From: Thermanaerosceptrum fracticalcis
GTDB taxonomy: Bacteria > Bacillota > Peptococcia > DRI-13
DNA length: 64,000 nt
Direction of reading: 5' to 3'
Assembly: GCF_000746025.2 (NCBI RefSeq)
Contig: NZ_CP045798.1
Span: 1,474,501-1,538,500, forward strand
Shown: positions 1 through 64,000 of the stretch, piece after piece
Numbering within the stretch: position 1 is the stretch's first letter
How the letters are laid out: every line of letters begins with the position of its first letter
The notes under the pieces: generated by a model
Seen by the model: the letters and a program-made list of their open reading frames with translations, nothing else
What the model was told of the DNA's origin: nothing
The model's database searches: none
Position numbers and translations under genes: made by a program

Positions 1-833
1 GCAGAAGAAAGTTCAGTGCTGGCCTGGGCCACTCCCTGGGCCGTCTCATCAATCTGCACAATCAACTGCCGTAAATTGCGCGTGGCGGAGGCAAAAGCAG
101 CCATAGCCTGACCAATCTCGTTTTTCGCCGTGTATTTTACTTCCGACCTTAAATCCCCTTCCTCCAAACCTTTTGCGATTCTGGTTAATTCCCAGAGAGG
201 TTTCATAATAGAACGGTAGATGGCGATACCAAAGACAAAAGCCAGGAGGATACTGACGGATATGATAATCAGGAGGAAATTATGTGCCTTGTTATAGGCA
301 TCATGGCTCTCCTCATACTTGGTTAAACTTAACTTCTGCTGATAATTCTGCAGAGTTTGGATATTCTGGAAAACAGAAATCTGTTTTTGGGTGAGCTCAT
401 TCAGATAATCATTGTTGAATTCACCCTTTTTACTTTTTGCCTTAATTATTTCCACCGTAGTAGAATAATCTACAAGCCTCTTTTTAATTTGGTCGATATT
501 TATTTTTTGTACATCATCAGAAGCTACTTTTTCAAAATTGGCAATGGCCTGATATACGGCATTTTCCTGTTGACTGATTAGTTTCTCCATAGCTTCCCGC
601 TGCCCGTCGTCCTGGGACAGGATATACATCAATGCCGCACGGCTCATCTCCTGGAGAGATGACTTACTATCACTAAGGGCGACAAGTCCAGATACTGATT
701 TTTCGTACAACACCGTTACTGAATCATCAATCTTTTTAAGTTCCGTCATCACCTGAAAACCGATAAAACCTAATACAAGGGCGAAAAACAAAATAAGGCC
801 CAGCAGTCTTGTACGAAGTTTTACGTTGAACAC
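1..833 (-). CDS. methyl-accepting chemotaxis protein, 3' part beyond window
   Basis: Membrane chemoreceptor whose signalling tail lies outside the window. Reading from a GTG at 833, preceded by GGAAGGAG eight bases upstream, the protein starts MFNVKLRTRLLG, has a first membrane helix near residues 9-28, then a roughly 160-residue, mostly helical, charged sensor segment of four-helix-bundle type. A second membrane helix (LLIIISVSILLAFVFG) follows, then a HAMP linker (KPLWELTRIAKGLEEGD) and the start of the cytoplasmic coiled coil before the sequence runs out. The ligand is unknown. Earlier start codons in this frame are not supported by a ribosome site. Confidence 0.85.
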   Translation of the reverse strand, partial: MFNVKLRTRLLGLILFFALVLGFIGFQVMTELKKIDDSVTVLYEKSVSGLVALSDSKSSLQEMSRAALMYILSQDDGQREAMEKLISQQENAVYQAIANFEKVASDDVQKINIDQIKKRLVDYSTTVEIIKAKSKKGEFNNDYLNELTQKQISVFQNIQTLQNYQQKLSLTKYEESHDAYNKAHNFLLIIISVSILLAFVFGIAIYRSIMKPLWELTRIAKGLEEGDLRSEVKYTAKNEIGQAMAAFASATRNLRQLIVQIDETAQGVAQASTELSS

Positions 834-992
834 CTTATCGACTCCTTCCAATTCTTATTTTTATACTACCGTCCCAAATAATTTAAAAAATTAATAATTA
901 CTACATTTGACAAATTTAGCTAAATTCCTTCTCCGGTGGAAGGTTTTTATTAGAAAAAACGGACACTTTTCAGGTATTAATCTAACATTTAG

Positions 993-2984
993 TCAAAATG
1001 GTTCCTCATTCAGCACTTTTTGCAGGACTTTACCCAGGGTTTTTACTTCATAGGGCTTGGCAACAACACCATGAAAGCCGTATCGTTTATGATCAGCCAG
1101 AACAGGATCGTTGCTATAACCACTGGCAACTATGGCTTTGATGGTAGGATCAATTTGACGTATTTTTTCAATCACATCTCTTCCTCCCATACCTCCCCGG
1201 ATGGTTAAATCCATAATCACACAGGCAAATGGTGTCCCCGCTTCTTTGGCTTCCTGGAACATGGCTAAAGCTTCCCTGCCGTTACCGGCAAACCTGGCCT
1301 CATAGCCCAGCAGTTGAAGCATCTCCGCCGCAATGTTCACAATGGCGGGGTCATCTTCCATAACCAGAACTGTACCTTTTCCCAGTAGCAGTTCTTCTTC
1401 TTCCATCTCAGGGTTCGCATTTTTCCCCAAAGATGCCGGCAAGTATATGTGAAACGTCGTCCCCCGGCCAACTTCAGATTCGACACTAATGTGTCCCTCG
1501 TGTTTTTTAATAATAGAGTAAGAAGTTGCCAGCCCGAGGCCACTTCCTTTTTGTTTGGTTGTAAAATATGGGTCAAAGATCTTGTGCAGGTATTCCCTGC
1601 CTATGCCAATACCCTGGTCTTCAATAGAGATTTTTACATAATTTCTCTGGCAAAGGGATATACCTACCGCCGCTGTCTCCTCCCTGCCATGGGAGATATT
1701 CTCCGTTTTGACCTGGATAACACCACCGGAAGGCATAGCCTGCACAGCGTTAATTACTAGATTATAAATCACCTGGCTCATTTGATTCTCATCTATCTCC
1801 ACCAGCCACAGGTCATCGGGCAGGGTAAATTCCGCTAAGACATTGGAGCCGCGCAGCGCAAAGACAACGGTCTCTCTAAGAAAATCCCCTAAAGATACCG
1901 TCTTTTTCACAGGCGCTCCCCCTTTAGCCAAAGTTAGAAGCTGCTGGGTAAGTTCTTTGGCCTGCAGTGTCGCTTTCTTTATTTCCTCCAGTTTCCTATA
2001 TATTTTTTCATTTGACCTCACGGAAATCTTGGCCAGGGAGATATTGCCCAAAATTATTGTGAGGATGTTATTAAAATCATGGGCAATCCCCCCTGCCAGG
2101 AGACGAAGGGCTTCCAGCCTGTCGGCTTTTAAGAGTTCTTGTTCCATTTGTTTTTGTTCTGTAATATCACGTACTATTACCAATACTGCAGGTTTACCTT
2201 GATGTTGAAAAGGTGTAATCAGGATCTCACAGTCTAACACTTTTCCATCGAGGCGAATTAACTTTTCCTCAAGAATAGGAACTACCTTACCTTGTTCTAC
2301 TTCCCCGATACGTTGCAGTACTAGTTTTTTATAATCCTCATGGATAAAATCGAGGACAGGTTTACCGTAGATATCGTCCATGGCCCCGGCCCCCAGGAGC
2401 TTCAAAGCTGCCGAATTAGCAAAGACAATCCTTCCTTCACAATGTATAACTATAGAATCAGGAGAATATTCCACCAGCTCCCGGTAACGTTCTTCACTTT
2501 CCCGCAAAGCCCTCTCCACTTTTTTTTGTTCAGTAACATCCCGAAAACTCCAGACCCTCCCCACAATCTCTTCACCAATCCGTTGTGGTATGGAATATCT
2601 TTCGTATACTCTACCGTCTTTACGTTCCAGGAGATCAAAACAGATTATTTCGGGTTGCTGATACATGTCCATCACTTTTTTGTAAAAAGCATCAGGGTCT
2701 TTTAACTGCTTAGAAACATAGGCTAATAACTGCGTGTTATCAGGAAAATCTTTCACTAAATACTCCGGAACTTGCCACATATCTAGAAACTTTTGGTTAA
2801 AGCTAACAATTTTCCTATTCCGGTCTACTACCAAAATACCATCTGCTGTCGATTCCAGAGTAGCCCTCAGGAGAGATAAGGACTGCTGAAATCCCTCTTC
2901 CACTGATTTGTACTGCAACACCTGATTATTAACTATTTGCATTTTTCCTTTTTTTCTATGTTCTATAGTATCCCCATCTCCCAT
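993..2984 (-). CDS. PAS hybrid sensor histidine kinase with C-terminal receiver
   Basis: Soluble two-component kinase of 663 residues with no membrane helix, so it probably senses a cytoplasmic signal. Order of domains: PAS near 40-145, PAS near 160-275, HisKA with phospho-acceptor His in AGGIAHDFNNIL near 300, HATPase with N-box (NLVINAVQAM), G1 (DQGIGIG) and G2 (GSGLGLATS), then a receiver near 540-655 with EDD, the phospho-acceptor Asp in CVIMDLT and the Lys in VVAKPY. I chose the ATG at 2984 because GGGGGAG lies five bases upstream; an in-frame TTG at 3005 would overlap that ribosome site. No partner response regulator gene is adjacent, as is usual for hybrid kinases. Confidence 0.9.
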   Translation of the reverse strand: MGDGDTIEHRKKGKMQIVNNQVLQYKSVEEGFQQSLSLLRATLESTADGILVVDRNRKIVSFNQKFLDMWQVPEYLVKDFPDNTQLLAYVSKQLKDPDAFYKKVMDMYQQPEIICFDLLERKDGRVYERYSIPQRIGEEIVGRVWSFRDVTEQKKVERALRESEERYRELVEYSPDSIVIHCEGRIVFANSAALKLLGAGAMDDIYGKPVLDFIHEDYKKLVLQRIGEVEQGKVVPILEEKLIRLDGKVLDCEILITPFQHQGKPAVLVIVRDITEQKQMEQELLKADRLEALRLLAGGIAHDFNNILTIILGNISLAKISVRSNEKIYRKLEEIKKATLQAKELTQQLLTLAKGGAPVKKTVSLGDFLRETVVFALRGSNVLAEFTLPDDLWLVEIDENQMSQVIYNLVINAVQAMPSGGVIQVKTENISHGREETAAVGISLCQRNYVKISIEDQGIGIGREYLHKIFDPYFTTKQKGSGLGLATSYSIIKKHEGHISVESEVGRGTTFHIYLPASLGKNANPEMEEEELLLGKGTVLVMEDDPAIVNIAAEMLQLLGYEARFAGNGREALAMFQEAKEAGTPFACVIMDLTIRGGMGGRDVIEKIRQIDPTIKAIVASGYSNDPVLADHKRYGFHGVVAKPYEVKTLGKVLQKVLNEEPF

Positions 2985-3085
2985 TTCCACTCCCCCAACA
3001 TACAAACATAAAAAGTTTTTTCGCCAAAGACCCGGAAATTCCCTTCTTAAATATTGTCGATATTTGTCGTTCGTAAAAATGTTAT

Positions 3086-3117
3086 AAAAAAACCAGGTAG
3101 TTAAACCTGATTTTTTT
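3086..3117 (-). terminator. intrinsic terminator after trkA-like gene
   Basis: Stem CAGGT/ACCTG (3094-3098 with 3105-3109) with seven A on the plus strand to its left, which is a T-tract for minus-strand transcripts. It lies just past the stop of the TrkA-like gene; T-rich sequence on the other side makes it potentially bidirectional. Confidence 0.6.
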
Positions 3118-3123
3118 CATACA

Positions 3124-3762
3124 TTATAAACTTGCCAATTTATTTGTAGGACAGATAAGAATCAGTTCATCGCCAGGTAAGATACGAAACTCACCCCCGG
3201 GCCCCGCATGAAGGGTTCCATCCCTTTTCACGGCCAGGACCCAGATTCCCTCTTTTACCCTGAGATTAAGTTCAGCCAGGGTCTTATGATGATATCTCTC
3301 TTTTGCGGTTAATTCTACAATGCTGTACTGGGGAGACAGTTCAATATAATCCAGGATATTGGAAGTCGTTAAGTTGTGAGCCAGGCGTAAGGCCATATCC
3401 CGTTCAGGGTAAACTACTTTATCGGCACCAATCTTCTCTAAAACTTGTCCGTGCAAAGGGCTGTGGGCCTTGGCAATGACGTACTTTACACCTAACTGTT
3501 TCAATATGACTGTCACCAGGACATTGGCTTCAATATCTTCGCCAATGGCTACGACAACCAGGTCAAAATTACGAATACCCAGGGAACGGAGGGTCTCTTC
3601 ATCCCGGGCATCGGCCTGAACGGCATGAGTAACATACTGGGTAGCTTCTTGCACCAAGTCTTCACTACTATCAACAGCCAGAACGTCATAGCCCAGGGCA
3701 TGGAGAGTACGGGCCACACTCATGCCAAAACGACCTAGACCAATGACAGCAAATTGTCTCAT
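3124..3762 (-). CDS. TrkA/KtrA-type potassium uptake regulatory subunit
   Basis: Cytoplasmic RCK protein of 212 residues that binds NAD(H) or nucleotide and gates a Trk/Ktr K+ channel. The N-terminal Rossmann fold has the GxGxxG motif (VIGLGRFGMSVA, residues 5-16) and an acidic residue at the end of strand 2 (VLAVDSSED). The C-terminal half, after about residue 130, fits a TrkA_C domain. The ATG at 3762 is chosen because GGGAGG lies six bases upstream; a longer frame back to 3807 has no ribosome site and would overlap the neighbouring gene. No KtrB/TrkH membrane partner is visible in the window. Confidence 0.88.
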   Translation of the reverse strand: MRQFAVIGLGRFGMSVARTLHALGYDVLAVDSSEDLVQEATQYVTHAVQADARDEETLRSLGIRNFDLVVVAIGEDIEANVLVTVILKQLGVKYVIAKAHSPLHGQVLEKIGADKVVYPERDMALRLAHNLTTSNILDYIELSPQYSIVELTAKERYHHKTLAELNLRVKEGIWVLAVKRDGTLHAGPGGEFRILPGDELILICPTNKLASL

Positions 3763-3806
3763 GCCTTTCCTCCCCATGATTTTACTGTCTAATAGTCTTT
3801 CCCTCA

Positions 3807-4760
3807 CTAATAACCTTTATGAACGTTGATGACATTCATAAACTCACCCTGTTTCCGCAGGTACACACTTAAGTTATGGCGGAAAATCTCCATGGCTCGC
3901 TCAATATACTTGGGTGAGCGTCCGGATAAATGAGGGATAATCACACAGTTGGGTGCATCCCACAAAGGGCTTTCGGGGGGTAAAGGCTCTTCCCGAAAAA
4001 CATCCAACAAGGCGCCGCGAATCCACTTCTCGTGAAGAGCCTTAAGCAGAGCCTCCTCCTGGACCAATTCTCCTCTTCCTATATTGATAAAATAGGCACT
4101 GGGCTTCATGACCCTAAATTCCGCCTGTCCAAACATATCCCGGGTAGCATGGGTAAGGGGTGTAACTACTACCACATAGTCACTTTGACTCAACAAATCA
4201 TGGAGCCCGCTCCTCGCATACATAACATCTACGCCGTCTACAGGCCGGCCATCCGTATTAAGTCCCAGTACCCTCATGTCAAAGGCTTTTGCCCTTTTGG
4301 CTATGGTTTGCCCAATACTCCCTACACCCACAATCCCTAAGGTGGCGCCAGCAATTTCTTCCACACGGATTGAACGGTCCCACAGATGTTTCTTCTGATT
4401 CTCCAGGATTTCTACATTTTTCCGGGCCAATAAAAGAATGGCCCCTATCGTAAACTCTGCCATAGGCCCGCCATGCATACCCCTGGCGTTGGTGATCAGG
4501 ATATCCGGTCGTGTTTTTAAGTAGGCAAAAGGCATTTTATCCAGCCCTGCGCTTATTACCTGAATCCATTTGAGATTGGTGGCTTCGGAAAGAATCTCAG
4601 GTGTTAAATCTTCGCCATAAGTCAGTAATATCTCAGTGCTCTTCAGATAAGGGCTTGCCTCCTTAATATTCGGAAAAACTTTCACTTCCAGCTGTCCCAG
4701 TTCCATGATGAGTTTCAAATGTCTTTCTTTTAGCGGAAAAGTAGTCATAATTTTAGCCAT
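3807..4760 (-). CDS. D-isomer-specific 2-hydroxyacid dehydrogenase
   Basis: NAD(P)-dependent oxidoreductase of 317 residues that interconverts a 2-oxo acid and a D-2-hydroxy acid; substrate not predictable. Rossmann motif GVGSIGQTIAKRA lies near residue 145. The catalytic triad of the family is visible as Arg in INIGRGELVQ, Glu in FREEPLPP and His in IIPHLSG. The start at 4760 has AGAAAGGAGG six bases upstream. It lies just upstream of the TrkA-like gene on the same strand, so the two may be co-transcribed although their functions are unrelated. Confidence 0.88.
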   Translation of the reverse strand: MAKIMTTFPLKERHLKLIMELGQLEVKVFPNIKEASPYLKSTEILLTYGEDLTPEILSEATNLKWIQVISAGLDKMPFAYLKTRPDILITNARGMHGGPMAEFTIGAILLLARKNVEILENQKKHLWDRSIRVEEIAGATLGIVGVGSIGQTIAKRAKAFDMRVLGLNTDGRPVDGVDVMYARSGLHDLLSQSDYVVVVTPLTHATRDMFGQAEFRVMKPSAYFINIGRGELVQEEALLKALHEKWIRGALLDVFREEPLPPESPLWDAPNCVIIPHLSGRSPKYIERAMEIFRHNLSVYLRKQGEFMNVINVHKGY

Positions 4761-4964
4761 GCTTGGCCTCCTTTCTGAACTAGTAACTCTCTAAATGTAT
4801 ATATACTTTTCTCCGAAAAAGATCTATCATAAAAAATTCCCTGGGAGAATATCAGTACTTGATATCATGTCATTTTCTTCATGAACTCACTATTTCCTGC
4901 ATAACGCCATCAAGTATGATAATTTAATCAATTAGCGGAATAAAAAGAACGTTAGATACAACAC

Positions 4965-4986
4965 AAAAAATAGCCCTCATAGGGCA
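4965..4986 (-). terminator. intrinsic terminator after gerP-like gene
   Basis: GCCCT/AGGGC stem with a three-base loop followed, on the minus strand, by ATTTTTTG. It is placed 34 bases past the stop of the minus-strand spore protein gene. Confidence 0.6.
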
Positions 4987-5019
4987 TAGAAAAAGAGTAT
5001 GATACTTAAATATGCTGGT

Positions 5020-5259
5020 TTAAGTGGCCGTAAACTGCCTGGGGCTGGAGGTGTCGATCACGTCGGGATCATTAAAGAATGGTGCATTAGGGCAGTTAAT
5101 GGGAGCGGCATCGCCTGTGTTAAAGGCGCCGGTCGTGAAGTTTTTGGTTTGGCTCTGGGTACCCGGGAAAACGGCATCCCCCACTACAAAACTTGAAGAA
5201 CCAGACATACTATTAACTTTAATGATCCCGATGTTAAAGTTAATCAATGAACCGGGCAT
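5020..5259 (-). CDS. spore germination protein of the GerPA/GerPF family
   Basis: Small protein of 79 residues resembling the GerPA/GerPF family, proteins of the spore coat or inner-coat region needed for germinant permeability. The family pattern is visible: a short hydrophobic start (MPGSLINFNIGIIKVN), a Ser/Gly run, VGDAVFPGTQSQTKNF, then NTGD and a DPDVIDT tail. The ribosome site AAGGAG is nine bases before the ATG. It stands alone rather than in a full gerP operon. Assignment rests on pattern recognition. Confidence 0.75.
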   Translation of the reverse strand: MPGSLINFNIGIIKVNSMSGSSSFVVGDAVFPGTQSQTKNFTTGAFNTGDAAPINCPNAPFFNDPDVIDTSSPRQFTAT

Positions 5260-5382
5260 ACCTTCTGTCTCCTTGTAACCAAACTATTTGCGTGTTCGGT
5301 TATACCCTATTCTATGTAAGTGGAAAACAGAATGGTACTTGTCTTACTAATTTACCCTTTATGACTATTTATATTTATACTT

Positions 5383-5417
5383 TTGTACAGGAAAGTACAG
5401 CTTGCTTTCCTGTACAA
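5383..5417. repeat. 13-bp inverted repeat abutting IS copy 1
   Basis: Perfect inverted repeat with arms 5383-5395 and 5405-5417 (TTGTACAGGAAAG and its complement) around a nine-base loop. It ends one base before the A-tract at the left end of IS91-like copy 1. The arm resembles the outer edge of the 63-bp modules (CTTTCCTATACGTT) and a motif at 38814-38830. Confidence 0.6.
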
Positions 5418-5455
5418 TAAAAAAAGCGCGACCAAGGTCGCGCGCTCTTTGGTTC

Positions 5456-5710
5456 CTATAACTCATATTTAATACCATGCACACCTAAGTATTCTTTTGG
5501 GCGCATCTCACCGCCACAAACCTCACAACTAAACCTTGGTGGAACTGAAATATCTCCGTCATCCATCATATCGCAGTAATCCACCACTTCCTTCGGAATG
5601 TCTTCTTCTATGTTACACTGCAAACAAACAAATTTGATGGTTGCCTTGCCGCCTACTTTAGGCGGCTTTTTCTTTGCGTGTTTCTTTCTTTTTCTGCTTA
5701 CTGGGCTCAT
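5456..5710 (-). CDS. 84-aa zinc-ribbon-like accessory protein of IS copy 1
   Basis: Small basic protein with a Lys/Arg-rich start (SRKRKKHAKKKPPK) and two Cys pairs, CLQC and CEVC, about 35 residues apart, suggesting a zinc ribbon. It begins inside the 3' end of the transposase gene in another frame, overlapping by 53 bases, which suggests coupled translation. The frame and full protein sequence are identical in all four copies, supporting real coding. The role is unknown; binding of DNA ends or modulation of the transposase is a guess. I do not recognise a named family. Confidence 0.75.
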   Translation of the reverse strand: MSPVSRKRKKHAKKKPPKVGGKATIKFVCLQCNIEEDIPKEVVDYCDMMDDGDISVPPRFSCEVCGGEMRPKEYLGVHGIKYEL

Positions 5711-6917
5711 CTATTCCTGCCAACTCCTTTAGTCTTTTTTTAGCAAAGTCATCTACGGCATCAACAACTTTCAATATCCCTGATTTTAGACACACTTTCC
5801 CCTTGTATTCCATTATCTCTTTACATCTCATACATTCTAACGGGTCTTTTCCTGTGAATTCTTCTATTTTATTTCTCCAGCCTATCCGTTGCTTTCCTCT
5901 TTGGCCGTTTTTCCTTCTTTTCTGCCTTCCCAGGTATGCTTCCATTAATTTGTCAGCCAATCTTTTACTCCTTCTGGAGTAAATTCCATAATACCGGATT
6001 GTTTTAAATTGCTCATCCGGTATATGCCTTATTATCCGTGATATGAATTCTTCTACGGTGATGGTTTCTTGTTTTTCTTTTTGCTCTGTTTTATCAAAGT
6101 ATTTAAAGGTTACATTTTCCCCGTCATAGTCTACAATTCTGCTTAACGCCATGGCAGGTCTTCTCATGTACCGCCCTATATATCCTACTTGGGCTTCTAC
6201 TGACCCTTGTCCTTTTTTATTGGGCGGACCATAGATTACAAATCCTTCAGGGTTATCATCCCATATCTTTTGAAACAACTTCTTATATCGTTTAACTTCT
6301 TGTTCCGGCAGTTTTTTCTTCAACATCTCCATTACTGCCGCCTGCCACCTTTTCCTCAGCATTACATATGGGATAAAGTCTTTAACAACCCATTTCCCCG
6401 CTCCGTCAAAACCACCTTCAGTTACTAGGATATGTACATGGGGATTGAAGTTCATTCTTGCTCCAAAGGTATGTATTCCTACCATGGCGCCGGATTTGAC
6501 TTTTCCTCTTTTCTTCAGCCATTCTAATAGTATTTTTACTGCCAGGTCCATTAGATCTTTCAAGAGTTCTCTATGACGGGTAAATATTTCCCACAAACGT
6601 TCGTCCACTGTAAACATGATGTGGCGATGAGGAACCGGATACATTCTTTTACTGGTTTCTCGACTCCATTCTTGGGTGTATCCGGTTGCGCACGATGTAC
6701 AAAAACGTCCCTTACACGTGTGAGGAACTATTTTCATTTCTCCACATACCGGACATGCGAACAGAGTAAATCCTGCTTCTTTTTGTCCACATCGATTAAA
6801 TTTATTGATTTCCTTTATCACAACAGGACGTATTCTGTCTTCGTATTTATTAACAAACTTTTCCCAATGCTTGTTCTCATCAAAAAATATCTCTCTTAAG
6901 ATATTATCCTGGCCCAT
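5658..6917 (-). CDS. IS91-family Y2 transposase, copy 1
   Basis: HUH-type rolling-circle transposase of 419 residues. N-terminal zinc-binding region with CPVC near 55-58 and CKGRFCTSC near 68-76. HUH motif H160-V-H162 in NFNPHVHILV. Two catalytic tyrosines in YxxxY spacing (Y246 and Y250 in VGYIGRYMRRP), the hallmark of IS91/IS801 enzymes. The C-terminal third is basic and carries one more Cys pair (CMRC, about residue 370). The start has GAAAGGTGAG just upstream. The protein is intact and identical in copies 3 and 4; copy 2 differs at residue 25. Confidence 0.92.
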   Translation of the reverse strand: MGQDNILREIFFDENKHWEKFVNKYEDRIRPVVIKEINKFNRCGQKEAGFTLFACPVCGEMKIVPHTCKGRFCTSCATGYTQEWSRETSKRMYPVPHRHIMFTVDERLWEIFTRHRELLKDLMDLAVKILLEWLKKRGKVKSGAMVGIHTFGARMNFNPHVHILVTEGGFDGAGKWVVKDFIPYVMLRKRWQAAVMEMLKKKLPEQEVKRYKKLFQKIWDDNPEGFVIYGPPNKKGQGSVEAQVGYIGRYMRRPAMALSRIVDYDGENVTFKYFDKTEQKEKQETITVEEFISRIIRHIPDEQFKTIRYYGIYSRRSKRLADKLMEAYLGRQKRRKNGQRGKQRIGWRNKIEEFTGKDPLECMRCKEIMEYKGKVCLKSGILKVVDAVDDFAKKRLKELAGIDEPSKQKKKETRKEKAA

Positions 6918-6962
6918 ATGTTCTCACCTTTCTAACAACTACTTCCTGCTTTCGTTAAAAAA

Positions 6963-7025
6963 TGAAAAAACCCTTGCTTAACAAGGGCTGAGAACCACAA
7001 AAATTTTTATACTTTCCTATACGTT
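6963..7025 (-). repeat. 63-bp terminator module A at right end of IS copy 1
   Basis: 63-bp unit beginning TGAAAAAACCCTTG and ending CCTATACGTT. On the minus strand it contains CCCTTG-loop-CAAGGG followed by TTTTTTC, an intrinsic terminator that would shield the transposase from upstream transcription. It is followed without a gap by an identical unit. Confidence 0.85.
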
Positions 7026-7088
7026 TGAAAAAACCCTTGCTTAACAAGGGCTGAGAACCACAAAAATTTTTATACTTTCCTATACGTT
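7026..7088 (-). repeat. 63-bp terminator module B, perfect tandem duplicate of module A
   Basis: Base-for-base repeat of the 63 bp at 6963-7025, ending directly at the A-tract of IS copy 2. Copies 3 and 4 of the element carry one module each and copy 2 has none. Confidence 0.85.
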
Positions 7089-7125
7089 AAAAAAAGCGCG
7101 ACCAAGGTCGCGCGCTCTTTGGTTC

Positions 7126-7380
7126 CTATAACTCATATTTAATACCATGCACACCTAAGTATTCTTTTGGGCGCATCTCACCGCCACAAACCTCACAACT
7201 AAACCTTGGTGGAACTGAAATATCTCCGTCATCCATCATATCGCAGTAATCCACCACTTCCTTCGGAATGTCTTCTTCTATGTTACACTGCAAACAAACA
7301 AATTTGATGGTTGCCTTGCCGCCTACTTTAGGCGGCTTTTTCTTTGCGTGTTTCTTTCTTTTTCTGCTTACTGGGCTCAT
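7126..7380 (-). CDS. 84-aa zinc-ribbon-like accessory protein of IS copy 2
   Basis: Identical protein to that encoded at 5456-5710, again overlapping the transposase 3' end by 53 bases in another frame. See copy 1 for the motifs. Function unknown. Confidence 0.75.
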   Translation of the reverse strand: MSPVSRKRKKHAKKKPPKVGGKATIKFVCLQCNIEEDIPKEVVDYCDMMDDGDISVPPRFSCEVCGGEMRPKEYLGVHGIKYEL

Positions 7381-8587
7381 CTATTCCTGCCAACTCCTTT
7401 AGTCTTTTTTTAGCAAAGTCATCTACGGCATCAACAACTTTCAATATCCCTGATTTTAGACACACTTTCCCCTTGTATTCCATTATCTCTTTACATCTCA
7501 TACATTCTAACGGGTCTTTTCCTGTGAATTCTTCTATTTTATTTCTCCAGCCTATCCGTTGCTTTCCTCTTTGGCCGTTTTTCCTTCTTTTCTGCCTTCC
7601 CAGGTATGCTTCCATTAATTTGTCAGCCAATCTTTTACTCCTTCTGGAGTAAATTCCATAATACCGGATTGTTTTAAATTGCTCATCCGGTATATGCCTT
7701 ATTATCCGTGATATGAATTCTTCTACGGTGATGGTTTCTTGTTTTTCTTTTTGCTCTGTTTTATCAAAGTATTTAAAGGTTACATTTTCCCCGTCATAGT
7801 CTACAATTCTGCTTAACGCCATGGCAGGTCTTCTCATGTACCGCCCTATATATCCTACTTGGGCTTCTACTGACCCTTGTCCTTTTTTATTGGGCGGACC
7901 ATAGATTACAAATCCTTCAGGGTTATCATCCCATATCTTTTGAAACAACTTCTTATATCGTTTAACTTCTTGTTCCGGCAGTTTTTTCTTCAACATCTCC
8001 ATTACTGCCGCCTGCCACCTTTTCCTCAGCATTACATATGGGATAAAGTCTTTAACAACCCATTTCCCCGCTCCGTCAAAACCACCTTCAGTTACTAGGA
8101 TATGTACATGGGGATTGAAGTTCATTCTTGCTCCAAAGGTATGTATTCCTACCATGGCGCCGGATTTGACTTTTCCTCTTTTCTTCAGCCATTCTAATAG
8201 TATTTTTACTGCCAGGTCCATTAGATCTTTCAAGAGTTCTCTATGACGGGTAAATATTTCCCACAAACGTTCGTCCACTGTAAACATGATGTGGCGATGA
8301 GGAACCGGATACATTCTTTTACTGGTTTCTCGACTCCATTCTTGGGTGTATCCGGTTGCGCACGATGTACAAAAACGTCCCTTACACGTGTGAGGAACTA
8401 TTTTCATTTCTCCACATACCGGACATGCGAACAGAGTAAATCCTGCTTCTTTTTGTCCACATCGATTAAATTTATTGATTTCCTTTATCACAACAGGACG
8501 TATTCTGTCTTCGTGTTTATTAACAAACTTTTCCCAATGCTTGTTCTCATCAAAAAATATCTCTCTTAAGATATTATCCTGGCCCAT
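7328..8587 (-). CDS. IS91-family Y2 transposase, copy 2
   Basis: Intact 419-residue HUH Y2 transposase. It has the same zinc, HVH and YxxxY motifs as copy 1 and one visible amino-acid change, Tyr25 to His. The change lies outside the catalytic motifs, so the protein is probably active. It is the most diverged of the four copies. Confidence 0.92.
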   Translation of the reverse strand: MGQDNILREIFFDENKHWEKFVNKHEDRIRPVVIKEINKFNRCGQKEAGFTLFACPVCGEMKIVPHTCKGRFCTSCATGYTQEWSRETSKRMYPVPHRHIMFTVDERLWEIFTRHRELLKDLMDLAVKILLEWLKKRGKVKSGAMVGIHTFGARMNFNPHVHILVTEGGFDGAGKWVVKDFIPYVMLRKRWQAAVMEMLKKKLPEQEVKRYKKLFQKIWDDNPEGFVIYGPPNKKGQGSVEAQVGYIGRYMRRPAMALSRIVDYDGENVTFKYFDKTEQKEKQETITVEEFISRIIRHIPDEQFKTIRYYGIYSRRSKRLADKLMEAYLGRQKRRKNGQRGKQRIGWRNKIEEFTGKDPLECMRCKEIMEYKGKVCLKSGILKVVDAVDDFAKKRLKELAGIDEPSKQKKKETRKEKAA

Positions 8588-8626
8588 ATGTTCTCACCTT
8601 TCTAACGACTACTTCCTGTTTTCGTT

Positions 8627-8653
8627 AAAAAAACAAGGCCTGAGCCTTGTTTA
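8627..8653 (-). terminator. intrinsic terminator of the 48-aa gene, at the edge of IS copy 2
   Basis: Stem CAAGGC/GCCTTG (8634-8639 with 8644-8649), extended by AA/TT, followed on the minus strand by seven T and then directly by the IS core. It ends the 48-residue gene at 8651-8797 and is the apparent insertion target of copy 2. Confidence 0.8.
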
Positions 8654-8797
8654 TCTTCTTGTGTAAAGGTTTTCTATCAATTCAGCTTTCCAGAGTTTGT
8701 ATTGACCCATTTTTTTACCCAACTCTTTTTTATATCTGTCCATTTCTTTTTTTACTCTGTTTTGAACAAATTTATCTCCAGTAAGATAGTTTAACAT
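8651..8797 (-). CDS. small basic helical protein, 48 aa, unknown
   Basis: Starts MLNYLTGDKFVQNRVKKEMD and ends IENLYTRR. A consensus ribosome site (GGAGGTG, six bases from the ATG) and a terminator that begins at its stop codon argue that it is a real gene although short. It is rich in Lys/Glu and likely one or two helices. No family recognised. It is the last native gene before the two tandem IS copies on this strand. Confidence 0.55.
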   Translation of the reverse strand: MLNYLTGDKFVQNRVKKEMDRYKKELGKKMGQYKLWKAELIENLYTRR

Positions 8798-8811
8798 ATC
8801 TCACACCTCCA

Positions 8812-8976
8812 TTGATAATTGTTTTCATTTACATTATACTGCTATTTTTATGTTATTGGCAAGTATCTTTGTCAATTATATTGTATACTTATTGTTAACA
8901 GCGTCATTACCCGCACGATACCTAGCTCCTGAGGCCTCCTGAGCACTTCTCTTTATCGATAGTTGTTTTCATTTAC
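8812..8976. repeat. pair of imperfect 21-bp direct repeats in the hcp upstream region
   Basis: TTGATAATTGTTTTCATTTAC at 8812-8832 recurs with three mismatches at 8956-8976. The interval between holds no convincing gene. The two could mark an old insertion or paired regulatory sites; nothing else supports either reading. Confidence 0.35.
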
Positions 8977-9032
8977 TCCAGATATTCTGCCTCTTAAGTG
9001 TTGACGAATGTTAATTTTGTCAGTCACCGCTA

Positions 9033-9044
9033 TGATTTATATCA
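9033..9044. promoter_or_regulatory. FNR/CRP-family-like operator upstream of hcp
   Basis: Palindrome TGAT-TTAT-ATCA, matching the TGAT-N4-ATCA core of FNR-type sites, 66 bases upstream of the hcp start codon. A near-identical palindrome (TGAT-TTAA-ATCA) lies 74 bases upstream of the ferredoxin-domain gene starting at 24545. hcp genes are widely controlled by FNR, HcpR or related regulators, which supports function. Confidence 0.55.
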
Positions 9045-9109
9045 CAGCATAACCATCCGGAAAGCATTAGGATATAAGTGTGCAAAACAATTTTAAAGGA
9101 GGAATATTG

Positions 9110-10393
9110 ATGTTTTGTTACCAGTGTATGCAAACTCCCTCAGGAGGCTGTACTAAAATCGGGGTCTGTGGCAAAAACGAGGATATCGCCAGCCTGCAGG
9201 ATACCATTATTTTTGGTTTGAAAGGTGTGGCGGCCTACCGTACCCACGCCCAGCAGCTGGGATATACTGATCCTGAAATTGACAACATTACCCAGGAAGC
9301 CCTCTATATGACCTTAACCAATGTGAACTTCAACCTGGAAGAACATATTAAAATGGCCCTTAGAGTAGGTTCCGCTACAGTGAAAGCCATGGAACTGCTG
9401 GATAAAGCCCATACAGAATATCTAGGTATCCCTAAGCCCATACAAGTTTCTTCAGATAAAATCGAAGGAAAGGCTATCGTGGTAACCGGTCACAACCTCT
9501 TTGCCCTCAAAGAACTGCTGAAACAGACGGAAGGCAAAGGGATAAACATCTACACCCACTCGGAAATGCTTCCCGCCCATGGGTATCCTGAATTGAAAAA
9601 ATATCCCCATCTCAAAGGAAATATCGGTAAGGCCTGGTATGACCAGCGCAAGCTTTTCGAAGAATTCCCCGGTGCTATCCTGGCTACCACCAACTGTGTA
9701 ATGCCTATCAAGGGCACCTATGGCGACCGCATGTTCTCCTATGATGTGACAGGCTTAGAAGGGGTTACCAAGATCGAAAACGATGATTTTACTCCCCTTA
9801 TTGAGAAAGCCCTCTCTTTACCAGAAGCCAATATAGAATCCGATAAATCACTGCTCACCGGTTTCCATCATACCACGGTCCTGGGCTTAGCCCCCCAGAT
9901 CATCGACGCCGTTAAATCCGGGAAAATCCGCCGCTTCTTTGTCATCGCCGGCTGTGACGCCCCCGGTAAAGGTGGGGAATACTACCGTGAATTAGCTCTT
10001 TCCGTACCCCAGGATTGTGTGATTCTCACCACCTCCTGCGGCAAGTTCCGCTTCAATGACCACGACTTCGGCACTATTGACGGAATACCGCGCTACATTG
10101 ACCTGGGACAGTGCAACAACTCCATTTCTGCAGTAAAAATTGCTGTGGCTTTGGCTGAAGCCTTCAACTGCTCCGTCAATGAACTGCCCGTGAGCATCGT
10201 TCTTTCCTGGTTTGAACAAAAAGCCGTCGCTATCCTCCTCGGTCTCTTCAGTCTGGGTGTACAGAATATCTACATCGGTCCCAAAGCACCCGAATTCCTC
10301 ACTCCCGGCGTGGTCAATGTGCTCCAGAAGCACTTCAACCTGAAACTCACCGGCAACGCCCAGGAAGACCTGCAGAACATGCTGAAAGGCTAA
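9110..10393 (+). CDS. hcp: hybrid-cluster protein (hydroxylamine/NO reductase type)
   Basis: Cytoplasmic Fe-S enzyme of 427 residues that reduces hydroxylamine and, in better-studied members, NO. It acts in nitrosative-stress defence of anaerobes. The N-terminal cluster cysteines have spacing Cx2Cx7Cx5C (CYQC...CTKIGVC). Hybrid-cluster ligands are recognisable as His in GHNLFAL, Glu in THSEMLP, Cys in TTNCVMP, the likely persulfide Cys in AGCDAPG, Cys in TTSCGKF and Glu in SWFEQKAV. The length fits the short class of Hcp. The start at 9110 has AAAGGAGG seven bases upstream, and the start beyond it lacks the Cys context. Single gene, probably under the FNR-like site upstream. Confidence 0.93.
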   Translation: MFCYQCMQTPSGGCTKIGVCGKNEDIASLQDTIIFGLKGVAAYRTHAQQLGYTDPEIDNITQEALYMTLTNVNFNLEEHIKMALRVGSATVKAMELLDKAHTEYLGIPKPIQVSSDKIEGKAIVVTGHNLFALKELLKQTEGKGINIYTHSEMLPAHGYPELKKYPHLKGNIGKAWYDQRKLFEEFPGAILATTNCVMPIKGTYGDRMFSYDVTGLEGVTKIENDDFTPLIEKALSLPEANIESDKSLLTGFHHTTVLGLAPQIIDAVKSGKIRRFFVIAGCDAPGKGGEYYRELALSVPQDCVILTTSCGKFRFNDHDFGTIDGIPRYIDLGQCNNSISAVKIAVALAEAFNCSVNELPVSIVLSWFEQKAVAILLGLFSLGVQNIYIGPKAPEFLTPGVVNVLQKHFNLKLTGNAQEDLQNMLKG

Positions 10394-10469
10394 TAAAGTC
10401 TTTAACTTCCGATCTCCGACTTCCGATTCCCGCATATAGTCAGTCATACTTTGTTGATTAAGTAAATAG

Positions 10470-10499
10470 AAAGCCCTACCGGAAAAACGGTGGGGCTTT
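10470..10499 (+). terminator. terminator between hcp and convergent thioesterase gene
   Basis: AAAGCCC-TACCG / CGGT-GGGCTTT hairpin around GAAAAA; it can serve both convergent genes. Confidence 0.65.
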
Positions 10500-10508
10500 C
10501 GCATCTTA

Positions 10509-10931
10509 TTATTCACTTTTCCCAACGGCCTGAGAAACAATCTCCCAAACCTCGGGATTCCGCTTTTTTAAGTTTATAGGGCGGCCGGCCTCATTAACAA
10601 AAGCATGACTGGTGCTGCCAAAAGCCAAAAGAATATCCCCGCTTTCATTCATCATCTCGTAGTAGAAAACGATACGCACAGGGGATAACTCCGCTATCCG
10701 GGTCTTTATCAAAACCATGTCATCATATCTGGCCGGATGTTTATAGCGGCAGGTTGCTTCAATTACCGGCAAAAGGACCTTCTCCTCTTCCATCTGTTTA
10801 TAGGTATAGCCTAAAGAGCGCAAGAGTTCGGTACGCCCTATTTCCTGCCAGGTGAAATAGTTGCCGTAGTAAACTACGCCCATCTGGTCAGTATCCTTGT
10901 AGGTGACGCGTACTTTCGTTTCGTTTATCAT
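10509..10931 (-). CDS. 4-hydroxybenzoyl-CoA thioesterase (YbgC-like) family acyl-CoA thioesterase
   Basis: Hot-dog-fold thioesterase of 140 residues that hydrolyses an acyl-CoA; chain specificity unknown. The family signature is clear at the start: YKDTDQMGVVYYGNYFTWQE, with the catalytic Asp in DTDQMG, followed by EIGRTELLR. The ribosome site GGGGGGA precedes the ATG at 10931. It shares a direction with the broken ArsR-like frame upstream and is convergent with hcp. Confidence 0.87.
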   Translation of the reverse strand: MINETKVRVTYKDTDQMGVVYYGNYFTWQEIGRTELLRSLGYTYKQMEEEKVLLPVIEATCRYKHPARYDDMVLIKTRIAELSPVRIVFYYEMMNESGDILLAFGSTSHAFVNEAGRPINLKKRNPEVWEIVSQAVGKSE

Positions 10932-10949
10932 GGAGATCCCCCCTAATCA

Positions 10950-11198
10950 TTACCTACTTCCAAGGTTCTTTTTTATTTCTGTCCAGGAAGTCAAGGTGTC
11001 AACCAGATGGTTGTCAAAGATGCGCCTGGCACCATCTAAAACCTGAAAAACGAGGGGGTCTTTCACAGAATAAGCTACCCTGGTACCTTCCTTGGCACCG
11101 ACCACGAGATTTTTGGCGCGCAGGACAGCCAACTGTTTGCAAATATTTTTAGATACAAAGATATTATCAACATGTTCATAATTTACATGAAAAACCAT
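10950..11198 (-). pseudogene. N-terminally truncated ArsR-family regulator
   Basis: The 82-residue frame contains the recognition helix and wing of an ArsR repressor (VSKNICKQLAVLRAKNLV, then EGTRVAYSV) and a C-terminal helix, but not the first two helices. The first 14 residues do not fit the family, there is no ribosome site before the ATG, and the frame is closed by a TAA eight codons upstream. It appears to be a remnant, adjacent to and divergent from the selenoprotein gene. It could still be translated as a small wing-only protein, but I doubt it. Confidence 0.6.
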
Positions 11199-11304
11199 CT
11201 TAAGACAAGATATTTTGGTTTAAAACAGAACAAAATAATTTCTTTCACTCCTTTTAAAGCTTTTGTTACAATACTAATAAACGGATAATAAGGGAGGGAT
11301 CAGT

Positions 11305-11595
11305 GTGTTTGATCTTAACATAACCGATGAAGCCTTAGCTTTTATTAAGAACAAAGGTGGTATGATTACCATCCAGTGCATGCGTTTAGGAAGCGGCTGA
11401 TGTGGCGGCATGCTAAAGCCCACCGTGTCTGTGGGCGAGCCAGCACAAAAGCAGGGATTTACTCTGGTGGAGAAAGACGGCATCTCCATTTACCTTTCAC
11501 AAGCCGTAAAACATAAACCTGGCGTGAAAGCAACCATCTCTCTCCAGGGAATGTGGATTTTTAAGGAACTGGAAGTACAGGGCCTTTCCTGCTGA
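11305..11595 (+). CDS. HesB/IscA-like small selenoprotein with in-frame TGA (Sec32)
   Basis: Frame of 96 residues starting at GTG 11305 (GGGAGG seven bases upstream), with TGA at codon 32 (11398-11400) read as selenocysteine: QCMRLGSG-Sec-CGGMLKPT. The downstream part stays open to a TGA at 11593 and is protein-like, including VEKDGISIYLSQAV, which resembles HesB/IscA proteins. A hairpin 17 bases after the TGA looks like a bacterial SECIS. The Sec-Cys pair and length of about 95 residues match what I recall of small Firmicute proteins annotated as CC/Se motif family. Role unknown; metal- or thiol-redox chemistry is likely. Automated calls would miss or split it. Confidence 0.82.
11418..11436 (+). 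promoter_or_regulatory. candidate bacterial SECIS element
   Basis: Stem GCCCAC/GTGGGC (11418-11423 with 11431-11436) closing the seven-base loop CGTGTCT, which contains the GU expected for SelB recognition. It starts 17 bases after the in-frame TGA, within the spacing seen for bacterial SECIS elements. Confidence 0.7.
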
Positions 11596-11645
11596 CCAAC
11601 CTGATAGCCTTTAGGAAAAACCCTGATTGAAATACTAAAAATTTA

Positions 11646-11680
11646 ACCCAGTACTAAAAATAGTACTGGGTCTTTGTTTT
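11646..11680 (+). terminator. terminator between selenoprotein gene and ubiX
   Basis: Perfect ten-base stem ACCCAGTACT/AGTACTGGGT around AAAAAT, followed by CTTTGTTTT. It lies between convergent genes and touches the ubiX stop codon. Confidence 0.8.
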
Positions 11681-12233
11681 ATTCCCCCCACCGGGAGCTT
11701 AACTGATGTTCTATCTTCAATTGGTCCAGGATTCTTGCCACCAGGTGGTCTACAATATCTATAATGTCCTTGGGTTTATGATAGAAGGCAGGCATGGGGG
11801 GCATGATGACAACCCCCAGCCGTGACAATTTCAGCATATTCTCCAGATGAATACTGCTTAAGGGTGTTTCCCGGGGAACCAGAATAAGCTTACGCCGCTC
11901 CTTCATGGTTACGTCGGCAGCCCTCTGGATTAGGGAATCACTATAGCCATGGGCGATGGCAGCAAGGGTCTTCATACTGCAGGGTATAACCACCATGCCA
12001 TCAGTACGAAAAGAACCACTTGATACAGCCGCCCCCAGGTCCTTGCTGGCATAATATTTAAACGCTAATTTTTTTACATTCTCCAGGGAATAATCCGTTT
12101 CCAATTTGAGATTTTCGAGGGCCCAGTTACTCATGATTAGATGTGTTTCTACATCCGATTTTTTTAATGCTTCCAGCAGCCTGATGCCATAAATCGTACC
12201 GCTAGCCCCCGTAATGCCCACAACAATTCGCAT
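11679..12233 (-). CDS. ubiX: flavin prenyltransferase UbiX
   Basis: Makes prenylated FMN, the cofactor needed by UbiD-type decarboxylases; a UbiD gene is present at 40762-42216. 184 residues, normal length. Family motifs: GITGASGTIYG at the N-terminus for FMN/phosphate binding, SSGSFRTDGMVVIPCSMKTL in the middle, and LVPRETPLS followed by MLKLSRLGVVIMPPMPAFY near the end. The ribosome site GGAGATG is before the ATG. It follows the MOSC-mogA gene at a 53-bp distance on the same strand, so it may be the last gene of the Mo/W operon transcript. Confidence 0.9.
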   Translation of the reverse strand: MRIVVGITGASGTIYGIRLLEALKKSDVETHLIMSNWALENLKLETDYSLENVKKLAFKYYASKDLGAAVSSGSFRTDGMVVIPCSMKTLAAIAHGYSDSLIQRAADVTMKERRKLILVPRETPLSSIHLENMLKLSRLGVVIMPPMPAFYHKPKDIIDIVDHLVARILDQLKIEHQLSSRWGE

Positions 12234-12243
12234 GCAATCATCT

Positions 12244-12286
12244 CCAACTCACAACTGCCAACTATCAACCAACAACTAACAACTAA
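12244..12286. repeat. low-complexity intergenic repeat, CCAACTATCAACCAACAACTAAC type
   Basis: Run of short CAACTA/AACTAAC units between ubiX and the MOSC-mogA gene. The complement of the same repeat type is at 33226-33257 and a shorter form at 45183-45212. Function unknown. Confidence 0.6.
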
Positions 12287-13204
12287 CTAATTGCCGCATT
12301 CGCCGCCACGCCCGGTCAGTATCTCCAAAGCATGGTCAATGACCTGCAAAAACACCTGGAGGTTCTCCCGCACCCCTTTAGGACTGCCCGGGAGATTAAT
12401 GATGAGAGTCTTGCCTCTGGTCCCGGCAATACCCCGGGAAAGCATGGCTTTTGGGGTAATTTTTAGGCTTTCCTGGCGCATGGCTTCGGGAATACCGGGA
12501 ACTATCCTATCGATAACCTGCAGGGTGGCTTCCGGGGTTACATCCCTGGGGCTTAACCCTGTACCTCCATTGGTAAGAATTAAATCAACTTTTTCTTCAT
12601 CGGCTAATTTACGCATCAATTCCCCCAGTTTATCTATTTCATCAGGCACTACATGGTAAGCCACCACATCACCCCAGGGTAAAAGCATCTCCTGTAAAAG
12701 GGGACCGCTTTTATCTTCCCGTTCTCCCTGGGAGCCCTTATCACTGGCCGTGATGACGGCAAAACGATACCGGGGATATGGATTTATTTCATCATCTACA
12801 GAAACGGTCCCTCCCCGCAGGACCTCGGCAAAAATCCCTTCCTTAGGCATCACGCAATCCCCGGCCTGGTAATAAATAGCGCAGCGGGTGTGGCACTCTT
12901 TGCCGATTTGCGTTACCCGCAGGTAGACATCCCTGCCTATTTTTAGTCGTGTTCCCACCGGCAGTTTCAATAAATCCAGGCCCTGGGTAGTAAGATTCTC
13001 TGCAAAATCCCCGGGGTTAACATCAAGGCCTAAATCCCGCATCTTCTGAATGCTTTCCAGGGCTAACAAGCTCACCTGGCGGTGGGCAAAGCCCGCATGG
13101 GCATCCCCCTCCAGCCCCAGGTTTTTCAAGAGCATCACAGTGCCAACGTTCTTCTTCCGTTCCCCTTTTCTTTTACTGGTACACACGGCCACTAACTTTC
13201 CCAT
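12287..13204 (-). CDS. MOSC domain-MogA/MoaB fusion, molybdopterin adenylyltransferase
   Basis: Fusion of 305 residues. Residues 1-145 are a MOSC domain, a sulfur-carrier or Moco-binding fold, with GLEGDAHAG and the Cys in KECHTRC. Residues 148-300 are a MogA/MoaB domain that adenylates molybdopterin before metal insertion, with TNGGTGLSPRDVTPEAT and the LPGSPKG loop. The ribosome site AAGGAGG precedes the ATG. It sits downstream of mobB-moaC in the Mo/W-cofactor operon, which fits its predicted role. Such MOSC-MogA fusions are common in Clostridia. Confidence 0.9.
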   Translation of the reverse strand: MGKLVAVCTSKRKGERKKNVGTVMLLKNLGLEGDAHAGFAHRQVSLLALESIQKMRDLGLDVNPGDFAENLTTQGLDLLKLPVGTRLKIGRDVYLRVTQIGKECHTRCAIYYQAGDCVMPKEGIFAEVLRGGTVSVDDEINPYPRYRFAVITASDKGSQGEREDKSGPLLQEMLLPWGDVVAYHVVPDEIDKLGELMRKLADEEKVDLILTNGGTGLSPRDVTPEATLQVIDRIVPGIPEAMRQESLKITPKAMLSRGIAGTRGKTLIINLPGSPKGVRENLQVFLQVIDHALEILTGRGGECGN

Positions 13205-13230
13205 TCTTCTTTCCCTCCTTATAGCCGCTT

Positions 13231-13269
13231 CCGCGGCATTCGCCTTCCGATTACCGCTATCCGACTACC
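13231..13269. repeat. low-complexity repeat, CTTCCGATT / CTATCCGACTACC type
   Basis: Short CCGA-containing units (GCCTTCCGATTACCGCTATC) between two operon genes. A similar run is at 10410-10433 downstream of hcp (CTTCCGATCTCCGACTTCCG). No coding potential. Confidence 0.5.
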
Positions 13270-13293
13270 ATAAAAATACCTATGCGTAAAAAC

Positions 13294-14280
13294 TTAAGGT
13301 GTTTCCCTCTGAAAATGCCCGGAACGCCCGCCTTTCTTCTCAAGCAGCCGGATATTTCCCATGACCATCTCTTTATCCACTGCTTTACACATATCATAAA
13401 TGGTTAAAAGGGCCACGTTTACGCCTGTTAAGGCCTCCATTTCAACGCCTGTCTGGCCCGAAGTCTTTACTTTTACGGTCACCTCAATTTTATGCTCGTT
13501 CTCATCCAGGTTAAAGTCTACGGAAACGCCACTCACAAAGAGAGGATGACACATGGGTATCAAACGGCTGGTTTCCTTAACACCCATAATAGCGGCCACC
13601 TGAGCTACTGCCAGGACATCGCCTTTGGCCATTCTCCCTGCCTTCACCAGGGCAAAAGTATACCTGTTCATGGAAATTTCACCCCTGGCCACAGCTTCTC
13701 GCTGGGTCACATTTTTTTCCGATACATCCACCATATGGGCCCGGCCGTGAACATCAAAATGGGTCAACTCCGCCAGAGGTGGTTTGGTTTTCAGATATTT
13801 TGCGGCAACAAACTCTGCCAGAAGGTTTATGCGGTCAAAAGAAAAAGTAGGCACAGGGGCTTCCAAATCAGCTATATCCGTTACCACCGCTGCCAGGTCC
13901 TCCAAGGGAGCGACGATTTCTTTTCCTGTTTCCTGCCTGATCACTTCAATCTTGGGCTTATTTCCCCACTTGTATCCTTCGATGAGAATGATGTCTACAT
14001 CCTGCAGCAATGACCCTATATCGTCCAGGTTTCTGCGGGCCGGTGTCTGCTGGATGATGGCATACTTTTCCGAAGAGATAATGGCTATCGCCCTGGCCCC
14101 GGCCTGGGCAAAGCGCCAGGAATCTTTGCCGGGATGATCCAACTGGAACCCATGGGCATCGTTTTTAATAGCGCCCACCCTGTAACCCAGTTTAATTAAT
14201 TCACTGATTAACTGTTCCATGACTGTAGTCTTACCTGTCCCCGAAGCACGGGCCACAATAGATACCATCGGTACTGTCAT
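13294..14280 (-). CDS. MobB-MoaC fusion (Mo-cofactor GTPase plus cPMP synthase)
   Basis: Two Mo-cofactor enzymes in one chain of 328 residues. Residues 1 to about 165 are MobB, which binds GTP (P-loop ARASGTGKTT near residue 12) and helps make MGD-type cofactors. Residues about 170-328 are MoaC, which closes the cPMP ring: HMVDVSEK near the domain start, IPMCHPL, VEMEALTGVNVA and the final KKGGRSG are typical. The ATG at 14280 has GAGGAGG upstream. The longer frame to 14304 would overlap moaA. The gene is 13 bases after moaA, so MoaA and MoaC, which act consecutively, are coupled. Confidence 0.92.
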   Translation of the reverse strand: MTVPMVSIVARASGTGKTTVMEQLISELIKLGYRVGAIKNDAHGFQLDHPGKDSWRFAQAGARAIAIISSEKYAIIQQTPARRNLDDIGSLLQDVDIILIEGYKWGNKPKIEVIRQETGKEIVAPLEDLAAVVTDIADLEAPVPTFSFDRINLLAEFVAAKYLKTKPPLAELTHFDVHGRAHMVDVSEKNVTQREAVARGEISMNRYTFALVKAGRMAKGDVLAVAQVAAIMGVKETSRLIPMCHPLFVSGVSVDFNLDENEHKIEVTVKVKTSGQTGVEMEALTGVNVALLTIYDMCKAVDKEMVMGNIRLLEKKGGRSGHFQRETP

Positions 14281-14293
14281 AAATACATCCTCC

Positions 14294-15286
14294 TCACCCA
14301 CCAACCTTAGACATGCCGCGCCTGTCTTCTTCCAGATCGCGGTTTCTTTGGGGGCTCATGGTATGTTGCTGTCTTTTTACATCCAGAGCTTTCCGGAATA
14401 ATTCCTGTAAGGCCTCCTTGTCATTAAGGACGGGACGCACAGGCAGTTCCTCCTGCCAGTAAAGACAGGGTTTTAAATACCCGTCAGCTGTGAGACGCAG
14501 CCTGTTGCAACTAAAACAAAAATGTTTACTGACAGGATGTATAAGACCAACGGAGCCCAGGGCACCGGGAAGTTTAAACATCTCGGCAGGACCACAGCCT
14601 CTAACTTCTATAGACTCCAGAGGCAAGCCCAGGGTGCTGGCCCTTTCTTTGACGGCCTGGAGAGAAAGATATTTTCCCTCCCAGGCGATATCATGGGCAT
14701 CTATGGGCATGTATTCAATAAATCTCACGTGCAGGGGGTATTCCAGGGTTAAACGGAGAAAATCGTCAATTTCCTCATCGTTAATCCCTTTCATAAGCAC
14801 TACATTTATTTTTACGGGGGTCAACCGGTAATGAAGGGCTGCTTTAATGCCGGCCAGGGCTTTATTAAGATCCCCACCCCTGGTGACCTGGCTGTAAGTC
14901 TCAGGCTTTAAGGAATCAAGACTTACATTGACACGTTTTAGACCGGCCTCTTTTAAGGCAAGAGCCTTCTCTTCCAGGAGGAGGCCGTTGGTCGTCATGG
15001 CTATATCCTCGATACCGGGAGTTTCCGCAATCTTTTTGATGAGGTATTCTATACCTTTGCGCACCAGGGGTTCCCCCCCGGTAATCCGGATTTTTTTTAC
15101 ACCCACTTCGGCCGCTGCTCTTACTATTTTAAGAATCTCCTCATAGCTTAGAATCTGCCGGTGCTCAAGGAGTTTGACCCCTTCCGGTCCCATGCAGTAA
15201 ACACAGCGCAGGTTACAGCGGTCCGTTACGGAAATCCGGAGATAATCATGCCTTCGCCCGTACCTGTCTTCCAATAACTTCATCAT
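14294..15286 (-). CDS. moaA: GTP 3',8-cyclase MoaA
   Basis: Radical SAM enzyme of 330 residues that converts GTP to 3',8-cyclo-7,8-dihydro-GTP, the first step of molybdopterin synthesis. SAM cluster CNLRCVYC near residue 24, GGEP motif (RITGGEPLVRKG), second cluster cysteines FCFSCNRLRLTADGYLKPCLY near residues 256-276, and the conserved C-terminal Gly-Gly (MSKVGG) needed for activity. GGTGGGGG lies upstream of the ATG pair at 15286. Part of the Mo/W operon between the transporter ATPase gene and mobB-moaC. Confidence 0.95.
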   Translation of the reverse strand: MMKLLEDRYGRRHDYLRISVTDRCNLRCVYCMGPEGVKLLEHRQILSYEEILKIVRAAAEVGVKKIRITGGEPLVRKGIEYLIKKIAETPGIEDIAMTTNGLLLEEKALALKEAGLKRVNVSLDSLKPETYSQVTRGGDLNKALAGIKAALHYRLTPVKINVVLMKGINDEEIDDFLRLTLEYPLHVRFIEYMPIDAHDIAWEGKYLSLQAVKERASTLGLPLESIEVRGCGPAEMFKLPGALGSVGLIHPVSKHFCFSCNRLRLTADGYLKPCLYWQEELPVRPVLNDKEALQELFRKALDVKRQQHTMSPQRNRDLEEDRRGMSKVGG

Positions 15287-15300
15287 TTACATACCCCCAC

Positions 15301-15999
15301 CTATATTTCCCCCGAAATAAACTTGCGTGTCTTTTCCGACTGTGGCTGAGTAAAGAGTAAATCGGTAGTTCCCGCTTCAATCAATCTTCCTTCACTTAAA
15401 AAGAGCGTGATATCGGCCAGCCGTTTGGCCTGGAACATATCATGGGTAACCACAATGGCCGCCATCCCCTCCGCCCGGCAGATTTCCTTAAGGATATTTT
15501 CCAAAAGACCTGTATGCCCCGGATCCAGATTGGCTGCCGGTTCATCCAGGACCAGGAGGCGGGGCCGGGGGGCTATGGCCCTGGCCAGGGCTACCCGGGC
15601 TCCTTCCCCACCTGACAGGGCCTCTGCGTATTTATGCTTATACTCCCTAAGACGGAATTTATCGAGAAGATATTCTAGCCTCTCGTTCTGTTCTCTTTGG
15701 GGCCACTTCCTGATTTTTAAACCGTAGAGCAGGTTTTCTTTGACCGTGGTTTGGAAAAGGTAAGGCTTCTGCCACATGCAGGTGATTTCAGGTATAGGCT
15801 GGGTTAAGAGTTTCTTCTCCCACCAAATCTCACCTGCCCGGGGCTTTTCCATAGCGGTAAGTACCCGGAGGAGTGTACTTTTTCCTGCACCGTTGGGTCC
15901 GATAATCCCGTAAATCCTACCCTCTGTAAAAGTAAAATTAATCTCCTTTAACACCCAGTGTTGGCCGTAGCACTGGGAAATATCTTTTATTTCCAGCAT
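15301..15999 (-). CDS. tungstate/molybdate ABC transporter ATP-binding protein (TupC-like)
   Basis: ABC ATPase of 232 residues. Walker A GPNGAGKST near residue 36, signature ALSGGEGARVALARA, Walker B LLVLDEPAANLDP and switch His in VVTHD. Context (tungstate-type permease upstream, cofactor genes around) points to tungstate or molybdate import, but the ATPase alone does not give the substrate. The ATG at 15999 is six bases after GGAGGTG. An in-frame GTG at 16008 overlaps the permease stop and is less likely. Confidence 0.85.
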   Translation of the reverse strand: MLEIKDISQCYGQHWVLKEINFTFTEGRIYGIIGPNGAGKSTLLRVLTAMEKPRAGEIWWEKKLLTQPIPEITCMWQKPYLFQTTVKENLLYGLKIRKWPQREQNERLEYLLDKFRLREYKHKYAEALSGGEGARVALARAIAPRPRLLVLDEPAANLDPGHTGLLENILKEICRAEGMAAIVVTHDMFQAKRLADITLFLSEGRLIEAGTTDLLFTQPQSEKTRKFISGEI

Positions 16000-16004
16000 C
16001 CTCC

Positions 16005-16697
16005 TCACCTCCGGTACTGCCAGGCATACAACAGGCTGTTCACGATAAAAGACAGCAGTAGAAGAACCAGCCCTAAAGCAATGGCCAGGGAAAAGTTGCC
16101 CCGGCGGGTCTCCAGGACAATGGCGGTGGTTAGGACCTGGGTATAGCCTTTAATATCTCCTCCCACCAGCATCACTGCGCCTACCTCGGCAATGACCCGG
16201 CCAAAAGCCGTGACCAGGGCAGTGACCAGCGCTACCTTTAATTCCGTAACCAGGGTCAATAACGCCTGCCTGGGGCTGGCCCCTAAACCACGGGCTGTCA
16301 TGAGCACCATCTCGGCTTTTCCCGCTACTGCCAAAATCGTTAATCCCACCACAATAGGAAAAGCCAGGATAAACTGGGCTAAAATCATGGCTAACGGTGT
16401 GAAAAGGATATAAAAGTAAGGTGCTATGGGGCCGCTGCGTGAGAGTAAAAGAAAGACCAGGAGGCCCACAAAGACAGGCGGGAGGCCCATAGCCACGTAC
16501 AATATTTTAAGAATGATACTTTTTCCGCGAAAATTCCTAAGACCTAAGAACAGCCCCACCGGTATGCCAAAGATACCGGCCAGGACAACCGCTGTGATGG
16601 ATATATAAAGAGACCGGCCAATAACCTGATAAAGCTCCCTATCTCCCGAAAAAATAAGTTCTAATGCTTTGTATAAAGCTTCTCCCAGCAAATTCAT
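16005..16697 (-). CDS. tungstate-type ABC transporter permease (TupB-like)
   Basis: Membrane permease of 230 residues with about five or six hydrophobic helices. The EAA-type cytoplasmic loop (ARGLGASPRQALLTLVTELK) is near residues 134-153, followed by FGRVIAEVGAVMLVGG, typical of TupB/WtpB permeases. The ribosome site is GGGAAAGG. The usual secreted substrate-binding protein (TupA) is absent; instead the gene upstream is a MoeA fused to a PBP-like domain. Confidence 0.87.
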   Translation of the reverse strand: MNLLGEALYKALELIFSGDRELYQVIGRSLYISITAVVLAGIFGIPVGLFLGLRNFRGKSIILKILYVAMGLPPVFVGLLVFLLLSRSGPIAPYFYILFTPLAMILAQFILAFPIVVGLTILAVAGKAEMVLMTARGLGASPRQALLTLVTELKVALVTALVTAFGRVIAEVGAVMLVGGDIKGYTQVLTTAIVLETRRGNFSLAIALGLVLLLLSFIVNSLLYAWQYRR

Positions 16698-16722
16698 CTA
16701 CCTTTCCCTGGGGGACAGGGCA

Positions 16723-18642
16723 TTACACATACCCGTACATGACTTTTCCCGCGTCTCGCATGCTGTATCCACCCAGTGTTTCTACTTCTTGTTGAAAAAC
16801 GGGATCTTTGATCACCTGTAACAAAGTCTGTCCCAGGGAAGAATGATAAAAATCCCTGGTCATCAACAGGTCATAACGTTCTTCACCCACGGGAACGAAA
16901 TCCAGGTGATAGGCCCGGGCCGCAGAGAGAATACCCAATCCCACCTGAGCCGTTCCCGCAGCCACTGCGGCGGCTACATTCAAGTGGGAATACTCTTCAC
17001 GGTGGTAACCCAGTATTTCACTAGTGCTTATGCCTTCTTGCTGCAATAGATAATCGAAAAGCAGGCGGGTTCCCGCACCCTTCTGCCTGTTGATAAAGAG
17101 AGCCCTGGTCCTTACAATATCTCTAACATTCCGGATATCCAAGGGGTTACCCGGGGAAACCATCCACCCTTGCATCCTGTACACCAGGTTTACCAGGATA
17201 ACATTTTCTCCCCCTAAATACTTTTCTAAATAGGGAATATTGTACTCCCCTGTCTGGCTGTCGAAGAGGTGGACTCCGGCCAGATGAGCTTCACCTTTCT
17301 TGATTGCCATCATTCCCCCCATACTGCCTACATGGGAGGAAGATAAAAAGAGCCTGGGATCAATACGCCTTAAAGCGGTAGCTAAAAGATCAAGGGTTAA
17401 ATCATGGCTGCCTACAGCCACCAGGGTGTTTTTTAATTCCTGTTCCGGGCGCAGGAGCTCTATTTCCACTTCTTCTCCCTGCTCATAACCCAGGGATTCC
17501 GCCGGTATGGTAAGCAACCCATGGGCTTTCACCAGGGACATGGTTACTCCCGCCCCACGGTTCAGGGGATTGGCCACATAATTACCATTGATAAATCCCA
17601 CCGTCATGCGGACGAATTCTTCGCTGCCCATCTCGGAAACAATGCGGCGCCCCAGTTTGGCTTTGAGCCGGGGACGTTGGGGTTCAGCCAGGTGCAGGTA
17701 TTTATAAATGAGGGGTTTGACAAACCAGTCTAAAGCCAGATAAGCGGAAACGGGATACCCCGGTAAACCGATGACAGGCTTTCCTTCTATAATGCCAAGG
17801 ATAGTTGGCTTACCGGGACGCGTGGCAATGCCGTGCACCAGAACCTCTCCCATTGACTCAATGACATGGACGGTAAAATCTTCCCGGCCGGCGGAAGACC
17901 CCGCGTTAATGATAACCACATCGGAGTGGGGCAAAGCCTCCTCTACAGCCTGTTTTAAATTCCGGAGCTTATCTCTCACTATTTCATGGAGGTAAGGTTC
18001 GGCTCCCCACTGCCTGAGATAATTGGCTATGACGGTACCGTTAAACTCAATAATCTCTCCAACTTTGGCCCTGGTGCCCGGTGTTACCAGTTCATCCCCG
18101 GTAGGTATAATGGTCACCTTGGGTTTGGCTAAAACTTTTATTTGTTCTTTACCACCTGCCAGAATAGCCCCTAAATCGGGGGGAGTCAAATAATGAAAAG
18201 CAGGTACAATAATTTCTCCCGCCACCACATCCTCACCTACAGGGCGCACATGCTGCCAGGGAGCGGCGGGAGCCATGATTTCCACCTGGTTTTCTCCGAT
18301 AGGCTGGACATCCTCTATCTTGATGACGGCATCAAAACCTTCGGGTATGGGGTCTCCCGTATCCACCACCAGATAATTTTTCCCTTCGGTAAGGACAAGA
18401 GGATTCTGGTCATTAGCCCCATAAGTCTCCTGGGCCTTTACCGTAATCCCGTCCATGGCCGAGGCAGGATAAGAGGGCATGGAGCATTCAGCAAAAAGCG
18501 CCTCAGCTGTGACCCGGCCTAAGGCGGCAGTAACGGGTATCGTTTCTTTCTTAGGCGTAAAATCAACCTTTTCCAGGAGTATCTGTTTTGCCTGGCTCCG
18601 TAGTGTATTGTTTAAATAGATTTTCCGCACATCTTCCACCAC
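16723..18642 (-). CDS. MoeA-type molybdopterin molybdenumtransferase fused to PBP-like domain
   Basis: Protein of 639 residues. The first 400 or so form MoeA, which inserts Mo or W into adenylated molybdopterin: SAMDGITVK, TGDPIPEGFDAV, IIPTGDELV, NAGSSAGREDF and GLPGYPVSAYLALD. The rest (about 410-639, from LVAVGSHDLTLDLL) is a periplasmic-binding-protein-like domain with no signal peptide, so it must act in the cytoplasm. It could sense or hold the oxyanion. The start is uncertain: GTG at 18642 begins right at the stop of the upstream moeA and has a weak ribosome site; a GTG at 18630 has GGTGG nearby. Confidence 0.88.
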   Translation of the reverse strand: MVEDVRKIYLNNTLRSQAKQILLEKVDFTPKKETIPVTAALGRVTAEALFAECSMPSYPASAMDGITVKAQETYGANDQNPLVLTEGKNYLVVDTGDPIPEGFDAVIKIEDVQPIGENQVEIMAPAAPWQHVRPVGEDVVAGEIIVPAFHYLTPPDLGAILAGGKEQIKVLAKPKVTIIPTGDELVTPGTRAKVGEIIEFNGTVIANYLRQWGAEPYLHEIVRDKLRNLKQAVEEALPHSDVVIINAGSSAGREDFTVHVIESMGEVLVHGIATRPGKPTILGIIEGKPVIGLPGYPVSAYLALDWFVKPLIYKYLHLAEPQRPRLKAKLGRRIVSEMGSEEFVRMTVGFINGNYVANPLNRGAGVTMSLVKAHGLLTIPAESLGYEQGEEVEIELLRPEQELKNTLVAVGSHDLTLDLLATALRRIDPRLFLSSSHVGSMGGMMAIKKGEAHLAGVHLFDSQTGEYNIPYLEKYLGGENVILVNLVYRMQGWMVSPGNPLDIRNVRDIVRTRALFINRQKGAGTRLLFDYLLQQEGISTSEILGYHREEYSHLNVAAAVAAGTAQVGLGILSAARAYHLDFVPVGEERYDLLMTRDFYHSSLGQTLLQVIKDPVFQQEVETLGGYSMRDAGKVMYGYV

Positions 18643-19869
18643 CTATTCCCATAAAATGACGTCTACCTCGGAACCGGCCAGGACGCCCTCACTCTGAGCC
18701 GGGACAATCACAAGCCCCTGAGCATCGGCTAAAGTCCGTAAGAGCCCAGAACGGCCAAAAACGGGCGTGGCTTCTGTCACATTATCTTTTTTACTGAGTT
18801 TAACTCGCACAAAGTCCGTTCTTCCCGTACGTGAGGGTATATTTTTGCTTAAGCGCGCTTTCACCGTGGCTAAGAATTCCTGTTCCTCTCTGCCTAATAA
18901 CCTGTCAATAATGGCTGTACCGAACAAGGCAAAAATATTTAAAGCGGAAACGGGATGCCCAGGAAGACCCAGGACGGGTTTCTCCCGGCACTTGGCCAGA
19001 AGTGTCGGTTTTCCCGGCTGTATGGCTACCCCTTCCACCAAAAGACCCGGTTTGCCCAGTTCCTCCAGCACCTGGGCAGTAAAATCCCTGGTGCCCACGG
19101 AACTTCCTCCGGAAAGAACGAGAAAATCTACCTGCTCTAGTAATTCTTCCACCCCGGATTTAAAAATCTCATAGGAATCCTGCAGAATACCTCCGTAGAT
19201 AATTTCCGCACCTTTTTGCCGGGCCAGTTCACCTACAGCTAAAGCATTACTGTCCCGGACTTGCCCGGGCGGCAGTGAAGCCGTCGTATAGGGAACGATT
19301 TCATCACCCGTGGAGAGGATGCCTACCCTGGGTTTTACTGTCACCTGAAGGTCTGTGATGCCCAGGGATGCAAGTACCCCGATTTCCGGAGCACGCAGCA
19401 GGCGTCCCTTTTTCAAGATTACTTCCCCCCGGCTGATATCTTCTCCCCGCCTGATGATGTTTTCTCCCGGAGCCACTTGCCGGTAACAATTGACGATATC
19501 CCCCAAAACCTCCGTATCTTCCAGCATGACCACTGCATCTGCACCCTCAGGGATCATCCCCCCGGTGGGTACATAGATGCAGGCTCCCAGGGGGAGGTGA
19601 GGCGCTGCTTCACCCATCCGTACCTCACCTCCAAGGTTGAGCAAGGCCGGCATGGCTTCACCGGCGCCAAAACTGTCGCAAGCCCTCAGCGCATAGCCAT
19701 CTACTGTGGAACGGTCAAAACCGGGCACATCTTCCGGGGCAATCACATCGCTGCCCACGACACGCTGCCCTGCATGTTTAATCTCTACGGTTTCCCCACC
19801 TAAAGAGGAAAAATTTTCCCTGATAATTCTTAGTACATCTTCCGGTGAAGTAACTTGCAAAAGGCGCAC
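18643..19869 (-). CDS. moeA: molybdopterin molybdenumtransferase MoeA
   Basis: Second MoeA, 408 residues and normal length, without extra domain. Motifs: STVDGYALRA, PTGGMIPEGADAVVM, ILSTGDEIV, VLSGGSSVGTRDF and GLPGHPVSALN. Start GTG at 19869, six bases after GAGGTG. It is the first gene of the Mo/W operon after the riboswitch-like leader. Two MoeA paralogues side by side may serve tungsten and molybdenum separately, as suggested for other anaerobes; that is inference here. Confidence 0.93.
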   Translation of the reverse strand: MRLLQVTSPEDVLRIIRENFSSLGGETVEIKHAGQRVVGSDVIAPEDVPGFDRSTVDGYALRACDSFGAGEAMPALLNLGGEVRMGEAAPHLPLGACIYVPTGGMIPEGADAVVMLEDTEVLGDIVNCYRQVAPGENIIRRGEDISRGEVILKKGRLLRAPEIGVLASLGITDLQVTVKPRVGILSTGDEIVPYTTASLPPGQVRDSNALAVGELARQKGAEIIYGGILQDSYEIFKSGVEELLEQVDFLVLSGGSSVGTRDFTAQVLEELGKPGLLVEGVAIQPGKPTLLAKCREKPVLGLPGHPVSALNIFALFGTAIIDRLLGREEQEFLATVKARLSKNIPSRTGRTDFVRVKLSKKDNVTEATPVFGRSGLLRTLADAQGLVIVPAQSEGVLAGSEVDVILWE

Positions 19870-19893
19870 ATTATCACCTCAATAAAAATAATT

Positions 19894-20030
19894 GCCAGCA
19901 TTTTCCCTCCCTCGGAAAGATGCCGGCAGTGAAATCACTATGAAGCAAATCTCCTTTCCAAACACGGGAGGCAGCAGAATTTCTCCTGGTACCCATTGAC
20001 TCAAATACCATAGTTTCCCTTAGGTATTGT
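19894..20030 (-). ncRNA. candidate Moco/Tuco riboswitch leader of the moeA operon
   Basis: Minus-strand leader upstream of moeA. It contains AUACC/GGUAU enclosing the two halves of the classic 11-nt GAAA-tetraloop receptor (CCUAAG at 20024-20019 and UAUGG at 20012-20008), and a hairpin CAGGA-GAAA-UUCUG at 19988-19975 offering a GAAA loop. A CUCC/GGAG stem follows, then a strong hairpin (GCCGGCAU/AUGCUGGC, 19927-19920 with 19901-19894) before a U-rich stretch and the moeA ribosome site. The layout matches what I know of the Moco RNA motif, and the downstream genes are Mo/W genes. The assignment needs a covariance search. Confidence 0.68.
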
Positions 20031-20067
20031 GAGTTCGGAGTTATCTTTTATTCTCTTTGTGAAAAAT

Positions 20068-20805
20068 TTAGTGGCTGCAGATAGGACATTGAGGATTACG
20101 AGCTAAAGTAATGGTCTCAAACCTTGTTTCCAGGGCATCGAAAATTAGAAGTCTCCCTGCCAAAGGTGTGCCAATTCCCAGGATGAGTTTGATGGCTTCC
20201 TGGGCCTGCAGTACCCCAATCACTCCGGGCATTACACCCATAAGCCCTATAGGTCTCTTCTCCCGGAGATTTACGTCGGGATAAAGGCACTGGTAACAAG
20301 GTCCCTGGGGAGGACGAAAAGTGGTGATAAGCCCGGCAAAATCTTTAACGCCGCCTTCAATCCAGGGTTTTTCCAGGGCGAAACAGACCTCATTGATTAC
20401 CCGGCGAGTTTCTAAATTGTCAACAGCGGCAATGACAAGATCATACTGGGGAATGATTTCCCGGGCAGTATGGGGATCAAAAAGCATTTGATAGGTGTTT
20501 ATTTTAAGCTGGGAGTTAAAGGCCTCTAGTTTCTCTCGGGCCGAAATAACCTTAGGCCTGGATAAGTCTTTTTCCCAGTGAATAATCTGGCGATTAAGGT
20601 TAGTTATCTCTACGGTATCACTGTCTACCAATCCCAGGGTCCCTACTCCTGCCGCCGCCAGATAATATAAAACTGGGGAGCCCAATCCGCCTGTTCCTAC
20701 GACCAGGACCTTGGCCGACAACAGTTTTCTTTGACCATCTTCGCCTACCTGGGGAAGAATCAACTGCCGCTCGTAACGCAAAAATTCTTTTGGATACTCA
20801 GTCAT
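20068..20805 (-). CDS. MoeB/ThiF/HesA-family adenylyltransferase
   Basis: E1-like enzyme of 245 residues that adenylates the C-terminal Gly of a MoaD or ThiS sulfur carrier. ATP site VVGTGGLGSPVLYYLAAAGVG near residue 34, NLNRQ, AAVDNLETR and zinc cysteines CYQC and CPIC near residues 168 and 241. Ribosome site GGGGGA before the ATG at 20805. Lying directly upstream of the Mo/W operon, a MoeB role is likely, but no moaD or moaE gene is in the window. Confidence 0.87.
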   Translation of the reverse strand: MTEYPKEFLRYERQLILPQVGEDGQRKLLSAKVLVVGTGGLGSPVLYYLAAAGVGTLGLVDSDTVEITNLNRQIIHWEKDLSRPKVISAREKLEAFNSQLKINTYQMLFDPHTAREIIPQYDLVIAAVDNLETRRVINEVCFALEKPWIEGGVKDFAGLITTFRPPQGPCYQCLYPDVNLREKRPIGLMGVMPGVIGVLQAQEAIKLILGIGTPLAGRLLIFDALETRFETITLARNPQCPICSH

Positions 20806-20828
20806 GCTTATTCCCCCAAACTAGCTTT

Positions 20829-20975
20829 TTAAAGGTATTCCACGTCCATAAGAAAAATCCTGCTAATCCTATCCCAGTTGTAACGTTTTAACAGGTATAA
20901 GAGGGGCAGCCCCAAAAAGTAACAGGCCAAGAGCTATCCGATACCCACATATAACATACATCTTGTTTGGGTCAT
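20829..20975 (-). pseudogene. small membrane-protein frame interrupted by one amber codon
   Basis: Frame of 48 codons beginning MTQTRCMLYVGIG after a GGTGA-type ribosome site, with TAG at codon 14, then LLACYFLGLPLLYLLKRYNW, a plausible membrane helix with a basic flank, ending in TAA. Both halves read as one short membrane protein. I treat it as a pseudogene; suppression of the amber codon cannot be excluded but nothing here supports it. Confidence 0.35.
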
Positions 20976-21010
20976 CGGTTCACCTAATCATCTCAATCAC
21001 TGACAGTTGA

Positions 21011-21445
21011 CTATTCTTCTTTTAATATTTTTTCAAACTTCAAAGAGACTTCGCTATAACCTAATTTTCGATAAAATTCGTGGGCCCTGACCCTTCTTTT
21101 GTTACTATTGAGCTGGATACTAAGACAATTTCTTATTAGGGCAATTTCCTCCACCTTGGCCATAAGCATTTTTCCAATACCCAGCGAGCGCAAGCCTTCT
21201 TTTACCACCATGCTGCCGATGTAAGCCACTGGCCTGGCTTTATGCAGATAATATTTTATGTTAAAGCTGACCAGCCCCACTATTTCCCCCTGGTATATGG
21301 CCAGATACACATAATAATCGGGATTTTCTATCATGTACCGGAGAACATCTCTTTCTTCTTCCCTGGTCATGGTATATCCCAGTTCGCCAACCAGTATAAT
21401 GATTGCCTCAATATCGCCTAACTCTGCTTCTCTTATCTCCACCAT
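21011..21445 (-). CDS. GNAT-family N-acetyltransferase
   Basis: Acetyltransferase of 144 residues; substrate unknown. The acetyl-CoA loop LRSLGIGKMLMAKVEEIA near residue 87 and the terminal HEFYRKLGYSE are family signatures. Ribosome site AAGGAC upstream of the ATG. Neighbouring genes give no hint of the target. Confidence 0.85.
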   Translation of the reverse strand: MVEIREAELGDIEAIIILVGELGYTMTREEERDVLRYMIENPDYYVYLAIYQGEIVGLVSFNIKYYLHKARPVAYIGSMVVKEGLRSLGIGKMLMAKVEEIALIRNCLSIQLNSNKRRVRAHEFYRKLGYSEVSLKFEKILKEE

Positions 21446-21571
21446 TCTCTACACCGTCCTTAATTGAAACAAAAGTACATAATAGACTCCTGCTATAAAG
21501 AAACAGAAGGATATTTCCTTCTGTTTAGATAACACAAGTATAATATTACCACTTTACGACCATTTCTCCAA

Positions 21572-21814
21572 CTAGTTATGAGCGGAGTTGGTTACGGTCA
21601 CCACCATACTTACTTCTCCCTCTTTATCCGCTGTGTTAAACATGGTCATCAGACTGCGCCATACAGCACCTTCCTCACCATGCAGGTGGGTAGACATAGA
21701 GCCAACCTCATATTCTACTCCGCTGGTTTTAATAGCTTCCAGGGAATCATTAATAATCTCCGAGGCCTTATTGGTTTTTTGCGGGTATAAGGATACTTCG
21801 GCACATATTTTCAT
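21572..21814 (-). CDS. MTH1187/YkoF-like thiamine-binding family protein
   Basis: Protein of 80 residues resembling the MTH1187/YkoF-like superfamily, small ferredoxin-like folds, some of which bind thiamine or hydroxymethylpyrimidine. Recognisable elements: ICAEVSLYPQ, then STHLHGEEGAVWRSLMTMF and a final VVTVTN strand. AGGAGG lies seven bases before the ATG. No thiamine transporter genes are adjacent, so the ligand is open. Confidence 0.75.
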   Translation of the reverse strand: MKICAEVSLYPQKTNKASEIINDSLEAIKTSGVEYEVGSMSTHLHGEEGAVWRSLMTMFNTADKEGEVSMVVTVTNSAHN

Positions 21815-21899
21815 GTTTTTACCTCCTCGTATGCTTTTACATCAGTATTGTTTGGTAATTCCCTTTTTTTCTATACATCATAAGTAAGGCAAAAAAGAA

Positions 21900-21970
21900 A
21901 AATCCCGGGGGGAGAATTTCTCTGCATCCGGTGGAAGGACTAACCAGACTCTTTTATCCCGGGATTTTTT
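21900..21970. other. long-loop hairpin with T-tracts on both sides between divergent genes
   Basis: Ten-base stem AAATCCCGGG (21900-21909) with CCCGGGATTT (21958-21967) and a 48-base loop. T-rich tracts follow on both strands. It lies between the divergently read 21572-21814 gene and the small gene at 22092, an unusual place for a terminator, so it may be an attenuator or leader. No known motif seen in the loop. Confidence 0.4.
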
Positions 21971-22091
21971 TGGACACTATTTAACTTTAACTCAATTTAC
22001 CTTAAATATGCATTTAGTTATCCCGGCATAGAAAAAAACTCCTCATAATCACCCGGGAAGAAGAAATAATAATGCTAGGGAGGTGAAATTA

Positions 22092-22256
22092 ATGCAAAAG
22101 AACACTACGGGCTGGATTGTTACAGGAGTAGGTGCTGCTGTAACCGGAGTCGGGGCTTTAGTTGGGGGAAGTCTGGGTGCAGGCATAGCAGGTTTCGGCC
22201 TGGCCCATGTTGTGCTCGGAGTTTTAGACAATTTTAGACCCACGGTTCGCCGCTAG
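22092..22256 (+). CDS. small Gly-rich hydrophobic protein, 54 aa, unknown
   Basis: MQKNTTGWIVTGVGAAVTGV start, then a Gly/Ala/Val-rich stretch long enough for one or two membrane helices, and a basic end (NFRPTVRR). GGGAGGTG lies upstream of the ATG at 22092 and a strong terminator follows the stop by about 40 bases, so it is likely a real short gene. Glycine-zipper-like spacing suggests membrane packing. No named family recognised. Confidence 0.65.
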   Translation: MQKNTTGWIVTGVGAAVTGVGALVGGSLGAGIAGFGLAHVVLGVLDNFRPTVRR

Positions 22257-22293
22257 TTTGTGGATTTTGCATTAATATCTTCCTTTGTTAAAA

Positions 22294-22325
22294 GCCGTCC
22301 CCCGGGGACGGCCTTCACTTTTTTA
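22294..22325 (+). terminator. terminator after the 54-aa gene
   Basis: GCCGTCCC/GGGACGGC stem followed by CTTCACTTTTTT; it also faces the convergent MBL-fold gene. Confidence 0.75.
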
Positions 22326-22328
22326 TGT

Positions 22329-23174
22329 TTATGAACATAATAATTCGCTAAAACTAATTTTCATACCCACTTTGCCCTCTTTAAACTTGGGATCAAAAAC
22401 CTGGTACAATCGAGACATAGCGTGAAACCCTGTGCAGTGTAGTGGTATGACATATTCTATACCACTTTCCCGGATAATATTTATATTATTCTCAATCACA
22501 GCGGGTTTGGCCTCCGCAAGGTGCATACCTCCCAGGACAGCAAAAATCCTCTGTCCACCCGCCAGTCTTTGGGCATAGGCCAGGGTATTGGCTAGCCCTG
22601 CGTGTGTACAGCCTAAAATCAAAACCGGGCCCTGTTTTGTCAAGACTAAAATAAACTGGTCATCGGCGAGGGAGTCCTTAAGCCATTCCTCCTTACCGGG
22701 AACCAGGAAATTAGGATATTCCACAGGGGAAAGGCGCGGTATCTCTCCAGACAAGATCACCCCTGGATAGAGTTCAGTGGGACCTCGGGAAAAGGTAAAA
22801 CTGGCCCCCTGTTCTTCCAATTCTTTTTGGGAAAAAGGCAGGCCACAATCACGCATCACTTCTTTTTCGCGAACATAGCGTGTGATAAAAACATCGGGGT
22901 GGGCGTAAACAACAGGATGACAGCCCCCTTTAAGCAGGGAAAGTAATCCTCCCGTATGGTCGTAATGACCATGGCTCAGGGCGACTTTTTTTATTTGAGC
23001 CAGATCAATGTTAAGTTTCGCTGCATTATGATTCAGTACCAACCCTTGTCCGGTATCAAAGAGAAGCTGTTCCCCATCACATTCCACCAGTAAAGATAAG
23101 CCGTGCTCAGCTAGAAGACCTTTCCCCCCCGCCTTATTATCGGCAAGAATTTGCACTATAAGGTTGTCTACCAT
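22329..23174 (-). CDS. MBL-fold metallo-hydrolase, RFA-P-synthase-like subgroup
   Basis: Metallo-beta-lactamase fold of 281 residues. The metal motif HxHxDH is in LSHGHYDHTGGL near residue 73; further His residues are in GCTHAGLANTL and PLHCTGFHA. The arrangement resembles proteins annotated as 7,8-dihydropterin-6-yl-methyl-4-(beta-D-ribofuranosyl)aminobenzene 5'-phosphate synthase, which in Clostridia are mostly of unknown function. The ATG at 23174 is five bases after GGAGGG; the ATG at 23192 would include that ribosome site inside the gene. Confidence 0.8.
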   Translation of the reverse strand: MVDNLIVQILADNKAGGKGLLAEHGLSLLVECDGEQLLFDTGQGLVLNHNAAKLNIDLAQIKKVALSHGHYDHTGGLLSLLKGGCHPVVYAHPDVFITRYVREKEVMRDCGLPFSQKELEEQGASFTFSRGPTELYPGVILSGEIPRLSPVEYPNFLVPGKEEWLKDSLADDQFILVLTKQGPVLILGCTHAGLANTLAYAQRLAGGQRIFAVLGGMHLAEAKPAVIENNINIIRESGIEYVIPLHCTGFHAMSRLYQVFDPKFKEGKVGMKISFSELLCS

Positions 23175-23214
23175 TTTCTCCCTCCATTCCATAAATCATT
23201 ATTACAGGAAATAA

Positions 23215-23649
23215 TTAACCCCAGCGATGTTCTAATACCACCCCATCAATTAGAGAATGCTGCCGGTGGTAAACTGTAATCATTTCCTTAATGGGATAAA
23301 AAAGAGGCTGGGGCAGCTGGTCTAAGGAGAACCATGCCCATTCTGTAATTTCCAGGGGTGATTTCACTTGAGGTTCACCAGAAATGCCATGGGCCAGAAG
23401 GCTAAAGGTTAAATAGTGTGATGTGGGTAAAATAACATTATGTACTGATAAAACACGAATCTCCCGGGCAGTAAGACCGCTTTCTTCCTCTAGCTCCCGC
23501 AAGCCGCATTCCCGTATGGCTTCTCCATACTCCAGCCTCCCCATGGGGACGCACCAGTACCCTCCTCCTACCAAATCAGGATGCCTTTTCCCCAAGAGGA
23601 CTTTCCCCTTTTCAATAACAAGCACGCCAACAGCTACCCCAGGTTTCAT
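23215..23649 (-). CDS. NUDIX hydrolase
   Basis: Pyrophosphohydrolase of 144 residues acting on a nucleoside diphosphate derivative; substrate unknown. The full Nudix box G-x5-E-x7-REUxEExGU is present as GRLEYGEAIRECGLRELEEE followed by SGL. Ribosome site GGAGGA before the ATG. It precedes the MBL-fold gene by 40 bases on the same strand. Confidence 0.9.
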   Translation of the reverse strand: MKPGVAVGVLVIEKGKVLLGKRHPDLVGGGYWCVPMGRLEYGEAIRECGLRELEEESGLTAREIRVLSVHNVILPTSHYLTFSLLAHGISGEPQVKSPLEITEWAWFSLDQLPQPLFYPIKEMITVYHRQHSLIDGVVLEHRWG

Positions 23650-23742
23650 TTTTCCTCCAAAAACATGTGTTATTACTATAAAATTTGATTACCTTTAGTT
23701 CATTATAACACCTCTTTACTCTTTTTCCGGTAATTTAATCGC

Positions 23743-23780
23743 AAAAAAGGAGTAAGTCCTCCGGGAACCTACTCCTTTTT
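23743..23780 (-). terminator. terminator after ferredoxin-domain gene
   Basis: AAGGAGTA/TACTCCTT stem, with AAAAAA on the plus-strand left side forming a T-tract for the minus-strand gene. Confidence 0.65.
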
Positions 23781-23783
23781 CCT

Positions 23784-24545
23784 TTATACCATTAATTCAG
23801 TTTCGAGAATCTCCCCGCGTACCCCAATTTTTACACGCTGTACAGGGATCTTTTTATCGGAACGCTTTACTGCCTCCTGTACCAGGCGCACCATGCCATA
23901 ACAGCAGGGCACTTCCATATGGGTAACAGTAATACTCTTTAGGTTATTGTGCTTAATGATAGCCGTCAGTTTTTCCAAATAATGTTCTACATTATCCAGT
24001 TTCGGACAGCCCATGGCTACTGTTTTGCCTTTGAGGAATTTACGGTGAAAATCGGCATAAACCAGGGGTACGCAGTCAGCAGCCAGCAGTAAGTCGGCTC
24101 CTTCAAAAAACGGTGCTGTAACAGGGAGTAAATTTAACTGTACAGGCCACTGTCTCAAAGCACTGGGCAGCTCTCCCTGATACGTGCCGGCCTTTTCCTC
24201 TTCATTACGGAAAGACATCAGCCTGGAGCCTGGGCAGCCACCGGCGGGCGGTGCTACCGGTTTAGGGGTTTCATGATGTTCGTGTTTATGGGGTTCCCGT
24301 CCAATACTCTTCTTGTGTTTTTCTACAGCCGCTTCATCGAATTCCTCCGCTTCCCTTTCTTCAATGGTGATGGCATTCATGGGACAAGGCCCTAAACAGG
24401 CTCCCAGCCCGTCACACAGGTTTTCCGCCAGCAGGCGGGCTTTCCCGTCAATGATTTGAATAGCACCCTCTGCACAGGCCGGTACACAAATACCGCAGCC
24501 GTTGCACTTTTCCTCGTCAATTTTCACAATTTTACGTACAGCCAT
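23784..24545 (-). CDS. 2x[4Fe-4S] ferredoxin-domain protein of unknown role
   Basis: Cytoplasmic protein of 253 residues. The N-terminal 60 residues are a bacterial-type ferredoxin with CNGCGICVPAC and CDGLGACLGPCP. Then a His-rich linker (HKHEHHE near residue 90), and a C-terminal domain with extra cysteines (GGCPGS, AADCVP, MGCPKL, PCCYGM) that might hold another cluster. Such proteins are often found in anaerobes next to redox-stress genes. An FNR-like palindrome nearly identical to the one before hcp lies 74 bases upstream. AGGAGGT precedes the ATG. Confidence 0.82.
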   Translation of the reverse strand: MAVRKIVKIDEEKCNGCGICVPACAEGAIQIIDGKARLLAENLCDGLGACLGPCPMNAITIEEREAEEFDEAAVEKHKKSIGREPHKHEHHETPKPVAPPAGGCPGSRLMSFRNEEEKAGTYQGELPSALRQWPVQLNLLPVTAPFFEGADLLLAADCVPLVYADFHRKFLKGKTVAMGCPKLDNVEHYLEKLTAIIKHNNLKSITVTHMEVPCCYGMVRLVQEAVKRSDKKIPVQRVKIGVRGEILETELMV

Positions 24546-24618
24546 CTATATTACCTCCTTAACAATTAACTAGTGTTTTTTGTACTTTCATTATGGCAGA
24601 AAGGTAAAAATCAGTCTG

Positions 24619-24630
24619 TGATTTAAATCA
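24619..24630. promoter_or_regulatory. FNR/CRP-family-like operator upstream of ferredoxin-domain gene
   Basis: Palindrome TGAT-TTAA-ATCA, 74 bases before the start codon of the minus-strand ferredoxin gene and 126 bases before the divergent diguanylate cyclase start. Matches the hcp-upstream palindrome in 11 of 12 positions. Confidence 0.5.
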
Positions 24631-24755
24631 TCCTAAACCTTGATTTGTTTGTACTTACTTCATGCGATTTTCCAGAAATTTAAGGGATTTACAGAGGGTA
24701 AAAGCCTTCTTATAGAGAATAAAGTAAAAAAAGGGGGAGAAGAGGAGGATAAAAA

Positions 24756-25709
24756 ATGGCCAATATAGTCGTGGAAAAGATGTCTTTTTTACGCTTAATG
24801 GTATGTATTCTTTTCCTTCCCGGTTTTTTGCTTATGAACCAGAATCTCCCCCGGGAATTTTATTACGTTGCCGGGTTTACCTTTCTTTACGCCCTTATCC
24901 TTTTTTTACTGGCAAGACTAAAAAAGAATATTCCTCTCGTTTTTTTCTGCAGTTTTTTTATTGACCTGATTTTAATCAGCTTCATTGTTTACTACGGCAG
25001 GCATTATGGTCAGGTACTGGCAGGTTTTTATTTTCTTCCTATCATCAGTATGGCTTCCCATATAAAACCCTACCCGGCCTTGTTTACGGCTTTTCTCGCC
25101 GGTCTCGCCTATTTGTTTACGGGGTATTATGCTAAGTTTTCCCCGGCTCTGATGAGTATACAGGTTATTCTTTTCTTTATCCTGGCCCTTTTTACGTGGG
25201 CACAACAGCAGAGTTATCGTCAAACGTATTTCACCCAGGCTAACCTGGACACATTAACAAAAATTCACAACAGGCGTTTTTTTAATCACGCCTTGTCCCA
25301 GTTAGTAGATGGGAAAATACCTTTTTCCCTGCTGCTTTTAGACCTTGATGACTTTAAGATTCTTAATGATACACAAGGTCACCATCATGGCGATTATGTC
25401 CTCAAAATCGTGGCGGCTACAATCAAGGAGTGTACACGGTCCTCGGATATTTCCTCCCGTTACGGCGGTGATGAATTCGCCATTATCTTACCTCACACCT
25501 CGAAAGAAGACAGCAAGCAAATTGCGGAAAGGATCCGCAACAAGGTCTTAATTCATCCCAAATTCCTTATTTATTCCCGTATCAGCTTATCTATAGGGAT
25601 TGCGGCCTTCCCCGACGACGCCCATAACCCGGAGGGTATTTTACAAAAAGCCGATGAGGCTCTCTATAAGGCTAAAGAACGAGGGAAAAATTATGTTTAC
25701 GTTTATTAA
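24756..25709 (+). CDS. membrane diguanylate cyclase (GGDEF)
   Basis: Makes cyclic di-GMP at the membrane. 317 residues: about five or six hydrophobic helices within residues 10-150, then a GGDEF domain at 160-315 with the intact signature RYGGDEFAI. The product-inhibition I-site RSSD lies exactly five residues before it, so both activity and feedback are expected. GAGGAGG precedes the ATG at 24756. Divergent from the ferredoxin-domain gene. Confidence 0.92.
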   Translation: MANIVVEKMSFLRLMVCILFLPGFLLMNQNLPREFYYVAGFTFLYALILFLLARLKKNIPLVFFCSFFIDLILISFIVYYGRHYGQVLAGFYFLPIISMASHIKPYPALFTAFLAGLAYLFTGYYAKFSPALMSIQVILFFILALFTWAQQQSYRQTYFTQANLDTLTKIHNRRFFNHALSQLVDGKIPFSLLLLDLDDFKILNDTQGHHHGDYVLKIVAATIKECTRSSDISSRYGGDEFAIILPHTSKEDSKQIAERIRNKVLIHPKFLIYSRISLSIGIAAFPDDAHNPEGILQKADEALYKAKERGKNYVYVY

Positions 25710-25856
25710 TTATTTTTATAGGGTCTATAAATAAATTAAGGAGCACACAAAGCTGTCCGGTCACTTTTTTTGTCCCCAGTAGTTTTTACAAGGAATAGTA
25801 TAAGCTAGGAGAAAGGTATAAATTTTATAGTATTTAATTGACTGGGGAGAACAAAC

Positions 25857-26078
25857 ATGCGTTATGAATATAAAACCGTGCAAATTGAAAACCAGAATAC
25901 ATGCCTATCCGGGGCCGTTCTTGATTCGGCCCTAAATGACCTGGCTACCGAAGGCTGGGCCCTGGTAACTATCCTTCCCCACCAATGTAAAAAATCCGAA
26001 CTCTGTCTCCTTGCCATCTTCTCTCGAGAAAAAAAAACCTCCCTCTTCAATATTAACTACCCTCCTTATAGCGACTAG
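25857..26078 (+). CDS. DUF4177-like small protein
   Basis: 73 residues, starting MRYEYKTVQI and containing LNDLATEGWALVTILPH, the pattern of DUF4177-type proteins (YEYK...LN..GaeGWelv). The function of the family is unknown. GGGGAG lies seven bases before the ATG. Single gene ending at a very strong bidirectional terminator. Confidence 0.75.
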   Translation: MRYEYKTVQIENQNTCLSGAVLDSALNDLATEGWALVTILPHQCKKSELCLLAIFSREKKTSLFNINYPPYSD

Positions 26079-26081
26079 ACC

Positions 26082-26118
26082 AAGAACAAAGCACCTCTAA
26101 ACGAGGTGCTTTGTTCTT
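26082..26118. terminator. bidirectional 16-bp terminator hairpin
   Basis: Perfect stem AAGAACAAAGCACCTC with its complement around TAAAC, between convergent genes; T-rich arms on both sides. Confidence 0.85.
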
Positions 26119-26122
26119 GATT

Positions 26123-27199
26123 CTATCTTATTTCAATCTGCACAGACAAGGTGACTTCAAGAGCCAGGTTTCTCGCCGTAATAGTATATGTTCCAGGCGG
26201 TACCTGACGCCCATTATTATCTAGCTGGTTCCAAAACTCGGTAATTACCTGTGTGCCACCCTCGAAGATAGTGATTACCCGCTGGGCCTGGGCGAATTGA
26301 CGGCCCTCCGACCAGCGCCATACTACATTTCCCTGGGCGTTAGTAGCTGTAATTTCGATAATTTGAGTAGTAGGATACCTTAATGTTATAGGATCATCCG
26401 TGGTGTTTGTTTTGGTCAGGGTAATTTTTATGCTCTCTCCCCGTTGATAAACACGTTTGTCTGTAAAAAGTATGAGTCGCAAACCTCGTACAACCTTGGT
26501 ATCAATGGGCATCCCAGCAGGGGGTCTGGGTTCAATTGGACAACAACTTACTCCCAGAGCCCTCCAGGTGGCTTCATCAACCACACCCGTTACGGGTAAG
26601 CCTTGTTGACGCTGGAATTGCCGCACAGCCCGCTCTGTTCTTCTACCGAAATCTCCGTCTATTGCACCTGAATAAAAACCCCGTTCTTGTAAAAGTCTCT
26701 GCAGCAACCTTACAGCGGGGCCCCTACGGCCCAGTCTTAATACAGGGCAATGGCACTCTTCCGGCGGAGGCGGAGGAGGGGGAGTTGGTCCGGGAGTTAC
26801 ACCACAATTCTCACCTAAAGCAACCCAGGTTGGTACATCAACTATACCTGTAACAGGTAATCCCCGCTGCCGTTGAAAAGCCCTTACCGCAGCGTCGGTC
26901 TTCGGTCCAAAAATACCGTCGGCGGGTCCCGGGTCAATACCGGCATTCTTTAGTAAAACTTGCAACCGGGTAACAGCAGGACCTCGGCTTCCTAAACTTA
27001 AGCGGGGACAGACAGTTGTTGGTGGAGGTGGCGGTGGTGGTGGTGTGGGTGTGGGTCCTGTAGGAATGATCAAAACCTGACCAACAAAAATTAGGTTGGG
27101 ATTGCTGATATTATTAGCCCGTACAATAGCTTCAACTGTAGTATTAAATCTTTGGGCAATCGATGATAAGGTGTCACCCGCTTGAACCACATATTGCAT
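26123..27199 (-). CDS. LysM / double peptidoglycan-binding / BsuPI-domain protein
   Basis: Cell-wall-binding protein of 358 residues without signal peptide. LysM at 2-46 ([19 protein letters not shown]), Pro-rich linker, PG_binding_1 repeat at about 66-128 ([15 protein letters not shown]), second linker, second repeat at 153-216 ([15 protein letters not shown]), then a BsuPI-like beta domain at 235-355 similar to intracellular proteinase inhibitors. Absence of a signal peptide together with LysM suggests a spore coat or cortex-associated protein made in the mother cell; this is inference. AAGGAGATG lies eleven bases upstream of the ATG. Confidence 0.87.
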
Positions 27200-27266
27200 A
27201 GGGTAATCATCTCCTTATGATATGATTTGCCCTATATGATATGTTTTAGCGGGTGATATTGTTATT

Positions 27267-28514
27267 CTAGCACCAGCCTCTATCTTTCAAAGCTTTAGCC
27301 ACACGCTGTACAGCCACACCAAAAGCAGCCGCCCGCCAGTTATCCCAGTTTTTCTCCTCTTTAAATTTTTTAATGGTATAGAAGGCATCAACCAGCATAT
27401 TTTCCAACCGTTCCTGTACCTCCGCATCAGACCAGTAGAGACCGGTTCTATTTTGTACCCATTCGAAATAACTCACGGTAACACCACCGGCGCTGGCTAA
27501 AATATCGGGAAGAATGATGACTCCTTTTTTATTAAGAACTTCATCGGCTTCCGGTGTAATTGGTCCGTTGGCCAGTTCGGAAATCAGGCTGGTCTGGATT
27601 TTATCCACATTACCTTCGTGAATAATCCCCTCTAAAGAGGCGGGTAAAAAGATATCGCAGGGAATTTCCAAAACATCATCGGGTGTAACTTGTTTGCCGT
27701 TTGGGTAAGTTTTCAGACTGCCGGTTTTAGCCTTAATTTCATCAGCCAGGTCAACATTGATTCCTTGAGGATCATAAACTCCCGATTTGCTGTCACAAAT
27801 AGCGATAATTTTGGCACCCTCAGCCGCAAAGAGACGGGCGGCTATGGCTCCGGCATTACCGTAACCGTGAACACATACGGTCGCCCCGGCTAATTCCCTA
27901 CCCATGCTGCGGTAAGCGGCTCTCGTTACATAGAGACTGCCCTGGGCGGTTGCCGATACACGACCTTTGGAACCGCCTACACTTAGAGGTTTACCGGTAA
28001 TGACACCGAATTCAGGATTTTGCTGGATAATGGAAAATTCGTCCATCATCCAGGCCATGATCTGGGGGTTTGTATACACGTCCGGTGCCGGAACATCTTT
28101 ATCAACACCGATGACAGGAGCAATGGCTCTGATATAACCGCGGCTTAAGCGTTCTAACTCCATTACTGATAATTCCCTGGGATTAACCTGTACGCCACCT
28201 TTTCCGCCGCCGTAAGGTAATCCGGCTATGGCACATTTAAAAGTCATGAGCGTGGCCAAGGCCTTTACCTCATCGAAAGTCGTTTCTGGATGGAACCTGA
28301 TACCACCTTTGCCTGGTCCCATCACATCGGTGTGCAGCACCCTCCAACCTTTAAAAACACGGGTTGAACCGTCATCCATCTTGACAGGAATGGCCACTTC
28401 CACCGCCCGTTTGGGTTCAGTCAGCACCTGACGGGTTGCCTCATCAAGTCCCAGGTTATCACAGGCTTTTTGTACCAAACTGATAGCCCTTTGATAGAAA
28501 AGGTTGTTCTCCAT
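27267..28514 (-). CDS. gdhA: glutamate dehydrogenase (Glu/Leu/Phe/Val family)
   Basis: NAD(P)-dependent deamination of glutamate or amination of 2-oxoglutarate; 415 residues, typical of the hexameric short type. Catalytic Lys region GGGKGGV (LPYGGGKGGVQVNP), GPGKGGIRFHP for substrate binding, catalytic Asp in DVPAPDVYT, and Rossmann HGYGNAGAIAARLF. The pattern fits glutamate better than leucine dehydrogenase, which is shorter. GGGGGATTC precedes the ATG. Confidence 0.92.
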   Translation of the reverse strand: MENNLFYQRAISLVQKACDNLGLDEATRQVLTEPKRAVEVAIPVKMDDGSTRVFKGWRVLHTDVMGPGKGGIRFHPETTFDEVKALATLMTFKCAIAGLPYGGGKGGVQVNPRELSVMELERLSRGYIRAIAPVIGVDKDVPAPDVYTNPQIMAWMMDEFSIIQQNPEFGVITGKPLSVGGSKGRVSATAQGSLYVTRAAYRSMGRELAGATVCVHGYGNAGAIAARLFAAEGAKIIAICDSKSGVYDPQGINVDLADEIKAKTGSLKTYPNGKQVTPDDVLEIPCDIFLPASLEGIIHEGNVDKIQTSLISELANGPITPEADEVLNKKGVIILPDILASAGGVTVSYFEWVQNRTGLYWSDAEVQERLENMLVDAFYTIKKFKEEKNWDNWRAAAFGVAVQRVAKALKDRGWC

Positions 28515-28731
28515 GTGAATCCCCCCTGAGATTTTTTAAATTTTCAGCTTAATTATACCATTTTGCAGTGTATCGTGTATACAGTATATTAAATATTAAT
28601 TTCCTCTATACTCATGAAAGAGAAAAAATATTTTTTCACTTCTGAGATAAGGCTGCTACCTTATTGTTCATACGCAAGATATATGGTATTCTTAATTATA
28701 CCCTCCAATGTTTTATATAATTTTTGTGTAA

Positions 28732-28759
28732 TGCCCCCAACAATAGGGGCAATCTTTTT
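28732..28759 (+). terminator. intrinsic-terminator-like hairpin in the gdhA upstream region
   Basis: TGCCCC/GGGCA-type stem (28732-28737 with 28746-28751) followed by ATCTTTTTC. No gene on the plus strand is visible just upstream, so it may be left over from a lost gene. Confidence 0.5.
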
Positions 28760-28794
28760 CTAAAATTATTTGATCACCAAAAGTGCGTAATAAT

Positions 28795-28820
28795 AAAATC
28801 CGCCAGTGGGTGGATTTTTT
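28795..28820 (+). terminator. second terminator-like hairpin upstream of the 77-aa gene
   Basis: AAATCCGCC-AGTG-GGTGGATTTTTT, a second terminator shape within 70 bases on the same strand, followed about 90 bases later by the gene at 28911. Could be leader attenuation or remnant. The rest of 28515-28910 holds no gene that I can support. Confidence 0.45.
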
Positions 28821-28910
28821 GCATTTAAGAGGTCGCTATTACCAGCATAGGAGTTTACGAGGCCCGGGAATGATAAGAATGTAAATACATTGGTCAGGAT
28901 GGTGAAACCT

Positions 28911-29144
28911 ATGAGCGAAAATCAGGAAATTAATCCTGCCGTTTGTGCCAGTACCATCAACAGTTTACCACCGGGAGCACTGGCTTTAGAACGATTCAAA
29001 CTGGCTCTTTCTCTATCGGAAGATACTTCTCCGGAGGCTGTTACATTACGGCAGCAGCTGATGGAAGAAGAGTCGACTCTCGATGAAGATAACCAGACTG
29101 CGGCGGAACAACAGGTAGAAGCAAGGGATCATAATGGCACATAA
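28911..29144 (+). CDS. small acidic hypothetical protein, 77 aa
   Basis: Starts MSENQEINPAVC at 28911 after GGATGGTG; a frame extension to 28890 lacks a better site. Contains PPGALALERFKLALS and an acidic tail. Unknown family. Its stop codon is formed by the T of the native sequence plus the first A of IS copy 3. A plausible pre-insertion sequence would give the same TAA, so the protein is probably intact, but its terminator now lies 1.6 kb away beyond the IS. Confidence 0.6.
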   Translation: MSENQEINPAVCASTINSLPPGALALERFKLALSLSEDTSPEAVTLRQQLMEEESTLDEDNQTAAEQQVEARDHNGT

Positions 29145-29179
29145 AAAAAGCGCGACCAAGGTCGCGCGCTCTTTGGTTC

Positions 29180-29434
29180 CTATAACTCATATTTAATACC
29201 ATGCACACCTAAGTATTCTTTTGGGCGCATCTCACCGCCACAAACCTCACAACTAAACCTTGGTGGAACTGAAATATCTCCGTCATCCATCATATCGCAG
29301 TAATCCACCACTTCCTTCGGAATGTCTTCTTCTATGTTACACTGCAAACAAACAAATTTGATGGTTGCCTTGCCGCCTACTTTAGGCGGCTTTTTCTTTG
29401 CGTGTTTCTTTCTTTTTCTGCTTACTGGGCTCAT
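29180..29434 (-). CDS. 84-aa zinc-ribbon-like accessory protein of IS copy 3
   Basis: Identical to the proteins of copies 1, 2 and 4; 53-base out-of-frame overlap with the transposase gene. Function unknown. Confidence 0.75.
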   Translation of the reverse strand: MSPVSRKRKKHAKKKPPKVGGKATIKFVCLQCNIEEDIPKEVVDYCDMMDDGDISVPPRFSCEVCGGEMRPKEYLGVHGIKYEL

Positions 29435-30641
29435 CTATTCCTGCCAACTCCTTTAGTCTTTTTTTAGCAAAGTCATCTACGGCATCAACAACTTTCAATA
29501 TCCCTGATTTTAGACACACTTTCCCCTTGTATTCCATTATCTCTTTACATCTCATACATTCTAACGGGTCTTTTCCTGTGAATTCTTCTATTTTATTTCT
29601 CCAGCCTATCCGTTGCTTTCCTCTTTGGCCGTTTTTCCTTCTTTTCTGCCTTCCCAGGTATGCTTCCATTAATTTGTCAGCCAATCTTTTACTCCTTCTG
29701 GAGTAAATTCCATAATACCGGATTGTTTTAAATTGCTCATCCGGTATATGCCTTATTATCCGTGATATGAATTCTTCTACGGTGATGGTTTCTTGTTTTT
29801 CTTTTTGCTCTGTTTTATCAAAGTATTTAAAGGTTACATTTTCCCCGTCATAGTCTACAATTCTGCTTAACGCCATGGCAGGTCTTCTCATGTACCGCCC
29901 TATATATCCTACTTGGGCTTCTACTGACCCTTGTCCTTTTTTATTGGGCGGACCATAGATTACAAATCCTTCAGGGTTATCATCCCATATCTTTTGAAAC
30001 AACTTCTTATATCGTTTAACTTCTTGTTCCGGCAGTTTTTTCTTCAACATCTCCATTACTGCCGCCTGCCACCTTTTCCTCAGCATTACATATGGGATAA
30101 AGTCTTTAACAACCCATTTCCCCGCTCCGTCAAAACCACCTTCAGTTACTAGGATATGTACATGGGGATTGAAGTTCATTCTTGCTCCAAAGGTATGTAT
30201 TCCTACCATGGCGCCGGATTTGACTTTTCCTCTTTTCTTCAGCCATTCTAATAGTATTTTTACTGCCAGGTCCATTAGATCTTTCAAGAGTTCTCTATGA
30301 CGGGTAAATATTTCCCACAAACGTTCGTCCACTGTAAACATGATGTGGCGATGAGGAACCGGATACATTCTTTTACTGGTTTCTCGACTCCATTCTTGGG
30401 TGTATCCGGTTGCGCACGATGTACAAAAACGTCCCTTACACGTGTGAGGAACTATTTTCATTTCTCCACATACCGGACATGCGAACAGAGTAAATCCTGC
30501 TTCTTTTTGTCCACATCGATTAAATTTATTGATTTCCTTTATCACAACAGGACGTATTCTGTCTTCGTATTTATTAACAAACTTTTCCCAATGCTTGTTC
30601 TCATCAAAAAATATCTCTCTTAAGATATTATCCTGGCCCAT
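29382..30641 (-). CDS. IS91-family Y2 transposase, copy 3
   Basis: Intact 419-residue HUH enzyme identical in sequence to copies 1 and 4, with HVH at 160-162 and YxxxY at 246-250. Identity to distant copies suggests recent movement or gene conversion. Confidence 0.92.
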   Translation of the reverse strand: MGQDNILREIFFDENKHWEKFVNKYEDRIRPVVIKEINKFNRCGQKEAGFTLFACPVCGEMKIVPHTCKGRFCTSCATGYTQEWSRETSKRMYPVPHRHIMFTVDERLWEIFTRHRELLKDLMDLAVKILLEWLKKRGKVKSGAMVGIHTFGARMNFNPHVHILVTEGGFDGAGKWVVKDFIPYVMLRKRWQAAVMEMLKKKLPEQEVKRYKKLFQKIWDDNPEGFVIYGPPNKKGQGSVEAQVGYIGRYMRRPAMALSRIVDYDGENVTFKYFDKTEQKEKQETITVEEFISRIIRHIPDEQFKTIRYYGIYSRRSKRLADKLMEAYLGRQKRRKNGQRGKQRIGWRNKIEEFTGKDPLECMRCKEIMEYKGKVCLKSGILKVVDAVDDFAKKRLKELAGIDEPSKQKKKETRKEKAA

Positions 30642-30686
30642 ATGTTCTCACCTTTCTAACAACTACTTCCTGCTTTCGTTAAAAAA

Positions 30687-30749
30687 TGAAAAAACCCTTG
30701 CTTAGCAAGGGCTGAGAACCACAAAAATTTTTATACTTTCCTATACGTT
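30687..30749 (-). repeat. 63-bp terminator module of IS copy 3
   Basis: Single module; on the minus strand CCCTTGC-TAA-GCAAGGG followed by TTTTTTC. Confidence 0.85.
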
Positions 30750-30755
30750 AAAAAA

Positions 30756-30796
30756 GTTAAAACCCGGGCGCAAGGCAGCCGGGTTTTAACTTTTTT
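30756..30796. terminator. bidirectional terminator adjoining IS copy 3
   Basis: Twelve-base stem GTTAAAACCCGG (30756-30767) with 30779-30790, T6 to the right and A6 to the left. It serves the minus-strand phosphoribosyltransferase remnant and probably once the plus-strand gene at 28911. It is the apparent insertion target of copy 3. Confidence 0.85.
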
Positions 30797-30866
30797 AGTA
30801 CCCTCCAATGTATATATCTCTTTTGTATCTTGGTTATCTTCATCTCCTACTGGGGCGAGAAACAAC

Positions 30867-30959
30867 TTAAGCCGCAAAATTTTTCTTTTCGCCATGGGCC
30901 TTGGCCATAGTTATAGCCTGTTTGACGGTGGTTCCGGTATTGATGAGGTCTTCGATAAT
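30867..30959 (-). pseudogene. phosphoribosyltransferase C-terminal remnant
   Basis: Thirty codons reading IIEDLINTGTTVKQAITMAK then AHGEKKNFAA-stop. The EDLINTGTT stretch is the PRPP-binding loop of type I phosphoribosyltransferases. An in-frame TAA sits right before it and the N-terminal two thirds of the enzyme are missing. The substrate class cannot be told from this piece. Confidence 0.6.
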
Positions 30960-30979
30960 TTACAACCCTTCCCCAAAAA

Positions 30980-31130
30980 CATACACAGGTAGCCAGGGGA
31001 ACGCTAGCTACCTGCTCAACTACAGATGGCTCCGGGGGTAGACCGGGCCGTGTAGAGAATGACTGGTTTAAGCAGGTCCGGAGTCGCTCCCCATAGGGGA
31101 GGGTGATCCCCAGTCCAAAGCCTTATATCA
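30980..31130 (-). ncRNA. structured attenuator-like leader RNA between IS copies 3 and 4
   Basis: Read on the minus strand, a TATAAT-like box (31136-31131) is followed by helix GACUGG/CCAGUC (31115-31110 with 31066-31061) holding CUCCCC/GGGGAG, a branched helix CUACA..GGC.CCGG (31055-31020), and a terminator-like hairpin CAGGUAGC/GCUACCUG (31014-31007 with 30993-30986) followed by UGUAUGUUUUU. ACCUGCU at 31077-31071 can pair with AGCAGGU at 31016-31010, which contains the 5' arm of the terminator, so two exclusive folds exist. No known riboswitch class recognised. The strand could be the other one. Confidence 0.45.
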
Positions 31131-31182
31131 TTATAATTTCAATTTAAAAAAAGCGCGACCAAGGTCGCGCGCTCTTTGGTTC

Positions 31183-31437
31183 CTATAACTCATATTTAAT
31201 ACCATGCACACCTAAGTATTCTTTTGGGCGCATCTCACCGCCACAAACCTCACAACTAAACCTTGGTGGAACTGAAATATCTCCGTCATCCATCATATCG
31301 CAGTAATCCACCACTTCCTTCGGAATGTCTTCTTCTATGTTACACTGCAAACAAACAAATTTGATGGTTGCCTTGCCGCCTACTTTAGGCGGCTTTTTCT
31401 TTGCGTGTTTCTTTCTTTTTCTGCTTACTGGGCTCAT
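31183..31437 (-). CDS. 84-aa zinc-ribbon-like accessory protein of IS copy 4
   Basis: Identical to the other three copies, with the same out-of-frame overlap of the transposase gene. Function unknown. Confidence 0.75.
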   Translation of the reverse strand: MSPVSRKRKKHAKKKPPKVGGKATIKFVCLQCNIEEDIPKEVVDYCDMMDDGDISVPPRFSCEVCGGEMRPKEYLGVHGIKYEL

Positions 31438-32644
31438 CTATTCCTGCCAACTCCTTTAGTCTTTTTTTAGCAAAGTCATCTACGGCATCAACAACTTTCA
31501 ATATCCCTGATTTTAGACACACTTTCCCCTTGTATTCCATTATCTCTTTACATCTCATACATTCTAACGGGTCTTTTCCTGTGAATTCTTCTATTTTATT
31601 TCTCCAGCCTATCCGTTGCTTTCCTCTTTGGCCGTTTTTCCTTCTTTTCTGCCTTCCCAGGTATGCTTCCATTAATTTGTCAGCCAATCTTTTACTCCTT
31701 CTGGAGTAAATTCCATAATACCGGATTGTTTTAAATTGCTCATCCGGTATATGCCTTATTATCCGTGATATGAATTCTTCTACGGTGATGGTTTCTTGTT
31801 TTTCTTTTTGCTCTGTTTTATCAAAGTATTTAAAGGTTACATTTTCCCCGTCATAGTCTACAATTCTGCTTAACGCCATGGCAGGTCTTCTCATGTACCG
31901 CCCTATATATCCTACTTGGGCTTCTACTGACCCTTGTCCTTTTTTATTGGGCGGACCATAGATTACAAATCCTTCAGGGTTATCATCCCATATCTTTTGA
32001 AACAACTTCTTATATCGTTTAACTTCTTGTTCCGGCAGTTTTTTCTTCAACATCTCCATTACTGCCGCCTGCCACCTTTTCCTCAGCATTACATATGGGA
32101 TAAAGTCTTTAACAACCCATTTCCCCGCTCCGTCAAAACCACCTTCAGTTACTAGGATATGTACATGGGGATTGAAGTTCATTCTTGCTCCAAAGGTATG
32201 TATTCCTACCATGGCGCCGGATTTGACTTTTCCTCTTTTCTTCAGCCATTCTAATAGTATTTTTACTGCCAGGTCCATTAGATCTTTCAAGAGTTCTCTA
32301 TGACGGGTAAATATTTCCCACAAACGTTCGTCCACTGTAAACATGATGTGGCGATGAGGAACCGGATACATTCTTTTACTGGTTTCTCGACTCCATTCTT
32401 GGGTGTATCCGGTTGCGCACGATGTACAAAAACGTCCCTTACACGTGTGAGGAACTATTTTCATTTCTCCACATACCGGACATGCGAACAGAGTAAATCC
32501 TGCTTCTTTTTGTCCACATCGATTAAATTTATTGATTTCCTTTATCACAACAGGACGTATTCTGTCTTCGTATTTATTAACAAACTTTTCCCAATGCTTG
32601 TTCTCATCAAAAAATATCTCTCTTAAGATATTATCCTGGCCCAT
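31385..32644 (-). CDS. IS91-family Y2 transposase, copy 4
   Basis: Intact 419-residue HUH enzyme identical to copies 1 and 3 in the protein. Confidence 0.92.
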   Translation of the reverse strand: MGQDNILREIFFDENKHWEKFVNKYEDRIRPVVIKEINKFNRCGQKEAGFTLFACPVCGEMKIVPHTCKGRFCTSCATGYTQEWSRETSKRMYPVPHRHIMFTVDERLWEIFTRHRELLKDLMDLAVKILLEWLKKRGKVKSGAMVGIHTFGARMNFNPHVHILVTEGGFDGAGKWVVKDFIPYVMLRKRWQAAVMEMLKKKLPEQEVKRYKKLFQKIWDDNPEGFVIYGPPNKKGQGSVEAQVGYIGRYMRRPAMALSRIVDYDGENVTFKYFDKTEQKEKQETITVEEFISRIIRHIPDEQFKTIRYYGIYSRRSKRLADKLMEAYLGRQKRRKNGQRGKQRIGWRNKIEEFTGKDPLECMRCKEIMEYKGKVCLKSGILKVVDAVDDFAKKRLKELAGIDEPSKQKKKETRKEKAA

Positions 32645-32689
32645 ATGTTCTCACCTTTCTAACAACTACTTCCTGCTTTCGTTAAAAAA

Positions 32690-32752
32690 TGAAAAAACCC
32701 TTGCTTAGCAAGGGCTGAGAACCACAAAAATTTTTATACTTTCCTATACGTT
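32690..32752 (-). repeat. 63-bp terminator module of IS copy 4
   Basis: Single module, same sequence as that of copy 3 (CTTAGCAAG variant). Confidence 0.85.
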
Positions 32753-32795
32753 AAAAAAAGCAGGTAGTAAATCACTTGAGCGATTTACTACCTGC
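32753..32795 (-). terminator. 14-bp terminator hairpin adjoining IS copy 4
   Basis: Stem GCAGGTAGTAAATC (32760-32773) with its exact complement at 32782-32795 and a T7 tract on the minus strand at 32759-32753, directly joined to the module of copy 4. The minus-strand gene it once served is not recognisable upstream: 32796-33037 has an open stretch on the minus strand without start codon or ribosome site. Confidence 0.8.
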
Positions 32796-33037
32796 ACTCT
32801 TAACAATGGGGTGACCCATGTCACTGCAGATACAGTTTTTGCTAAGCGGAAGAACTCTTGCGAGGCTTCATCCCACTCTTGTATACATTATAAAATGGAA
32901 TTTAAGGTTTTGTCTAGATGTTTTTTTCTTTTTTGTGAAATATTATTCTTGTTTTTTTCTAAAAGAGCCTGCAGGGTTTCCCCAGGAAATAGGCGAATAA
33001 TAAAGTTTGCAATACATTTTTAAGGGAGGTACTTATC

Positions 33038-33226
33038 ATGCCAATTGTGCAAATTGAAATGATCGGCGGCAGGACAATTGAACAAAAAAGGGCTATGGTA
33101 AAAGAAGTAACAGAGGCTCTAGTGAAAACCATCAATTGCAAGAGGGAAAGCGTTAAGATTATTATCCGGGATATGGAAAAACACAACATCGCCGATGGTG
33201 GCGTGTTGAAGTGTGACCAATCATAG
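33038..33226 (+). CDS. 4-oxalocrotonate tautomerase family protein
   Basis: Small tautomerase of 62 residues. The catalytic Pro follows the initiator Met (MPIVQIEMIGGRT), and the conserved Arg/Lys pattern of the family (KRAMVKEVTEALVKT) follows. Forms a multimeric enzyme acting on 2-oxo/enol acids; substrate unknown. AAGGGAGG precedes the ATG. Single gene. Confidence 0.88.
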   Translation: MPIVQIEMIGGRTIEQKRAMVKEVTEALVKTINCKRESVKIIIRDMEKHNIADGGVLKCDQS

Positions 33227-33265
33227 TTGGTAGTTGTTAGTTGGCAGTTGGTAGTAAATGAAAGA

Positions 33266-33303
33266 AAAAAGGGGTTGCCTGAAAAAGGCGTCCCTTTCTT
33301 TTA
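33266..33303 (+). terminator. terminator between tautomerase gene and germination operon
   Basis: AAAGGG-GTTGCCT / AGGC-GTCCCTTT hairpin followed by CTTTTATTT; convergent position. Confidence 0.6.
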
Positions 33304-33483
33304 TTTGTGGATAAAAAACAACACAAAGCCGGGGTAAAGGGCAGTAAAAAGAGCCAAAGCCGCCACCCCGAGAGCACCCCTTTTCTTTTTCTGCTGCCAC
33401 AGCCACCAGGCATATGTTAAGGTATAGAAACTAATCAAAAGAGGTACCGTCCATAAAAAAAGGTCATACAAAAATCCCCCCAT
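33301..33483 (-). CDS. small membrane protein at the end of the germination operon
   Basis: 60 residues, two hydrophobic helices (FLWTVPLLISFYTLTYAWWL and VAALALFTALYPGFVLFF) with a basic loop (QQKKKRG). The ATG at 33483 lies seven bases after GGGGGG and immediately after the gerC-type stop. It resembles the small GerD/GerK-associated membrane subunits only in size and position; the function is unknown. Co-transcription with the ger genes is likely. Confidence 0.65.
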   Translation of the reverse strand: MGGFLYDLFLWTVPLLISFYTLTYAWWLWQQKKKRGALGVAALALFTALYPGFVLFFIHK

Positions 33484-33485
33484 AG

Positions 33486-34763
33486 TTATTCCCCCCAACC
33501 GGAATGGGTGGGTACTGTCTTGGTCATGAGCCCTGTGCGGCGTATGGCGAGGCTTGTGGTTACTTTAACCTCAGCCTCGGGGTAACGCTTTAGCCAGTCA
33601 AATTTCTCCCACTCCTTCCAGACCCAGAAGTATTGGCGGGTGTATTCGCCAAAGCCGAAAATGTCGCTTTTAAATTCCTGCTGGGTCTTTCTGATTACTT
33701 TCAGCACCTCACCGGATATCAACCTTTCGATGTTGCTTTGCAACTCACCGATTTTGTCTGTGGCTTCATAGTTAATACCGCTCTGGATACTAACAATTTC
33801 CCCTTCTAGAACAAGGTTCACCTCAATGAGAGGTTTATCCCCCGTTAAAGTTACTTTGACAGTAGGATTGCTGCCTTTTTTGATTTCCATAACTATAATA
33901 TTTTTTCTATCATCTCTCTGGGGGTCAGGAAAAGTAAAAATAGCACTCCTAAACCTACCCGTAACCATCTGATGATAGCGAGTTTCCGCACCGTTAAGAA
34001 AACCAGCCAGTTTGTCACTACGAAATGCTGCAAGGCCTATTACCTCTATTTTATTACCACCTTTGCGGGGGATTTCCCCGGGCAAGTAAGCTACTTCATT
34101 CATAATTTTATCGTCACCTCCCTGCTTTTTACTGCCCGGTTCCCCTTCTTTTTGAACTCCTACCAGATTGGTAAAGGGTTCACTTCCCGGTGACTTGATG
34201 TTAATATAAAATTCATGGATCGTGCCATAGGGTATAATCCCCGTAATAAAATTACCCTGCATCAATGTTTCAAACTGCCGCGAAGGGTTCCTGTCCAGCA
34301 CCGGCTTATTTTTTTCAATAAAATCCCGGGCTTTCCCCTTACTGACCATGAGAAATGTGGTTCGCCGTATCTCCCGGCTCCGTACCAGAGGATTGATGTA
34401 TTTGCTCATCCCTTCCCGGGCGATATCTTCGGAGACAATCACTACTTTATTGTGGATGAAGGTCAGTTCCCTGCTCACAAAAGCATTGGCCAGCTGGAGG
34501 GCGCCAAAAAGAGAAGCTGCTTCTACAGAAACGATTTCTGTATTGGCCCCCTGTCCTCCCCCTCCTCCCTCACCTCCCCCAATATTTTGAGGTTTGGCAA
34601 TCTGGAATGTTACTTCTACAAGATTGTTTTGGCCTTTATCAATACCCATAACCAGGATATAGGCCATCTGGTCCGTTTCCCTGGCCCCCCAGCACCCTGT
34701 GGGCAGAAGCATAATGATAATACTAAGCAGAAGGAGTTTAAGCGTTCGGTTTATTTTTGTCAC
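33486..34763 (-). CDS. germinant receptor lipoprotein subunit (Ger(x)C family)
   Basis: C subunit of a GerA-type germinant receptor in the inner spore membrane. 425 residues with a lipoprotein signal (LLLLSIIIMLLPTGC, lipid-attachment Cys at 24), TGCWGARETD as in the family, a Gly-rich insert near 62-70, and a normal C-terminal domain. GTG start at 34763 with GGGGGAG just upstream. It overlaps the permease subunit gene by 26 bases, fitting translational coupling. Confidence 0.9.
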   Translation of the reverse strand: MTKINRTLKLLLLSIIIMLLPTGCWGARETDQMAYILVMGIDKGQNNLVEVTFQIAKPQNIGGGEGGGGGQGANTEIVSVEAASLFGALQLANAFVSRELTFIHNKVVIVSEDIAREGMSKYINPLVRSREIRRTTFLMVSKGKARDFIEKNKPVLDRNPSRQFETLMQGNFITGIIPYGTIHEFYINIKSPGSEPFTNLVGVQKEGEPGSKKQGGDDKIMNEVAYLPGEIPRKGGNKIEVIGLAAFRSDKLAGFLNGAETRYHQMVTGRFRSAIFTFPDPQRDDRKNIIVMEIKKGSNPTVKVTLTGDKPLIEVNLVLEGEIVSIQSGINYEATDKIGELQSNIERLISGEVLKVIRKTQQEFKSDIFGFGEYTRQYFWVWKEWEKFDWLKRYPEAEVKVTTSLAIRRTGLMTKTVPTHSGWGE

Positions 34764-35850
34764 TTTTCTCCCCCTTCCCCCGCAACAGAGCCACCAGCCA
34801 GACCCCGCAGGGTAAGGCCATTGTGAATAACCAGCCGGTAATTATGCGTATTTTTTCAATATCTACAGCTTGAATTAGGCTGATAGGTGTTAATGCAACA
34901 CTAAAGATTAAAATACATAGGGCAGGCAAAAGAGGACGGTAATAGGGGAGTTTTAACGTATCCTGTAAAATGATTGCCGATACCAGTACTCCCAGAGCCA
35001 GGCGTAAAAAAGCAATAAAGGTCCAGAAGAGAACAAAAAGCGCCTCCACCCTCTGAAAGTATCTTCCCAGAAATATGGTGCGGCTCAATTGATAAAAAGG
35101 AGCAAGTGTTTCCATAGCCGAAGGAAAGGGAAAAACCATAAGATAAGTAATGACCACCATCAGGAAAATCACGGCTATAAAGCTTAAACTAAATAATCCC
35201 ACGTATCTTAATTGTTGGGGCCCAAAGGCAAAAAAGGGCACATAATAAGCAAGGAGGATAACCTCGGCAAAACTCGTTACACCAAGGACACCATATTTTA
35301 GAATTGGAACCAGTCCCTCTCCCATTATAGGTAACAACTGTCTGGAATCCCAATAAGGGTACAGGGCTAAAAGTACTATTATCACTCCTACCAGGACAAA
35401 AGGAAAAGCGATATAGGAACTGCGACTCAATGCTTCCAGACCCAGGTAGGTTGCCAACCATACGGGAATGATAAAAAGAAAAGCCAGGGAAGAGATGGGT
35501 GCTTGGGGTAAGGCTGTGAGGATTACCGCTTCGCTAAAAAGCCTTAAGTGTATACTATTATCAACTGTTGCATAGAAGAAAATAAGCACGTTGGCACCCA
35601 GCCCTAACACAGGCCCCAGTACCAGCTCATTAATGGTCATGATGGATTTCCCGGGGTAACGACCCAGGAGTGATGAGATGACCAGCCAGACAACAACGGC
35701 AACGGATAGATTAATAAGTATGACTAACCAGGCAGTAGTAGAGCCAAATTGTACTATAGTCCGGGGGTAACCCAGGAATACCTTGGTTCCCAAAAAAACA
35801 ATGGTCATAGCTGCCGCTTCACTGTACCCCAGTTTAACGATATTGTTCAT
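34738..35850 (-). CDS. germinant receptor permease subunit (GerB type)
   Basis: B subunit of the germinant receptor, 370 residues with about ten hydrophobic helices, of the APC-related spore permease family. It probably binds the germinant. Ribosome site GAAGGAGG is before the ATG at 35850, inside the 3' end of the A-subunit gene (17-base overlap). The germinant is not predictable. Confidence 0.9.
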   Translation of the reverse strand: MNNIVKLGYSEAAAMTIVFLGTKVFLGYPRTIVQFGSTTAWLVILINLSVAVVVWLVISSLLGRYPGKSIMTINELVLGPVLGLGANVLIFFYATVDNSIHLRLFSEAVILTALPQAPISSLAFLFIIPVWLATYLGLEALSRSSYIAFPFVLVGVIIVLLALYPYWDSRQLLPIMGEGLVPILKYGVLGVTSFAEVILLAYYVPFFAFGPQQLRYVGLFSLSFIAVIFLMVVITYLMVFPFPSAMETLAPFYQLSRTIFLGRYFQRVEALFVLFWTFIAFLRLALGVLVSAIILQDTLKLPYYRPLLPALCILIFSVALTPISLIQAVDIEKIRIITGWLFTMALPCGVWLVALLRGKGEKSDKNKPNA

Positions 35851-37696
35851 TATCCTGATCCTCCTTCTTCGGCTTCACCCAACCCCGGCTCACCCGGGGC
35901 TGGCGCTGCCGGTCCAGGGTATCCAGGCTATCTGGCCGCTCCTCCATAGACCACATGGGACCTCGCAGTACCAGGTCAGGCCCGGCTTTAGTCCGGGGCC
36001 CGATAGGGGACAACATGGGAACACCGAAAGATTTCATACTGCACATAGTGGTCAATAAAAGAAATAATCCGGCAGAAACACCAAAAAAACCAAAACCGGC
36101 CGCAAGGAGAGTAAAGATAAAACGCACACCACGGAAAGCAAAGGAAAGGGAATAGTTAGGAATAGCAAAGGACGCTAAACCCGTTACCGCTACGACAATG
36201 ATTAGAATAGGGCTGACAATTCCGGCCTGGACAGCAGCTTGGCCCAAAATTAAGGCCCCCACAATACCGATGGTATTACCAATGACACCGGGTACCCTAA
36301 CCCCCGCCTCTCGGATCAGCTCAAAAGCCAACTCCATCATCATCACTTCCAGAATGGTGGGAAAAGGAACTGTTTCTCGACTGGCGGCAATAGCCAATAT
36401 TAGTTCGGTAGGAATCATTTCCTGGTGGAAAGTGATGATGGCTACATAAATGGAGGGAGTCATGATGGCAATAAAAACGGCAACAACCCGCAGTAAACGC
36501 ACAAAATTACCGTAGGGCATGCGAAGATAATAGTCTTCAGCACTGTGCAGCAGGCTAAAGAGAGTAGTGGGCACAATGAGAATGTTAGGGTTGCCGTCCA
36601 CAAAAATGGCAACCCTCCCTTCCACCAGAAAAGCAGCTACCCGGTCGGGCCTTTCCGTGCTTAAGACCTGGGGACTGGGCATCAGGGGATGGTCCTCTAT
36701 AAACTGTTCTAAAATCCCTGATTCGGCCACGAAATCAGTTTTGATAGAGTTAATTCTCCGTTTAACCTCCCTGACCAGTTCAGGGTTAGCAATATCTTCG
36801 ATGTACATAATGGCTATATTGGTCTTATTGCGTTCACCAAGAGGAAACATCTCGGTAATCAACTTCTCATTACGAATGAGCTTTCGTACAAGTCCGGTAT
36901 TGGAGCGCAGGGTTTCATTAAAAGCCTCATGAGGCCCGCGGATAACCTGTTCAGTAGCCGGTTTACCCACTGCACGCCTGTCCCACCCCTTTGTTTCAAC
37001 CAACAGGCAATAGGGGCTTCCTTCTATAAAAACCGCAGTCCCCCCGTAATTCACACTCTCTACAATTTTTCTGTATTCATTGGTTATTTCCACCTGGTTG
37101 CCCGGCAAAATATTATCCTTAATGTATTCGGCCAGGTTATAAAGATCAGTTTTTTCTTCCAGATTGGAGAGAATCATCAGAGGCTTTAAAACGACATCAT
37201 TGATGATGTTTTTGTCGGACAGTCCCTCCATAAAAACCGCAAAGGCCTTGAGAGGAGGTTTTAGAGAAATCGTAAATTCCCTGAGAATTATATCCTTATT
37301 CTTGGGAAGGGAATAGATTTCCTCGATATAGTATTTATTTATCTTTAACTGGGGATCTACCAAAAGGTTTTCGGGGCTAACCCTCTTCTCCGGTTTTTCT
37401 TCTACACCTTTATTATTGTTATAGGAGGAAAGGCGCTGGACGCGGATCGGTTTCTTATTAACCCGGGGATCCTCTCGCTTCCCCGCTTTTTTGCGGCTCT
37501 TATCTTTGGTTTTATTATTATCCTCAGCCTGACTTTTTCCCTTAGAGGGTCCATCTTCCACACCTAACAAAATAAAGCCTTCCCTCTGCTTTTCTGCCTT
37601 GAAAGTTAGGGTGTTTTTGCTCATTTCCCACAGCTTTTGTACGAAACCAGTCGGGGGGATTGGTGACTTTTCCGTTTTTTTATTTTCCTGCGGCAT
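35834..37696 (-). CDS. germinant receptor A subunit (GerA type) with long N-terminal extension
   Basis: A subunit, 620 residues, longer than the usual 480-550 because of a Lys/Asn/Glu-rich segment at about 45-115 (KSQAEDNNKTKDKSRKKAGK). The rest is typical: soluble domain to about 390, EGLSDKN and VNYGGTAVF, then four or five membrane helices from 400 to 560 with the family sequence PSIYVAIITFHQEMIPTELI. AGGGAGG before the ATG. First gene of the operon A-B-C-small membrane protein. Confidence 0.92.
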   Translation of the reverse strand: MPQENKKTEKSPIPPTGFVQKLWEMSKNTLTFKAEKQREGFILLGVEDGPSKGKSQAEDNNKTKDKSRKKAGKREDPRVNKKPIRVQRLSSYNNNKGVEEKPEKRVSPENLLVDPQLKINKYYIEEIYSLPKNKDIILREFTISLKPPLKAFAVFMEGLSDKNIINDVVLKPLMILSNLEEKTDLYNLAEYIKDNILPGNQVEITNEYRKIVESVNYGGTAVFIEGSPYCLLVETKGWDRRAVGKPATEQVIRGPHEAFNETLRSNTGLVRKLIRNEKLITEMFPLGERNKTNIAIMYIEDIANPELVREVKRRINSIKTDFVAESGILEQFIEDHPLMPSPQVLSTERPDRVAAFLVEGRVAIFVDGNPNILIVPTTLFSLLHSAEDYYLRMPYGNFVRLLRVVAVFIAIMTPSIYVAIITFHQEMIPTELILAIAASRETVPFPTILEVMMMELAFELIREAGVRVPGVIGNTIGIVGALILGQAAVQAGIVSPILIIVVAVTGLASFAIPNYSLSFAFRGVRFIFTLLAAGFGFFGVSAGLFLLLTTMCSMKSFGVPMLSPIGPRTKAGPDLVLRGPMWSMEERPDSLDTLDRQRQPRVSRGWVKPKKEDQDNEQYR

Positions 37697-37773
37697 AGTC
37701 GGACCTCCCTTCCTATTCTATTATTCTGTTAAATCCCTGGTAAAAATATGCTATTAGTAAAACTGACAAACCA

Positions 37774-37811
37774 GACAAAAGGAGTGCTGCCTAAGCAGCA
37801 CTCCTTTTGTC
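37774..37811. other. 17-bp perfect stem-loop between divergent gerA-type and ferritin-like genes
   Basis: GACAAAAGGAGTGCTGC (37774-37790), four-base loop CTAA, exact complement 37795-37811. Divergent promoters surround it, so it is not an obvious terminator; T-runs are only inside the arms. It may be an operator, leader structure or residue of a lost gene. Confidence 0.6.
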
Positions 37812-37876
37812 AACTTGTCACCCTTTTCCACACTAAGCATATTGTATATAGAGACACTATCAAGGAGGGTGTGACA

Positions 37877-38284
37877 ATGGCTCATGACAGGTTTACTCAA
37901 CTGATTTTAGAATCCTATTTTGCAGAAATGCAGGCGCATCACCACTATATGACGATGGCCCAAATGGCGCCTACAGAAGAAGCACGACATATAATGATGA
38001 TGAATGCCCAGGATGAACATAGGCATGCAGAGGCTTTTGAAAAAATCTACGAAGAACTTACCGGAACAGAGCCGCGTGATACGGGTATGCATATGATGCC
38101 CGTGAACGAAAACATGACCTTTCTAGATCATGTACGCATGCAGCTTTTTGATGAATATGCCGATTTTAGAAAGTACAAAGATATGTATCTTATGACAGAC
38201 AATCCTGAGTATCGCGATACACTTTTTAATGCCATGCATGATGAATTCCGTCATGCTATGTTACTCACTTATTTATTAAACTAA
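37877..38284 (+). CDS. ferritin-like di-iron family protein, copy 1
   Basis: 135 residues, helical, with Glu and His placed as in ferritin-like four-helix bundles: SYFAEMQAHHHYMTMAQMAP, DEHRHAEAFEKIY and HDEFRHAMLL. The ATG at 37877 follows AAGGAGGG; a longer frame to 37748 would pass through the 17-bp hairpin. Followed by a paralogue 14 bases later. A role in iron or oxygen handling is likely; sporulation expression is possible but unsupported. Confidence 0.7.
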   Translation: MAHDRFTQLILESYFAEMQAHHHYMTMAQMAPTEEARHIMMMNAQDEHRHAEAFEKIYEELTGTEPRDTGMHMMPVNENMTFLDHVRMQLFDEYADFRKYKDMYLMTDNPEYRDTLFNAMHDEFRHAMLLTYLLN

Positions 38285-38298
38285 AAGGAGGATGAATT

Positions 38299-38712
38299 AT
38301 GATTCATATGACTTTTACTTTACCCGCTTTCTTAACAACGATTGTGGGAGAACTCATGGAACTCCATCATGTCTACGGTTACATGATTCAAAACGCCCCC
38401 ACGGAAGAGGCTCGCAGAATGGTGGAAATGAACCGCATGACCGTCCATCATACTATGGAAAAAATGAAGAAACTCTACATGGAAATGGGCGGAAAAGCTA
38501 TTCCACCGCTTCATGAAGAAGCCCTGGAAGAACCTCGCCAATTCACCAATTTTGTCGATGCCGCCCGCTACGCTTTTAAAGAAGAAGCCCAACTCTTCAA
38601 CTGGCTTAAAGAACTATATCTTATTGCCGATGCCTGCTACCGGGATGTCTTCTTCGATACCATGCACGATCATGCCCTCAATGCCATGAGATTGCTGTAC
38701 CTTATTGGGTAA
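38299..38712 (+). CDS. ferritin-like family protein, copy 2
   Basis: 137 residues, related to the upstream gene in layout (APTEEARRMVEMNRMTVHH against APTEEARHIMMMNAQDEHRH), but several metal-ligand positions differ (for example VGELMELHHVYGYM at the first helix). AAAAGGAGG precedes the ATG. It may be a heteromeric partner or a diverged, possibly non-ferroxidase copy. Confidence 0.65.
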   Translation: MIHMTFTLPAFLTTIVGELMELHHVYGYMIQNAPTEEARRMVEMNRMTVHHTMEKMKKLYMEMGGKAIPPLHEEALEEPRQFTNFVDAARYAFKEEAQLFNWLKELYLIADACYRDVFFDTMHDHALNAMRLLYLIG

Positions 38713-38713
38713 A

Positions 38714-38748
38714 TTAGTTACTAGTTACTAGTTCTTAGTTACTAGTAA
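38714..38748. repeat. low-complexity repeat TTAGTTACTAGTTACTAG
   Basis: Short units of GTTACTA between genes. The same type occurs at 38908-38937 (complement) and at 39698-39728, around menG. No coding potential. Confidence 0.65.
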
Positions 38749-38755
38749 AATAAAA

Positions 38756-38772
38756 ATGCGGCTACGCCGCAT
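38756..38772. terminator. hairpin ATGCGGC-TAC-GCCGCAT
   Basis: Seven-base stem 44 bases after the second ferritin-like gene; A-run to the left, weak T content to the right. Confidence 0.4.
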
Positions 38773-38832
38773 CAATTTCCACATCCCTTTTCTACTTACT
38801 GATTATAAAGTTATACTTTCCTGAACAATCAA

Positions 38833-38870
38833 AGAAAGAGCCATAACCCAATTGGTTAGTGGCTCTTTCT
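38833..38870. terminator. 11-bp hairpin AGAAAGAGCCA with complement, near menG 3' end
   Basis: Arms 38833-38843 and 38860-38870, 16-base loop. Likely shared terminator of the convergent genes; the minus-strand side has TTTCTTTG after the stem. Confidence 0.5.
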
Positions 38871-38936
38871 ACTTATACTTAACACTTAAATTATAGTGCT
38901 TTATTCACTAATAACTAGTAACTGATAACTAGTAAC

Positions 38937-39680
38937 TTACTTGACGCCTACATGCACAGTAACCACTCCCCCGCTCAAGGGATAATACTTGACTTCCCGC
39001 AAGCCCGCCTCACGAAAAATCTGGGCCAGGGTTTCCCTATCGGGAAATTTTTTCAAAGACTCCGGCAGCCATGTATAGGCAGGTAAGCGACCGAAAATCC
39101 TTTGCCCCTTATCCACAAGACGCCCCAAAAGGGGGATAAAGTGAAAAAAGTATAAACTAAATCCTTGCCGAAAAAGAGGAATGGTAGGCTGGGAAATTTC
39201 CAGGCAGATCACCCTCCCCCCTTTTTTACATACCCGCGTCATCTCCCGGACAGCCAGGGGAATATCCACCACATTCCGCATAGCGAATCCCGTGGTAACA
39301 CAGGCAAATTCCCCGGCAGGAAAAGGCAGTGAAAGGGCATTACCTTCCATAAAAATCACTTTACGCTGAGGGTACTGCTTTACTAATTTTTCCCGGGCAA
39401 TACTCAGCATTTCTTCAGACAAATCTAAACCCATGACTTCCCCTGTAGGACCAACCTTTTCCGCCATCTGAAAGGCCAGCTCCCCTGTACCCGTACACAC
39501 ATCCAAAGCTTTATCCCCGGGCCTAAGGTTGGTTAGGTTCAACACAAACCTCTGCCAGCTTTTGAGAAGTCCCCAGGTCATAATCATATTCATCCGGTCA
39601 TAAAAGGGAGCTATAGAGTTGAAAAGGTTCTTCACATACTCCTCTTTACCTTCAAACTGCTCCCCCAGGTGTTTGTTCAT
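38937..39680 (-). CDS. menG: demethylmenaquinone methyltransferase
   Basis: SAM-dependent C-methyltransferase of 247 residues, last step of menaquinone synthesis. Family motifs: FNSIAPFYDRMN near residue 21, SAM loop DVCTGTGELAFQMA near 61, NALSLPFPAGEFACVTTGFAMRN split across 113-135, and LEISQP. AAGGATG precedes the ATG. It is the downstream member of a minus-strand group with UbiA- and UbiD-type genes, though 240 bp of repeat-rich spacer separates it. Confidence 0.9.
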   Translation of the reverse strand: MNKHLGEQFEGKEEYVKNLFNSIAPFYDRMNMIMTWGLLKSWQRFVLNLTNLRPGDKALDVCTGTGELAFQMAEKVGPTGEVMGLDLSEEMLSIAREKLVKQYPQRKVIFMEGNALSLPFPAGEFACVTTGFAMRNVVDIPLAVREMTRVCKKGGRVICLEISQPTIPLFRQGFSLYFFHFIPLLGRLVDKGQRIFGRLPAYTWLPESLKKFPDRETLAQIFREAGLREVKYYPLSGGVVTVHVGVK

Positions 39681-39697
39681 GATGTCACATCCTTGTT

Positions 39698-39918
39698 CAG
39701 TTACTAGTTACTAGTTCTTAGTTACTAGACACTCATACCGCTTTTGCGTCACCAATATTTATCCAGGCTTGCCCCCACGTATCCCGCTCTTCGCATAAAA
39801 CGAATTTCCTGACGCTTCCCGCTTCCCAAATTTTTCATCTTTTATTTTATTTTCGGGTAGCGGGGATCGGGTAACGGGTAGCGATTACCGTTCACGGTTC
39901 ACTGTTTACAGTTAACGA
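39698..39918. repeat. repeat-rich spacer between menG and ubiA-type gene
   Basis: Contains GTTACTAGTTACTAGTTCTTAG near 39700, GGGTAGCGGGGATCGGGTAA near 39855 and GTTCACGGTTCACTGTTTAC near 39890. The last family recurs at 45095-45180. No gene visible in the spacer. Confidence 0.55.
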
Positions 39919-39920
39919 TT

Positions 39921-40781
39921 CTAAAGCAATATATCCAGCAGGGTAAACACTAACAGTTGTATACTAATCAACCCGTTTATATTGAAGAATGCCACATTGA
40001 CCCGGCTCAGATCCTGGGGTGAGATAATGGAATGCTCGTAATGAAGCAGGAGGTTGGTGACGAAGACCCCTGCCAGGTACCACCAGCCCAAATCCAGCAG
40101 GAAATACAGGCTAACCAGTAATAATACTACCACCACATGGAACAGCTTGGCCACAAAGAGGGCTTTCTTTAAACCAAAGGTGACAGGCATGGAATAAAGG
40201 CCGTATTGACGGTCAAACTCAAGGTCCTGAGTAGCGTAAATGATATCAAACCCGGCAATCCAAAAGGCTACCACCAAACCTAAGATAAAAGTTCCCAACT
40301 GCATACTTTGGGTGACACCTATCCATCCCCCCATGGGGGCAAAACCGATGGCAACCCCTAAAACAAGATGGCACAGCCAGGTAAAACGCTTCGTATAAGA
40401 ATAACCTGTTAAAATAGCCATAATCACCGGTAAATAAATAAGATGCCGGGGACTGAGCCGGTAGGTGGCATAGATGAGCAAAAGAAAAGACAGCACCACG
40501 AATAACATGACTTCCCCTACGGAGATAAGGCCCCGGGGTAAGTGGCGGTTAGCAGTACGGGGATTTTCTTTATCAATATAGCGGTCGATGACCCTGTTCA
40601 GACCCATGGCAGCACTTCGGGCCCCCACCATGGCTAGCGTAATCCAAATAAACTGCGGCCAGGTAGGCAGGGCTTTTTTCGCTAATAAAGCCCCCATGTA
40701 GGCAAAAGGCAGGGCAAAGATGGTGTGTTCAAATTTCACCAGTTCAGCAAAGGTCCTAACTTTATTTCTTACTAAAGCCAT
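39921..40781 (-). CDS. UbiA-family polyprenyltransferase (MqnP/UbiA-like)
   Basis: Membrane prenyltransferase of 286 residues with about eight hydrophobic helices. First Asp-rich motif NRVIDRYIDKENPRT near residue 61, second AGFDIIYATQDLEFD near 178. With UbiD- and UbiX-type genes and menG it fits the prenylation and decarboxylation part of the futalosine menaquinone route (MqnP/MqnL/MqnM), a functional reading by context. GAGGAG precedes the ATG; the gene overlaps the UbiD stop by 20 bases. Confidence 0.88.
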   Translation of the reverse strand: MALVRNKVRTFAELVKFEHTIFALPFAYMGALLAKKALPTWPQFIWITLAMVGARSAAMGLNRVIDRYIDKENPRTANRHLPRGLISVGEVMLFVVLSFLLLIYATYRLSPRHLIYLPVIMAILTGYSYTKRFTWLCHLVLGVAIGFAPMGGWIGVTQSMQLGTFILGLVVAFWIAGFDIIYATQDLEFDRQYGLYSMPVTFGLKKALFVAKLFHVVVVLLLVSLYFLLDLGWWYLAGVFVTNLLLHYEHSIISPQDLSRVNVAFFNINGLISIQLLVFTLLDILL

Positions 40782-42216
40782 ATTCCTGCCATCTCCTCGT
40801 CACCAGGTCCTTAATCTCCGGGGACATGACTATATCATCAGGCCATTCCCGGTGATGTCCCTCACTGGGCCATTTTTTCGTAGCATCGATACCCATTTTT
40901 GCTCCATAGTGCGGAAGCGGCGAAGCGTGATCCAGGGCATCCAGGGGTCCTTCCACCACCACTACATCGCGCCTGGCATCGATATTATTAAAGACCTTCC
41001 ACCATACGGTGGACATATCCTGGACATCAATGTGTTCATCCACCACAATGATCATTTTGGTAAACATCATCTGGCCCATACCCCAGATGGCATGCATCAC
41101 TTTCTTGGCATGGCCGGGGTAACTTTTTTTGATGGAAACTACAGCACAGTTATGGAACACACCTTCCAAAGGTAAGTTCATGTCTACAATTTCCGGCAAC
41201 TGGAGTTTCAATAAAGGCAAAAAAATTCTCTCCGTGGCTTTGCCCAGGAAACAATCCTCCATAGGCGGTTTGCCCACTACAGTGGCAGGATAGATGGGTT
41301 TAGCCCTGCGGGTCATACATGTAAGATGAAAAACAGGATATTCATCAGCCAGGGAGTAATAACCGGTATGGTCGCCAAAGGGCCCTTCCATCCGTCTCTC
41401 TTCAGGATCAACATACCCCTCTAACACAAACTCGGCTTCTGCCGGTACCTCTATATCCACGGTTTTGCATTTCACCATTTCCACCGGTTCTTTCCGTAAG
41501 AAACCGGCAAAAATCATTTCATCGATATCTTTGGGCAGGGGGGCTGTAGCCGCATAAATTGTGGCAGGATCAGCACCTATAGCTACTGCAACCTCCATCC
41601 TTCCCTTCTTTTCCTTATACCTGTGATAATGCCGGGAACCGTCTTTATGCAGGTGCCAGTGCATACCGGTGGTTTTACCGTCATAAACATGCATGCGGTA
41701 CATGCCGCAGTTGCGCTTTCCCGTCTCCGGGTCTTTGGTAAAGACTAAAGGCAGGGTGATAAACCTTCCCCCGTCCTGGGGCCAGCAGTGTAAAATAGGT
41801 AAGGTGTTGAGATCAGGATCATGCTCCACTACTTCCTGGCAGGGAGCCTTTTTCACCATTTTGGGCATAAACCTGGTTACTTCCGCAACTTTGGGTAGAG
41901 CCAGAAGTTTATCCATGAAGTTTCCCCCTGCTACATGGGGCAGGGCTAAATACTCTTCAATACGGGCGCCGATTTCATCGAGATTTTGCACCCCTAAAGC
42001 CATTGTCATTCGTTCCATACTGCCGAAGGTGTTAATCAAGACGGGATAAGGTGAGCCTTTCACCTTGGAAAAATATAAAGCGGGACCAAAGGACTTGGAG
42101 ATCCTGTCCGTAATTTCCGTGATCTCCAGTACAGGGTCTACCTCTGCCTCAACCTTGTGCAGCAATCCCTTTTTCTCCAGTTCCTGCATAAAATCTCGTA
42201 AATTACGATATGCCAT
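40762..42216 (-). CDS. UbiD-family prenyl-FMN-dependent decarboxylase
   Basis: Decarboxylase of 484 residues that uses the cofactor made by UbiX. Features: RMHVYDGKTTGMHWHLHKDG for metal/prFMN binding near residue 170, EGPFGDHTGYYS near 278 with the catalytic Glu, and VDEHIDVQD. Length is normal for menaquinone- or ubiquinone-type UbiD. Translationally coupled with the prenyltransferase gene, arguing for a quinone precursor substrate (for example 6-carboxy-naphthol type) rather than an aromatic degradation role. Confidence 0.9.
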   Translation of the reverse strand: MAYRNLRDFMQELEKKGLLHKVEAEVDPVLEITEITDRISKSFGPALYFSKVKGSPYPVLINTFGSMERMTMALGVQNLDEIGARIEEYLALPHVAGGNFMDKLLALPKVAEVTRFMPKMVKKAPCQEVVEHDPDLNTLPILHCWPQDGGRFITLPLVFTKDPETGKRNCGMYRMHVYDGKTTGMHWHLHKDGSRHYHRYKEKKGRMEVAVAIGADPATIYAATAPLPKDIDEMIFAGFLRKEPVEMVKCKTVDIEVPAEAEFVLEGYVDPEERRMEGPFGDHTGYYSLADEYPVFHLTCMTRRAKPIYPATVVGKPPMEDCFLGKATERIFLPLLKLQLPEIVDMNLPLEGVFHNCAVVSIKKSYPGHAKKVMHAIWGMGQMMFTKMIIVVDEHIDVQDMSTVWWKVFNNIDARRDVVVVEGPLDALDHASPLPHYGAKMGIDATKKWPSEGHHREWPDDIVMSPEIKDLVTRRWQEYGFSKK

Positions 42217-42373
42217 GGTTTTTCACCCCACAACTATCTAAAGTATCGGTAAGTGCTTACTTAATCCATAATACCTTACATGTGTACAAGTGTCTAGAAG
42301 TCAACTTTCCCAGTCCCATCCCCCCTTTTATAACATGACTGGTTCTATTCAGTATTGTTAAGATAATGTTAAT

Positions 42374-42400
42374 TAGTTTAGGTGCCTGGCACCTAAACTA
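42374..42400. repeat. REP-like palindrome, left of the transposase
   Basis: TAGTTTAGGTGCC-T-GGCACCTAAACTA, a 13-bp stem with a one-base centre, preceded by AATGTTAAT. Confidence 0.8.
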
Positions 42401-42492
42401 TCTGAATATTCCTATTTCCATAGAGGGATTTTATTACTATTGTTGAAAATATGGATATAGGAAATTCGATTTATTAGGGAGGTATAAATAAG

Positions 42493-43338
42493 ATGCCTAG
42501 AAAACCACGAAACCATATGGAGGGAACTATCTATCATGTTTTGAACCGTGGTAATAACAAAGACAATATCTTTATAGATAAAAAAGATTACCATGTGTTT
42601 CTTAAGTTTTTATGGGAACAAAAAGAAAAGAACAATATCTCTATATTGTGCTATACTCTTATGCCTAATCACTTTCATTTTTTAGTAAAGGTATCCGCCA
42701 TCCCCCTTGGTAAATTCATGCACGGATTACAAAGTAATTATGCCCATTATTTCAATATGAGACACAATAAAGTCGGTAGTCTTTTTCAGGATCGTTATAA
42801 AGCCTTTCACGTAGAGGAAAACCAGTATTTGCTGCAGTTAATTAGATATATCCACCTCAACCCTATGAGAGCAGGACTAGTTGAATTTTTAAGGGATTAC
42901 CCCTGGACAAGTCACCACGATATCCTTCAATTAAAATCAAACCTCATTGACCTGTCGGTTGTTGTTGATCTTTTCGAAACACCTGAAAGAATGTTAAGAA
43001 CCTATCAGCAGTTAGTAGATATAAAAAATGATACCCTTTCATCCCCACCGTATACCCTACCCCTCCCCACCCTGGAACACCTACTTAGGACAGTAAGTGA
43101 CCATCTTAATGTATCACCTAAATCAATTCTCTCTGATTCTCGTATAAAAAACGCCGTATCAGGCCGCCAGCTTTTCTGTCAGTTAGCCTATGAAGAATTT
43201 CATTATACCAGAAATGAATTATCAGGCTTTTTAGATATAAGCTTATCAGGAATTAGTAGATACCTCGATACCAAAAATAAATCCAATGATAAAACAAAGG
43301 AATTAGCCAGTATTGTTAAGAGAATGTTAAATAGTTGA
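42493..43338 (+). CDS. REP-associated tyrosine transposase (IS200-like, RAYT)
   Basis: Y1 HUH transposase of 281 residues. HFH motif at 60-62 (LMPNHFHFLV), NRGNNKDNIF near residue 18, and the catalytic Tyr region YLLQLIRYIHLNPMRAGLV near 112-130. The C-terminal 90 residues hold a helix-turn-helix similar to the DnaA/Chr initiator C-terminal type (SGRQLFCQLAYEEFHY). GGGAGG upstream of the ATG. The last codons (MLNS-stop) lie within the right-hand repeat, so the mobile repeat encodes the protein end. Confidence 0.9.
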   Translation: MPRKPRNHMEGTIYHVLNRGNNKDNIFIDKKDYHVFLKFLWEQKEKNNISILCYTLMPNHFHFLVKVSAIPLGKFMHGLQSNYAHYFNMRHNKVGSLFQDRYKAFHVEENQYLLQLIRYIHLNPMRAGLVEFLRDYPWTSHHDILQLKSNLIDLSVVVDLFETPERMLRTYQQLVDIKNDTLSSPPYTLPLPTLEHLLRTVSDHLNVSPKSILSDSRIKNAVSGRQLFCQLAYEEFHYTRNELSGFLDISLSGISRYLDTKNKSNDKTKELASIVKRMLNS

Positions 43339-43373
43339 GGTGCCAAGCACCTCAACTACAACTATTTAACATT
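43323..43373. repeat. REP-like palindrome, right of the transposase
   Basis: Outer arms AATGTTAAATAGTTG (43323-43337) and complement 43359-43373, inner GAGGTGC-CAA-GCACCTC. Contains the stop codon of the transposase. Confidence 0.8.
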
Positions 43374-43513
43374 TAGGGGGAGGCTTGACAGAGAAGGTTG
43401 GTGGTCTGACCTTTGTGAAATCAGGCACTTCTCTCAATTGTCCTATCATATCACATAAGCAGGAGGTGAAAGAAACCGCACTAGCGGCTTCAATTATAAG
43501 GAGATGGGCATTC

Positions 43514-44329
43514 ATGATGAAATCATGGCAGGGTATCATTCATTATCCTTTGGGAGAAAGAGGTTTAAAACCCAGAAGAAGCGGGATAACCATGGTCATT
43601 GATAAAGGACTGGGAATGAGAGAATTAAAAGACCTCCTGGAGGTAGCCGGAAACTACCTGGATTTTCTCAAACTCGGTTTTGGCACACCTGCCCTTTACA
43701 GTGAAGAATATTTAAAGGCTAAGATTGATCTTTGCCGTAAATATGATGTTAAGATCTACCCGGGCGGTACCTTTATGGAGGTAGCCTTACTGCAGGGTCG
43801 CTATGAAGCCTTTTTGACACGTATTAAAGAACTGGGGTTCAATACCATAGAAATATCCGACGGCACCATTACCCTTGACCATAAAATACGCCAGTACTGT
43901 ATAAAACGAGCCGCCGGTGAAGGACTGACGGTACTTACAGAATTAGGCAAAAAGGATGCTAAGGTAAATCCTGACATTAGTGATTTACTCAAACAAGCAG
44001 ATCATGATCTTGCGGCAGGCGCCTGGAAAGTCATCATGGAAGCCCGGGAAAGCGGAAAAGGTATTGGTATATATGATATGAATGGTGAAATATTGGAAGA
44101 GAAACTGGAAGATTTCATCATGGGCATAGGAGACCTAACCTCTATTATTTGGGAAGCACCCCTGAAGAATCAACAAGTGGAGATGATAACCCGTTTTGGC
44201 TCAGACGTGAACCTGGGTAATATCCAGCCCAATGAATTGATGTCCCTGGAAGCCCTTCGCACCGGATTGCGCGGCGACACCTTACGCCTTGTTCTCCGCC
44301 AGCAGGAGGCAGCCATCGTTGGTAAATAG
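43514..44329 (+). CDS. comA: phosphosulfolactate synthase (ComA family)
   Basis: Adds sulfite to phosphoenolpyruvate to give (2R)-phosphosulfolactate; TIM-barrel protein of 271 residues. Family signatures: KPRRSGITMVIDKGLG, FLKLGFGT, YPGGTFMEVA, FNTIEISDGTI and GSDVNLGNI. The ATG at 43514 has AAGGAG nine bases upstream; a frame extension to 43385 is unlike the family. Followed 17 bases later by comB. In spore-formers the pair can make 3-sulfolactate for spores; in methanogens it starts coenzyme M synthesis. Confidence 0.9.
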   Translation: MMKSWQGIIHYPLGERGLKPRRSGITMVIDKGLGMRELKDLLEVAGNYLDFLKLGFGTPALYSEEYLKAKIDLCRKYDVKIYPGGTFMEVALLQGRYEAFLTRIKELGFNTIEISDGTITLDHKIRQYCIKRAAGEGLTVLTELGKKDAKVNPDISDLLKQADHDLAAGAWKVIMEARESGKGIGIYDMNGEILEEKLEDFIMGIGDLTSIIWEAPLKNQQVEMITRFGSDVNLGNIQPNELMSLEALRTGLRGDTLRLVLRQQEAAIVGK

Positions 44330-44346
44330 TATGGAGGAGGTTTCGT

Positions 44347-45108
44347 GTGGAAATCCATATCGGTTTTACAGCCCAGTCTATTACTACCCAGCTCATAGAA
44401 AACAAACTGGTAGTCATTCTTGATATTTTCCGGGCTACCAGTACAATCACCACAGCCCTGGCCCATGGAGCAGGCGCCGTTTATCCTGTATCTTCCGTGG
44501 AGGAAGCCTACCGTTTAAAGAACATTTATCCCGAAGCTCTTTTGGGTGGTGAAGAAAACAGTGATAAAATTACGGGCTTTGACCTGGGTAATTCCCCGCT
44601 GGAATATATACCGGATCTAGTAAGCGGGCGAAAAATCATCCTTTGTACCACCAATGGCACAAAGGCCATTTGTAACTCCTCGGGTGCAAAGGATATCTAT
44701 ATTGGCTCTTTCCTTAACGCTTCAGCTTTGGTAAGAAAAATACTTGATCAGAATCTTGACATATATTTGGCCTGTGCCGGTACGAAAGCTACTTATTCCT
44801 TGGAAGATACCTGCTGTGCAGGATATCTCATCAAGCTCCTAAGTCAATGGCTTACGCCTAAATTAAGCGACGCTGCTTTGGGAGCACTGGCCCTCTACCA
44901 AGCCTATGCAGAAAACCTGCCTTTTCATTTAAGTAAATCCCGGAACGGTCAGGTCCTGCAAGCCAAAGGACGCTGGGCTGACATTGAATACTGCTGCTTA
45001 AGAAATAAGTTGGCCGCTGTGCCGATTTACAGAGAAGGAATAATTTCAGTGACCGGAGTCCAGTGTCCGGTATTAAGTTTACCTACATTCGTAAACCGTA
45101 AACCCTGA
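44347..45108 (+). CDS. comB: 2-phosphosulfolactate phosphatase (ComB family)
   Basis: Removes phosphate from phosphosulfolactate; 253 residues. Signatures: VVILDIFRATSTITTALAHG near residue 22, GGEENSDKITGFDLGNSP, and LCTTNGTKAI. GTG start at 44347 with GGAGGAGG six bases upstream. Coupled to comA. No comC/D/E in the window, so free sulfolactate is the likeliest product here. Confidence 0.9.
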   Translation: MEIHIGFTAQSITTQLIENKLVVILDIFRATSTITTALAHGAGAVYPVSSVEEAYRLKNIYPEALLGGEENSDKITGFDLGNSPLEYIPDLVSGRKIILCTTNGTKAICNSSGAKDIYIGSFLNASALVRKILDQNLDIYLACAGTKATYSLEDTCCAGYLIKLLSQWLTPKLSDAALGALALYQAYAENLPFHLSKSRNGQVLQAKGRWADIEYCCLRNKLAAVPIYREGIISVTGVQCPVLSLPTFVNRKP

Positions 45109-45212
45109 ACAGTGAACAGTTTTAAAAAAATTTCCCTACCGGATCATATTTACAGTTCACGGTTAACTGTTAACGGTTCACATTAAAAATTACTGCCAAC
45201 TCCCAGCTAGCA
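45095..45212. repeat. repeat-rich spacer after comB
   Basis: Contains CAGTGAACAG, GTTCACGGTTAACTGTTAAC and CTGCCAACTCCCAGCTAGCA, members of the same families seen near 12244, 33226 and 39890. Confidence 0.55.
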
Positions 45213-45277
45213 ACTAACCAAAAGTGGGCTTTTTGAACATAAAAAGACTGCCGACATTATACTTTGTCGACAGTCTG

Positions 45278-45304
45278 AGAGCAGGATTTAAATTCCTGCT
45301 CTTA
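45278..45304 (-). terminator. terminator of the 48-aa coiled gene
   Basis: AGAGCAGGA/TCCTGCTCT nine-base stem starting at the stop codon of the minus-strand small gene; a second hairpin (GACTG..CAGTC, 45247-45276) follows. Confidence 0.6.
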
Positions 45305-45448
45305 TTTCTTTAAATAGTCCAGTATTTTTTCTAAGTTTGCACACCGCTCATTCAGAAAACTATAACACTTACTGCCTGGATGGACTTCTGCCAAATGGGA
45401 CTTAAGAACCTCTATCTCGCTCTTTAGCAGGCTTATAATTTGCTCCAT
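45302..45448 (-). CDS. small helical protein, 48 aa, Spo0E-like in size only
   Basis: MEQIISLLKSEIEVLKSHLA start and NLEKILDYLKK end, two heptad-like helices around a turn (EVHPGSKCYSF). GAGGGGG is upstream of the ATG and a terminator follows, supporting a real gene. It resembles Spo0E-type phosphatases in length and hairpin design but lacks the SQELD signature, so I leave it unnamed. Confidence 0.55.
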   Translation of the reverse strand: MEQIISLLKSEIEVLKSHLAEVHPGSKCYSFLNERCANLEKILDYLKK

Positions 45449-45514
45449 ACTAAACAACCCCCTCTGCATATCTCATTCACTTTTATATTAGCTTTTCTTT
45501 ATCTAAAGTCCTGC

Positions 45515-46642
45515 TTACTTTGCCAAAAGATCCACCAAACTTTCTAACTCAAGGAAATGACGCTCCGTAGCAGGGTCTGTTAAAACATTAAGGGGTCCTT
45601 GTTTTTCCCTTTTAGCCTGCTCATTACGGTAATAAAATTCTACCTTAACGTTATATTCCTTACAGTCCGGATTTTCTCCAATTTCAACGGGTTCCATTTT
45701 TTCCAGGGCAATAGATGCAATCTCCTGTACAAGTTTACGGGAAGCGGAATTGATATCATTACCTTTTGCCGACAACAATCCTAAGGCCAAAAGTCTCTCA
45801 TCCCCCTGATCCAGAGCCGTCAAAACAAGATTGATGATTTGTTCGGGACTGGCCTTATTAAACAAGTACTCCGGCCTGCCGGCGGCTTTCCAGACCATCA
45901 TCTGATGAGCCAAATCCACTTTCCCGCTTTTATGGACACGGCTTTGTAAAAAATGAATACAGAAGTGCCCCCGGAAATCATTCCCCTGGATCTTACCGCT
46001 GCCATGGGGCATACCATTCATAGATGCTGCAATCTTACGCCCCCCTATCTCTACGACCACAGCCCGGCGTTGCCAGGACCAGCGTCCCTTGTACACTTCT
46101 TTTAAAACTTGAGTATCCCGGGCCGTAAGGGGCTGGACATCAGCATGAAAAGTACCCCCGCGCCGTTCTCCTTGAAAACTTTTGTCCGTTTCAACATCGG
46201 TAATAACAGCAAGGGTATAGCGGGGGAAAATTTCCTTTACTTCATCCCATTCCAAAGGCGCTCCAAAAGGAGTAGATTTATGGAGTTCTTTAATTTTGGC
46301 ATGTAAGTATTCCTGTAATTCAGGTGTTGATGTCAGCCCTTCTCCTGTTTCTTCTCTAAACAGTGCGGAAGGGTCATCCAGATAGTAGTTGTTTATTTTC
46401 TTATTTTTAGTCAAGGTCAGTTTGTAGCGGTAAGGTTTGAGGGCAAGCTCTTTTTGCGGTATGGATTTCTCGACTTCTTTTAAGAAAAAATTGATCTCTT
46501 CTTTTCCGCCCACCCCTAAACTCCCCGGGTACTCCAAGGAGTTTAACGTGATCGCCCAATCCCCCTGCTCCCAGCTAAACCAAAACCAGGTTCCAGATAT
46601 GAGTAAAACTAGGATTAATAATGATACAAGCCATCTGACCAT
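45515..46642 (-). CDS. membrane-anchored secreted protein of unknown function
   Basis: 375 residues with an N-terminal signal-anchor (WLVSLLILVLLISGTWFWF) and the rest outside. The region near 215-260 has MNGMPHGSGKIQGNDFRGHF followed by CIHF, SRVH and DLAHQMMVWKA; the His/Cys pattern recalls a Firmicute peptidoglycan-associated domain, possibly catalytic. An N-terminal EINFFLKEVEKSIPQ segment and a charged C-terminus flank it. Single gene. Confidence 0.6.
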   Translation of the reverse strand: MVRWLVSLLILVLLISGTWFWFSWEQGDWAITLNSLEYPGSLGVGGKEEINFFLKEVEKSIPQKELALKPYRYKLTLTKNKKINNYYLDDPSALFREETGEGLTSTPELQEYLHAKIKELHKSTPFGAPLEWDEVKEIFPRYTLAVITDVETDKSFQGERRGGTFHADVQPLTARDTQVLKEVYKGRWSWQRRAVVVEIGGRKIAASMNGMPHGSGKIQGNDFRGHFCIHFLQSRVHKSGKVDLAHQMMVWKAAGRPEYLFNKASPEQIINLVLTALDQGDERLLALGLLSAKGNDINSASRKLVQEIASIALEKMEPVEIGENPDCKEYNVKVEFYYRNEQAKREKQGPLNVLTDPATERHFLELESLVDLLAK

Positions 46643-46821
46643 ACCATCACCACTTCACCAGAATTTTCTTGCGAATGGGAAAATTACACTCTTTGTATTA
46701 TAACTATGAAACGAACTAAAGATTATGAGGGTTAAAGCTTAACCGGCAAAAGGCCATTATCAATAAATATTTATTTTCCTTTTTGAATATAGTAAAATAT
46801 ATAGAAAATACATATATAATC

Positions 46822-46850
46822 AAATCCCGTTCTGACGAACGGGATTTTTT
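46822..46850 (+). terminator. terminator-like hairpin upstream of prpR-like fragment
   Basis: AATCCCGTTC-TGAC-GAACGGGATT followed by TTTT. The same stem with another loop recurs at 51959-51990. No plus-strand gene precedes it closely, so it may attenuate the downstream gene. Confidence 0.65.
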
Positions 46851-46897
46851 AGAATAACAAAACCTTCCCCAAGTCATTAAATTAAAGAGGTGTTATT

Positions 46898-47251
46898 GTG
46901 AAACCTATTCTGCTTCTCGCTCCCTACAAAGAAATGGTTACGCTGGCCGAAAAAGTAACGGCAGGCGCCCATGATGTAGAAGTACGTTTAGGTTTATTAG
47001 ACCAGGCTGTGAAAATAGCCCGGGAAGCTGAGCAAATGGGTGTTGAAGCCATCATTTCCAGAGGAGGAGCAGCGCTGGCCATCCAAAAAGCTAATCTAAC
47101 AGCGCCTGTAGTAGAAATCCCCGTTTCGCCCTACGATATGTTAAATGCCCTGCATCGCGCAAAAAAATTCGGCAAAAATGTGGCCGTGATCGGTTTCGAT
47201 AATATTATCCGGGGTGTGGAAAATCTGGGCAATGTTGAATTCACTGCATAA
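46898..47251 (+). pseudogene. truncated PrpR-type sensor domain
   Basis: 117 residues matching the first part of the PrpR N-terminal domain, the ligand-sensing part of some sigma-54 activators: EVRLGLLDQAVKIAREAEQM and AIISRGGAALAIQKANLTAP, then VVEIPVSPYDMLNAL and VAVIGFDNIIRG. The domain is usually longer and followed by PAS, AAA+ and HTH domains; here it stops at 47251 and an IS1182-type gene follows. GAGGTG precedes the GTG start. Could be expressed as a solitary sensor, but truncation is the simpler reading. Confidence 0.65.
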
Positions 47252-47397
47252 ACCACAAAAAAACACCTCATTAAACCTTGACAACTTAACACTGCAACCA
47301 ATTTAAGGGAAATTTCGATGGGTGATATACGCTTATGCGTTGTATTTTACTTAAAAACCACCTTGACTATGCCTGTTTCCTTGGCTTTTTACTCCTT

Positions 47398-48807
47398 TCA
47401 GCTAAAAATGGGCACAGGTATCCCGTTCGACGGTTCATTGGAATATTTTGGTTTATAACCGCCTTGCAAGTATTTGATAAACCGCTTGATGTTTTGCACA
47501 GTTACTTTCAATCCACATACTACCGTGCTTTTTGCTTTTCCACGGACATTAAGCTTGTCCAGACCCGCACGCTTCAACGCGGAATTGCTCCCTTCGATTC
47601 CTGCGCGCTTGCCGGTATTCTCTTTTTTGTTTGATTTCATTTTTTCGCGTTCCCGGCCGGTATTCACTGCCTTGAGGCTGATGCGGACGACGCAGTCCTT
47701 GGCTTGCTTTTTACTGTAGCATTGTTCACCAAACTCACAGTTGGCACAGGCTTCATGAGAAAAGTGAGCTACCGTTTGTCCACCGCTCACTCCGGCATGG
47801 GTGGGAATCTGACCTCCCGGGCATTTATTAATCACATTTGTAGTTTCATCTATGTCAAATTCGGTTGCGGGAATTTTCTTTGTAGGTTCCGTTCCGCTCA
47901 TGTTGGTCAGGTGAATTTTTATTCCGTTTTCCGCTGCGGTTTGATGGACATCTTCAGAGTGGAAGCCACCATCCACATACATGTCGGTACAGCCGGTGTT
48001 TTCACGGATTTTCTTGAGACGGTCCTGCAGGATTTCTACTTCGCTGGTGTTGTTGGGGACGACGGTGTAATCGGTGATGAGCTGAAAGGGGTTTTGCTTG
48101 TCACAGGTTTCGGATATTTCCAGCACATAACCGCTTTGGCTCACATTCCCTTCCCGGCGATAGGTGGCATCTTCATCATATGCTGACTGGAGGGAGCCGG
48201 AGGGGATTTCCTTCTTGGGCTTAGGGATAAGTTTTTCGCTTCCGGCTTCGGTTGTGGATTGTTCGGCCAGAAAACGTTTGAGAATCCTCGCTTCTTCCGA
48301 CTCCTGCATTCCAGGCTCTACTTCCAGTATAGAAAGCGCTTCCTTACAAAGGTTTAAAAGCAGCGTGAGTCTGCTGTCCCCTTCCTGTGCTTTGGTGCGA
48401 TAGAGGACATCGGTTTTGAAGTCGGGCTCCAGCGCTTTGGAAAGCGCTTCTGTACGCTTCTCTTTAGGTATCGCTTTGACGGCCTTGACCAGTACGTCAT
48501 AAGCCAGCGACATCCGCCCGGCCTTCTTGATGTTGCTCATGAAAAGTGTAGTGTCTGTCCTTTGTTCCTCCAGCGTTATTCCGGTTTTTTCGGAAAAGTT
48601 GTGAAGCAGTTTGATGAACTGGCCGAATAAGAGATCGTCCTTACCGGGGTTCTCCAGACAGTACTGACAGACTCTTTCTCTGAAATAGTAGAGGGTTCTT
48701 TCGGCAAGGTTTGTAGCGCAAACAGTCTCAGGAGTCTCCCTGGAACGTATCACAAAGTTAATTTGGCCCTTTATGTTAATTTTAATTGTCGACTTGATGC
48801 TTATCAC
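47398..48807 (-). CDS. IS1182-type transposase, possibly 5'-truncated
   Basis: DDE transposase of 469 residues from a GTG with no good ribosome site. IS1182-type blocks: AERTLYYFRERV, RTDTTLFMSNIKKAGRM, DGGFHSEDV (second catalytic Asp region), CANCEFGEQC and the C-terminal GIEGSNSALKRAG with the Glu, followed by GLDKLNVRGKA. A full DUF772-like N-terminus is not evident, so the first part may be lost. Clear terminal inverted repeats were not found by eye. Only one copy in the window. Confidence 0.8.
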   Translation of the reverse strand: MISIKSTIKINIKGQINFVIRSRETPETVCATNLAERTLYYFRERVCQYCLENPGKDDLLFGQFIKLLHNFSEKTGITLEEQRTDTTLFMSNIKKAGRMSLAYDVLVKAVKAIPKEKRTEALSKALEPDFKTDVLYRTKAQEGDSRLTLLLNLCKEALSILEVEPGMQESEEARILKRFLAEQSTTEAGSEKLIPKPKKEIPSGSLQSAYDEDATYRREGNVSQSGYVLEISETCDKQNPFQLITDYTVVPNNTSEVEILQDRLKKIRENTGCTDMYVDGGFHSEDVHQTAAENGIKIHLTNMSGTEPTKKIPATEFDIDETTNVINKCPGGQIPTHAGVSGGQTVAHFSHEACANCEFGEQCYSKKQAKDCVVRISLKAVNTGREREKMKSNKKENTGKRAGIEGSNSALKRAGLDKLNVRGKAKSTVVCGLKVTVQNIKRFIKYLQGGYKPKYSNEPSNGIPVPIFS

Positions 48808-48906
48808 TTATATTCCGCAAATAGTAATGTTCTTGCCTAATCTGATGAAATAACCCGTTATATTTTTTAATATGGAAAATGAAAATTTAGTCTTAGGAGG
48901 GTTAAC

Positions 48907-50169
48907 ATGTCTGAAGTAACTAACATAAAGCTGAAATATGGGAATGATTACCATACAGTCTCTGTCCCCACGAAAAATATTATGGATATTATTATCCCGG
49001 AAGACCTGCCCGGTGTACCTGATCAAATGGAAGAAGTCAGGCGTGCTTTACGTGAACCCATAGAATCAGAACCCCTTTCGGTTCTGGCCAAAGGTAAAGA
49101 AAATGTGGTTATTCTCTGCAGTGACATCACCAGGCCATCCCCCAGCTACCTGTTAGTTCCTCCTATCCTGGAAGAGCTCAACACCGCAGGGGTGACAGAT
49201 GACAAGATTACTGTTGTGTTCGGTTTAGGCTATCACCGGCCCCATACTGAGGAAGAAAAGAAAAAGCTGATAGGGGAAGAAGTCTATCGCCGGGTAAAAT
49301 GCATAGACCATGACCGTAATAACTGTGTCTATCTGGGCCAGTCTTCCCGGGGTACACCGATTTGGGTTTTCGAGCCAGTAGCCAAAACTGACCTGATTAT
49401 CGGTACTGCTAACCTGGAATTTCACTACAAGGCCGGTTACAGCGGTGGAGACAAAGCCTTGATGCCCGGTGTCTGTAGTAAAGAAACAATCCAGGCTAAC
49501 CATGTGATGATGATTCGTCCCGGAACCATGCCGGGCAAAGCCGACGGTAATCCCATGCGGGAAGATATTGAAGAAATCGGCAGAATTGCCGGTGTGAAGT
49601 TTATTGTGAACCCCGTTCTTAACTCCAATAAAGAAATAGTGAAATGTGTGGCAGGTCATCCTGTCAAGGCTCACCGCGAAGGCTGCAAATATATCGATAT
49701 GATGTATAAACGTTCTATCCCGGAAAAGGCGGACATCGTCATCTGCTGCCCGGGCGGGCATCCCAAAGACATCAACCTCTACCAGGCCCAAAAGGGTTTT
49801 GAAAATGCCAGTTATGCCGTAAAAGACGGCGGTATCATCATACTTTTTGCCAAATGCGGTGAAATGCTGGGGGAAAAGACCTTCGAAGACTGGATGTTTA
49901 GAGCCACTTCTGTTGATGACCCCGTTAACTGGATTCAGGAAGAGTTCGTCCTGGGAGCCCACAAGGCTGTGGTTATCTGTCTGGTCCTGCAGAAAAAGAA
50001 GGCCTATCTCATCTCTGACATTCCCGATGACATCACCAGGAAGTGTTTCTTTGAACCTGCAAAGTCCGTAGAAGAAGCTCTGGAGAAAGCTCTGGCAAAA
50101 ATGGGACCTGAAGCTAAAATCCTGGTAATGCCCTATGCCAACTCGACCTTACCCTTCGTGGAAGAATAG
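48907..50169 (+). CDS. LarA-family nickel-pincer racemase
   Basis: 420 residues, LarA superfamily, enzymes that racemise or epimerise 2-hydroxy acids with the nickel-pincer (NPN) cofactor. Motifs: CSDITRPSP near residue 72, GLGYHRPHT near 106, and the cofactor-binding Lys in YSGGDKALMPG near 183. AGGAGGG before the ATG. No larB/C/E maturation genes nearby. Position before aconitase-type subunits suggests the substrate is a hydroxy di- or tri-acid rather than lactate; this is inference. Confidence 0.88.
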   Translation: MSEVTNIKLKYGNDYHTVSVPTKNIMDIIIPEDLPGVPDQMEEVRRALREPIESEPLSVLAKGKENVVILCSDITRPSPSYLLVPPILEELNTAGVTDDKITVVFGLGYHRPHTEEEKKKLIGEEVYRRVKCIDHDRNNCVYLGQSSRGTPIWVFEPVAKTDLIIGTANLEFHYKAGYSGGDKALMPGVCSKETIQANHVMMIRPGTMPGKADGNPMREDIEEIGRIAGVKFIVNPVLNSNKEIVKCVAGHPVKAHREGCKYIDMMYKRSIPEKADIVICCPGGHPKDINLYQAQKGFENASYAVKDGGIIILFAKCGEMLGEKTFEDWMFRATSVDDPVNWIQEEFVLGAHKAVVICLVLQKKKAYLISDIPDDITRKCFFEPAKSVEEALEKALAKMGPEAKILVMPYANSTLPFVEE

Positions 50170-50180
50170 GAGGAGAAACA

Positions 50181-51443
50181 ATGCACGCCATAGAAAAAAT
50201 CCTAGCCAGAGCTTCCGGAAAAGATACAGTAACCACTGGGGAAATTGTCAAAGCCAAGGTTGACTTTGCCGAAGTTAATGACCTGTACCTGCAAACCATC
50301 TATTCTTTTTATGAGATGGGCGGCAAGAAAGTCTGGGATAAGGACAAATTATGTTTTGTTTTTGACCACTATGCCCCGGCCCCTACCATAAAATCAGCCC
50401 AGATTCACAAAGAAATGCGCCAGTTTGTCCAGGAACAGGGGTTAACCCATCATTTCGATATCAATACGGGAGTTTGTCATCAGGTCATGCCGGAAGCAGG
50501 CGTAGTCTGGCCTGGAATGATTCTGGTGGCTACCGATTCCCATACCACAACCCACGGGGCTTTCGGAGCTTTTGGCACAGGTGTGGGAGCTACCGATATG
50601 GCCACCATTATGATTTCGGGTGAACTCTGGTTCAGAGTGCCGGAAATTATTAAGATTGAAATCAACGGCCAATTGCCAGAGGGCGTCATGGCCAAGGATG
50701 TCATCCTCTATATTTTAGGTAAACTGGGCGCCGATGCTGCTGTCTACAAAGCCATTGAATTCTGTGGCAGCTATGTGGAAAACCTTGGTGTTGCAGAAAG
50801 AATGGTTATCTGTAACATGGCGGTAGAAATGGGTGCCAAAACAGCATATATGGTGCCAAATCAACAGGTCCTGGAGTATGTAAAAGCTAGAACTAATCGT
50901 CCTTTCGATATCTTAGAAACCGATCCGGATTTTAAATATGCCGAAAGTTATGTCTTTGATATAAGTCAACTATCACCTCAAGTGGCCGTACCCCATAGTG
51001 TGGACAATGTTGTCCCTATTGAAGAAGCCCCTTCCGTGAAAGTAGACCAGGCCTTCATTGGAGCCTGCACCGGGGGACGTGTGGAGGACATTAAAGCGGC
51101 AGCCGATCTTTTAAGGGGGAAAAAAATCCATCCCCATACCAGGCTGGTGGTAATTCCCGCCTCCAATGAGGTTTTCCTGGAAGCAAACAAACTGGGTTAT
51201 GTGGAGGACCTGATCAAAGCAGGGGCTACTTTTTCTACACCCGGCTGCGGCCCTTGCTTAGGTGCCCATGAAGGCGTTCTGGCCTCCGGTGAGGTTTGTG
51301 TTACCGCTTCTAACCGTAACTTTCCCGGACGGATGGGCAGTACAGGCGCTTCTGTCTACCTGGCTTCTCCTGCTACCGCTGCTGCCGCTGCCCTTACAGG
51401 TCACCTGGTTGATCCAAGAACTATAAACAAGGGGGTAGAATAA
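50181..51443 (+). CDS. aconitase-superfamily hydro-lyase large subunit (LeuC/HacA type)
   Basis: [4Fe-4S] hydro-lyase large subunit of 420 residues. Cluster cysteines lie in IGACTGGR near residue 294 and TPGCGPCLG near 355; VATDSHTTTHGAFGAFG near 113 and TASNRNFPGRMGS near 372 are substrate-binding signatures. It belongs to the LeuC/HacA group but the context (LarA, FAH protein, no leuA/leuB) argues against leucine synthesis. AGGAGG upstream. Coupled with the small subunit two bases downstream. Confidence 0.88.
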   Translation: MHAIEKILARASGKDTVTTGEIVKAKVDFAEVNDLYLQTIYSFYEMGGKKVWDKDKLCFVFDHYAPAPTIKSAQIHKEMRQFVQEQGLTHHFDINTGVCHQVMPEAGVVWPGMILVATDSHTTTHGAFGAFGTGVGATDMATIMISGELWFRVPEIIKIEINGQLPEGVMAKDVILYILGKLGADAAVYKAIEFCGSYVENLGVAERMVICNMAVEMGAKTAYMVPNQQVLEYVKARTNRPFDILETDPDFKYAESYVFDISQLSPQVAVPHSVDNVVPIEEAPSVKVDQAFIGACTGGRVEDIKAAADLLRGKKIHPHTRLVVIPASNEVFLEANKLGYVEDLIKAGATFSTPGCGPCLGAHEGVLASGEVCVTASNRNFPGRMGSTGASVYLASPATAAAAALTGHLVDPRTINKGVE

Positions 51444-51444
51444 G

Positions 51445-51948
51445 ATGCATAACGTTACAGGAAAAGCCTTTGTCTTTGGCCATAACATCGATACAGACCA
51501 GATTTATCCCGGCCGCTACCTGGAACTGGTAGACCCCCAAGAAATCGCTTCCCACTGTATGGAAGGTGCGGACCCTACCTTCGTGCAAAGATTCAGCCCA
51601 GGTGATATTATCGTAGCAGGTCGTAATTTTGGTTGCGGTTCCAGCCGGGAGCATGCCGCTATAACTTTACTCCATGCCGGAGTAGGAGCCGTCGTAGCCG
51701 AATCCTTTGCCCGTATCTTTTATCGCAATGCCATTAATTTAGGAATTACTGTTTTGGTATGTCCGGGAATTACCAAAGAGGTAAATGAAGGAGATATTCT
51801 GGAAGTAAATCTGGGCGAGGGCCTGGTAATCAATAAGACTACGGGTAAAACAATTACAGGCGAAAAACTTTCCGATTATGCCCTGGAAATTCTCGCCCAT
51901 GGCGGAATCAAACCCCTCTTTCGCAAAATAACCGCACAGATGGAATAA
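51445..51948 (+). CDS. aconitase-superfamily hydro-lyase small subunit (LeuD/HacB type)
   Basis: Small swivel subunit of 167 residues: [18 protein letters not shown] near residue 13, and [17 protein letters not shown] near 57, as in LeuD/HacB. The specificity loop reads GRYLELV, where isopropylmalate enzymes usually have YLRT-like residues, so another substrate is likely (malate, citramalate or methylated malates are candidates). Start two bases after the large-subunit stop. Confidence 0.88.
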
Positions 51949-51958
51949 GGTAAGGCAT

Positions 51959-51990
51959 AAGAAATCCCGTTCTAGCGAACGGGATTTCTT
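51959..51990. terminator. bidirectional terminator, 14-bp perfect stem
   Basis: AAGAAATCCCGTTC-TAGC-GAACGGGATTTCTT between convergent genes; overlaps the 3' end of the FAH-family gene. Confidence 0.85.
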
Positions 51991-52730
51991 AATATACCAA
52001 TGCCTTCTATTTCGATTTCGCAAACATCTCCAGGTTTGATGGGACCTACCCCCTCAGGAGTACCTGTAAGAATTACATCTCCAGGCTTTAGCGTCATGTA
52101 CTGGGAAACAAAACTCACTAAATAAGCGACATTTTTAATTAAATGATGGGTATTACTATTTTGCTTCATCTCACCATTGACCCGCGCCTGAATCTGTAGG
52201 TTATCCGGATTCAAACCAGTAACAATGTAAGGTCCTAATGGTTTAAAGGTGGGAAAAGACTTGGCTCTGGTCCACTGGCCATCTTTTTTCTGCAGAGTCC
52301 TGTCGGAAACATCGTTGCCACATGTATATCCTAAAATATAATCATAAGCATTTTCCGGGAGTATCTTCTTAGCCTCTTTACCAATCACTACCGTTAATTC
52401 TGCCTCATGATGAATCTCGTGGTCGCTAAAGGGTAGTTCGATTACGTCTTCAGGTCCGATGACTGCTGTGGGAGAAACCATAAAGGTTACCGGTTCCTCG
52501 GGAATAGGCATATCCTTTCGCATTTCACTAATATGGGATAAATAATTGAATCCCACACAAACCATTTTTCCCGGGTCTACGGGAGCCAGTAATTTTACCT
52601 GACTCAATTCAAAAGCTTTTGCTGTAACCTGATATTGAGCAAAAATATCGCCTTCAATAACAAAAACTTTAGAACCTTCCACTTGTCCATAATAAATGGT
52701 ATCCTGATGCTGAAAACGTGCCAGCTTCAT
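51972..52730 (-). CDS. fumarylacetoacetate hydrolase (FAH) family protein
   Basis: 252 residues, FAH fold: CVGFNYLSHISEM, metal ligands in HHEAELTVVIG (two Glu) and CGNDVSDRTLQ (Asp), then DVILTGTPEGVGP. Members act as acylpyruvate hydrolases, oxaloacetate decarboxylases or tautomerases, 2-oxo-hept-3-ene hydratases and others. Convergent with the LarA/hydro-lyase genes. Start uncertain: ATG at 52730 has GAGAGG 11 bases upstream; an ATG at 52754 has none. Confidence 0.85.
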   Translation of the reverse strand: MKLARFQHQDTIYYGQVEGSKVFVIEGDIFAQYQVTAKAFELSQVKLLAPVDPGKMVCVGFNYLSHISEMRKDMPIPEEPVTFMVSPTAVIGPEDVIELPFSDHEIHHEAELTVVIGKEAKKILPENAYDYILGYTCGNDVSDRTLQKKDGQWTRAKSFPTFKPLGPYIVTGLNPDNLQIQARVNGEMKQNSNTHHLIKNVAYLVSFVSQYMTLKPGDVILTGTPEGVGPIKPGDVCEIEIEGIGILRNPVR

Positions 52731-52956
52731 ATGTCTTCTGTCCTCTCCTTCCATTACGTCTTAAGAATATTCTACCAGCTTGTCATACCGTTTGACTATT
52801 GATTTCTTAACTATTTGTTGCAATTCTGTACTATGTTTTTCTAAAATGGAATAGAGCATTATGAAATTGTATAATTAAGTTATGAAATTAGAAAAAGTTT
52901 ATACACCGTCCAATATCAACAGCTGCATTGACGATACTGCTGAAAGGAGCAATCCC

Positions 52957-53607
52957 TTGCCATCAATACAAAACGAGAAACTTAAGGCTATACTGAAAAT
53001 ATTGCTGGTAGTTTTCTTTTCCGTGTCCATGCTTTTTTCCCTTCGTTATATTAACCTTACCCAGCTCGTATCTTTTTTACAGCAGTACCGGTCGTGGGCC
53101 TTTTTTATAAGCATAGGTCTTAATGTTCTTATCAGTGTCTCTGGCTTACTTCCTTCCGTCTTTCTTTCAGGCGCCAATGCCCTGGTTTTTGGCCTCTTTT
53201 GGGGCGGTGTTGTTTCCTGGCTGGGCGAGGTTACAGGCGCCGTCCTCTCCTTCCTGTTTTACCGTTATTTTGTTGATTCCTCTCTGCATGTACTGGCAGA
53301 GCAAACTACACCTTACCGGTTTTTGCAAAACTTTACCCCAGCTAATGGTTTTAAAGCCGTTATGGTGGCCCGCCTGCTGCCTTTGATTCCTTCCGGGCTG
53401 GTAAATTTACTGGCGGCCCTGACCAGGATACCCTTGACAACCTTCGTAGCCGCAACGGCTTTAGGAAAAATCCCTTCCTTAGTGTTTGAAACCTTTGTGG
53501 GTCATGACCTTCTCCTCTGGCAAACCTACTGGCCGCGTCTCCTTGTCCTGCTCTTTCTTTCCGCCCTTGTCTATATTGCCTTTAGGTATATCTCCCAAAA
53601 ATATTAA
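52957..53607 (+). CDS. TVP38/TMEM64 (DedA-like) membrane protein
   Basis: Integral membrane protein of 216 residues from a TTG with AAAGGAG eight bases upstream; an in-frame ATG at 52882 has no ribosome site. Features of the SNARE-associated/DedA group: re-entrant region FLSGANALVFGLFWGGVVSW and ARLLPLIPSGLVNLLAALTR, about five helices. Likely lipid scramblase or transporter activity by family. Not obviously linked to its neighbours. Confidence 0.82.
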   Translation: MPSIQNEKLKAILKILLVVFFSVSMLFSLRYINLTQLVSFLQQYRSWAFFISIGLNVLISVSGLLPSVFLSGANALVFGLFWGGVVSWLGEVTGAVLSFLFYRYFVDSSLHVLAEQTTPYRFLQNFTPANGFKAVMVARLLPLIPSGLVNLLAALTRIPLTTFVAATALGKIPSLVFETFVGHDLLLWQTYWPRLLVLLFLSALVYIAFRYISQKY

Positions 53608-53688
53608 TTTTTCTCCAAGTTGTCCTCTCATTGCATACTTTTTATGATTAAGATAGTTTTCATAAGAGAGAGTATAAGGGGGATACCC

Positions 53689-54597
53689 ATGTATATAGAC
53701 CGAGCCCGTTCCTGGACATATAAAGATATAGAAAAGATTGTTTCCAGCAACACGACGGAATATAAAAACCTGGAATTCAAAAGCCTGGGGGCTTTGGTTC
53801 CCGAAGCCAAGGATGAAATAAGTAAGGATGTCTCCAGTTTCGCCAACTCTGCTGGAGGCATCATCATTTATGGTATCAAGGAAGTAAAAGAAGGTCCTAC
53901 TATCCGCCTGGAGTTGGAAGAAGGCTTAGACCCTAATGGCCCCATAAACAAAGAATGGCTGGAGAACATTATTGTCTCCCGCATCAGTCCCAGGATAGAA
54001 GGCTTATACATTAACCCCGTCAAACTTCCCAACGAAAAATACATCCTGGTTGTGGTTATACCGCAAAGTACAACGGCTCATATGGCCGGTAATAACCGTT
54101 ACTATAAACGGCATAACTTTAAGTCGGAACCTATGGAGGATTATGAGGTCCGGGACGTAATGAACCGCCTGGATAAACCCCGGCTCTTTCCTATTTTTAC
54201 GACCCCCAAACAAGCGGAAAAAGACGGCATCTATAAATTACAAATTGTCATTAGAAATATAGGAGAAACCTTTGTCCGGCATTTCGCCGTTCGTCTCTGC
54301 ATCCCTGAAGTAATCATCAGACCCGGTGATTTCAGAGGCGGTCGAAAAATTCAACTGGACGGCCTCTGGTATAGAGAATTTATTAAGCAGTCTAACCCCA
54401 ACCAGTATATTTTCCCCGGATTTCGTACTTTCCTGGACCCTAAATTTCTCCCATCCCTGGATGCACAGGCCACCAAAAACAATCAGCACCTTTTCCTCTA
54501 CTGGACACTCTACACAGATAAAAGCGGTCCCCAGGACGGGAGAACTCCTTTTGAAGTAATTATCAGGAACCGGCTCAACATGGATTCAGAGAATTAG
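53689..54597 (+). CDS. AlbA_2-domain (schlafen-type) putative DNA-binding protein
   Basis: 302 residues. AlbA_2 domain at about 20-140: EYKNLEFKSL, ISKDVSSFANSAGGIIIYGI and ARMAGNNRYYKRH-like end (HMAGNNRYYKRHNFKSEPM). The C-terminal half (from about 170) is a beta-rich domain without recognised motifs. ATG at 53689 follows AAGGGGGA. Role unknown, often regulatory or defence-related. Ten bases before the gntR gene, so likely co-transcribed. Confidence 0.75.
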   Translation: MYIDRARSWTYKDIEKIVSSNTTEYKNLEFKSLGALVPEAKDEISKDVSSFANSAGGIIIYGIKEVKEGPTIRLELEEGLDPNGPINKEWLENIIVSRISPRIEGLYINPVKLPNEKYILVVVIPQSTTAHMAGNNRYYKRHNFKSEPMEDYEVRDVMNRLDKPRLFPIFTTPKQAEKDGIYKLQIVIRNIGETFVRHFAVRLCIPEVIIRPGDFRGGRKIQLDGLWYREFIKQSNPNQYIFPGFRTFLDPKFLPSLDAQATKNNQHLFLYWTLYTDKSGPQDGRTPFEVIIRNRLNMDSEN

Positions 54598-54607
54598 GGG
54601 TGGTACC

Positions 54608-55318
54608 GTGGACCTTTTCAGGGATTTCCAAACAACCAGCAGCAGTGTGACAAGCCAGGTAGTGGACTATATACGTAATTTAATCCTGGAAAACAAATTA
54701 AACCCTGGGGAAAAACTTCCCCCCGAAAGGGAAATGGCTCAACTTTTGAATGTATCACGTAACACCATAAGGGAAGCCTACAAAATCCTGGCTGCATACC
54801 GGATGATTACCATCCGCCACGGCCAGGGCGTATTCGTCAGTGATGAATTCGAAACCACTGCCCTGAACCTGCTGGGGCTACAGCTTACCAATGGCCGGAC
54901 CTTTGAACTTTACGAAATCCGCAGCATCATCGAACCCCAGGCCTGTATGTGGGCCGCGGAAAGAGCCGATGAAGAAATGCTCAACGCTCTGGAACAAAAT
55001 ATTAAAGAAACGGAACGCCAGATGAAAAAGAAGCTGGACCCCGATATCTACACCGAAAAAGATCGTGAGTTTCACATGCTGATAGCACAAGCCGCCGGTA
55101 ACGAAGTCTTGATTCGCATCATGGCCATTATTGTAGAAATGCTCAGTGAAGCAGTAAAAAATACTTATGCCCGCCCCGGCAGAATACCCGTTTCCCTGGA
55201 GGAACATAAGACAATAGCCCAGGCCATCATAGGGAATGTTCCGGAGGAAGCCCATGCCGCCATGCTAAAGCACCTCCATAATTCCTTCCGTATTGTGACA
55301 GACGCCAAAGACAAATAA
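54608..55318 (+). CDS. GntR/FadR-type regulator with FCD domain
   Basis: Transcription factor of 236 residues: winged HTH near 14-75 (LNPGEKLPPEREMAQLLNVS and NTIREAYKILA), then an FCD ligand domain near 95-225 with the metal-binding Asp and His residues (DREFHMLIA, EEHKTIAQAI, HLHNSF). FCD regulators usually sense organic acids. GTG start after GGGGTGG. Likely controls the adjacent LarA/hydro-lyase genes or the acyl-CoA dehydrogenase operon; unproved. Confidence 0.87.
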   Translation: MDLFRDFQTTSSSVTSQVVDYIRNLILENKLNPGEKLPPEREMAQLLNVSRNTIREAYKILAAYRMITIRHGQGVFVSDEFETTALNLLGLQLTNGRTFELYEIRSIIEPQACMWAAERADEEMLNALEQNIKETERQMKKKLDPDIYTEKDREFHMLIAQAAGNEVLIRIMAIIVEMLSEAVKNTYARPGRIPVSLEEHKTIAQAIIGNVPEEAHAAMLKHLHNSFRIVTDAKDK

Positions 55319-55346
55319 GAGGAGCGTTCGCTCCTCTCATTTTATG
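55318..55346 (+). terminator. terminator of gntR
   Basis: AGAGGAGCG-TT-CGCTCCTCT directly at the stop codon, followed by CATTTTATG. Confidence 0.75.
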
Positions 55347-55353
55347 TTAAATT

Positions 55354-55398
55354 AATGTTAATTAGTTGAGGTGCCAGGCACCTCAACTAATTAACATT
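55354..55398. repeat. 45-bp REP-like palindrome at the etfA 3' end
   Basis: Perfect 22-bp arms (AATGTTAATTAGTTGAGGTG, CC, and complement) around one A. Same family as those flanking the transposase at 42493. It provides the last codons and the TAG stop of etfA. Confidence 0.85.
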
Positions 55399-56412
55399 CC
55401 CCCGTATCTTCTTTATCTCTTCTATTAACTTACTAAGAATTGTCTTCGCATCGCCTACAATACGGATATCCGATACCTCAAAAATAGGCGCCTTGGGGTC
55501 CTTATTGATGCTGATGATGAGGCCTGAATCTTTCATGCCGCAGACATGATGGGTGGCCCCGGAAATAGCCGCACCGATGTACACTTTGGGCCGTACAGTC
55601 TTCCCGCTGGTGCCGATCATCTGGTGCTCCCCTTCTACCCATTTCTCGTCCACCGGCGGTCTGGTACAGCCTACGGCTCCTCCCAGGAGGGAAGCCAGCT
55701 CTTCTAGAAGCTGCCAGTTCTCTTTGGAACCCATGCCCCAGCCTCCGGCCACGACGATTTCGGCCTCTTCCAGGGGCACTCCCTTCACTTCCTGTCTATA
55801 GATGCCTAAAGCTTTGACTCTGCCTGCATCTTTTTTCAAGGATTCCGCGGGGTCATATTTGGTGATGGTGTAAAGGGCCTGGTTATTCCGGACAGGCTTC
55901 CCCAAAACACCGGGTTTTAAGGTAGCCATCTGGGGACGGTGCTTGGGACAGAGGATGTCTCCTAAGACTTTACCGCCAAAGGCCGGTACTACTGCCACCA
56001 GGTTGTTGTCTTGATTGATGCGTAAATCTACACAATGTGCAGCCACACCGGTGTTGACTTTGACTCCTAAGATGGGAGCCAGGTCCTGGCCTATGCCGGT
56101 TGCTCCCATGAGCAGGATGGAAGGTTTCTTTTCTTTGATCAGGTCTGCCAGTACCTCGGCATAGGTTTGGTTCTGGTAGAGTTCTAGCCCGGGGTGATCA
56201 ACAACGATGATTTCTTCGGCCCCATAAGCGCCCAGTTCCGGAGCCAACTCTTCCACATCTTTACCTACTAACACGGCAGTAACGGGCTCGGGCGTTTGGA
56301 GCTGTTTTTTGAGTTCCTGGGCTTTCCCTAAGAGTTCGAAGCTTACGGAGTTAAGGCAACCTGCCATTTGTTCGGCAATGACCCAAATTCCCTGGTAGTC
56401 TTTTAGGTTCAT
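55387..56412 (-). CDS. etfA: electron transfer flavoprotein alpha subunit
   Basis: FAD-binding ETF subunit of 341 residues, carrying electrons from the acyl-CoA dehydrogenase. The FAD domain at about 215-340 has VAGGWGMGSKENW, the GTSGKTVRPKVYIGAAISGA signature and HHVCGMKDS. The C-terminal residues (GNVN-stop) come from the REP-like palindrome. GGGAGG before the ATG. Third gene of the acd-etfB-etfA operon. ETFs of this kind can also bifurcate electrons, which cannot be judged here. Confidence 0.93.
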   Translation of the reverse strand: MNLKDYQGIWVIAEQMAGCLNSVSFELLGKAQELKKQLQTPEPVTAVLVGKDVEELAPELGAYGAEEIIVVDHPGLELYQNQTYAEVLADLIKEKKPSILLMGATGIGQDLAPILGVKVNTGVAAHCVDLRINQDNNLVAVVPAFGGKVLGDILCPKHRPQMATLKPGVLGKPVRNNQALYTITKYDPAESLKKDAGRVKALGIYRQEVKGVPLEEAEIVVAGGWGMGSKENWQLLEELASLLGGAVGCTRPPVDEKWVEGEHQMIGTSGKTVRPKVYIGAAISGATHHVCGMKDSGLIISINKDPKAPIFEVSDIRIVGDAKTILSKLIEEIKKIRGNVN

Positions 56413-56414
56413 GT

Positions 56415-57251
56415 TTACTCCCTCCCTACGGCACAGGCGTTCCAGGATTCTAAGTTTAACCCTGCAGCCCGCAGTTTCTGAATGAGCTGGGCTACGATTT
56501 CTTCCACTTCCCCTGTAAGCTCCTGCCCTTTTCTCCCCAGTTCGGGGGTGTAGATGTCACCGGGCTGGGTAGGTGACCCTTTTAATCCGATAAAGTCTTT
56601 GTTCAGGTCTAAATCATCGGCGGTATAGGTGATTAAGGGTTTCTTTTTGGCTTTCATGACGCCCATGATGGTGGTGTACCTGGGTTTGTTGCACTCCCGG
56701 GATACGGCTAAAAGAGCGGGGAGTTTGAGGGCATACTCGATGTAGCCGTTTTCGATTTTCATCTGGGCCTGGAGTTCTTCTTTATTGGTTATTTTAAACT
56801 GCTGGACATTCCAGAGGTGGGCAATCTTAAGCCATTGGGCCAGCTGGGCGGGAACCTGGGAGGTGGCGCCGTCGGCGCTTTCGGTGCCGGTGAAGATCAG
56901 GTCGAAGTGCCCGATTTTGTTTAAGCCCTGGGCCAGGGTGTAGGAGGTAGCCCAGGTGTCGGCTCCGGCAAAGGCCCGGTCGGTTAGGAGCACTGCTTCG
57001 TCAGCCCCCATGGCTAAGGCTTCCCGCAGGTTTTCTTCGGCAGAGGGAGGAGCCATGGTGATGACGGTGACTTTGCCCCCCCATTTTTCTTTGACCTGCA
57101 GGGCCGCCTCGATGGCGTTTTTGTCCACAGGGTTGATGATGGTGGGGATGCCTTCCCGGGTGATGGTTTTGTTTACGGGATGGATGGTGATTTTATCATA
57201 GTGGCTGGGGTCCGGTACGGGTTTTATACAGACGGCGATGTTAAAGCTCAT
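56415..57251 (-). CDS. etfB: electron transfer flavoprotein beta subunit
   Basis: ETF subunit of 278 residues: CIKPVPDPS at the start, NPVDKNAIEAAL near residue 41, AMGADEAVLLTDRAFAGADT near 80 and TESADGATSQVPAQLA near 122. GGGAGG before the ATG. Two bases before etfA and 16 after the dehydrogenase gene. Confidence 0.93.
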   Translation of the reverse strand: MSFNIAVCIKPVPDPSHYDKITIHPVNKTITREGIPTIINPVDKNAIEAALQVKEKWGGKVTVITMAPPSAEENLREALAMGADEAVLLTDRAFAGADTWATSYTLAQGLNKIGHFDLIFTGTESADGATSQVPAQLAQWLKIAHLWNVQQFKITNKEELQAQMKIENGYIEYALKLPALLAVSRECNKPRYTTIMGVMKAKKKPLITYTADDLDLNKDFIGLKGSPTQPGDIYTPELGRKGQELTGEVEEIVAQLIQKLRAAGLNLESWNACAVGRE

Positions 57252-57267
57252 GTTCTACCTCCCTGTG

Positions 57268-58419
57268 TTATTTGCCGCTTAAGGTGCTGCCGGCAATGAT
57301 GAGTTTCTGGATATGGGAGGTGCCGCCGGCGGCAATGGAAGCTAAGGCATCTCTCAGGAACCGGCCTATGGGATACTCGTTGACGATACCGTAGCCGCCC
57401 ATCATGTCCATAATTCTCTTGGCTGCCCGGCAGGCGGCTTCGGTGGCATAGAGCTTGGCCATGGCGAATTCGGTGGCACAGGGTATCCCGGCATCTTTCA
57501 TACCGGCAGCCCGGTAGGTGAGAAGCCTGGCGGCTTCGTACTCCAGCCTGGTTTCGGCAATATCAAACTGGATGGCCTGGAGTTTGGCGATAGGCTTGCC
57601 GTAAACAATACGCTCGTTGGCAAATTTGACGCCTTCTTCCACACAGCCCCTTAAGATACCGACGTTGATGGCTGACATGCCCGCACGACCCACTTCCTGG
57701 ATGGTGGTCATGGCAATTTTTGCTCCGGCTCCTTCTTTACCCAGCATTTGTTCAGGAGCCACTTTGACTTCTACACAGTTGACATCACCGGTGACAGAGC
57801 CTCTCAAGCCCAGTTTGTGTTCTTTACGGCCAGGGGTATGACCGGGTGTATCAGGGTCGATGATGAAGGCGGTCATGACAGGACGGCCTTTTTCATCCTG
57901 ACCGGTGATGACGGTCCAGATGTCGATGTCAGCCACATGGGAGTTGGTAATAAAGCACTTGCGGCCGTTTAAGACCCAGTATCCGTCTTTTAATTCTCCG
58001 GTGGATTTCTGGCCCATGAAGTCAGAGCCGCCGCCCGGTTCAGTGACGGAGAGACCGCCGATCTTGGTACCTGCTGCCAGTTCGGGCAGGTATTTTTGTT
58101 TTTGTTCTTCTGTGCCATAGTAAAGTATACCGGCCACGCAAAGCTGGTGGGTCATGAGGGCTATGCCTAAACCTGCGGAATGCCGGGAGATTTCTTCCAG
58201 GCAGATAGCCCGTTCTACATGGCCCAGGCCGGCTCCGCCGTACTGTTCGGGTACGAAAATGCCGGTAATGCCCATTTCTCCCATTTTGGGAAAGAGCTCC
58301 ACGGGACAGTAGTCTTTTTCATCCCACTCGGCCGCTTTGGGTGCGATTTCTGCTTCCACAAACTCACGCACCGCTTTTTTTAGCATTTCCTGTTCTTCGG
58401 TAAATTGGAAAAATTGCAT
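57268..58419 (-). CDS. acyl-CoA dehydrogenase
   Basis: FAD enzyme of 383 residues oxidising an acyl-CoA to its enoyl form and passing electrons to ETF. Motifs: SVTEPGGGSDF near 125, CFITNSHVAD near 153, and GGYGIVNEYPIGRFLRDA near 345 with the likely catalytic Glu in NEYP. Chain specificity not clear. ATG at 58419 is eight bases after AAGGAG; the in-frame TTG at 58437 overlaps that ribosome site. First gene behind a sigma-54 promoter. Confidence 0.93.
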   Translation of the reverse strand: MQFFQFTEEQEMLKKAVREFVEAEIAPKAAEWDEKDYCPVELFPKMGEMGITGIFVPEQYGGAGLGHVERAICLEEISRHSAGLGIALMTHQLCVAGILYYGTEEQKQKYLPELAAGTKIGGLSVTEPGGGSDFMGQKSTGELKDGYWVLNGRKCFITNSHVADIDIWTVITGQDEKGRPVMTAFIIDPDTPGHTPGRKEHKLGLRGSVTGDVNCVEVKVAPEQMLGKEGAGAKIAMTTIQEVGRAGMSAINVGILRGCVEEGVKFANERIVYGKPIAKLQAIQFDIAETRLEYEAARLLTYRAAGMKDAGIPCATEFAMAKLYATEAACRAAKRIMDMMGGYGIVNEYPIGRFLRDALASIAAGGTSHIQKLIIAGSTLSGK

Positions 58420-58473
58420 TGTTATCTCTCCTTTCAAAGTGAAAAAATTAACATATCTTCGATAGTTTTATAT

Positions 58474-58489
58474 TGCAAGAACCGTGCCA
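58474..58489 (-). promoter_or_regulatory. sigma-54 (-24/-12) promoter of acd-etfBA
   Basis: Minus strand reads TGGCACGGTTCTTGCA, an exact match to TGGCAC-N5-TTGCA. It ends 55 bases before the acyl-CoA dehydrogenase start. A sigma-54 activator is encoded just upstream. Confidence 0.88.
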
Positions 58490-58618
58490 ATTAGAACGGC
58501 TTTCCCCTATCCCTTTCCCGACTCCGTCATTACATACAAAAAAGCCCGCTCCTCCTTGTCCTGTCTGTACTAAGGCATTCCCTTAATACCATAAACAGGA
58601 AAAACAAATAGCGGGTAA

Positions 58619-58671
58619 TGTCCTGTGTATACTGTCAATAATTGTGACATGTTACAAAAATATACAGGACA
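58619..58671. promoter_or_regulatory. candidate upstream activating sequence for the sigma-54 activator
   Basis: Nested inverted repeats: TGTCCTGTGTATA (58619-58631) with TATACAGGACA (58661-58671), and inside TGTCA (58633-58637) with TGACA (58645-58649). Located 130-180 bases upstream of the -24 element, a normal enhancer distance, between the activator stop and the promoter. Confidence 0.6.
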
Positions 58672-58682
58672 GCTGTATTCTT

Positions 58683-60134
58683 TTACATCAGACCATACTT
58701 CTTAAGTTTTTGGTACAAGGAGGCTCTGGTTATGCCCAAAAGCTTGGCAGCTTTACTGCGGTTTCCCTGCACCTCTTTCAGGATGGTTTCAATGGTGTTT
58801 TTTTCTAATTCATCTTTGGCCTGCAGGAGAGAAAGGCTTACCCCCTCCTTAATAGGAGTCCTGGGTGACATTTCCGCCAGGTATAAGGGCAACGATTCTA
58901 AAGTAATACAATCACCTTCCGTTAAATTATAGGCTCTCTCAATGACGTTTTCCATTTGACGTACGTTACCGGGCCATTCATAGCTCAGCAGAGTCTCCAT
59001 GACTTTGCTGTCAACTTTCCGGATCAGCCGGCCAAATTCCCGGTTGAATTTTTCAATAAAATAATTTACAAGAAAGGGGATGTCCTCCTTCCGCTCACGT
59101 AAAGGCGGAACTTCCAGGGTCATCACCTGCAGACGGTAGTATAAGTCCTCGCGGAACTCCCCTTTTTTTATTTTTTTGGGTAAATCCTGATTGGTAGCCG
59201 CAATGACCCGGGCATCAATGTGGCGGGTTTTGTTCTCGCCCAGGCGCTCCAGCTCTTTTTCCTGCAGAAAGCGCAAAAGCTTGGCCTGCATGGAAAAAGG
59301 CATATCCCCGATTTCATCGAGAAAAATAGTCCCCCTGTGGGCCAGTTCGAATTTACCTATTTTGCCACCCCGCTGGGCACCGGTAAAAGCCCCTTCGGCA
59401 TAGCCAAATAACTCTGACTCCAGGATGTTTTCGGGTATGGCGGCACAATTGATGCGTACAAAGGGATGATGGCTGCGGTTACTGAGATTGTGGATGGCAT
59501 GGGCTACTAATTCTTTTCCCGTACCGCTTTCTCCCAGGATAAGTACGGTGGATGAAGACCGGGCAGCGCGGGCGATAAGGTCCTTTAGCTTTCTTATATG
59601 AGGACTATTACCTACAATATTTTCTATGGTATAACGCCCGCCCTGGGTCCGTCGCAGCTCTTCTTTGTAATATGCCAGTTCATCCTGCAAAGATTTTAGA
59701 TGTTTAAAGAGATTTTCCATATCCCGTAAATCTTTGAACCATATTTTTCCAACTCCCGCTACCACCTGGTCGTTAATTTTTATGGGGAGGCGCTGGACTA
59801 CGGCATTATGCTTGCCAATACGCTGCAACTGCCCGATCTCAGCTATACCTGTTTTTATTACCTCATGCATCCGTGTGTTTTCTATAATCTCCGTGACATG
59901 ACGGCCAATAGCATCCTCCGGCTTAATCCCCAAAAAATCGGCGTAAGCCCCGTTGAACATGATGATTTTCCCATCCCTGTCCACAATGACGATACCCTCG
60001 TAAGCATTCTCCAAGACGGCCTCCAGGATTTTTTTGTAGGCCGTAACTTCCTGAAGTTCAGTCTCGACTTTTTTGACTTTTGTTATATCCTCAAAAACAG
60101 CCACACCTCCGATAATCTCCTCCCCGTTTTTCAA
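58683..60134 (-). CDS. sigma-54-dependent activator with PAS domain, N-terminus lost
   Basis: 483 residues: tail of a PAS domain (IIGGVAVFEDIT at 8-19), a complete PAS near 33-150, AAA+ domain near 165-405 with GESGTGKE, GAFTGA (contact with sigma-54) and LDEIGD, and a Fis-type HTH at the end (GNRSKAAKLLGITRASLYQK). The frame continues upstream as AIFFADYFPLKNGEEI but is cut by a TAG, and there is no ribosome site before the TTG at 60134, so the gene has lost its 5' end. It may start at an internal codon (GTG near 60104) and still activate the adjacent promoter. Confidence 0.82.
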   Translation of the reverse strand: MKNGEEIIGGVAVFEDITKVKKVETELQEVTAYKKILEAVLENAYEGIVIVDRDGKIIMFNGAYADFLGIKPEDAIGRHVTEIIENTRMHEVIKTGIAEIGQLQRIGKHNAVVQRLPIKINDQVVAGVGKIWFKDLRDMENLFKHLKSLQDELAYYKEELRRTQGGRYTIENIVGNSPHIRKLKDLIARAARSSSTVLILGESGTGKELVAHAIHNLSNRSHHPFVRINCAAIPENILESELFGYAEGAFTGAQRGGKIGKFELAHRGTIFLDEIGDMPFSMQAKLLRFLQEKELERLGENKTRHIDARVIAATNQDLPKKIKKGEFREDLYYRLQVMTLEVPPLRERKEDIPFLVNYFIEKFNREFGRLIRKVDSKVMETLLSYEWPGNVRQMENVIERAYNLTEGDCITLESLPLYLAEMSPRTPIKEGVSLSLLQAKDELEKNTIETILKEVQGNRSKAAKLLGITRASLYQKLKKYGLM

Positions 60135-60177
60135 AGGAAAATAATCGGCGAAAAAGATTGCCTACTCCAGATTCAAT

Positions 60178-60215
60178 ATAAATAATCCCACCAAAACCTG
60201 ATGGGATTATTTAAA
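60178..60215 (-). terminator. terminator of the kinase remnant
   Basis: AATAATCCCA/TGGGATTATT stem with T-rich flank, directly past the stop of the kinase fragment and upstream of the activator frame. Confidence 0.65.
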
Positions 60216-60219
60216 AAAC

Positions 60220-60328
60220 CTATCCTGTTGTAAGGGGTAACCTAATGGTAAACTCTATCCCTTTCCCCAGCACACTCTCCACACTAATGGAGCCGCCGTG
60301 GGCTTCCATCCACAAATCACTTGTGCGA
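60220..60328 (-). pseudogene. histidine kinase C-terminal remnant
   Basis: Reads MEAHGGSISVESVLGKGIEF then TIRLPLTTG-stop, the end of a HATPase domain. The preceding G2 box is replaced by unrelated sequence starting in the palindrome at 60324. The rest of the kinase gene is absent. Confidence 0.7.
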
Positions 60329-60353
60329 CACGGGGACAGTTTTTGTTGTCGCA
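60324..60353. repeat. TGCGACA palindromic repeat 1
   Basis: TGCGACA-CGGGGACAGTTTTTGT-TGTCGCA, similar in inverted sense to the unit at 60555. It lies at the breakpoint of the kinase remnant. Confidence 0.6.
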
Positions 60354-60554
60354 TAATACATAACAAAAAGAAGCAAAAGCCCCTTTATCCCTGTTTGAGG
60401 TTTATTTCCTAGCTATTACGATTGAAAGTCCGTGAGCTATTAAATACTTTTTTGCTATATCCCGGTATATTCCTTAGCCTAGCTAACATAACCAGGTAGA
60501 TAGTATTTAATTTTCCCTGCACGAGTGTGAAAATTCAGGACTTATAGAAAAGAT
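60354..60554. other. intergenic stretch without recognisable gene
   Basis: 200 bases, AT-rich, between the two palindromes. No frame with a ribosome site and no known RNA motif seen. Confidence 0.5.
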
Positions 60555-60588
60555 TTGCGACAGGAGAGAACCGTCCCCAGTGTCGCAA
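60555..60588. repeat. TGCGACA palindromic repeat 2
   Basis: TTGCGACA-GGAGAGAACCGTCCCCAG-TGTCGCAA; eight-base arms, core GAACCGTCCCC complementary in type to GGGGACAGTT of repeat 1. Confidence 0.6.
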
Positions 60589-60659
60589 AAGACACAGTAA
60601 GCACGGAACTTACTTGTGGCTTTCTTGATTATAGTTATTTCTTTATGTTAGGGGATGGT

Positions 60660-64000
<3,341 letters not shown>

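Follow-up and report, generated by a model that had tools for sequence, protein, structure and literature searches.

The window, a 64-kb stretch of Thermanaerosceptrum fracticalcis DNA, carries on its + strand a frame of 96 codons (11305–11592) that starts with GTG, ends at a TGA stop (11593–11595) and is interrupted in frame only once, by a TGA at codon 32 (Sec32). Cys33 follows Sec32 directly in the motif GSGUCGG, and one further cysteine, Cys96, lies at the very C-terminus. The original prediction, made from the sequence of the window, had described the single TGA at residue 32, the frame open on both of its sides, the 96-residue length and the ribosome binding site as they are listed here (Table 1). 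A default ORF listing of the locus yields only a 61-residue downstream fragment (11410–11595). Purine-rich Shine-Dalgarno-type sequences also precede the genes of most relatives.

Table 1. Features of the selenoprotein locus in window coordinates.
Feature	Coordinates	Strand	Basis
Promoter-like site TTCACT-17-TACAAT, TG before the second hexamer (inferred)	11244–11272	+	Consensus scan, 9/12 matches
Ribosome binding site GGGAGG, ~6 bases 5' of GTG	about 11292–11298	+	Direct reading
NF041239 (CC/Se motif) selenoprotein gene, 96 aa, GTG start, TGA stop	11305–11595	+	NCBIfam match, relatives
TGA codon read as Sec32	11398–11400	+	TGA/Cys at the same site in relatives; hhalign alignment
Bacterial SECIS hairpin GCCCAC-CGUGUCU-GUGGGC	11418–11436	+	bSECIS limits, covariation
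Bidirectional intrinsic terminator, common to a convergent UbiX-like flavoprotein gene	11646–11671		Terminator scan, both strands

The promoter-like site comes from a weak scan (3 sites in the region vs 1.2 expected); together with the bidirectional terminator it suggests a single-gene transcript. The flavoprotein gene lies on one side of the selenoprotein gene and an 82-codon ORF on the other, and molybdenum-cofactor genes are found near it. At gathering thresholds the sole Rfam match is a molybdenum/tungsten cofactor riboswitch (RF01055, 19935–20052, − strand). The window also contains two near-identical two-gene units (5456–6917 and 7126–8587, − strand) encoding proteins of 84 aa and 419 aa, the longer of which resembles an IS transposase.

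The 96-residue product matches the NCBIfam model NF041239, "CC/Se motif family (seleno)protein", with 81.6 bits against a cut-off of 40. Of 398 genomes sampled from the phylum, 90 contain relatives, and most loci have exactly one in-frame TGA. Of the 57 distinct relatives whose genes were read completely, 50 have TGA at the Sec32 site and 7 have Cys. When the window gene is compared with that of a same-genus genome, all six differences 3' of the TGA affect the third base of a codon and five are synonymous; in other close pairs, too, third-position changes are in excess both before and after the TGA. Identical criteria applied across the 64 kb yielded no further TGA-bridged frame that has a SECIS-like hairpin. 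We considered the terminal TGA as a second selenocysteine codon and rejected it: by eye there is no suitable hairpin at the right distance, an in-frame TGA and TAG occur three and four codons further on, and in the nearest relatives a TGA or TAA stop follows Cys-Gln.

The hairpin begins 17 bases after the TGA, where a GC-rich hairpin with GU in its loop had been predicted, and its 7-nt loop, with G at position 2, begins 23 nt from the UGA (−9.1 kcal/mol). These values are within the bSECIS limits of a 2026 review (PMC13188914), which include a G in the first two loop positions. Judged from the single sequence alone the hairpin is not exceptional, and folding was uninformative as SECIS proof: the 61-nt stretch has a z-score of −0.16, and 17 of 200 synonymous recodings are as good. 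It is established by its conservation and covariation across relatives. In 29 sequences 94.8% of stem cells are paired and four of the six pairs changed on both sides; both-side changes number 21, whereas shuffles average 7.2 and none of 500 reaches as many. Covariation is 0.355 vs 0.208 when shuffled (0/500) and at most 0.135 when slid. Stem variants include GCCCAC/GUGGGC (the window gene), CCUGC/GCAGG, GCCUAC/GUAGGC and GCCUGU/ACAGGU, among others. Most relatives keep the 23-nt spacing and the loop CGUGUNN nearly unchanged; CGUGCNN, CGUGANN and UGUGUNN also occur. Since the same stretch encodes the conserved protein motif P-x-V-x-x-G, this conservation is partly at the protein level. Cys forms such as L057, L071 (2288–2578), L028 and L073 (3239–3523) have no CGUGU hairpin at 23 nt, and a few Cys forms carry unrelated hairpins of similar energy.

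The 3.8-Mb genome contains selA, selB, selD and tRNA-Sec (selC); the tRNA has the anticodon TCA and adjoins selB, and selD itself has an in-frame TGA. This genome has another NF041239 copy (L057:2983–3321, corresponding to G000:C1:2135289–2135528, − strand), a Cys-Cys form without a SECIS hairpin, with a response regulator gene and a NicO nickel-transport gene as neighbors. The NF041239 match, the conserved TGA, the covarying SECIS hairpin, the presence of selA, selB, selC and selD and the lack of a further such candidate in the 64 kb make a strong case for UGA at codon 32 as selenocysteine, and we are highly confident that the protein is a selenoprotein and a member of NF041239. The selenoprotein proposed in the original prediction is thus borne out by the family search, the SECIS limits, the four sel genes, the Cys/Sec exchange at this site in homologs and the conservation after the TGA.

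Several comparisons point to an IscA-type fold. Alignment of 35 NF041239 proteins with 13 HesB/IscA proteins by hhalign gave a probability of 97.2% over the full length and placed Sec32 on the HesB selenocysteine; the HesB set on its own matches IscA and SufA structures. The AlphaFold2 model of the window protein has a pLDDT of 92.3, and all Foldseek matches exceeding a probability of 0.5 are proteins of the IscA/SufA type. VIA-align scored Z 8.3 to IscA and 8.1 to SufA, a Z of ~8 being the edge of the chance-match level. Weak, below-cut-off matches to PF01521 were found in 14 of the 35 relatives (best 8.8e-5) and none for the window protein itself. The family profile found no meaningful match among PDB sequences, so the fold assignment depends on comparing profiles with profiles and structures with structures. 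What makes it convincing is that all methods agree, and NF041239 is in all probability a distant relative with a predicted IscA/HesB fold. IscA holds a cluster or iron through one cysteine at the equivalent site and two near the C-terminus, and the cluster ligands of the E. coli protein are Cys35, Cys99 and Cys101. By way of the alignment with the HesB-like selenocysteine, Sec32 would occupy the position of the conserved Cys35.

A sister clade carries TGA-TGA at the Sec site, with both codons conserved, at eleven loci (L058, L059 and L060–L068) from ten genomes and five families. Its motif is HGUUNAFYAPSG (L061:1995–2285, + strand, and L060–L067 are examples). NCBIfam has no separate UU family for these proteins, and their best match is NF041239, near its cut-off. 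In ten of the eleven loci the loop of a single hairpin lies 24 bases downstream of the first UGA and 21 downstream of the second, and in L059 the distances are 27 and 24. The hairpin covaries, and in ten sequences all of its cells are paired. The structural model (pLDDT 88.3) again has IscA proteins as its best PDB matches, weak ones. Aldehyde:ferredoxin oxidoreductase genes adjoin eight of these loci, and a gene with an [FeFe]-hydrogenase-type large-subunit domain lies near seven; most of the loci are flanked by genes of both kinds, one on each side. None of the 119 families in the table of PMC13188914 has a UU motif, and a literature search of incomplete coverage found no description of one; an earlier description is possible. 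We somewhat favor the view that NF041239 is an unrecognized offshoot of the IscA fold, with selenocysteine replacing a cluster-ligand cysteine and paired with a nearby Cys or Sec, and that the sister clade would read both consecutive UGA codons as selenocysteine from a single SECIS hairpin; the resulting Sec-Sec dipeptide would be encoded next to genes for tungsten-type aldehyde oxidoreductases and [FeFe]-hydrogenase-like proteins.

A second Cys or Sec lies within four residues of the selenocysteine in 47 of the 50 Sec forms: at +1 in 24 (eleven of them Sec-Sec), −3 in 14, +3 in 7, and −1 or +4 in 2. UC, CU, UU, UxxC and CxxU forms all occur among the sampled proteins. Such a nearby partner is characteristic of a selenol/thiol pair that serves redox chemistry or holds a soft metal. 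Twelve relatives adjoin a thioredoxin gene (eleven loci of one family and L039, where a CcdA/DsbD-type gene accompanies it), and a thioredoxin-thioredoxin reductase fusion lies upstream in L040 and L041; the neighborhood of the window gene has no thioredoxin gene. We favor a redox or soft-metal protein because the second Cys/Sec is kept beside the selenocysteine and many relatives adjoin thioredoxin genes. A thioredoxin-linked redox role seems a little better than an even bet. We propose that tRNA-Sec and SelB decode the UGA at codon 32 using the hairpin 17 bases downstream, and that the chain would fold like IscA/SufA with Sec32 in place of Cys35 and Cys33 beside it. The local Sec/Cys pair could then stand in for the two cysteines that bind the cluster near the C-terminus of IscA, giving a small redox protein that forms a selenenylsulfide, probably reduced by thioredoxin, or one that handles soft metals or sulfur.

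The Sec-Cys pair might instead be a ligand rather than a redox couple, in a protein that binds or delivers a soft metal, sulfur or selenium, for example to molybdenum/tungsten enzymes. The window gene lies beside molybdenum-cofactor genes with the Moco riboswitch near, in one clade of relatives a gene with a molybdopterin-binding domain is close by, the Sec-Sec sister clade adjoins genes for tungsten-type aldehyde:ferredoxin oxidoreductases, and the Cys paralog of the same genome adjoins the NicO gene. This evidence is gene proximity, however, and neighborhoods vary between clades, whereas the thioredoxin link recurs more often; we regard the ligand role as a tentative, less probable alternative to the thioredoxin-linked redox role. 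NF041239 genes often form groups of several divergent copies, three each in L070 and L073 and two each in L072 and L074, and in some genomes such clustered copies are found beside methylmalonyl-CoA mutase, thiolase or CoA-transferase genes. In two copies in L069 (G383:C13, − strand) the matched frame contains a TAA or TAG close to its N-terminal end and not at the Sec site; these copies are probably degenerate or have later starts.

It is very unlikely that the protein is an ordinary HesB-like selenoprotein of the Sec-IscA family (TIGR01911), carrying Fe-S clusters or iron. The fold and the position of the selenocysteine are in common, and Cys96 stands at the C-terminus, as does a cysteine in the nearest relatives in L072 (YRCQ, YSCQ). 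However, the NCBIfam scan gave no match between the window protein and TIGR01911 up to E 1, and we rejected TIGR01911 as its family label. The motif is UCGG rather than UxGP, the C-terminal CC or CxC found in most HesB-like proteins is missing, and most relatives, apart from the closest ones, have no C-terminal cysteine at all. Furthermore, the HesB-like gene of this genome is located elsewhere (G000:C1:1988685–1988942, L086). That gene has one in-frame TGA, ends in Cys-Cys and scores 53.2 bits against TIGR01911, below the cut-off of 66.35. The description "HesB/IscA-like" in the original prediction therefore stands for the fold, to which the profile-profile, Foldseek and VIA-align results and the weak PF01521 matches point, and fails as a family label, since the protein belongs to NF041239 and does not match TIGR01911, and the genome has a separate HesB-like gene. 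A pseudogene or sequencing error, in which translation would end at the TGA and the frame beyond it is open by chance, has a negligible probability: a 64-codon stretch may stay open by chance, but a TGA kept in dozens of independent genomes, the codon-position bias 3' of it and the covarying SECIS stem rule this origin out.

The analysis confirms a selenoprotein that annotation easily misses and provides a widespread, uncharacterized family with a predicted fold and a testable active site. The novelty is modest in that NF041239 is already catalogued. With UC, CU, CxxU, UxxC, CC and UU on one scaffold, the chemistry of the Sec/Cys pair becomes testable, and the tandem-UGA clade poses the question of whether a single SECIS hairpin suffices for two UGA codons in a row.

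The window protein shares with the IscA/SufA A-type carriers (PF01521) the predicted fold and the alignment of Sec32 with their first conserved cysteine, whereas sequence identity is 7–17% and, of the three ligand cysteines, Sec32 takes the place of the first while the C-terminal CxC is absent and there is one Cys96. With the HesB-like selenoproteins (TIGR01911) it shares the inferred fold, the aligned Sec position, a similar length and a SECIS-type hairpin within the coding sequence; it differs in the UxGP motif, the C-terminal Cys cluster and the match to the model, all of which it lacks, and the hairpin loop is UGGAU in HesB-like genes and CGUGU in the window gene. NF041239 is listed in Table 1 of PMC13188914 as a high-confidence predicted selenoprotein of Moorella thermoacetica with the motif CxxU. 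Unlike that entry, the window protein has the pair Sec-Cys (GSGUCGG), lacks a Cys at −3 and adds a C-terminal cysteine; like it, it matches the profile over its full length (positions 3–91 of 91) and has one selenocysteine at the same site, the hairpin at the same position and a length of ~95 aa.
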